The notes: generated by a model from the sequence alone, not told the origin. 32,159 nt of DNA from Phycisphaerales bacterium (GCA_016742055.1 JACVCK010000009.1:1-32159), one strand, 5' to 3'; positions 1 to 32,159 are shown, counted from the first letter of the stretch. A program made the numbers and translations.

Positions 1-2
1 AG

Positions 3-875
3 CGTGAGGGCGCGAGGGAGGAGGGCTCTTGGCGCGGGCTGGAGCGGGCGTCGGCGATGATGCGGCGGGCGCTGACGCTATTGGGAGATGGGCGGGACGG
101 CTCGTTGCTGGACACGCACGCGGGGCGGCCCGACCTGATTGTGCGGACGCGCTCGACGTTTGATGGCTCTTTGCCCTCGGGCTCTTCGGTGGCGCTGCAC
201 GCGATGCTCGATCTGCACGAACTCACGGGCGAGGGCGAGTGGCTGGAGCGGGCGCTGCGCCTGCTGGCGTCGATGAGCGGCGCGGTGGCCGAGTCGCCGG
301 CGGGCGCGGTGAACGCGACGCGCGCGCTGCTGCGGGCGCTCCGCCTGGACCCGGCGCTGATCGAGCGGCACGGCGTCGCGGCGCCATCGCTGAGCCCCGG
401 CCCGGGCGCGGCGCGCACGCCGGACGCGCCCGTGGAGGCGCTGGCGGAGGTGGAGCGGGTGAGCGTTCCTCCCGAGCCGGGCGGGGGTGTGGCGCTGCGC
501 CTGCTGCTGCGGATCCGCGAGGGACATCACGTGACGGCGCACGAGCCCTGGCCGGAGGAGGTCCCGGAGGGCGAGCGGCTGGCGGGGATCACGGGGCTCG
601 AGGTGTCGCTGGCGCCGGGCAGCGGCGGCGCTGTGCGGCTCGAGGTGGATTATCCGGCGGGGCACCTGCTGGGCGGGGAGCGCGAGGGCGCGGGCGGGCC
701 GGCGCCGGCGCTGCTGGTGCACGAGGGGGAGGTGGAGTTGAGTGTGCGGCTGATCCGGACGGGCGAGCCGTGGACGGGCAGGCCCCTGCTGCTCCTGCGG
801 TGGCAGGCGTGCACGATGACCGAGTGCGCCGCGCCCGTGGTGGTGGAGTTGGACATCGCGATCGACCCGGGCTGA
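3..875 (+). CDS. C-terminal part of a DUF255 (YyaL/SPATA20-like) protein with a DsbD-like tail (5' truncated)
   Basis: The reading frame is open to the left edge of the window, so the start lies outside and only about 290 C-terminal residues are seen. The first stretch (SDSLL-like helices such as DLHELTGEGEWLERALRLL) looks like the end of the (alpha/alpha)6 barrel that follows the thioredoxin-like DUF255 domain in YyaL/SPATA20 proteins. The last 140 residues or so look like the N-terminal domain of the thiol-disulfide interchange protein DsbD: beta-rich, ending in LRWQACTMTECAAP, where two cysteines sit where DsbD-N domains have their redox pair. It ends 19 bp before a convergent gene. Family assignment is from recalled similarity; the catalytic thioredoxin domain is not in view. 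A redox role for the tail is inference. Confidence 0.7.
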   Translation, partial: REGAREEGSWRGLERASAMMRRALTLLGDGRDGSLLDTHAGRPDLIVRTRSTFDGSLPSGSSVALHAMLDLHELTGEGEWLERALRLLASMSGAVAESPAGAVNATRALLRALRLDPALIERHGVAAPSLSPGPGAARTPDAPVEALAEVERVSVPPEPGGGVALRLLLRIREGHHVTAHEPWPEEVPEGERLAGITGLEVSLAPGSGGAVRLEVDYPAGHLLGGEREGAGGPAPALLVHEGEVELSVRLIRTGEPWTGRPLLLLRWQACTMTECAAPVVVELDIAIDPG

Positions 876-894
876 GGCGGGCGCTGCGCGCGGG

Positions 895-1767
895 TCAGGG
901 CTGCTGCGGCTGTGCGGCGTGGAGGGCGCGGAGTTCGTGCTCGATGCGGTCGAGTTGGCGGGCCATGTCGGTGATCTGCGCCTGGGCGCGGACGTTGATC
1001 TGGTAGTCGAGGTCGGTTCGGAGCCGGTCTTTTTCGGTCTGGCGGTTCTGGCTGACGAGCACGAAGATCGAGAGGAAGATCGCCTCGAGGGAGACGATCA
1101 TCGTGAGCAGTCCGAAGGGGAAGGGGTCCCACGCCCACTCCTTGGGCAGGACTCCGAACGTGCCGACCAGGTTGACGGCGATCCACACGCCGAACCAGAT
1201 CATATGGAACAGCGTGAACCACTGGCTGGCGGCGATGGCCGCGATGAAGTCGCTGACGTGCTGCCAGGGCGAAGAGCGGGCGGCGTCGAAGATGGCGTTG
1301 GGATTGCGGACGGAGCGGAGGGTTTGCGTCGCGGCGCGCTGGCGCTCGCCCATGACGGCGAGGATGTGGATCGCGGCGTCGGGCCGGTCGCGGAGGAAGC
1401 GGTGGAACTCCTCTCGTCCGAGGACGAACAGTTCTGTGGGTTCGGCGGCGCGGACGGTGGCGGTGCGCGGGCCGGCGTCGAGGAGGGAGATCTCGCCGAA
1501 GAACTCGCCGGGGGCGAGGATCTTCAGGAGCATGTGCTCGCCTTTTTCGTTGGAGGCGGTGACGACGGCGCTGCCGGTGTTGATGATGTAGAGCGAGTCG
1601 CCGGGGTCGCCCTGCCAGCAGACGACCTCGTTGGCGGGCGTGGCGCGGCGCGTCATGGAGGCGAGCAGGGCGTTCTGCTCGTCGAGGTCGAGGCGCGCGA
1701 AGAGGGGGATGTGCGCCAGGGGGCCGGGCGCGGCGCCGGGGACCTGAGCGTCGCCGGAGGGGTTCAT
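895..1767 (-). CDS. cyclic nucleotide-binding domain fused to DUF1003 membrane domain
   Basis: This is a 290-residue protein. Residues 18-140 form a cNMP-binding domain: the phosphate-binding cassette FGEISLLDAGPRTATVRA (about 90-107) keeps the Glu and Arg that contact cyclic nucleotide in CRP/PKA-type sites. Residues 158-245 match DUF1003, with two membrane helices (184-202 and 218-239) around the typical DPFPFGLLTMIVSLEAIF segment. Residues 241-285 are charged and probably form a coiled coil. No helix-turn-helix is present, so it is probably a membrane-attached cNMP sensor and not a transcription factor. The start has no Shine-Dalgarno, but TACGAT (minus strand of 1775-1780) lies 7 nt upstream of the ATG, a layout that suggests a leaderless mRNA. 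It is divergent from the riboswitch operon. Confidence 0.85.
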   Translation of the reverse strand: MNPSGDAQVPGAAPGPLAHIPLFARLDLDEQNALLASMTRRATPANEVVCWQGDPGDSLYIINTGSAVVTASNEKGEHMLLKILAPGEFFGEISLLDAGPRTATVRAAEPTELFVLGREEFHRFLRDRPDAAIHILAVMGERQRAATQTLRSVRNPNAIFDAARSSPWQHVSDFIAAIAASQWFTLFHMIWFGVWIAVNLVGTFGVLPKEWAWDPFPFGLLTMIVSLEAIFLSIFVLVSQNRQTEKDRLRTDLDYQINVRAQAQITDMARQLDRIEHELRALHAAQPQQP

Positions 1768-1800
1768 GGGGCGGATCGTAGCGACTGAGCGGCGCGGGTC

Positions 1801-1828
1801 TTGACAATGCGGCGTGAGGGGTTAGGGT
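1801..1828 (+). promoter_or_regulatory. sigma70-type promoter of the cobalamin riboswitch operon
   Basis: A perfect -35 box TTGACA (1801-1806) is followed after 16 nt by TAGGGT (1823-1828). A start of transcription about 6-7 nt downstream would fall at 1834-1836, exactly where the P1 stem of the riboswitch begins. That agreement supports the call, although the -10 box is poor. Confidence 0.6.
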
Positions 1829-1833
1829 GGTTG

Positions 1834-2041
1834 ACGTCAATGGTGCCCCGCGAGACGAGCGCGGGGTGAAAAGGGAAGGCGGTGAAAATCCGCCGCGGAC
1901 GCGCCGCCGTAACGAGCGAGAAGGCGCGCCCCAGATGCCACTGTCCGGAATCGGCTTCGGGCCGAGCGGACGGGAAGGCGGGGCGCGACGCGGAGCCGAA
2001 GGGCTCCGATCGCTCGAAGCCGGAAGACCTGCCGTTGATGT
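1834..2041 (+). promoter_or_regulatory. cobalamin (vitamin B12) riboswitch
   Basis: The segment carries the conserved blocks of a class I cobalamin riboswitch in order: GGTGCCCC (1842-1849), GGGTGAAAAGGGAAGGCGG (1863-1882), the GTGAAAATCCGCC core, the CGCCGCCGTAAC block, GCCACTGTCC (1937-1946), GGACGGGAAGGCG (1968-1980) and AGCCGGAAGACCTGCC (2018-2034). The ends pair as stem P1: 1834-1840 with 2035-2041 (seven pairs, one G-U). Known biology: such RNAs lower expression of B12 uptake, synthesis or B12-independent genes when cobalamin binds. Here it precedes a four-gene cluster of mostly secreted proteins. The ligand form (adenosyl- or methyl-cobalamin) cannot be read from sequence alone. Confidence 0.94.
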
Positions 2042-2048
2042 GTGTTGT

Positions 2049-2100
2049 GCGCCCTCGCGACTCGGGGCGCCGGCGCGGCGCCCGCGTGCTCTCCGCGGGC
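2049..2100 (+). promoter_or_regulatory. possible expression platform: two hairpins after the riboswitch
   Basis: Hairpin one pairs 2049-2054 with 2065-2070 (GCGCCC/GGGCGC, 10-nt loop). Hairpin two pairs 2080-2086 with 2094-2100 (GCCCGCG/CGCGGGC, 7-nt loop). Neither is followed by a T-run, so a factor-independent terminator is not evident and control at translation or by Rho is more likely. Hairpin one is in the position of the P13 stem whose loop kisses L5 in cobalamin riboswitches; this was not modelled. Confidence 0.35.
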
Positions 2101-2194
2101 CTCCCGTTCCGGCATCCGATCCTCCGACGCGAGACATTCTCAGGCGGGAGCCGTCCTGCGCGATTCAGGGCGACGGAAGGAAGGACTGTTCGGC

Positions 2195-3238
2195 ATGGTC
2201 TTTGGCAACTGGCGGGGCGGCCTCGGCGCCGCGGTCGTGGCGTCGTCGGCGTTGGCCGGGGCGCCGTCGTATTCCCTGGTTGGCTCGTTCACGACGCCGG
2301 ACGGCGCGGGGGCCCGGACGCTGACATCGGACGGGCGGATGCTGACGATGGTGGGCGCGGACGTTTTTCTCCAGGATGCTCCGCTGTCGGGCTCGTTCAC
2401 GCGGCTGGGGGGAATCGACGCTTCGCTCCTCAATTCGTTCGGCGCGTCGTGCGTGGCGCTGAGTCCGGACGGCTCGACGCTGGCGATCGGCGACGGCAAC
2501 TTCGGGCCGGGCAGCCGCGTTCACTTCGTGTCGTTCGCGGACCTGAACGGCGGCGGCGCCGCGCCGGTGTGGAGCGTGGATGCGGCGTCGTACGAGGCGC
2601 ACTGGCACGCTGATGGGCGGCTGTTCCTGAGCGGCGCGGACTTCACTGATTCGTTCGTTTCGGTGGTCGAGGGCGTGGAGCGCGGCGGCGCGACGGTGCG
2701 GCGCGTGGTGGAGAACATCGTCGGCGCGTCGGCGGGCGTGACGGTGCGGGATGGCTGGGTGTACACGGCGAACGGATTTGATTTCGATCCGGGCTCGGGC
2801 TCGGGCATCGGCGATGTGCGGGCGTTCGACCTGGGGATGCTCGGGGCCGGCGGCTCGTTCGACTTTGAGAGCGACGGCGTGCTGGTCGCCAGCGCGCTCA
2901 GCGGACTGTCGCTGGGCTTTGACGGCGCTGGGAACATGCTGATCGGGGGCGGGGACTTCGGCGATCCGGCGCAGTTCGGGTTTGCGGCGGTGGTGGACGG
3001 AGGGGCGATCTCGGCGGCGCTGATGGGCTTGGGCCCAGCGGGCGACGCGGACGAACTCCGGCTGAGCCCCGCGGGCCAGAACACCTACTCGATCCTGTTC
3101 AACGGGGGCACGCAGGAACTTCTGGTGTGGGGATTCGGCGACGGGCTGGTGCACCGCTACGCGGTCCCGACGCCGGGCGGCGTGGCGTGCGTCGGCTTGA
3201 TGATGGGTCTGGCGGCCGGGAGGCGGCGCCGTGGCTGA
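2195..3238 (+). CDS. secreted propeller-like protein with PEP-CTERM-like tail, first gene of the riboswitch operon
   Basis: This is a 347-residue protein. The ATG at 2195 is chosen because it has the ribosome site GGAAGGA (2176-2186 region) and a signal peptide (hydrophobic 10-22, cleavage near ALA-GA). Upstream in-frame codons run back towards the riboswitch and look non-coding. The mature part is beta-rich with repeated phrases typical of propeller blades, such as ALSPDGSTLAIGDG (88-101), WHADGRLFLSG, GVTVRDGWVYTANGF, GFDGAGNMLIGGG and LRLSPAGQNTYSI. The C-terminus is PTPGG, a hydrophobic stretch, then GRRRR, like the PEP-CTERM variants of Phycisphaerae that mark exosortase-type surface sorting. 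No named family is certain. It overlaps the next gene by 8 bp. Riboswitch control and secretion suggest a cobalamin-related surface role, perhaps comparable with the beta-propeller BtuG of Bacteroides, but this is inference. Confidence 0.75.
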   Translation: MVFGNWRGGLGAAVVASSALAGAPSYSLVGSFTTPDGAGARTLTSDGRMLTMVGADVFLQDAPLSGSFTRLGGIDASLLNSFGASCVALSPDGSTLAIGDGNFGPGSRVHFVSFADLNGGGAAPVWSVDAASYEAHWHADGRLFLSGADFTDSFVSVVEGVERGGATVRRVVENIVGASAGVTVRDGWVYTANGFDFDPGSGSGIGDVRAFDLGMLGAGGSFDFESDGVLVASALSGLSLGFDGAGNMLIGGGDFGDPAQFGFAAVVDGGAISAALMGLGPAGDADELRLSPAGQNTYSILFNGGTQELLVWGFGDGLVHRYAVPTPGGVACVGLMMGLAAGRRRRG

Positions 3239-4439
3239 GTTGCGAACCGTTCGGAGGAGAGAGCGCGCCCGATCCGCGGGGCCCGCGGCGATCTTCGCCG
3301 CGGGCCTCGCGGGGACCGCGGCGACGGGCGCGCGCGCCGGCGACTTCGCGTCGCTTGTGCACTCGTACGTGCCCGCGCCGGGGCAGAACATCAACTCGCC
3401 GTTCTTCGGCGACCCGACTCGCGCGCTGGGCGCGCCGGTGGGAGGCGGGACGGGCGCGGCGGACAATTCCAAGGTCGTGACGCTCGGGGGCTTTGGAGGG
3501 TCGATCACGCTGGGGTTTGACGCGCCGGTCGAGGACAGCCCGTGCAACCCGCACGGCATGGACGCGATCGTGTTTGGCAACGCGTTCTGGGTGAACGGCA
3601 ACCCGAACCGGCGCTGGGCGGAGGCGGCGGTGATCGAGATCAGCGCCGACGTGAACGGCAACGGGCTTCCGGACGATCCGTGGTATGTGGTGAAGGGCTC
3701 GAGTCTTCCGGCGGCGCCGCAGGGCGTGTGGCGGGAGCAGGCCTGGGACAACGCGCCGGGCACGCCGACGCCGCCGGTGAACGTCGCGTGGTATCCGATG
3801 GCGCCGCAGTTCCCCGCTTGGCCGTCGGGGTACGCGACGGGGGCGTTCGAACTGCCGGCGCCTTTCCGGGCGAGCGTGCTGGTGAACCCCAACGGTCTGG
3901 GCGCGACGGTGGAGGGGCACTTTGGGTACGCGGATGTGAGCCCGGTGATGCTGCTGGGCGACATGAGCGGCGCGACGGGAGGGACGGGTGAGAATCTGCT
4001 GAGCGATCCGGAGGACCGGCCGGGCGTGGATCCGGCGGAGTTCTACACCGTGCCCGACGATCCTCGCGCGGTGGGCGTCTCGCCGGGCAGCGGCGGCGGG
4101 GACGCGTTCGACATCCAGTGGGCGGTGCATCCTGCGACGGGCGAGCCCGCGGGGCTGACGCACTTCCATTTCATCCGCATCAGCACGGCGGTGGATGTGG
4201 TTTCGCCGTCGCTCGGGGAGACGTCCACGGAGATCGCCGCCGTGGCGGACGTTCGGCGGGCGCGCCGGTCGCCGGGCGATGCGAACCTCGACGGCGTGGT
4301 GGACTTCGCGGACCTGAACGCGGCGCTGAGCCAGTTCAACACGTTCGGCGAGGGTCTGAGCGCCGACTTCGACTGCAACGGCGTGGTGGACTTCGGCGAT
4401 CTGAACGCGGTGCTCTCGAACTGGGGCGCCGGGACGTGA
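3231..4439 (+). CDS. secreted protein resembling Bacteroidetes B12-locus surface proteins, with C-terminal dockerin-like repeats
   Basis: This 402-residue protein starts at GTG 3231, overlapping the previous stop by 8 bp. A signal peptide runs to about residue 36 (Arg-rich start, hydrophobic 18-33, ARA cleavage). The body contains GGFGGSITLGFD (86-97), DAIVFGNAF (111-119), a DVNGNGLPDDPWYVVKGSS segment (140-158), FGYADVSP (231-238), FDIQWAV (293-299) and LGETSTEI (328-335). I recall closely similar phrases in annotated cell surface proteins of Bacteroidetes B12-uptake loci; no search was run. Residues 349-402 hold two calcium-loop repeats (DANLDGVVDFADLNAAL and DFDCNGVVDFGDLNAVL) of dockerin type, common on planctomycete exoproteins. 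It may bind cobalamin or a cobalamin-binding partner at the cell surface; that is inference. Confidence 0.78.
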   Translation: MAELRTVRRRERARSAGPAAIFAAGLAGTAATGARAGDFASLVHSYVPAPGQNINSPFFGDPTRALGAPVGGGTGAADNSKVVTLGGFGGSITLGFDAPVEDSPCNPHGMDAIVFGNAFWVNGNPNRRWAEAAVIEISADVNGNGLPDDPWYVVKGSSLPAAPQGVWREQAWDNAPGTPTPPVNVAWYPMAPQFPAWPSGYATGAFELPAPFRASVLVNPNGLGATVEGHFGYADVSPVMLLGDMSGATGGTGENLLSDPEDRPGVDPAEFYTVPDDPRAVGVSPGSGGGDAFDIQWAVHPATGEPAGLTHFHFIRISTAVDVVSPSLGETSTEIAAVADVRRARRSPGDANLDGVVDFADLNAALSQFNTFGEGLSADFDCNGVVDFGDLNAVLSNWGAGT

Positions 4440-5236
4440 GGCGCCGTCGCGGATTCACGCTCGTGGAGGCGCTGGTGACGGTCGCCGTGCTGGGGCTTCT
4501 GATCGGGGTCCTGGCGCCGTCGCTGGGGGCGTCGCGCGATTCCGCCCGGGCCGCGGCGTGCGCGGCGGCGCTGCGGGAGTTGCAGGTCGCGAACCTCTCG
4601 CACGCGGCGTCATCGAACGGGCGGTTCGTGGCGGGCGCGGCGAACATCGAGGGCGCGAACCTCGAGCGTTGGCACGGTCGGCGGGAGGCCGTGGGCGAGC
4701 CATTCACGCCGGAGGGCGGGGCGCTGTCGGCGCATCTGGGCGGCGCCGCGACGAGCGAAGCGCTGCGGGAGTGCGCGGGCTTCACGTGGTCGGAGGTTGG
4801 GCCGGAGGCGCCGGGGTTCGAGCGCGGGGGCGGGGGATACGGGTACAACAACGCGTTCGTGGGCGTGGTGCGGAGCGAGCGCGGGGGCGTGTGGGAGATC
4901 GAGACCAATCGGGTGGGTTCTCGTCAGGAGCGCTTTGCGAGGCCTTCGGCGACGGCCGCGTTCACGGACGCGGGTTTCGCGGCGGACGCGGGCCTGATCG
5001 AGTACTCGTTCGCGGAGCCGCCGGAGTGGCCGGAGCATCCCGGGTCGCGTCCGGACCCGTCGGTGCATTTCCGGCATCGGGGGCGGTCGGGCGTGGCGTG
5101 GCTGGACGGGCATGTGACGTCGGAGGCGCGGGCGTTCTCGGCGTGGAGCCAGTTGTATCTGAGCGACCCGGGGCCTCTGGGGCTGGGCTGGTTCGGGCGC
5201 GAGGCGGACGGCAACGCGCTGTTCGATTACGAGTGA
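4436..5236 (+). CDS. prepilin-like protein with H-X9-DG motif (DUF1559-like)
   Basis: This is a 266-residue protein. The GTG at 4436 overlaps the preceding stop as GTGA. The N-terminus MRRRRG-FTLVEALVTVAVLGLLIGVL is a type IV prepilin/pseudopilin signal: cleavage after Gly6 by prepilin peptidase, Glu at +5 of the mature protein, then a membrane helix. Near the C-terminus FRHRGRSGVAWLDGHV carries an exact H-X9-DG motif, typical of the large planctomycete DUF1559 pseudopilin-like family. At 266 residues it is within the usual range. Such proteins sit in the membrane and project outwards, but their function is unknown. Its translational coupling to the two secreted proteins puts it under the cobalamin riboswitch. 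Confidence 0.82.
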   Translation: MRRRRGFTLVEALVTVAVLGLLIGVLAPSLGASRDSARAAACAAALRELQVANLSHAASSNGRFVAGAANIEGANLERWHGRREAVGEPFTPEGGALSAHLGGAATSEALRECAGFTWSEVGPEAPGFERGGGGYGYNNAFVGVVRSERGGVWEIETNRVGSRQERFARPSATAAFTDAGFAADAGLIEYSFAEPPEWPEHPGSRPDPSVHFRHRGRSGVAWLDGHVTSEARAFSAWSQLYLSDPGPLGLGWFGREADGNALFDYE

Positions 5237-5243
5237 GGCGCGC

Positions 5244-5480
5244 GTGTCAGAGGTGAACCGATGCGTCTGCACTGGGCTGACGTTCGCCGAGTTGTCGCGC
5301 CATCCTGCGGCGGGCTCGGGGTTCGAGGCGCTGCGGCGCGCGACCGGGTGCGGGGAGGGCTGCGGGCTGTGCGAGCCGTACGTGCGGGCGATGCTCCGCA
5401 CGGGCCGCCCGTCGTTCCGGGCGCTGGCCCCGTGCCTGAGCGGGGGGGAATCGGGCCCGGCGGGGGGCGGGGCCCGCTGA
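5244..5480 (+). CDS. small BFD-like [2Fe-2S] protein
   Basis: This is a 78-residue protein with start GTG 5244, preceded by GAGG and 7 bp after the prepilin-like stop. Cysteines C7-x-C9 and C40-x2-C43 have the spacing of bacterioferritin-associated ferredoxin (Bfd; C-x-C, about 31 residues, C-x2-C), in the context RCVCTGLTFAEL and GCGLCEPYV. An extra C36 lies just before the second pair. Bfd-type domains carry a [2Fe-2S] cluster and pass electrons. It is the last gene of the riboswitch-led set, so it is probably made when cobalamin is scarce; a role in reducing cobalamin or in iron release are both possible and neither is shown. GTG 5253 is an alternative start. Confidence 0.72.
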   Translation: MSEVNRCVCTGLTFAELSRHPAAGSGFEALRRATGCGEGCGLCEPYVRAMLRTGRPSFRALAPCLSGGESGPAGGGAR

Positions 5481-5486
5481 TACGCT
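5478..5486 (+). promoter_or_regulatory. extended -10-like element TGATACGCT before mazG
   Basis: TG-A-TACGCT fits the extended -10 pattern TG-n-TAnnnT and lies 10 nt before the mazG-like ATG. The identical 9-mer occurs at 9026-9034 before the tRNA gene. No -35 box is evident. Confidence 0.35.
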
Positions 5487-5496
5487 TGGGGCGACG

Positions 5497-5820
5497 ATGA
5501 CCCACGGCGACGCCCCAACCGAGTTGACGTTCCGCGCGTTCCAGTCGCTGATCCGCGAGCGGTACTACGCGACGGACGCGGCGCGGGGGGCGCCGGGGAC
5601 GTTCATGTGGCTGATCGAGGAGGTGGGCGAGTTGGCGACGGCGCTGCAGGACAACGCGCCGGGCAAGTCCCCCACCGCCGAGCAGCGTGCGAATCTCGAG
5701 GAGGAGTTCGCGGATGTGATCGCGTGGCTGACGACGCTGGCGAACATCGCGGGGGTGGATCTGGCGTCGGCGCTGCGGAAGTACACGGATCGGGACGGCG
5801 TGGAGGGCGTGAAGGATTGA
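5497..5820 (+). CDS. MazG-like nucleotide pyrophosphohydrolase
   Basis: This 107-residue, all-alpha protein has the MazG metal-binding signature: E41-E42-x2-E45 (LIEEVGELATAL) and E70-x2-D73 (EEEFADVIAW). Proteins of this size with one MazG domain hydrolyse nucleoside triphosphates, often non-canonical ones, to monophosphate and pyrophosphate; the substrate here is unknown. It starts 16 bp after the BFD-like gene, so read-through from the riboswitch operon is possible, but a -10-like element lies in between. Its stop codon overlaps the trpA start (TTGA), indicating translational coupling with trpA. Confidence 0.88.
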   Translation: MTHGDAPTELTFRAFQSLIRERYYATDAARGAPGTFMWLIEEVGELATALQDNAPGKSPTAEQRANLEEEFADVIAWLTTLANIAGVDLASALRKYTDRDGVEGVKD

Positions 5821-6653
5821 ACCGAGTCGACGCCATGTTCGCCTCGCTGCGTTCGGCTCCGGGCGGGCCACGCAAGGCGCTGATGCCGTTCATCGTCGCG
5901 GGGCGTCCGCCGCTGGAGCGCCTGGGCGAACTGCTGACGGCGATGGAGGGCGCCGGCGCGAGCGCGGTGGAGATCGGGATTCCGTTCAGCGATCCGATCG
6001 CGGACGGGCCGGTGATCGCGGCGTCGATGCACCGCGCCCTGGAGCAGGGCGTGACGCCGGGGCGGGTGTTCGAGGCTGTGTCGCGGGCGCGAGGGCAGAC
6101 GCGGATGCCGCTTGTGGCGATGGTGAGCGTGTCGCTCGTGCATCGGGTGGGGAGCGGGGCGTTCATCGCGCGGGCGGCGGCGGCGGGGTTTGACGGCTTC
6201 ATCTTTCCGGATGCACCGCTGGAGGAGTCGGGCGAGTTTCTGGAAGGGGCGCACAGGGCGGGCTGCACGGCGTCGCTTCTGGTGGCGCCGGCGACGGGCC
6301 CGGACCGGGCGGGGCTGATCGCGCGGGCGTCGAGCGGGTTTGTGTACCTGATGGCTCGGGCCGGCCTGACGGGGGAGCAGTCGGACGCGCCGGAGGTCCG
6401 GGAGCGGGTGGGGCAGATCCGGAGGTTCTCGGACCTTCCGATCGCCTGCGGCTTTGGGATTACGACGGCGGAGCACGTCCGGGCGGTGGTCCGGCCTGGG
6501 GAGGCGGACGGGGCGGACGGGGCCATCGTGGGTTCGGCCCTGGTCCGGCGGATTGAGGACGCCCTGGCGTCGGGCGGGGACCCGGTTTCCGACGCACACA
6601 GTTTTGTGTCCACACTTTCGAGTGGACTCCGCGCGGCGCCCGGCCGATCCTGA
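5817..6653 (+). CDS. trpA: tryptophan synthase alpha chain
   Basis: TrpA cleaves indole-3-glycerol phosphate to indole and glyceraldehyde 3-phosphate, and passes indole to TrpB. At 278 residues it is close to the usual 260-280. The start is taken as TTG 5817, overlapping the mazG stop, because it gives the family N-terminus MNRVDAMF and lies 9 nt after GGAGGG (5802-5807); ATG 5835 would remove the conserved NRxD segment. Catalytic Glu52 and Asp63 are in [15 protein letters not shown] (E. coli Glu49/Asp60). The family PYITAGDP loop reads PFIVAGRP. Late motifs [12 protein letters not shown] and GAIVGSALV bind the substrate phosphate. trpB is not in the window; the neighbour is mazG-like, so the trp genes appear dispersed. 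Confidence 0.96.
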
Positions 6654-6673
6654 TTCTTTTTTCGATTCGGCGC

Positions 6674-6712
6674 GGCGCGTGCGCTTGCCAACGCGCCGTC
6701 GCGATGCACAAT
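6674..6712 (+). promoter_or_regulatory. candidate glutamine synthetase promoter with inverted repeat
   Basis: TTGCCA (6685-6690), a 16-nt spacer and CACAAT (6707-6712) make a plausible sigma70 promoter. The -35 box sits in the loop of an inverted repeat, GGCGCGT (6674-6680) with ACGCGCC (6691-6697), which could be an operator. It would give a leader of about 65 nt. Confidence 0.4.
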
Positions 6713-6784
6713 GCCGCTCGAATCCGCCGCACGGCGGGTCCGCCACGCACCCTCGCCGCCCGCCTCAATCCACACGGAGCCGCC

Positions 6785-8980
6785 ATGAACCGTTCGACCG
6801 CTCGTCACGACGCGATCGCCGCTGTGATCTCCTGGAACGCGGAGGACCATCGGCTGGCGCACGACGCGGAGCGCGCCGAGGACCTGTTTGGCCGCGACGT
6901 GTTCTCGGAGCGTGTGATGCGTCAGCGCCTGCCGAAGGAGGTGTTCCGGGCGGTGCAGCGGACGATGCGCCGCGGCGAGCCGCTGGACCCTTCGATCGCG
7001 GACACGGTGGCGAACGCGATGAAGGACTGGGCGCTGGAGAACGGCGCGACGCACTACTCGCACTGGTTCCAGCCGCTGACGGGCACGACGGCGGAGAAGC
7101 ACGACGCGTTCATCGCGCCGGACGGCCAGGGCGGGGCGATCGTGGAGTTCAGCGGCGAGCAGTTGGTGCAGGGCGAGCCGGACGCCTCGTCGTTCCCCTC
7201 GGGAGGCGTGCGGGCGACGTTCGAGGCGCGGGGGTATACGGCGTGGGACGCAACGAGCCCGGTGTTCCTCCTGCGGGGGGCGAACACGGTGACGCTGTGC
7301 ATCCCCACGGCGTTCGTGTCGTGGAAGGGCGACTCGCTGGACTACAAGACGCCGCTCCTGCGCTCGATCGACGCGCTGTCGCACCAGGCGCTGCGGATCC
7401 TGAGGATCTTCGGCGCGGCCGGCGACGTGGTGCGGGTGACCCCCACCGTCGGGCCTGAGCAGGAGTATTTCCTGATCGACCGCAACTTCTTCTTCGCGCG
7501 CCCGGACCTGCTCACGTGCGACCGCTCGCTGTTCGGCGCCAAACCGGCGAAGGATCAGCAACTCGAGGACCACTACTTCGGGGCCATCCCGGCGCGGATC
7601 CTGGCGTTCATGGCCGAGGCGGAGCGCGAGTTGTACGCCCTGGGCGTGCCCGTGCGCACGCGCCACAATGAGGTCAGCCCCGGGCAGTTCGAGATCGCGC
7701 CGATCTTCGAGCACTGCAACGTCGCGGCGGACCATCAGATGGTCCTGATGGAGGCGCTGACGCGCATCGCGCCGCGGTACGGCCTGCACTGCATCATGCA
7801 CGAGAAGCCCTTCGCCGGCGTGAACGGCTCGGGCAAGCACAACAACTGGTCGATGTCCACGGACACGGGCGTGAACCTGCTCGATCCGCGCGACGACACG
7901 CACACGAACATGCAGTTCCTGGTGTTCCTCTGCGCCGTGATCCGCGCCGTGGACCGGCACGCGGACCTGCTGCGGGCGAGCGTGGCGGGCGCGGGCAACG
8001 ACCACCGGCTGGGCGCAAACGAGGCCCCGCCGGCGATCGTGTCCATCTACCTGGGCGAGATGCTGACGGACATCGTCAACCAACTCGAGCAGGGCTCTTC
8101 CACGGGGACCAAGAAGGGCGGGCGGATGGACCTGGGCGCCCGGTCGCTCCCGCAGATCCCCCGCCACTCGGGCGACCGCAACCGCACCAGCCCTTTCGCG
8201 TTCACGGGCAACAAGTTCGAGTTCCGGGCCGTGGGCGCCTCGCAGTCGATCGCCTGGCCCAACACGGTCCTGAACACCATCGTCGCCGAGAGTCTGGACG
8301 AACTGGCGACCGAACTGGAGGAGGCCGTCGGCCAGGACCCCACGCCGGCCAAACTCCAGGGCGCGGTGCGCGCGGCGCTGAAGCGGATCGTGAAGGAGCA
8401 CCGGCGCGTCCTGTTCGACGGCGACGGCTACACGGAGGAGTGGCGCAAGGAAGCCGAGGCGCGGGGCCTGCCCCATGCGCGGGAGACGGTGGAGGCGCTC
8501 GCGGCGCTGAAGACCAAGAAGGCCGCGGACCTGTTCAAGCGGTACTCCGTGCTCACCCGGACCGAACTGGAGGCCCGGGCCGCGATCTTCCTGGAGCGGT
8601 ACATCAAGCAGGTGACGATCGAGGCGAACGTGATGATCTCGATGGCTCGGCGGCAGATTCTGCCGGCGGCGCTGCGTCACCAGCGGGAACTGGGTGAGGC
8701 GGTGGCGGCGTGCGACGCGGCTGGGGTGGAGAGCCCGGCGGCCCGGAACGAGTTGGAGGTGTTCGTGCAGTTGGTGGAGCGTCTGCAGCGGACGATCGAG
8801 GCGCTGGGGACCCGCGTGGACCGGCACGGCTCGGACCTTCGCCGCCACGCCGAGCAGGTCCGGGACGAGGTGCGCCCGGCGATGGCCGATCTGCGCGAGG
8901 TGGTGGATGAACTGGAGCGGCGCGTCGCGGACGACCTCTGGCCCCTGCCGACGTACCGCGAGATGCTGTTCGTGAAGTGA
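6785..8980 (+). CDS. glnN: glutamine synthetase, type III
   Basis: The protein forms glutamine from glutamate, ammonia and ATP in the cytoplasm. At 731 residues it is much longer than GSI (about 470) and matches GSIII. The ATG at 6785 has GGAG 6-7 nt upstream. Seen in order: the GSIII-specific N-terminal block with [22 protein letters not shown], the ammonia/glutamate site [21 protein letters not shown], the nucleotide/glutamate site [10 protein letters not shown], and the C-terminal catalytic [16 protein letters not shown] long helical C-terminal extension (to FVK) is also typical of GSIII. It stands alone, with no glnB or amtB next to it; control may be through the repeat at 6674-6697. Confidence 0.95.
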
Positions 8981-9025
8981 TGCGGGCTCCTGCCCGGGCG
9001 CGCCGGTCCGGGGGCGAGCGGGGCG

Positions 9026-9034
9026 TGATACGCT
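9026..9034 (+). promoter_or_regulatory. extended -10-like element TGATACGCT before tRNA
   Basis: TGATACGCT ends 10 nt before the mature 5' end of the tRNA, a normal distance for a tRNA promoter, and is identical to the element before the mazG-like gene. No -35 box was recognised. Confidence 0.4.
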
Positions 9035-9044
9035 GCGCCCGTCC

Positions 9045-9118
9045 GGCCCCGTAGCTCAGCGGTTAGAGCGCCCGACTCATAATCGGTGCGGTCGCAGGTT
9101 CGAATCCTGCCGGGGCCA
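9045..9118 (+). tRNA. tRNA with CAT anticodon, most likely tRNA-Ile2 (lysidine type); tRNA-Met is the alternative
   Basis: A cloverleaf is readable: acceptor GGCCCCG (9045-9051) pairs with CGGGGCC (9111-9117), discriminator A 9118; D arm GCTC-AGCGGTTA-GAGC; anticodon loop CTCATAA; T arm GCAGG-TTCGAAT-CCTGC. CCA is not encoded. The anticodon CAT fits Met or, after lysidine modification by TilS, Ile (AUA). The GGCCCC/GGGGCC acceptor and 8-nt D loop resemble E. coli ileX more than elongator tRNA-Met, so Ile2 is favoured. The first anticodon-stem pair is a C-T mismatch. Confidence 0.93.
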
Positions 9119-9196
9119 TTGCCCGCCGGCGCCCCAAATCCGGCTCGGCGCTTGCTTTCCCGTTGGGGGGAGGTACCTTCGACCGGTCGTCCCGGG

Positions 9197-9215
9197 AGGG
9201 TCGGCGTTCGACCCT
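9197..9215. other. hairpin between tRNA and halogenase-like gene
   Basis: AGGGTCG (9197-9203) and CGACCCT (9209-9215) form a perfect 7-bp stem with a 5-nt loop. It lies in the 170-bp gap after the tRNA. There is no T-run, so its role as terminator, operator or leader structure is open. Nothing else was recognised in this gap. Confidence 0.35.
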
Positions 9216-9288
9216 TCGGGGCGGAGTCGGGTTGGCGGTCGTGCGGCGCCCATCGGGCGCGGGGTGCATTGTGGGCGGCGAACAGTCC

Positions 9289-11055
9289 ATGTACGACGTC
9301 GTCATTGTTGGCGGCGGGCCCGGCGGCTCCACGGCCGCGGCGCTGCTGCGCAAGTATGCGCCGTCGCTGCGTGTGCTCGTCCTCGAGAAGGAGCGTTTCC
9401 CGCGCGACCACATCGGCGAGAGCCAGTTGCCCTCGATCAGCCCGATCCTGGACGAGATGGGGGTGTGGGACAAGGTCGAAGCGGCTGGGTTTCCGATCAA
9501 ACTCGGGGCGTCGTACACATGGGGCAAGGACGCGGACCAGTGGGACTTTGACTTCTACCCGGTCGAGAAGTGGCGCGATGAGCCGCGGCCCGCGCGCTTC
9601 GAGGGGCAGCGCAAGTTCACGGCGTTCCAGGTGGACCGGGCGATCTACGACGAGATCCTGATCGACCACGCCGCGGAGTTGGGCGCGGAGGTGCGTGAAG
9701 GGACGCTGGTCCGAGATGTCGAGGTTGACGGCGACCGCGTCGTCGCGGCCACGCTGGATTCGGGCGAGCGCATCTCGGCGCGTTGGTTCATCGACGCCTC
9801 GGGCAATGTCGGCCTGATCCGGCGGGCGCTGAACATTTCCGTGGACGTCACGGAGGAGTTGAAGAACATCGCGATCTGGGACTACTGGCAGAACGCCGAG
9901 TGGGCGGACAAGATCGGCGTCGGCGGCACCCGAGTGCAGGTGCGCTCGCTGCCCTACGGGTGGATGTGGTTCATTCCTCTCGGCCCGACGCGCACGAGCC
10001 TGGGCCTGATCTGCCCCGCCGAGCACTTCAAGAAACTCGGCAAGACGCCGGAGGAACTGTACCTGCAGGCCATCTCCGAGCAGGAGCAGATCGCCTCGCT
10101 CACGGCGAAGGCGACGCGCGAGATGAAGCTCGAGGCGACGAAGGACTGGTCGCAACTGGCCGAGCGGATCGTGGGCGAGAACTGGTTTCTCGTGGGCGAA
10201 GCGGCGGGGTTTGCGGACCCGATCCTGGCGGCGGGGATGTCGCTGACGCATTCTTCGGCGCGGGACGCGGCGTACACGATCATGGAGATTGATCGGGGCG
10301 AGTTGGACGGCAAGTGGCTTCGCTCGCGCTACAACGAGCGGCACCGCACCAACATCGAGCAGCACATCCGCTTCGGTCAGTACTGGTACTCGGCGAACGG
10401 CTGCTTCACCGACCTGCAGGACCACTGCAGGCGGATCGCGGGCGAGGCGGGGCTGAAACTCGATCCGAAGAAGGCGTGGGCGTGGCTGGCGCAGGGCGGG
10501 TTCATCTCCGAGTCGCTGGGCCTGCCGACGTTCGGCTCGTTCGACATCGCGTCCGCCAAGCAGGTGCTCGAGCGGTTCGACGCCGGCGGCCCGAGCCGAC
10601 AGGTCGGCACGATGGTCAGCGGATACAACGTCTTCCAGTTGAACCTGCGCGGCGCCGTGAAGGGGCGCGTGGGGCATCTGGTGGACGGGCGGATCAGGCC
10701 GATCGAGTGCTGGACGCGTGGCGAAGCGACGCTGCCGCTGGTGGGCATCTACGGGGCGGTGGTGGACATCCTGCAGCGCACGAGCGACGCCAAGGAGATC
10801 TTCGGGATGTTCACGTCCCTGGTCGGCGCTTCGGGGACGCCGGACGGCGCGATGGGCACGCGCGTGAGCGCGTTCATCTCGGCGTTGGATGTGATGATCG
10901 AGCAGTTCTGGGTGACGAGGTCGCTCGATAAGAAGAAGCCGGCGGTGCGCATCGACCTGGGCGACACGCGGCACATGCGGACGCGCGAGCAGGGCGCGGC
11001 CGCGGGCGTCAGCGCGGGGGCGCCGACAGCGGAGACCCCAGGAAGCGGATCATGA
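9289..11055 (+). CDS. flavin-dependent halogenase-like / NAD(P)-FAD oxidoreductase
   Basis: This is a 588-residue protein starting at ATG 9289; GTG 9271 is an in-frame alternative and neither has a clear ribosome site. The Rossmann FAD motif VVIVGGGPGGSTAA is at 5-17. HIGESQLPSISPILDEMG (41-58) and KLGASYTWG (71-79) follow the pattern of flavin-dependent halogenases, and Lys71 could be the conserved Lys. WMWFIP (225-230) fits the W-x-W-x-I-P signature that separates halogenases from flavin monooxygenases. The second FAD motif is LVGEAAGFADPILAAGMSL (301-319). The substrate is unknown, no biosynthetic cluster surrounds it, and a reductase of the geranylgeranyl-reductase superfamily is the alternative. 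Its 3' end overlaps the convergent kinase gene by 47 bp. Confidence 0.72.
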   Translation: MYDVVIVGGGPGGSTAAALLRKYAPSLRVLVLEKERFPRDHIGESQLPSISPILDEMGVWDKVEAAGFPIKLGASYTWGKDADQWDFDFYPVEKWRDEPRPARFEGQRKFTAFQVDRAIYDEILIDHAAELGAEVREGTLVRDVEVDGDRVVAATLDSGERISARWFIDASGNVGLIRRALNISVDVTEELKNIAIWDYWQNAEWADKIGVGGTRVQVRSLPYGWMWFIPLGPTRTSLGLICPAEHFKKLGKTPEELYLQAISEQEQIASLTAKATREMKLEATKDWSQLAERIVGENWFLVGEAAGFADPILAAGMSLTHSSARDAAYTIMEIDRGELDGKWLRSRYNERHRTNIEQHIRFGQYWYSANGCFTDLQDHCRRIAGEAGLKLDPKKAWAWLAQGGFISESLGLPTFGSFDIASAKQVLERFDAGGPSRQVGTMVSGYNVFQLNLRGAVKGRVGHLVDGRIRPIECWTRGEATLPLVGIYGAVVDILQRTSDAKEIFGMFTSLVGASGTPDGAMGTRVSAFISALDVMIEQFWVTRSLDKKKPAVRIDLGDTRHMRTREQGAAAGVSAGAPTAETPGSGS

Positions 11056-13168
11056 CGTCGCGGTTGGAGCGGCCCAGGAACCAGAGACGCGCGTCCGTGT
11101 AGGCCTCGCCCGCCGGGTGGTCGATCAGGCAGCGTTCGTAGAGCGTGCGCAGGCGCTCGCCGATGAGGCGCTGCATCGGCGCTGCGTCGATCGAGCGCCG
11201 GACGGCGGTCCAGGAGTCTTCGAGCCGTCGCGCGACGGCGCAGGCGGCGAGCCGGTCGGTGGACGGGCCGTGTTCGATGATGCGGTTGGCGTCCACAACG
11301 GCGCGGAGGGCGGGGAACACGGCTGCGATCGGGTCGTCGGCGCCGAAGCGGGTGTGGAAGGCGGGCTCGACGTTGTCCAGCGCCGCGGTCACTGCGTCCG
11401 TCTGGCCCTGGTGCGCGCGCCAGAAGGCGCCCTGCATGGCCCAGGAGATGGCCTCGAACGAGTCGGCGCCGCCGAGGGCGATGGCGTCGTCGCGTCGGAA
11501 CTCTGCGTAGCGGGCTCGGAACTCGGCGCCGAGGAGGAGGAAGTGGCTGCCTTCGACCTCGTCCCGAGCCATGAAGGAATCAAGCGACAGGACGGCGGCG
11601 AGCACATCGCTGGCGGGCTGAGCGGCGGACGTATCGTAGAGGCGCTGGAAGTCCCGGCGCAACTTGTCGCCCACGACCTCGCGGTAACTGCGGGTCGGGC
11701 GTGCGCGGAGGTCGGCCATGGCCGCGGCGGCCCGGGCGCGCTCGGATTCGAAACGGAAGTGCGCCGCAGTCCAGACTCCTGCGACGGTGAGGGCCGCGAC
11801 GGCGAGGATGGCGGCGGCGACTCCGGGGCGGCGCCGGATCCAGAGGCCCGCGACGCGGAGGGCGGAGGGCTTGGTCCAGGCGATGGGCTCGCGTCGTCGC
11901 CAGGCGTCGAGGTCGTCGGCGAGTTGTCCGGGCGAGGAGAACCTGCGGCGGATGTCGGGGTCGAGCGCGCGCCGGCAGATCGCGTCGAGGTCGGCGTCGA
12001 TCTTCGGGAGGGCTTCGCGCGGCGACGGGGCCGGTCGGCGCTCGCCGGCCATGTGGGCGGCGACGACTTCGTCACGGGTGGACCCGTTGGCCAGGCGCCC
12101 GGTGAGCAGCCAGAAGAGGATGCCGCCCAGGGCGTAGACGTCCGCCGGCGGCGCGAGCGCCCCGGGCTCCATCCGAAACTGCTCGGGGGCCATGAACGCG
12201 AGCGTGCCCACGGGCCGGCGCGGCGCGCCGGGGCGGCGTTCGTCGTCGTGGCGGGTCGCGGCGCCGAAGTCGGCGACCTTGGGGACGCCCTCGCGCGTCA
12301 GCAGGATGTTGCCGGGCTTGAGGTCGCAGTGCACGAGGCCGGCGGAGTGCGCGGCCTGGACGCCCCGGGCGACTTCGCCGACCAGGCGCGCCGCTTCGCG
12401 CGGGTCCATCGGCAGGCGACCGGAGAACACGGGGGAGGACATGTCGCCGCCGGCGACGTACTCGTAGACGAGGTACTCCTCCCCCTGGTCCGTCGTGCCC
12501 CGGTTCAGCGCGCGCACGACGTTGGGATGGTCGATGCGTCGGGCCTTTGCGGCCTCTTCCACGGCTTGCCGGCGCGACCATGGGTCGGCGCGGTCGAGGC
12601 GGAGGATCTTGATGGCGGCCATGGCGGCGTGGGCGTCGTCGGAGAGGAGGCGGTCTTCGGCGAGGAAGACGTCGCCCGACGCGCCGTCGCCCAGGCGGCG
12701 AAGGAGCCGGTACTGGCGAGCGCCGCTGGCGGTCACGGGCCCGAAGTCGGACGGGAGCGTGCGTTCGCCCGTGGCGGCGGGCGCGATGTCGAGGGTGTTC
12801 CAGATGGCCTGGCCCAGCGCTGCGGCGTCGCGGATGGAGCCGGCGAGCGCGGGGTAATTGGCGACGAGCGTTTCGACGGCGTCGGGGGTTGGCGAGGATC
12901 CGCCGCTGAGGGATCGGAGGGCCATGTCGATGGCGGCGTCGAGAGCGATGGGGCGTTGTTCGAGGTTGGGCGCGGCGTCGAGGTAGGACTCAAGTTCGAT
13001 CGCTTCACCCCTGCTGAGCCGGAAGCGTCCGTCGACTTCGATGAGTTCGGCGAGGAGCGCGTCGTCGGGGCTGACCCCTTCGAGGAATTCGCGCAGGGTG
13101 AGGCGCCCTTGGGAGCCATGGAGGCGCGCGAGCAGCGCGTCGGTCGGTCTGGGGTCTGGGGCGATCAT
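11009..13168 (-). CDS. transmembrane Ser/Thr protein kinase (non-RD), coupled to ECF sigma factor
   Basis: This is a 719-residue protein. Residues 1-140 are an N-terminal helical region of unknown role. The kinase domain (about 153-425) has glycine loop LGDGASGDVF, ATP-anchoring Lys187 (AAIKIL), catalytic loop H280-C-D-L-K-P-G-N with Asp282, D300-F-G, and APEQ. The residue before the catalytic Asp is Cys, so this is a non-RD kinase and may not need activation-loop phosphorylation. One membrane helix (449-469) follows, then an extracytoplasmic or helical tail of about 250 residues. Its ATG shares one base with the stop of the sigma-factor gene (TGATG), so the two are translated together. Planctomycete kinases are often paired with ECF factors; phosphorylation of this sigma factor is inference. 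Confidence 0.9.
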   Translation of the reverse strand: MIAPDPRPTDALLARLHGSQGRLTLREFLEGVSPDDALLAELIEVDGRFRLSRGEAIELESYLDAAPNLEQRPIALDAAIDMALRSLSGGSSPTPDAVETLVANYPALAGSIRDAAALGQAIWNTLDIAPAATGERTLPSDFGPVTASGARQYRLLRRLGDGASGDVFLAEDRLLSDDAHAAMAAIKILRLDRADPWSRRQAVEEAAKARRIDHPNVVRALNRGTTDQGEEYLVYEYVAGGDMSSPVFSGRLPMDPREAARLVGEVARGVQAAHSAGLVHCDLKPGNILLTREGVPKVADFGAATRHDDERRPGAPRRPVGTLAFMAPEQFRMEPGALAPPADVYALGGILFWLLTGRLANGSTRDEVVAAHMAGERRPAPSPREALPKIDADLDAICRRALDPDIRRRFSSPGQLADDLDAWRRREPIAWTKPSALRVAGLWIRRRPGVAAAILAVAALTVAGVWTAAHFRFESERARAAAAMADLRARPTRSYREVVGDKLRRDFQRLYDTSAAQPASDVLAAVLSLDSFMARDEVEGSHFLLLGAEFRARYAEFRRDDAIALGGADSFEAISWAMQGAFWRAHQGQTDAVTAALDNVEPAFHTRFGADDPIAAVFPALRAVVDANRIIEHGPSTDRLAACAVARRLEDSWTAVRRSIDAAPMQRLIGERLRTLYERCLIDHPAGEAYTDARLWFLGRSNRDVMIRFLGSPLSAPPR

Positions 13169-13764
13169 CAGCGCGAGTCGGGATCTTCGCAGGCCTCCCG
13201 GATTCTGCGCCGGATGCGCTCCCAGCGCTTGCGGGTGGCGTCGTGGGAAATGCTCAGGGCCTCGGCGATCTGGGGATGGGTGAGGCCGTTGAGCCAGAGC
13301 CAGAGGATGCGCCGGTCGTCGTCGTCGTCCAAGGCGTCGAGGGCGGAGGCCAGTTCCACGTCCATCGCGTCCTCGCCGTGCTTCGCGCTCAGGCGCAGCC
13401 GGCGGGCGAGGGATCGGGCCACCACGTCGTCTTCGCCCCTCTCGGCGTCGAGCCGGCGGAGGGTCCGGGCCTTGTCCACCATGGCGTTCTGCGCGATCCT
13501 CAGCATCAGGGCCCAGAACTCCTCCTCGGTCGTCGCGGCCAGGCGCCGGTCGTCCACAAAGACGTCCAGCCGGCGTAGGACCGTCGAGAGGATGTCCATG
13601 GAGTCGAAGTGACGACGGAGTTGCGGGCCGAGTTTGCCGGCGATGCGCCGCCGGAGGAGGGGGGCGTAGCGCATGGCGAACTCGGCCGCGGCTTGGCGGT
13701 CGCCACCCCGGACGCGCTCCAGAAGGTCGGAAGCGATGTGGTTGTCGGAGGAGGGCTTGGGCAC
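13168..13764 (-). CDS. ECF-type RNA polymerase sigma factor
   Basis: This is a 198-residue protein. GTG 13764 is chosen because AGGAGG lies 6 nt upstream; a TTG at 13827 would add a segment that crosses hairpins and looks non-coding. Region 2 spans about 10-105 (FDSMDILSTVLRRLDVFV, then EEFWALMLRIAQNAMVDKAR). Region 4 spans about 140-190, with the helix-turn-helix GLTHPQIAEALSISHDATRKRWERI. Residues 145-150 are an acidic run (LDDDDDRR). No anti-sigma factor is encoded nearby; instead the coupled downstream gene is a Ser/Thr kinase, which suggests control by phosphorylation. Confidence 0.9.
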   Translation of the reverse strand: MPKPSSDNHIASDLLERVRGGDRQAAAEFAMRYAPLLRRRIAGKLGPQLRRHFDSMDILSTVLRRLDVFVDDRRLAATTEEEFWALMLRIAQNAMVDKARTLRRLDAERGEDDVVARSLARRLRLSAKHGEDAMDVELASALDALDDDDDRRILWLWLNGLTHPQIAEALSISHDATRKRWERIRRRIREACEDPDSR

Positions 13765-13800
13765 GGATCGCCTCCTGAGGGCCCTTCGGGGCCCCGTGGG

Positions 13801-13926
13801 CTCGATCACAAAATCGAGAAAACCCAAGCGCCGGGCGTCACAGTCCGAGCGCGGGCCTCGCCTCTAAGGGTGGAGGCCCGCGGTGGTCGCGAGCCCACAC
13901 GCCCCGCAGGAGCCAAGACGCTCCTG
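13801..13926. other. cluster of three perfect hairpins upstream of the sigma factor gene
   Basis: Stem 1: CTCGAT 13801-13806 with ATCGAG 13813-13818. Stem 2: GCGGGCCTC 13851-13859 with GAGGCCCGC 13873-13881. Stem 3: CAGGAGC 13907-13913 with GCTCCTG 13920-13926. They fill the 183-bp divergent gap between the sigma gene and the ORF at 13948. They may be operators or leader structures for either side; no clear promoter boxes were found with them. Confidence 0.45.
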
Positions 13927-13947
13927 TTCCATGCGGAAGGGTAGCAC

Positions 13948-14259
13948 ATGCTGCCGTTTGCTGAAGCTTTCGTTCCCTTCACCGCGTCGAATTCACACCG
14001 TTCCTGGCCGAATCGCATTATCGGGCGACGCGGGGGCATCGCCGGCCCCGTGGGCGTTCTGACGGCCTGGGCGCTCTTTGGATCGCCCGTGGCCAGCGGC
14101 TCTCCGCGCGTTCCCAACTCCTGGGGACTGGCGCGGTTGTGGTCGGCCAGCGCCGATCCGGCGCCCGCCCCCGTTTCGCCGTTCGCGTGCGCGGCGGCGT
14201 GGGACGAGTTCTACGAGAAGCGTGCGGCGGGCATCCCGTGCGATCCGCCCAATTGTTAA
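13948..14259 (+). CDS. hypothetical small protein
   Basis: This is a 103-residue protein of unknown family. ATG 13948 has a strong ribosome site (GGAAGGG, 6 nt spacing), which is the main reason to accept it. Residues 35-52 (GPVGVLTAWALFGSPVAS) are hydrophobic after a basic RIIGRRGG stretch and could be a signal or membrane segment. The tail is rich in Pro/Ala and ends with two Cys (IPCDPPNC). It is followed by a very stable hairpin (14279-14320) and then the helix-turn-helix gene. Confidence 0.45.
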   Translation: MLPFAEAFVPFTASNSHRSWPNRIIGRRGGIAGPVGVLTAWALFGSPVASGSPRVPNSWGLARLWSASADPAPAPVSPFACAAAWDEFYEKRAAGIPCDPPNC

Positions 14260-14278
14260 CCCCTCTCTTGGCCCGGTC

Positions 14279-14320
14279 CGCTCCGCGCTCGCTCACCAGG
14301 CCGTGAGCGAGCGCGGGGCG
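14279..14320. terminator. 18-bp stem-loop between small ORF and HTH gene
   Basis: 14279-14296 pairs with 14303-14320 around a 6-nt loop (CAGGCC): 17 Watson-Crick pairs and one G-T. The inner 14 bp (CCGCGCTCGCTCAC/GTGAGCGAGCGCGG) are perfect. CCACTTTTCC follows closely. It may terminate the small ORF transcript or, being a long DNA palindrome 32 bp before the HTH gene, serve as its operator. Confidence 0.6.
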
Positions 14321-14351
14321 CGGGCCCCACCCACTTTTCCGGAGAGTTCCG

Positions 14352-14837
14352 ATGAAAGCCACCGATTCCTGCGACCATCACGCCCCCACTTCCACGCCCG
14401 CGGTGCAGGCCCGCCTGCGCGAGGCGACGGGGGATTTCTCGTTCCGTCAGATCGGCGAACTGGCGGGCTGCCATCCTGAGAGCGCGCGGCGCTGGCTGAC
14501 GTCCGGCACGCGCCCGCCCCTGTGGTTCATCGTGGCGGTTTGCGAATCGCGCCAACTCAACCCGAACTGGGTGATGACGGGCGTGGGCGCCGTGTACCGC
14601 AGCGAGGCAAGGGCGATCGAACTGGCGACGGCGACGCCCAGGGCGCTGCTGGACCGGCTGGCGGTCATCCTTGAGAGCCGACTGGCTCCCACCGGCGGAG
14701 CGGCGGCCGGGCCGAAGAAGGCGAAGGCGCCCAAGGGTCGGGCACGTCCCGGGCGTGCGCCGGACGCCGCCGAGGACCAGGTCCGTCCCCTTCGGCTGGG
14801 CTCAAAGGGCCGGGAGGACCTTCGCGCGGCGGTATGA
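14352..14837 (+). CDS. helix-turn-helix DNA-binding protein with basic Ala/Lys-rich tail
   Basis: This is a 161-residue protein; ATG 14352 with GGAGAG 6 nt upstream. Residues 17-85 resemble the N-terminal domain of phage cI-type repressors: RQIGELAGCHPESARRWLTSG fits a helix-turn-helix, and LNPNWVMTGVGAVYRS matches the LNPxWLLTGxG turn that follows it in that family. Residues 100-161 are basic and low-complexity (GPKKAKAPKGRARPGRAP), likely disordered and able to touch DNA or RNA. It lacks the peptidase domain of cI. The palindrome just upstream is a natural candidate site for self-regulation. Confidence 0.75.
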   Translation: MKATDSCDHHAPTSTPAVQARLREATGDFSFRQIGELAGCHPESARRWLTSGTRPPLWFIVAVCESRQLNPNWVMTGVGAVYRSEARAIELATATPRALLDRLAVILESRLAPTGGAAAGPKKAKAPKGRARPGRAPDAAEDQVRPLRLGSKGREDLRAAV

Positions 14838-14838
14838 T
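14833..14838 (+). promoter_or_regulatory. possible -10 box of the second kinase gene
   Basis: TATGAT lies at the very end of the HTH gene and would give a leader of about 150 nt containing the hairpin CCCCC (14889-14893)/GGGGG (14900-14904). No -35 box is seen, so the call is weak. Confidence 0.22.
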
Positions 14839-14994
14839 GGCGGCTTGCAAGGGGTGGATTTGTTTCGGAGTGTTATGGGCTGCGGCCTCCCCCTCGGATG
14901 GGGGCTCCGCGCCCAGCCCTGACCGCTGGGGACGTTCGGCTTCCACCGCCCATCCCCGGCGCCCAGCGTGCGCCCCTCTTGCGCTGAACCCGGC

Positions 14995-17613
14995 ATGACC
15001 CCAGACCAGGACCTTCCGACCAATCCCGGCGAGAACCCCACGACGCCCGCGTCGCCGGGCTCTGGCCCCCGTTCCGGAACCGGCGCCTCCACGGCGCGCG
15101 AGCCGCTGCCCGAGCGGATCGGCGGCTACCGGGTGGTGCGCGAGTTGGGGCGCGGCGGCATGGGCGTGGTGTACCTGGCGCGCAAGGACGACGACCGCTT
15201 CCAGCGCACGGTGGCGATCAAGGTCGTCAAGCGCGGGATGGACACGGAGGACATCGTCCGCCGCTTCGAGACGGAGCGGCAGTTGCTGGCGGCGATGGAC
15301 CATCCCAACATCGCGCGGCTGCTGGACGGCGGGACGACGGAGGACGGCCGGCCCTACTTCGTCGTCGAGCACATCGAGGGCAAGCCGATCGACAAGTACT
15401 GCGACGAGAACCGGCTGAGCGTCGGGGAGCGTCTGCGGCTGTTCCTGAAGGTGTGCTCGGCGGTGCACTACGCGCACCAGAATCTGGTGGTGCACCGGGA
15501 CATCAAGCCGGGGAACATCCTGGTCACGAAGGAGGGCGAGCCGAAACTGCTGGACTTCGGCATCGCGAAGTTGCTGAACCCGGCGTTCGCGCCGGTGGCG
15601 CAGGACCCGACGTCGCCCTCGCTGCGCCTGATGACGCCCGAGTACGCCAGCCCGGAGCAGGTGCGGGGCGAGATGGTCGGCACGGCCAGCGACGTGTATT
15701 CGCTGGGCGTGCTGCTGTTCGAGTTGCTGACGGGGCACCGGCCCTACCGGCTCAAGACGCGCCTGCAGAGCGAGATCGAACGGATCATCTGCGAGGTCGA
15801 GCCCGAGAAGCCCAGCACGGCGGTGAGCAAGGTCGAGGAGATCGCGAGCGTCACGGGCTCCACGTCGATTACGCCGGCCTCGGTGGCGCTGACGCGCGAG
15901 AAGCGGCCCGACCGCCTCCGCCGCCGCCTCGAGGGCGACGTGGACAACATCGTGCTCATGGCGCTGCGCAAGGAGCCCAGGCGGCGGTACCAGTCGGCCA
16001 TGCAGTTCGCGGAGGACATCCGCAACCACCTCGAGGGCCGGCCGGTCATCGCGCGGCGCCCGACGCCGATCTACCGCGCGGCGAAGTTCGCGCGGCGGAA
16101 CCGTTACGGAGTCGCCGCGGCCGCGGCGGTGTTCCTGGCGCTGCTGCTGGGCGTGATCGGCACGAGCATCGGCATGCAGCGCGCGGTGGCGGCGGAGAAG
16201 GCCGCGGTGGCGCAGCGGGACCGGGCCGAGCGGCTGTTCGCCGAGGGGCGCGCGCTGGCCAACGCGTTCATCACGGAGTTCATGGACGCGGTCAAGCAAC
16301 TGCCGGGCTCTGTGGCGGCGCAGGAGTTGATCGTCCAGAAGGGCCTGGCGTACCTGGAGGGCGCGTCGGCGGAGGCCGGGGATGACCCGGCGTTCGTGGC
16401 GGAGTTGCAGCGCGGCTACCTGCGGATCGGCGGCATCCAGAGCGCGCTGCAGGGCAGCGGGCGGATGGACCGCCGTGCGGCGGAGGCGACGTTCCTGCGG
16501 GCGCGCGACATCGTGGACGAGGCGCGGGCGCGTCTGCGGACGCCCGATCCCCGGTTGACGGCCGGGGCAGGCCTGGCGCGTCTGCAACTGAGCCAGGTGT
16601 ACGAGGCGGTCAAGGAGCCGCTGAACGCCCGTCGGAATCTTGAGGAGGCGATCCCGCTCCTGCGCGAGGCGTCGCAACAGGGCGTCGACGTGCAGCGCCC
16701 GCTGCGGCTGGCCGAGTTGCAGCACGGCGACCTGCTGATGGACGCCGGGGATGTGGAGGCGGCCGCACGCTCGTTCGAGCAGTCGCTCACGGCGCGCGAG
16801 CAGGTCGTGGCGAGCGAGCGGACGCAGACCTCGCTGCGCGACCTGAGCACGATCCACAACCGGCTGGGCGACGTGGAGATGCGCCGCGGGCGCCATGCGC
16901 AGGCGGTGGAGCGGTACCGTGCGGCGCGGGACCTTCGCGTGGAGATCGAGCGGATGGAGCCCTCGGGCGAGCCGACGGCGCGGTCCATCCGCGACATCGC
17001 GATCTCGCGGTGGCTGCTGGCGCGTGCGCTGCAGCGGACCGGCGACCTGGAGGCGGCCGAGCGGGAGTTGCGGGCGGCGCACGGCGCCATTCGGCAACTC
17101 ACGGAGGCCGACCCCAACGACAGGCGGGTCGAGATGGACCTGGTCAACATCAGCAACACGCTGCAGCAACTCCTGACCGCCCAGGGCCGGCACGACGAGG
17201 CCGAGGCGGCTCTGCTGCCGGCGCTCGTGGCCACGGAGCGCGCCATCCTCACCCGGACGGACGATGCGGCGCTGCAGGAGCGGCTGGCCGACCTCCTGGC
17301 CGAGTACGGGCACCTGCGCACGCTGACCGGCGATCCGCGCGCGGCGCTGGCGTCGGTCGATCGGGCGCTGGTCATCATCGAGCGGCGGCGCGCGGAGAGC
17401 CCCACCAGCGCCTCCCTGCGGCTGACCTACGCCGGGATGCAGCGCATCCGCGCCAACGCGCTCATCGCCCTCGAGCGGTGGGACGAGGCCGAACGGAGTC
17501 TGACGCTCGCCCTTGATGCGGCCAACGCTCCCGACGTTCGGGCGGACGCCACGACGCTGATCGCGGAGATCGAGGCGTCGCTGCGGGACGTGGCGGCGCG
17601 TCGCAGGCCCTGA
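14995..17613 (+). CDS. transmembrane Ser/Thr protein kinase with helical-repeat (TPR-like) tail
   Basis: This is an 872-residue protein. After a Pro/Thr-rich N-terminus (1-40), the PknB-type kinase domain (about 45-350) has LGRGGMGVVY (51-60), Lys76 (VAIKVV), HRDIKPGN (167-174), D187-F-G, and the APE equivalent TPEYASPEQ. It is an RD kinase with all key residues. Around 255-310 is an insert rich in charged and Ser/Thr residues. One membrane helix spans about 373-393. From 400 to the end the protein is helical with repeated Ala/Leu/Glu patterns, as in the TPR tails of planctomycete kinases. The gene converges with a phosphatase gene 34 bp away. Confidence 0.93.
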   Translation: MTPDQDLPTNPGENPTTPASPGSGPRSGTGASTAREPLPERIGGYRVVRELGRGGMGVVYLARKDDDRFQRTVAIKVVKRGMDTEDIVRRFETERQLLAAMDHPNIARLLDGGTTEDGRPYFVVEHIEGKPIDKYCDENRLSVGERLRLFLKVCSAVHYAHQNLVVHRDIKPGNILVTKEGEPKLLDFGIAKLLNPAFAPVAQDPTSPSLRLMTPEYASPEQVRGEMVGTASDVYSLGVLLFELLTGHRPYRLKTRLQSEIERIICEVEPEKPSTAVSKVEEIASVTGSTSITPASVALTREKRPDRLRRRLEGDVDNIVLMALRKEPRRRYQSAMQFAEDIRNHLEGRPVIARRPTPIYRAAKFARRNRYGVAAAAAVFLALLLGVIGTSIGMQRAVAAEKAAVAQRDRAERLFAEGRALANAFITEFMDAVKQLPGSVAAQELIVQKGLAYLEGASAEAGDDPAFVAELQRGYLRIGGIQSALQGSGRMDRRAAEATFLRARDIVDEARARLRTPDPRLTAGAGLARLQLSQVYEAVKEPLNARRNLEEAIPLLREASQQGVDVQRPLRLAELQHGDLLMDAGDVEAAARSFEQSLTAREQVVASERTQTSLRDLSTIHNRLGDVEMRRGRHAQAVERYRAARDLRVEIERMEPSGEPTARSIRDIAISRWLLARALQRTGDLEAAERELRAAHGAIRQLTEADPNDRRVEMDLVNISNTLQQLLTAQGRHDEAEAALLPALVATERAILTRTDDAALQERLADLLAEYGHLRTLTGDPRAALASVDRALVIIERRRAESPTSASLRLTYAGMQRIRANALIALERWDEAERSLTLALDAANAPDVRADATTLIAEIEASLRDVAARRRP

Positions 17614-17647
17614 GGCGGATCGGCGGGGGCGCCTTGGAGGGTCCCGC

Positions 17648-19150
17648 TCACGCGTCGAGCGGGATGCTGATCTCGACGACGAGGGTGTCGTCGGCCGGGG
17701 GGCCGAAGCGGAACTGGTCCACGCTCTGGAGCACGGCTGCGGCGACGGCGCCGGAGCCAGCTTCGCCGTTGAGGCCGGCGATGATGCGTTGCAGGCCGTC
17801 GATGCGGAGCATGCGCCCGTCCCGGTCGCGCGCTTCGGTGGCGCCGTCGGTGTAGGCGATGAGCACGTCGCCCGGGCCGAAGGGCATGCCTTCCTGGCCG
17901 TGCTGGAAGTCGTCGCCGTGTGCGGCGCCGAGCACGAAGGCGGTGGAGTCGAGCCGGTGGATGGCGCCGTCGAGCGTGCGGATGAAGGCGGGCGGATGGC
18001 CGCCGGAGGCCCATTCGAGGGTGCCCACGGTTCGTCCGCCGTGGCCCTTGCCGGAGGGGTTGGGATCGACGCGCGCGCAGAGGGCCGTGACGTAGACGCT
18101 GTGGGAGGCGAGGGTGAGGTGGATGTAGCGGTTGAGCGCTTCGAGGATCCGTCCGGGGGGCGCCTCGGGCTCTTCACCGAAGAGGCGGTCGAGTTCGCCG
18201 TAGAGGCGGTTGACGGTCAGCGCCGCGGGGATGCCGTGCCCGGTGACGTCGAGGATGACGACGCTGAGCATGGGCATGGGGCCCCGGGGCGAGGGGCAGA
18301 AGCGTGAGTAGAGGTAGTCGCCGCCGATCTGGCGCATGGGCTCGTAGCGGTAGTGGAGCCGGACGGGGCCTTCTTCGATGGGCTTGGGGAAGAGGGCCTC
18401 GTGGATGCGCCGGGCGTCGGTGAGTTCCTGGCGCATCTCGCCGTAGCGGCGCTTGAGGGCGCCGTACTGGAAGCGGCTGTGGAATCGGGATTGCCGCCAC
18501 CAGCAGATCGCGGCGCCGGGCACGGCGACGAAGGGCGAGGCGAGAATCGCCACGAGCGGCCCCACCCAGCCGGAGGCGTACACGATCACCAGCAGCGCGT
18601 GCACCACGAGCAGCGGCACGATCGGCCGGATCGACTCCCGGGCCGTCCACGGCAGGAACATGCACGCGAAGAAGTGCGTGAAGAAGATGCCGGACAGCAG
18701 CGAAGCCGATGCCAGATCGCCGGCGGAGAAGGGCTGTCCCGCCGGCGTCATCACGCGGCTGACGAACTCGACCTGCACGATGCCCGCGGCGAAACCGAGC
18801 ACGCCATTGATGACGATCAGCCAAAACACCAGCCGCAGGAGCGATTCCCGCGCCAATAGGTGCTTCCGGACGTACATCAGCGCGGCGATATAGAGGACCA
18901 GCCCGGGGACGCTCAGAAGAGCGACGATGGCGGCGCCGATCCGGGTCGCGCGGATGACGCGGGCCTTTTCGTCTTCAGGCACACCCCCGACGCTGATCCC
19001 GAACCCAAACGCCGGCACGAGAGTCACGAGAACAGAGAGGCCGCTGAGCACAAGCACGACGCTCGCGTACCACAAGAACCGCCGGCGGAGCCAGCGCTCG
19101 CGGGCCAGTTCGAATTCCTCGCGAAACTCGCTCGTGAAGGTGGAGGTCAT
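17648..19150 (-). CDS. membrane-anchored SpoIIE/RsbU-type PP2C phosphatase
   Basis: This is a 500-residue protein. Residues 25-215 contain about six membrane helices with no recognised sensor family. Residues 228-258 form a likely signalling helix or coiled coil. The PPM/SpoIIE domain (about 262-498) has the metal-binding GGD278Y, ILD301VTGHGIPAAL, WASGGHPPAF, a YTDGATEARD motif and a final ADDTLVV motif. This family removes phosphate from Ser/Thr of anti-sigma-antagonists or other partners. The convergent kinase at 14995 makes a kinase/phosphatase pair; there is no STAS or anti-sigma gene nearby. Confidence 0.93.
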   Translation of the reverse strand: MTSTFTSEFREEFELARERWLRRRFLWYASVVLVLSGLSVLVTLVPAFGFGISVGGVPEDEKARVIRATRIGAAIVALLSVPGLVLYIAALMYVRKHLLARESLLRLVFWLIVINGVLGFAAGIVQVEFVSRVMTPAGQPFSAGDLASASLLSGIFFTHFFACMFLPWTARESIRPIVPLLVVHALLVIVYASGWVGPLVAILASPFVAVPGAAICWWRQSRFHSRFQYGALKRRYGEMRQELTDARRIHEALFPKPIEEGPVRLHYRYEPMRQIGGDYLYSRFCPSPRGPMPMLSVVILDVTGHGIPAALTVNRLYGELDRLFGEEPEAPPGRILEALNRYIHLTLASHSVYVTALCARVDPNPSGKGHGGRTVGTLEWASGGHPPAFIRTLDGAIHRLDSTAFVLGAAHGDDFQHGQEGMPFGPGDVLIAYTDGATEARDRDGRMLRIDGLQRIIAGLNGEAGSGAVAAAVLQSVDQFRFGPPADDTLVVEISIPLDA

Positions 19151-19200
19151 GGCGCTTCGGACCGGTCGGGGGCCTCAGGGTACCACAGCGGGCGGGGCGG

Positions 19201-19803
19201 CTAACGGGGGCCGTCCGTCCGGTTCGCGCCGGGGACCCAGAGCACGTCGCCCCCCGCGGACGCATTCGCGACGCGGGAGAGGACGAACAGCAGGTCCGAG
19301 ACGCGGTTGAGGTACACGACGGCGTGACGATTGGTGGCCGCAGGCTCGGCGGCGATGAGGGCCGTCGCGTCGCGCTCGGCGCGCCGGACGGTGGCGCGGG
19401 CCAGGTGCAGCGCCGCGGCGAGGCGGGTTCCGCCGGGGAGGACGAAGGAGTTGAGCGGTTTGAGGTCCGCGTTGAAGCGGTCGATCACGCCCTCGAGGCG
19501 GGTGGTCTGCTCGGGCGAGACGCGCAGGCGCTTGCCGGGCTGCTCGTCGGCGCCGATGGGCGTGCAGAGGTCGGCGCCGACGTCGAAGAGGTCCTGCTGG
19601 ACCGAGAGCAGGACGGCGCGGATGGCGCCCTCCTCGCCCTCCGCGGCGCACTCCACCACGGCCATGCCGAGCGCGGCGTTGGCTTCATCGACGGCGCCGT
19701 AGGCGCCGACTCGGATGGAGGTCTTGGGCACGACCGTCCCGTCGCCGAGCATGCACTCGCCGTCGTCGCCGAACCTGGTGTAGATGCGGGTGAGGTGGAC
19801 CAT
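19201..19803 (-). CDS. PduO-type ATP:cob(I)alamin adenosyltransferase
   Basis: This enzyme transfers the adenosyl group of ATP to cob(I)alamin, giving adenosylcobalamin. The 200-residue length is normal for the PduO/ATR (PF01923) family. The N-terminal ATP-binding signature TRFGDDGECMLGDG (9-22), VPK (25-27) and RVGAYGAVDEANAALG are present, as is the C-terminal YLNRVSDLLFVLSRVAN. Three such helical subunits normally form a trimer. It lies 79 bp downstream of fusA with a terminator between them, so it probably has its own promoter: TACACT ends 7 nt before the ATG and there is no ribosome site, which suggests a leaderless mRNA. No riboswitch precedes it, although a cobalamin riboswitch is elsewhere in the window. 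Confidence 0.94.
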   Translation of the reverse strand: MVHLTRIYTRFGDDGECMLGDGTVVPKTSIRVGAYGAVDEANAALGMAVVECAAEGEEGAIRAVLLSVQQDLFDVGADLCTPIGADEQPGKRLRVSPEQTTRLEGVIDRFNADLKPLNSFVLPGGTRLAAALHLARATVRRAERDATALIAAEPAATNRHAVVYLNRVSDLLFVLSRVANASAGGDVLWVPGANRTDGPR

Positions 19804-19810
19804 GAGCGGC

Positions 19811-19816
19811 AGTGTA
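19811..19816 (-). promoter_or_regulatory. candidate -10 box of the adenosyltransferase gene (leaderless)
   Basis: Minus strand TACACT is separated from the ATG by GCCGCTC (7 nt), so transcription would begin at or next to the start codon. No convincing -35 box was found. Confidence 0.35.
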
Positions 19817-19826
19817 GGAGAACGAA

Positions 19827-19856
19827 CAGCGCCCGACGTCGAAACGCCGGGCGCTG
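19827..19856 (-). terminator. terminator of fusA
   Basis: CAGCGCCCG (19827-19835) pairs with CGGGCGCTG (19848-19856), 9 bp perfect, with a further inner CGT/ACG pairing. On the minus strand it starts 25 nt after the fusA stop and is followed by TTCGTTCTCC. Confidence 0.65.
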
Positions 19857-19881
19857 GGCGGGATGCGAGTGGGATGGCGGA

Positions 19882-22005
19882 TCAGGCGGTCGCGGCGACC
19901 ACTTCCTTGGCCATGTTCGGCGGGAGCGGACGGTACTCGAGGGGCTCCATGGAGGCCGAGGCGCGGCCCTGTGACATGGAGCGGAGCGTGGTTGTGTAGC
20001 CGAAGAGTTCGGAGAGCGGGATTTCGGCGGTGATGAGGCGGACCACGCCGCGCTCTTCGGTTTCGACGATCATGCCGCGCCGGGAGGCGACGTCGCCGGT
20101 GACGTTGCCGAAGTACTCGTCGGGGACGGTGATGACAACCTTCATGACGGGCTCGAGGAGGGTCATGCCGGCCTTGGTGCAGGCCTCCTGGAGCGCGAGG
20201 CGTCCGGCCTGCTCGAAGGCGACCTGCGAGGAGTCGACGGGGTGGTAGGAGCCGTCGACGAGGGTGACCTTGATGTTGATGAGTTGATATCCGGCCATGA
20301 CGCCCGAGAGGGCCGCCTGGCGGGCGCCGTATTCGACGGAGGGGACGAACTCCTTGGGGATGCGCCCCTGGGAAATCTTGTTGTCGAAGGCGAAGTTGTC
20401 GCTGAAGTCGAGGCCTTCCTCGGCGGCCTGGGCGGCGGTGAAGGGCTCGAGGGTGATGGTGCAGTCGCCGAACTGGCCGCGGCCGCCGGTCTGCTTGACG
20501 AACTTGCCTCGAACATTGGCGGCGGTCTTGGTGATGGCCTCGCGGTAGGAGACGCGGGGCTTGCCGACGTCCACGTTGATCTTCATGTCGCGAACGAGTT
20601 TGTTCTTGATGATTTCGAGGTGGAGTTCGCCCATGCCGGCGATGATGGTCTGGCCGGTTTCTTCGTCGAAGTGGGAGCGGAAGGAGGGGTCTTCGCGCCG
20701 GATGACGCCCAGGGCGTTGGAGAGTTTCTGCTTGTCGTCGGCGGTCTTGGGCTCGATGGACATCGAGATGACCGGCTCGGGGAAGGTCATGCGCTCGAGG
20801 ATGATGGGGTTGTCGGGGTCGCAGAGCGTGTCGCCGGTCATGGAGTCCTTCATGCCGACCACGGCGACGATGTTGCCCGAGCCGACCTCGTCGAGGGCGT
20901 TGCGGTGCTGGGCGTGCATCTCGAAGATGCGGCTGCAGATCTCTCGCTTGCCGTTGCCGGGGTTGAGGACGCGGGTGCCCTTGGTGAGTTTGCCGGAGTA
21001 GATGCGGAGGTAGGTCAGGTCGCCGTGGGCGTCGGAGACGACCTTGAAGACCAGCGCCGAGAAGGGCGCGGACGAGTCGTGCGGGCGGGAGAGGCGCTTA
21101 TCCTTGTCCTTGGGATCGATGCCCTGGACCTCTTCGACTTCGGTGGGCGCGGGGAGGTAGTCCACCACGGCGTCGAGCAGCAACTGCACGCCGACGTTGC
21201 GGAGCGCCGCGCCGGCGAGCACGGGGAAGCACTTGCGGGTGACGGTTCCCTTGCGGATGGCGGCCTTGATCTCGGCCTCGGAGATGGGCTCGTCGTTGAG
21301 GAACTTCTCGGTGAGCGAGTCGTCCATCTCGGCGGCCTTCTCGATGAGCGTGTGGCGCCAGATCTCGGCCATGTCCTTGAGGTCGTCGGGGACGTCGGTT
21401 TCGGTGACCTTGGCGCCCTGGTCCTCGGCGGAGAAGTAGAAGGCCCGCATGCGGACCAGGTCGATGATGCCCTTGAGTTCGTTGCCGCGCCCGATGGGCA
21501 GTTGGATGGCGACGGCGTTGGCGCCGAGGCGCTTGAGGATCGAGTTGAACGAGAACTCGAAGTCGGCGCCGACCTTGTCCATCTTGTTGATGAAGCAGAG
21601 CCGGGGGACGCGGTAGCGGTCGGCCTGGCGCCAGACGGTCTCGGACTGGGCCTCGACGCCTTCCTTGCCGTCGAACACGGCGACGGCGCCGTCGAGGACG
21701 CGGAGCGAGCGTTCGACTTCGATGGTGAAGTCGACGTGCCCGGGGGTGTCGATCAGGTTCATCTTGTAGACCTGACCGTCCTTCTCCCAGGGGCAGGTGG
21801 TGGCGGCGGACTGGATGGTGATGCCGCGCTCCTGCTCTTCCTGCAGGAAGTCCATGGTCGCGGTGCCCTCGTGGACCTCGCCGAGTTTGTAGGTCTTGCC
21901 GGTGTAGAAGAGGATGCGCTCGGAGACGGTGGTCTTGCCCGCGTCGATGTGGGCGCAGATGCCGAAGTTGCGACAGAACCGGAGGTCGGTGGAGAACATG
22001 GACAT
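19882..22005 (-). CDS. fusA: elongation factor G
   Basis: EF-G is the GTPase that translocates tRNA-mRNA on the ribosome. The 707-residue protein has all GTPase motifs: AHIDAGKTT (18-26), switch I RGITIQSAAT (60-69), DTPGH (86-90) and NKMDK (140-144). Later domains follow the family (GRGQFGDCTITLEP, then EPVMKVVITVPDEYFGNVTGD). Switch I has GITIQ where most bacterial EF-G have GITIT; this resembles mitochondrial mtEFG1 and the spdEFG1 type of spirochaetes and planctomycetes, so it may be that paralogue. It is not beside rpsL, rpsG or tuf. ATG 22005 is used, with ATG 21999 as an alternative. Confidence 0.96.
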   Translation of the reverse strand: MSMFSTDLRFCRNFGICAHIDAGKTTVSERILFYTGKTYKLGEVHEGTATMDFLQEEQERGITIQSAATTCPWEKDGQVYKMNLIDTPGHVDFTIEVERSLRVLDGAVAVFDGKEGVEAQSETVWRQADRYRVPRLCFINKMDKVGADFEFSFNSILKRLGANAVAIQLPIGRGNELKGIIDLVRMRAFYFSAEDQGAKVTETDVPDDLKDMAEIWRHTLIEKAAEMDDSLTEKFLNDEPISEAEIKAAIRKGTVTRKCFPVLAGAALRNVGVQLLLDAVVDYLPAPTEVEEVQGIDPKDKDKRLSRPHDSSAPFSALVFKVVSDAHGDLTYLRIYSGKLTKGTRVLNPGNGKREICSRIFEMHAQHRNALDEVGSGNIVAVVGMKDSMTGDTLCDPDNPIILERMTFPEPVISMSIEPKTADDKQKLSNALGVIRREDPSFRSHFDEETGQTIIAGMGELHLEIIKNKLVRDMKINVDVGKPRVSYREAITKTAANVRGKFVKQTGGRGQFGDCTITLEPFTAAQAAEEGLDFSDNFAFDNKISQGRIPKEFVPSVEYGARQAALSGVMAGYQLINIKVTLVDGSYHPVDSSQVAFEQAGRLALQEACTKAGMTLLEPVMKVVITVPDEYFGNVTGDVASRRGMIVETEERGVVRLITAEIPLSELFGYTTTLRSMSQGRASASMEPLEYRPLPPNMAKEVVAATA

Positions 22006-22231
22006 GGTGGGTTGCCTTGCTGGGAGCGTTCTGCTCGGTCGGTCTGGCGCGCCGCGTGGACCGCGGAGCGCGATGGGTTCGCTGTCGTGAAGGGCCCCGT
22101 CGATTCAGGGACGGATAGATCGGCCCGGGACGGATCTGGATGAAGGGTCGGCCCGCGTCGGTCCGCGACGGACCGGGGCCGCATCAGGATTCGGACGCAC
22201 GCGCCGCGAAGAGTCCGCGGGCGTGCGGTCC

Positions 22232-22267
22232 TCATCGGGCCTCGTCGTCCGGGTCGGAAGAGCTCAT
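22232..22267 (-). CDS. possible leader peptide (MSSSDPDDEAR) in the fusA 5' UTR
   Basis: This is an 11-codon ORF with an ATG preceded by GGGAG at 8 nt, better than the ribosome site of fusA itself. It is very acidic. It sits about 57 nt after the predicted transcription start and about 226 nt before the fusA ATG. It could couple fusA expression to translation conditions, or be chance. Confidence 0.3.
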   Translation of the reverse strand: MSSSDPDDEAR

Positions 22268-22330
22268 GGGGTGGCTCCCGAATGGACGTGCGGGCAACGG
22301 GAATCGGCCTGCGGCCGACCCCAGACCACA

Positions 22331-22358
22331 ATACTAACGCCCGCAGGGGCGCCGTCAA
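22331..22358 (-). promoter_or_regulatory. fusA promoter
   Basis: On the minus strand, TTGACG (22358-22353), a 16-nt spacer and TAGTAT (22336-22331) give a good sigma70 promoter. Transcription would start near 22324. Confidence 0.65.
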
Positions 22359-22406
22359 GATCCGGGAAGCAGCCGGTGGCGGGTCCTCTTTGAACCCTAA
22401 CGCAAG

Positions 22407-22435
22407 CCGGGCGCGGCCTTCGCGGCCGCGCCCGG
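22407..22435 (-). terminator. terminator of the prolyl oligopeptidase gene
   Basis: CCGGGCGCGGCC (22407-22418) and GGCCGCGCCCGG (22424-22435) form a perfect 12-bp stem with a 5-nt loop, 34 bp after the prolyl oligopeptidase stop on the minus strand and just upstream of the fusA promoter. The T-content after it is low (CTTGCGTTAG). Confidence 0.6.
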
Positions 22436-22469
22436 GGGTTGGAGTCTCAAACCGGCCTCACCCGGCGCG

Positions 22470-24623
<2,154 letters not shown>

Positions 24624-24703
24624 GGGGTTGGTCTCCTGGCTTGGCCGGCGAACGCCGGACCGTGTGGCTGATGGTACCGGCCCGCCCGGGGGCGGTGGCG
24701 GTC

Positions 24704-25651
<948 letters not shown>

Positions 25652-25685
25652 CGGTTTGGAGTCCTTCGCGCCCTGCGTCGGGCGT

Positions 25686-28067
25686 TCAGCGCTCGAACGG
25701 CGCGGGGGGAGATGCGTTCAGAGGGTAGATCCATCGCACGAGGGTCCGGCCCTTGGTGGGCGCGGGCTCGCCGTCGATCCGGAGGGGCGCGGGGCTGGGG
25801 GCGTCTTCGAGTTCGCCGACGATGATGAACGCCGGCTGCGTGAACCAGAACGAGAGATCGAGCCCGTGCATCTCGCGCCGCTGGAGCATGGGCTGCTGCG
25901 TGATCGAGCGCGAGAAATAGTCGGGCTGACGCAGGGCGCTGTAGAACGTCAGCGCCTCGAAGCGCGAGCCGGCGGAGACGGTGTCGGGCCTGGTCTCGCC
26001 CGCGGCGCTGCGGAGTCGGCCGTCGGTCGCCAGACGCTCGAAGTAGGCGTCGCCCTGGCTCGCGCCCCCGAGGGTGGAGAGGTCCAAAGCCTCGCCCGGG
26101 GCCCACACGCCCGTCAGACTCCATGCGGAGGTGATCGACAGGGTCGGTCCGTTCTCACCGAGCGTCGCCATCAGGGGCTTCTGGCGGCGCACGAGCACGA
26201 GCCGCACGTTGCGCAGTGGCCCCGGCAGGCCGTGCGCCAGCCGCCCGACGACCTGCGTGCGGTCGGCGCCCTCGGCGAGCGTGATGGCGCCGTCGAGCGG
26301 GGTGGGCATGCTCCAGCGGGGTCCGCCGAGCCATTCGGCGCGCATCTGCTTGACGGTCGATCGCGCCGGCAGCGTGATCGAGTCTGGCGAACGGGCGTCG
26401 ATGGCGTACGGTCGCGCGTCGGGGAAGCGGCGGCGAACGGTCGTGGAGGGGTCCTCCCAGGGGAAGAGCGCCTGAACCCACTGGGCGTCCTCGCCCGGCT
26501 CGCCGACGCTGAGCGTGCGGTCGTCGTAGCCGGGCAGCAGCGCCGCGAACCACACGCTGGCGGACTGCACCGGCTGGCCGTAGACGTGGTTGAGGACGGT
26601 GAGGTGCTGGATCTCAGCGCGGGTGGGGCGCAGAGCGGTGGCGCCGCCCCATGCGACCATGGTGAACAGCCCCGCGACGGCGACGAAGGCGAGCCATGCG
26701 TGGTGGGTCTGCTTGCGTCGTTTGAGCGCGGCGAAGCCGATGGGCCCGGCGAGCAGCAGGTAGGTCGCGAAGACAAAGAGCCCCAGAAGAACGCCGACGC
26801 TCGCTCGCCCTTCCTTGACGATCTGGGCGGGGATGTCGATGTCGAGCCAGGCGGGTTCGCGCATGCGGAAGTCGGCGCGTTTGGGCGAATCGCGGAGGGC
26901 GCGCATCTCCTCGTGCGTGAGCACGTCGAAGCGCTTGCCGGTCACGCGGTGCCAGAACAACTGCGGGTCCACGCGGGCGCCGAGGGCCAGGTCGGACAGG
27001 TCCACGCCGATCAGCGTCGTCGCCCCCGCGCCCAGCAGACGCCGGACCACAAGCGGCTTGCCGTCGGGCGAGGCGAGGATGACCGCGGCGTCGGAAACGA
27101 GGGCGTCGTCGTTGGGCCGCAGAGCGTGGACAGCGCCGATCATCGGCGCCCCGGGCGGAAGGCGCGGCGAGAGAAGGGGCCCGAGCGTCCGCAGGTCCAG
27201 GCCTTCAACGCGGTCGAACCACACGGCGGGGAGGATTCCGAAGAGCGGGTTGTTGCGCGGGCTCGCCCACGCCTGCCCGATGGAGGGCACGGAGACGATG
27301 AGGTGCCCGCCGCGCATCACCCATTCCCGGATCGCCCGCGCCTGAGCGTCGCTGAGGGTGGAGGGGTCGCCCTCGAGCCACACGAGGGCCTCAAACTGGC
27401 GCAGCCCCATCCAGCGGTCCGGCAGATCGGCCGGGACGACGCCGGTGATCACTTCGACGAGTTCGTGCGAGGTTCCGGAGTGGTTTGTCTGCTCGGCGCG
27501 GATGGAGTACGCGGTGAGCCCCGCTGCGGGGGCTCGACCGATCACGCCCATCAGGCCGTGCGCCGGGCTGATCACGCTGCCGCCCCCGGGCGCGATGCGC
27601 GCCGAGCCGATCTGCCGGCCGCCCCCGGCGGCGGAGGCGCTCTCGGCGTTGTCCGCTTCGGTGATGGTGACGGTGAACGGGGACGCGGGATCGAGCGTCC
27701 AGGGGGAACGGAAGTACAGCCACACCGACTGCGCAACGCCCGGGTTGAGCGTCACTTCGCGCTGCACTTGGGCCGCGTCGCCGTCGGGGTCCAGGTTCGG
27801 GTGCCCCAGGCGCACCAGGGCGTTGCGCGCGCGGTCCGACGAATCGGTCAGGCGCAGTCGGACGCCCGTCCACTCGCCCGGGCGCGCGACGTTCGCGGCG
27901 CCGAAGTAATCCACCGCGACCGCCACTTCGGACGGGGCCCCCACCGTCGGTGCGGCCTGCTGGGCGGCGGCGCCCGGGGCGGCGCCGAGCATCGCCAATG
28001 CCCACAGCCACGCCCGAAGGGGGCGGAGCCACTTCCACAGACCTGCCAAGGCCCCGTGGGTCTGCAC
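25686..28067 (-). CDS. large membrane protein with a glutamine-amidotransferase-like fold region
   Basis: This is a 793-residue protein. The GTG at 28067 is preferred because it opens on a signal peptide (KWLRPLRAWLWALAMLG, cleavage near AAA-QQ); an earlier start would overlap the divergent small gene. A beta-rich outer region (about 45-170) is followed at about 215-365 by a segment like GATase1-like domains in surface proteins (FEALVWLEGDPSTLSDAQAR, then REWVMRGGHLIVSVP). Two membrane helices lie at about 422-445 and 457-480. A further outer domain runs to the end. TACCAT lies 6 nt before the GTG, so the mRNA may be leaderless. It is probably co-transcribed with the ABC ATPase and may act with it; function unknown. 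Confidence 0.75.
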   Translation of the reverse strand: MQTHGALAGLWKWLRPLRAWLWALAMLGAAPGAAAQQAAPTVGAPSEVAVAVDYFGAANVARPGEWTGVRLRLTDSSDRARNALVRLGHPNLDPDGDAAQVQREVTLNPGVAQSVWLYFRSPWTLDPASPFTVTITEADNAESASAAGGGRQIGSARIAPGGGSVISPAHGLMGVIGRAPAAGLTAYSIRAEQTNHSGTSHELVEVITGVVPADLPDRWMGLRQFEALVWLEGDPSTLSDAQARAIREWVMRGGHLIVSVPSIGQAWASPRNNPLFGILPAVWFDRVEGLDLRTLGPLLSPRLPPGAPMIGAVHALRPNDDALVSDAAVILASPDGKPLVVRRLLGAGATTLIGVDLSDLALGARVDPQLFWHRVTGKRFDVLTHEEMRALRDSPKRADFRMREPAWLDIDIPAQIVKEGRASVGVLLGLFVFATYLLLAGPIGFAALKRRKQTHHAWLAFVAVAGLFTMVAWGGATALRPTRAEIQHLTVLNHVYGQPVQSASVWFAALLPGYDDRTLSVGEPGEDAQWVQALFPWEDPSTTVRRRFPDARPYAIDARSPDSITLPARSTVKQMRAEWLGGPRWSMPTPLDGAITLAEGADRTQVVGRLAHGLPGPLRNVRLVLVRRQKPLMATLGENGPTLSITSAWSLTGVWAPGEALDLSTLGGASQGDAYFERLATDGRLRSAAGETRPDTVSAGSRFEALTFYSALRQPDYFSRSITQQPMLQRREMHGLDLSFWFTQPAFIIVGELEDAPSPAPLRIDGEPAPTKGRTLVRWIYPLNASPPAPFER

Positions 28068-28119
28068 GGCCCGATGGTAGCGGGTTAAGGGGCCCGACCT
28101 TCCGTCCGATGGCACGGGT

Positions 28120-28368
28120 ATGGCATCGATCCCCACGGGCGCCTGGGTGGCGCTGGCCCTGATCTTCGGCGCCGTCGCGCTCGCGGCCCTGCACGCGCTG
28201 GGCTGCCGGCTGCAGCGCGACACGCAGGAGCACATGCTCCAGGTCCGGACGCACCGGCTCCGCCAGGACTACAACCGCTGGATCGAGGCCCTGCGTCGGG
28301 GCGAGGGCGACCAGGTGGAGCGCCCGGCGGGCGTGGCCGGGCCCGGCGAGTGGCGCGACGCCGCATGA
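28120..28368 (+). CDS. small single-pass membrane protein
   Basis: This is an 82-residue protein. A membrane helix spans about 8-27 (AWVALALIFGAVALAALHAL), followed by a charged, helical cytoplasmic part (RLRQDYNRWIEALRRGEG). No family was recognised. It is divergent from the large membrane protein gene, with 52 bp between the starts, and ends 6 bp before the convergent M20 dipeptidase. There is no good ribosome site. Confidence 0.6.
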   Translation: MASIPTGAWVALALIFGAVALAALHALGCRLQRDTQEHMLQVRTHRLRQDYNRWIEALRRGEGDQVERPAGVAGPGEWRDAA

Positions 28369-28374
28369 GCCCGA

Positions 28375-29814
28375 TCAGTACTTCGATGTCGCCGACGCGA
28401 ACTCCGCGATCAGATTGGCGTGCGCCCTGGCGCCGAGGTTGAAGCAGGCCAGTTCGAACTTCTCATTGGGCGAATGGACGCGGTCGTCCTCCAGCCCGAA
28501 ACCCATGAGCACGGTGTCGAGTTTCAACAGCGTCTTGATCATCCCGACCACGGGAATCGAGCCGCCCGACTTGATGAGCACGGGGTCCTTGCCGCCGGGG
28601 TTGGCCCTCTTGAGCGCGCGAATCGCGGCCTGCAGGAACGGGCAGTCGATGGGCACGTTGCCCGGGGGCCCGCCGCTGTGCTGGTGGAACTCCCAGCGGC
28701 AGCCGGGGGGCGTGCGCTCGCGCAGCCACTTCTCGAAGGCGCGGCCGACCTCCATGGGGTCCTGATCGGCCACGAGGCGGAACGACACCTTCGCGCCGGC
28801 CTTGGCGCCGATGACGGTCTTGGCGCCGGGGCCTTGATACCCGCCATAAATGCCGTTGATGTCGCACGTCGGACGCGCCCATTCGCGCTCGATGAAGGTC
28901 CAGCCCTGCTCTCCGATGCTCGCTTCCGGCGGCAGGCCGATCTTCTTCAGGGCCGCGGCGGGGTCGAGGTTCAGGCGCCGCCACTGGGCGCGCTCCTCCT
29001 CCGTGGTTTCGAGCACGCGGTCGTAGAAGCCCGGCAGCGTGACGCGCCGATCGGCGTCCCACAGTTGCGCAAGCACGCGGCAGAGTTCGTTGATTGGGTT
29101 GGGGACCTTTCCGCCCCAGAGGCCCGAGTGCAGGTCCTGATCGGCCGCGTGCAGCACGACCTCGCAGTACGCCAGACCGCGCATGCCGTAGGTGATTGCG
29201 GGCCAGTCGGCCGCGGGCATGCCCGTGTCGCTGATCACGCACACGTCGGCGCGGGCGAGTTCGTCCTTGTGCGCCTTGATGAAGTTCTCAAGGTTGACGC
29301 TGCCGGACTCTTCTTCGCCCTCGATCATCACGGTGAGCGCGATGGGCACGCCGCCCGCAGCGTCCTTCCAGGCGCGGACCGCCTCCAGGAACGTGCTGAC
29401 CTGGCCCTTGTCGTCCACGGCGCCGCGCGCCACCACGCGCTCGCCCGGGCCGCCGGGCTTTGCGGGCTTGAGGACCGGCTCGAAAGGCGGCGATTCCCAG
29501 AGGTCGAGCGGATCGGGCGGCTGCACGTCGTAGTGCCCGTAGAACAGCACGTGCGGGCCCTTGTAGCCCGCCGGGCCCGGGTGGTGCGCGAACACGATGG
29601 GATGACCCGGGCGCTCCTTCGAGCCGGTCTCGCGCACTTCGGGCTTCAGGCCGGCGAGACGGAGTTGCTCGGCGCACCACTCCGCGGCCTTGCGGCAGTC
29701 GCCCGCGTGCTTCGGGTCGGTGCTGACGCTCGGGATCCGCAGCCACTCCATCAAACGGCCGACCGAGTCCTTCTCGCGGCTCTTGAGCATGGACAGGACG
29801 GCGTCGATGGACAT
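28375..29814 (-). CDS. M20 family dipeptidase
   Basis: This 479-residue, zinc-dependent peptidase of the M20/CNDP type hydrolyses dipeptides. ATG 29814 is set by GGAG 8 nt upstream; the frame continues further upstream but that part overlaps another gene and lacks family similarity. Zinc and catalytic residues are visible: H94 and D96 in FYGHYDVQPP, D134 in ARGAVDDKG, E167/E168 in IEGEEESGS, D196 in ISDTG, and a late His in DRVHSPNEKFEL. A dimerisation lid is inserted around 215-370 (LHSGLWGG, then PTCDINGIYGG), as in CNDP dipeptidases. There is no signal peptide, so it is cytoplasmic. Confidence 0.94.
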   Translation of the reverse strand: MSIDAVLSMLKSREKDSVGRLMEWLRIPSVSTDPKHAGDCRKAAEWCAEQLRLAGLKPEVRETGSKERPGHPIVFAHHPGPAGYKGPHVLFYGHYDVQPPDPLDLWESPPFEPVLKPAKPGGPGERVVARGAVDDKGQVSTFLEAVRAWKDAAGGVPIALTVMIEGEEESGSVNLENFIKAHKDELARADVCVISDTGMPAADWPAITYGMRGLAYCEVVLHAADQDLHSGLWGGKVPNPINELCRVLAQLWDADRRVTLPGFYDRVLETTEEERAQWRRLNLDPAAALKKIGLPPEASIGEQGWTFIEREWARPTCDINGIYGGYQGPGAKTVIGAKAGAKVSFRLVADQDPMEVGRAFEKWLRERTPPGCRWEFHQHSGGPPGNVPIDCPFLQAAIRALKRANPGGKDPVLIKSGGSIPVVGMIKTLLKLDTVLMGFGLEDDRVHSPNEKFELACFNLGARAHANLIAEFASATSKY

Positions 29815-29894
29815 GGCGGGCGCTCCGATGGTCGAGTTCGCACCCCGGCGCACGGCGCGGCCGGAGGGACGACCAGCATACCGCGCGACTTGGA

Positions 29895-30275
29895 TCAGTT
29901 CGCCGCGGCGAACTCGCCCGCCAGCACGATCACCAGCGCCAGCAGCGCGAGCGTCGCGGTCATGACGAAGGTCTGCGAGAGCGTCTGCGTGAGCCAGTGG
30001 CGCTTCGCCGCGATCAGGCCGGACCGAACCGCTCGCATTCGGGCGCGCCATGCGGGGCGTGCGGCGCCCGGTGGTTCGAGCAGCAGGTCCAGGCCTTCCA
30101 TCTCGGCGTAGGAGCGTGCTGGGCGCGCGTACAGGTCTTCGGCGCACGCGGGGCAGCGGAAGGTGATGCGCCCCCGATCGCCCTGCAGTTCCGGCCCGGC
30201 GTAGCCGCAGGACAGGCATCGGCGCGTTCGCAGCCGGTCCGGACGGGCCACAGGGCGCTGGCCGACGCGGGGCAT
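29895..30275 (-). CDS. zinc-ribbon protein with C-terminal membrane helix
   Basis: This is a 126-residue protein. Cys20-x2-Cys23 and Cys41-x2-Cys44 make a zinc ribbon (RRCLSCGYAGPEL, then FRCPACAEDL). A membrane helix is at about 104-120 (MTATLALLALVIVLAG), so the ribbon is tail-anchored to the inner membrane. Family unknown. TATAGT lies 6 nt before the ATG, with no room for a ribosome site, which indicates a leaderless transcript. Confidence 0.75.
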   Translation of the reverse strand: MPRVGQRPVARPDRLRTRRCLSCGYAGPELQGDRGRITFRCPACAEDLYARPARSYAEMEGLDLLLEPPGAARPAWRARMRAVRSGLIAAKRHWLTQTLSQTFVMTATLALLALVIVLAGEFAAAN

Positions 30276-30281
30276 GAACTG

Positions 30282-30309
30282 ACTATAAACCGGGTCGGGC
30301 GTGCGTCCA
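30282..30309 (-). promoter_or_regulatory. promoter of the zinc-ribbon gene, probably leaderless
   Basis: On the minus strand TGGACG (30309-30304), a 16-nt spacer and TATAGT (30287-30282) are followed by CAGTTC and then the ATG. Transcription would start at the start codon. Confidence 0.5.
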
Positions 30310-30352
30310 GACCGTTCATTTCTCGAACTTCAAGATCAAGGAGAGCCCCCTC

Positions 30353-30994
30353 GTGTCAGGGCCGGGATTCGGCGAGTTGGAGGCGTGGCGGGACCGCCTG
30401 AGGCGGCGGGGCGAGATCTGGCTGGCCCGAGCCGGTCCGGTTTCGTCGCCGCCGGGCGCGGGGCGCTTCAGCGCCGATCCCCTTTTTCTGGCCTGGCGAC
30501 GGGCGGGCGGAGCGGAGCCGGCGCCCGAGAACCCGGCGCCGGACCTGGCGCTTTGGCGGGCCCTGCTGGACGGGGCGTGGCCGATTGACGTCGATCCCCG
30601 AGCGGGCAGGGCCCCTATCGCTCCCCGCGCCGCCTACCGAACGATCGAGGCCTGGACGGAGGCCGATCTGGCGTGCATCCACGCGCTCTGGTGGCTCGGA
30701 CGGACGCGTGGCCGTCCCGAACTGATCGCCCGCTCGCTGGACGCCGCGGACTGGCACATCGAACACATCCAGCCCGACAACGCCACCAACCGTCCATGGG
30801 CGATCCACGTCTTTCTGGACCTCTGGCGGGCGCGGGACGTGCTGGAAGGCCGGTTGCACGCCGAGACGCTGCTGCACAATGCCGACGTGGCGGCGGGCTC
30901 CAAGGTGGAGGGGCCGGGCGCGGTCATCGCGCACATCGCCGCCGACGGGGCGGACGCGCTCGATGCGATGCTGAACGATGGAGCGGGGGTCTGA
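30353..30994 (+). CDS. hypothetical protein
   Basis: This is a 213-residue protein with no recognised family. GTG 30353 has a full AAGGAG ribosome site at about 8-9 nt. It has no signal or membrane segment. Residues 96-190 are alpha-helical and rich in Trp, His and Asp (AWTEADLACIHALWWLG, SLDAADWHIEHIQPDNATN, WAIHVFLDLWRARDVLEG), resembling a helical toroid; the many His/Trp/Asp suggest a conserved pocket. It is convergent with tatA (stops 3 bp apart) and divergent from the zinc-ribbon gene. Confidence 0.7.
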   Translation: MSGPGFGELEAWRDRLRRRGEIWLARAGPVSSPPGAGRFSADPLFLAWRRAGGAEPAPENPAPDLALWRALLDGAWPIDVDPRAGRAPIAPRAAYRTIEAWTEADLACIHALWWLGRTRGRPELIARSLDAADWHIEHIQPDNATNRPWAIHVFLDLWRARDVLEGRLHAETLLHNADVAAGSKVEGPGAVIAHIAADGADALDAMLNDGAGV

Positions 30995-30997
30995 GGG

Positions 30998-31279
30998 TCA
31001 GGCCTGCGCCGATTCGGACGTCGCCGGAGCGGCCGGTGCGATACCGGGGCCCTGCTGCGGGAGCGAGCGCGGATCGGACGCGGGCGAGGCGGGACGGGGC
31101 TTGGTGGGGTCGCCGTCCACTTCGTCGTAGACGCTCTTGACGCCCTTGCGGAACTCGGTGATGCCCTTGCCGAGACTGCGCCCCACCTCGGGCAGCCGCT
31201 TGCCGAACAGCAGCAGCATGATGGCGAAGATGATCAGCCATTCCCAACCCTGAGGCATACCGATCGCCAATTGCAGCAT
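30998..31279 (-). CDS. tatA: Sec-independent translocase protein TatA
   Basis: This is a 93-residue protein. ATG 31279 with GGAG 8 nt upstream is preferred over an upstream start. A short membrane helix (WLIIFAIMLLLFG, 14-26) is followed by KRLPEVGRSLGKGITEFRKG, the FGxxxLPEVGRSLGKG signature and amphipathic helix of TatA/B, and then a Pro-rich tail. It forms the twin-arginine transport pore with TatC; tatC is not in the window. TatB is the alternative but is usually longer. Confidence 0.92.
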   Translation of the reverse strand: MLQLAIGMPQGWEWLIIFAIMLLLFGKRLPEVGRSLGKGITEFRKGVKSVYDEVDGDPTKPRPASPASDPRSLPQQGPGIAPAAPATSESAQA

Positions 31280-31367
31280 GGGCGCTCCGTTCGTCTGGTC
31301 CGGGCTATTCAAGCACGCCGGGGGCTCCGGGTCAAAGGGCGGAAGGGGGCCGTTCGGTCGGCGTGGG

Positions 31368-32159
31368 TCACCGCTCCGACGCCGCCACCACGTTTTCGAG
31401 GAGCATGGCGATGGTCATCGGTCCGACGCCCCCGGGCACGGGGCTCACCCAGCCGGCCACCTGGCGCACGTCTTCGAAGGCCACGTCGCCCACGGTGCGG
31501 CCCTTGCCGTCCGGCCCGACGACGCGGGTGGTGCCGACGTCGACCACCACGGCGCCGGGCTTGACCATGTCGGCCCTGATGAGCCCCGGAACCCCCGCCG
31601 CCGCGACCAGCACGTCCGCCCGGCGGGTGAGCGAAGGCAGATCTTCGGTGTGCTTGTTGCAGGAGACGACGGTGGCGTCGTGGCGCATGAGCAGGACGGC
31701 GATGGGTTTGCCGACGATGTTGGAGCGCCCGACGATCACCGCATTGAGCCCTGCGAGCGAGCCGAGCGTGTCGCGCAGCAGCATCAGGCAGCCGAGCGGC
31801 GTGCAGCTCACCGGGCCCGGCAGGCCGATCTGCAGCTTTCCGACGCTGGCCGGCGTGAAGCAGTCCACGTCCTTGTCGGGCGAGATCGTCGCGATGATCT
31901 TGTTCGGGTCGATCTGCCTGGGCACCGGCAACTGCACCAGAATGCCATGGATCGCCGGGTCCGCGTTCAGCTTTTCCACCAGCGCCAGCACCTCTGCCTC
32001 GGGCGTATCGTCCGGCAGCTCGTACTTCTCCGAGTGCATGCCGAGCTCGACGGTCTGCTTGGCCTTCTGCGACACATAGATCTGGCTGCCCGGATCATGA
32101 CCCACGATCACCACCGCGAGGCCCGGCGTGATGCCGTGCTCTGCCTTCAGCCGCTGCAC
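31368..32159 (-). CDS. folD: bifunctional methylenetetrahydrofolate dehydrogenase/cyclohydrolase (5' truncated by window end)
   Basis: FolD interconverts 5,10-methylene-, 5,10-methenyl- and 10-formyl-tetrahydrofolate. The 263 residues seen lack the first 20-40 amino acids, which lie beyond the window; the frame is open at the edge. Catalytic YVSQK (Tyr and Lys of Y-x3-K), GILVQLPVP, DKDVDCFTPASVG, CTPLGC, the NADP site GRSNIVGKP, and the final PVPGGVGPMTIAMLLEN are all present. The phrase IATISPDKDVD and the GLNAVIVGRSNIVGKP block are the forms I associate with alphaproteobacterial FolD. It ends 88 bp before the TatA start on the same strand. Confidence 0.96.
   Translation of the reverse strand: MQRLKAEHGITPGLAVVIVGHDPGSQIYVSQKAKQTVELGMHSEKYELPDDTPEAEVLALVEKLNADPAIHGILVQLPVPRQIDPNKIIATISPDKDVDCFTPASVGKLQIGLPGPVSCTPLGCLMLLRDTLGSLAGLNAVIVGRSNIVGKPIAVLLMRHDATVVSCNKHTEDLPSLTRRADVLVAAAGVPGLIRADMVKPGAVVVDVGTTRVVGPDGKGRTVGDVAFEDVRQVAGWVSPVPGGVGPMTIAMLLENVVAASER

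Follow-up and report, generated by a model that had tools for sequence, protein, structure and literature searches.

A cobalamin riboswitch of a Phycisphaerales bacterium precedes genes for a BtuH-type protein and a recurrent pseudopilin, very probably for the capture of B12 at the cell surface

What does a cobalamin riboswitch control when neither a TonB receptor nor BtuFCD is encoded in the operon behind it? This question is raised by positions 1,801 to 5,480 of a 32,159-nucleotide stretch of DNA from a Phycisphaerales bacterium (GCA_016742055.1 JACVCK010000009.1:1-32159), the whole of which is referred to as the window. Four genes follow the riboswitch on the plus strand at 2195-3238, 3231-4439, 4436-5236 and 5244-5480, and these coordinates bear out the tight packing described earlier: the first two genes overlap by 8 bp, the second and third by 4 bp, and 7 bp separate the third from the fourth. 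The original prediction saw in them an undescribed surface module for obtaining cobalamin. Based on sequence, predicted structure and gene neighbourhood, we conclude that the operon very probably is a riboswitch-controlled system for the capture of B12 at the cell surface. The capture part of the prediction is strongly supported by BtuH homology and by recurrence behind riboswitches, and uptake is a step that we infer; "undescribed" is not wholly appropriate, because the binder family is known from Bacteroides.

The presence of the riboswitch was confirmed by cmscan, which places the aptamer (RF00174) at 1824-2050 on the plus strand with 97.2 bits (E 2.6e-23; gathering cut-off 31.5 bits) over the complete model (1-189), a score that rules out a chance match. 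The predicted P1 stem at 1834-1840/2035-2041 can be read directly from the sequence as ACGUCAA/UUGAUGU with one G-U pair. This copy is the sole cobalamin riboswitch detected in the window as well as in the 2.59-Mb MAG, which is 69.8% complete. In the leader between the aptamer and gene 1 (2051-2194, plus strand), which was analyzed by sequence inspection, a terminator scan and folding, a Shine-Dalgarno-like GGAAGGAAGGA is located at 2175-2185. The terminator scan revealed no intrinsic terminator in the leader, and no clear expression platform emerged, with folds not distinctly better than those of shuffled sequences. The "fitting promoter" of the original prediction did not hold up, as a consensus scan gave none for the operon and the TTGACA at 1801-1806 has merely a weak -10 partner.

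A direct link to B12 comes from gene 2 (3231-4439, plus strand). None of the four genes had been regarded as a known B12 transporter or biosynthetic enzyme, and if this is read as the absence of any known B12 protein, it has to be corrected: gene 2 is a homologue of BtuH. As a single sequence it matches BtuH2 (BT_1956, PDB 7biz) with 2e-18 and BtuG1, also called BtuGH (BT_1490, PDB 8blw), with 4.5e-18 in phmmer searches against the PDB, both from Bacteroides thetaiotaomicron, and a profile of 35 orthologues improves these values to E 1.8e-36 for 8blw_B and E 1.1e-27 for 7biz_A (profile positions 15-306). The AlphaFold model (pLDDT 89.7) finds the same two structures in Foldseek (8blw_B 5.9e-15, 7biz 1e-13, probability 1.0) as the only solved matches with E < 0.001. 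Picomolar affinity for B12 has been measured for BtuH2 (PMC8941943), and each of the two parts of BtuG1, G and H, has been found experimentally to bind the vitamin (PMC8941943, PMC12751083).

According to the alignments, the BtuH-type domain comprises residues about 39-343 of gene 2 (3345-4259, plus strand). In the printed alignments Q333, N399, F401 and Y510 of BtuH2 correspond to Q52 (conserved in 29 of 35 orthologues), N117 (35/35), F119 (21/35) and Y233 (30/35), whereas three corrin contacts are not kept, namely H476, W511, which is A234 in gene 2, and W577, which is replaced by S or variable. Judged from these residues, the predicted B12 site is largely preserved on the nucleotide-loop side and changed on the corrin side, and binding or specificity may therefore differ from that of BtuH2. 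Nevertheless, we assume that gene 2 probably binds a cobamide. The C-terminal segment (residues about 344-402; 4260-4436, plus strand) had been described as a dockerin, which stands in part: the NCBIfam model dockerin_GC scores 21.8 bits and thus below its cut-off of 29, but the modelled tail resembles solved dockerins (Foldseek 2y3n_B), and we refer to it as dockerin-like.

Gene 1 (2195-3238, plus strand) encodes the expected propeller-like secreted protein, on which the AlphaFold model (pLDDT 90) and the Foldseek matches to propellers (E about 1e-8) agree. A PEP-CTERM-like tail consisting of PTP, a hydrophobic stretch and RRRR terminates the protein and is present in 24 of 30 orthologues; orthologues occur in 31 of 81 genomes, every one at a riboswitch. 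The propeller of BtuG2 has seven blades. Gene 1 shares the beta-propeller fold of BtuG, but neither phmmer nor a profile detected a sequence match to BtuG, and BtuG is absent among the top 50 Foldseek matches of the model, so that an assignment of gene 1 as a true BtuG is unsupported.

The two remaining genes were also assigned correctly. Gene 3 (4436-5236, plus strand) is prepilin-like, with the N-terminal methylation motif GFTLVE followed by a hydrophobic helix and with scores above the cut-offs of PF07963 (N_methyl, 29.5 versus 21.2 bits) and TIGR02532 (19.9 versus 16.3 bits). Like the planctomycete H-X9-DG/prepilin-like proteins it combines the methylation motif with the H-X9-D spacing (H209 and D219); unlike them it belongs to a separate, high-scoring and riboswitch-linked group and remains below the cut-off of the H-X9-DG-CTERM model TIGR04294 (9.9 versus 19 bits). 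Gene 4 (5244-5480, plus strand) is a BFD-like [2Fe-2S] protein with four cysteines (CVC ... CGLC) and 27.1 bits for PF04324 (cut-off 26).

To judge whether this arrangement is more than a local accident, we compared 81 genomes, the own MAG (G000) and 80 relatives. RF00174 was found in 75 of them, almost always as one copy each. The 73 riboswitch loci analyzed consist of the window, 31 loci matching gene 2 (L033-L063, thus chosen by BtuH), 40 loci picked by the riboswitch only (L065-L104, solely these being unbiased) and one locus from Hydrogenedentota. A BtuH-type gene is present in 65 of the 73 loci, the prepilin in 67, the BFD gene in 35, usually immediately after the prepilin, and the propeller of the gene 1 type in 31; the corresponding numbers for the 40 unbiased loci are 32, 35, 16 and 0. 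Homologues therefore do recur near cobalamin riboswitches in relatives across genera, which rules out a local accident of gene order, and no other gene follows the riboswitch as constantly as the pseudopilin. The locus in the Hydrogenedentota MAG, found by a scan of genome contigs, has the same riboswitch together with a BtuH-type gene and the prepilin. A PQQ-type propeller is located between BtuH and the prepilin in 18 of the 40 unbiased loci; one of these replacement proteins gave no match to the PDB with phmmer. The two propeller types are unrelated and never occur in the same locus, and they behave as if they were interchangeable parts: among the 45 loci of the own family, 44 contain BtuH, 42 the prepilin and 43 either type of propeller.

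The link between prepilin and riboswitch extends beyond these relatives. In a sample of 149 genomes of the phylum, the prepilin profile reached at least 155 bits in 21, the next match being at 124 bits, and in 15 of the 21 a riboswitch on the same strand precedes the prepilin at a distance of up to about 3.5 kb. Even at a weaker Rfam threshold no riboswitch was detected near the prepilin of the complete genomes G127 and G148, nor for the prepilins of G191, G120, G154 and G053, whose contigs are short or end nearby. In a phylogenetic tree the window prepilin falls into a clade of 42 rows (SH-aLRT 98), of which 40 are riboswitch-linked, two unlinked and none generic; a single clade of all riboswitch-linked prepilins is not shown by the tree (9 changes). 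The clade and the gap between 155 and 124 bits rule out that gene 3 is just any generic planctomycete prepilin. The BtuH-type matches of the phylum sample (7/7) are all located behind a riboswitch, and that of G090 has the layout of BtuH2 with lipoprotein-like, PKD and BtuH parts.

In two distant genomes the prepilin shares an operon with a cobalamin importer. The riboswitch is followed by DUF4465, BtuH-like, prepilin, BtuF, BtuD and BtuC genes in G136 (L118) and by btuF, btuC, btuD and the prepilin in G171 (L115), where the last two overlap as ATGA. These operons are evidence from outside the window that the pseudopilin is connected with cobalamin transport. They also bear on the idea that the riboswitch governs surface genes that have nothing to do with B12 supply, such as those of a B12-sparing pathway or adhesion, for which one could argue that Pfam recognizes no B12-specific domain in genes 1, 3 and 4. 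The homology of gene 2 to BtuH is in conflict with it, as are the related riboswitch operons in which DUF4465, BtuF, BtuD, BtuC or a TonB receptor replaces these genes or stands beside them, so this reading is strongly disfavoured and, in our opinion, very improbable.

The constancy of the pseudopilin might also indicate that the protein itself binds B12 through its C-terminal head, as a third binder besides the propeller and BtuH, which would be optional helpers. The occurrence in 67 of 73 loci and the position immediately after the riboswitch in G165, G103 and G214 would fit, and pili-like fibres of planctomycetes are able to bind dextran (PMC5394234). Against a binding head, we found no B12-binding motif or homology in the protein, and its H-X9-D spacing and cysteines have counterparts in generic prepilins. 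Overall, we consider this explanation improbable.

The original prediction further combined the operon with an adenosyltransferase in the same window. A cobalamin adenosyltransferase is indeed encoded at 19201-19803 on the minus strand (Pfam match, PF01923), and one module of both would be conceivable on that account, but it lies about 14 kb off on the opposite strand, and a search of the other loci gave no PduO close to the operon. The lack of synteny rules out the link, and we give a common module hardly any credence.

How could captured B12 enter the cell? The host seems to depend on external B12: cbiC, a marker for de novo synthesis, was found in none of the 81 genomes, though as one marker this leaves auxotrophy unproven, and the own MAG encodes four proteins with B12-binding domains, one of them in a frame of methionine-synthase size. 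FecCD-family permeases are present in 68 of 69 good genomes and often adjoin BtuF-type proteins; in the own family these genes are located away from the riboswitch, and no strong BtuC was detected in G000 itself, a 70% complete MAG. The TonB Plug domain (PF07715; one family searched) is absent from the incomplete G000 and from 32 of 39 own-family genomes that are at least 90% complete.

This absence is also relevant for the explanation that the products of genes 1 and 2 load a TonB-dependent BtuB encoded elsewhere and thus act as accessory binders, the pseudopilin being merely part of their export machinery. BtuH and BtuG of Bacteroides do work with BtuB (PMC10404256), and a TonB receptor is located directly behind a cobalamin riboswitch in G073 and G060, which belong to other families of the order, with separate riboswitches for the prepilin and a btuB-like gene in G073. 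Moreover, the limited completeness of the MAG leaves room for such a receptor. On the other hand, the lack of Plug in most of the well-covered own-family genomes speaks against it, and a role in export only is a poor fit to G171, in which the prepilin directly follows btuFCD with no secreted binder between. Taken together, loading of a distant BtuB appears rather unlikely to us, although it deserves more weight than the idea of a binding pilin head.

We therefore return to capture at the surface with delivery to BtuFCD. It is highly likely that the operon serves cobalamin acquisition, and still likely, as judged from sequence and models, that a riboswitch-controlled BtuH-type binder, propeller and pseudopilin would together supply B12 to BtuFCD. 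At low cytosolic cobalamin the riboswitch would permit expression of the operon, as riboswitches of this family generally do. The BtuH-type protein would then bind cobamides at the cell surface, in line with its homology, and the anchored propeller may act as its partner or as a second binder in the role of BtuG or the G half of BtuG1. As the least certain step, transport of the binders or the vitamin between surface and periplasm might fall to the pseudopilin, as a component of a fibre or pseudopilus. A BtuFCD importer, encoded elsewhere in related genomes, would bring B12 into the cytoplasm, and the BFD protein could be used for a cobalt reduction step or as a redox partner.

The pseudopilin is constant, it occurs in btuFCD operons, and TonB receptors are lacking; these three points suggest a role for it between surface and periplasm, which the dextran-binding fibres of planctomycetes make plausible (PMC5394234). 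We lean towards a participation of the pseudopilin in uptake, but that it moves B12 across the outer membrane is a tentative proposal. Equally speculative is the generalization that Planctomycetota use a dedicated riboswitch-controlled pseudopilin and interchangeable B12 binders, in place of a TonB receptor, to pass cobalamin over the outer membrane to BtuFCD.

Compared with the known systems, the operon combines a binder that is already known with a new architecture, in which a pseudopilin is linked to the riboswitch. Gene 2 shares with BtuH2 and the H domain of BtuG1 the homologous domain, the fold, the control by a cobalamin riboswitch and secretion to the surface, and with BtuH2 also the residues on the nucleotide-loop side; it differs from both by a missing lipoprotein signal, missing PKD domains, the dockerin-like tail, the loss of three corrin contacts, the lack of an adjacent btuB and the planctomycete host. 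As in the BtuG1/BtuGH fusion, a beta-propeller and a BtuH domain are produced together under a cobalamin riboswitch, but from two separate genes and with a propeller that has no detectable sequence kinship to BtuG and gives way to a PQQ-type propeller in 18 related loci. BtuJ/DUF4465 proteins are likewise secreted B12 binders in riboswitch operons (PMC13398666); DUF4465 is not part of the window operon, but stands beside the same prepilin in related loci of G061, G136 and G204. A term search of the published contexts of BtuJ/DUF4465 gave TonB and ABC partners and no pseudopilin. The BtuB-BtuF-BtuCD pathway probably has the same end, cytoplasmic cobalamin, and its BtuFCD-type genes share the prepilin operon in G136 and G171, whereas here a TonB receptor is found neither in the operon nor in the MAG and the own-family importer is outside the control of this riboswitch.

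In the open-access literature we found no paper linking BtuH or a prepilin to B12 uptake in planctomycetes. In the loci searched, what a cobalamin riboswitch of this order mostly controls is not a classical transporter but a BtuH-type binder together with a pseudopilin, and the range of the BtuH family is widened from gut Bacteroidota to environmental Planctomycetota. This is a candidate explanation of how planctomycetes that lack TonB receptors are supplied with B12 and is in line with an uptake by fibres, as has been suspected for the phylum (PMC5394234). If true, the pseudopilin route would be a pilus-type route for vitamin uptake.

Upstream of the cobalamin riboswitch in the window lies a divergently oriented gene (895-1767, minus strand), whose product combines a cyclic-nucleotide-binding domain with DUF1003. 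Elsewhere in the window, a SpoIIE-type phosphatase and two protein kinases of the eukaryote type share one stretch (11009-13168, minus; 14968-17613, plus; 17648-19150, minus). Synteny of the PduO-type cobalamin adenosyltransferase (19201-19803, minus strand) with the operon was not found in the other loci.

The propeller of gene 1 is replaced by a PQQ_2-type beta-propeller of about 500-600 aa, positioned between the BtuH-type gene and the prepilin, in L079, L075, L076, L083 and 14 more riboswitch loci, and the two propeller types never occur together at a locus. In the relative G048, the propeller and BtuH genes share a single open frame of 861 codons (L055:7441-10023, minus strand). Its middle, however, contains a PEP-CTERM-like tail followed by a stretch resembling a signal, so the frame may be a real fusion or the result of a lost stop codon.

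Next to the prepilin, a pyridine nucleotide-disulphide oxidoreductase frame (L099:6229-7533, plus strand) follows downstream of the overlapped prepilin gene in G069, and a redox function beside the BFD protein is possible. An NHL-type beta-propeller lies downstream of a prepilin without nearby riboswitch in G127 (L119:7105-9558, plus strand).

The open frame behind the riboswitch in G061 (L092:4455-6854, plus strand) combines a weak BtuH-type match with DUF4465, which is a second known B12-binding family. In other families the riboswitch is followed first by a gene of one secreted protein family and then by the prepilin (L086:3544-4629, L097:7426-8250, L087:1-693, where the contig end hides the downstream side, and L112:4918-5598; all minus strand). 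Apart from PEP-CTERM in one member these proteins have no Pfam names, and they share a motif resembling VIDWNDG...WGYRWDG. We regard them as a candidate for a further B12-binding family.
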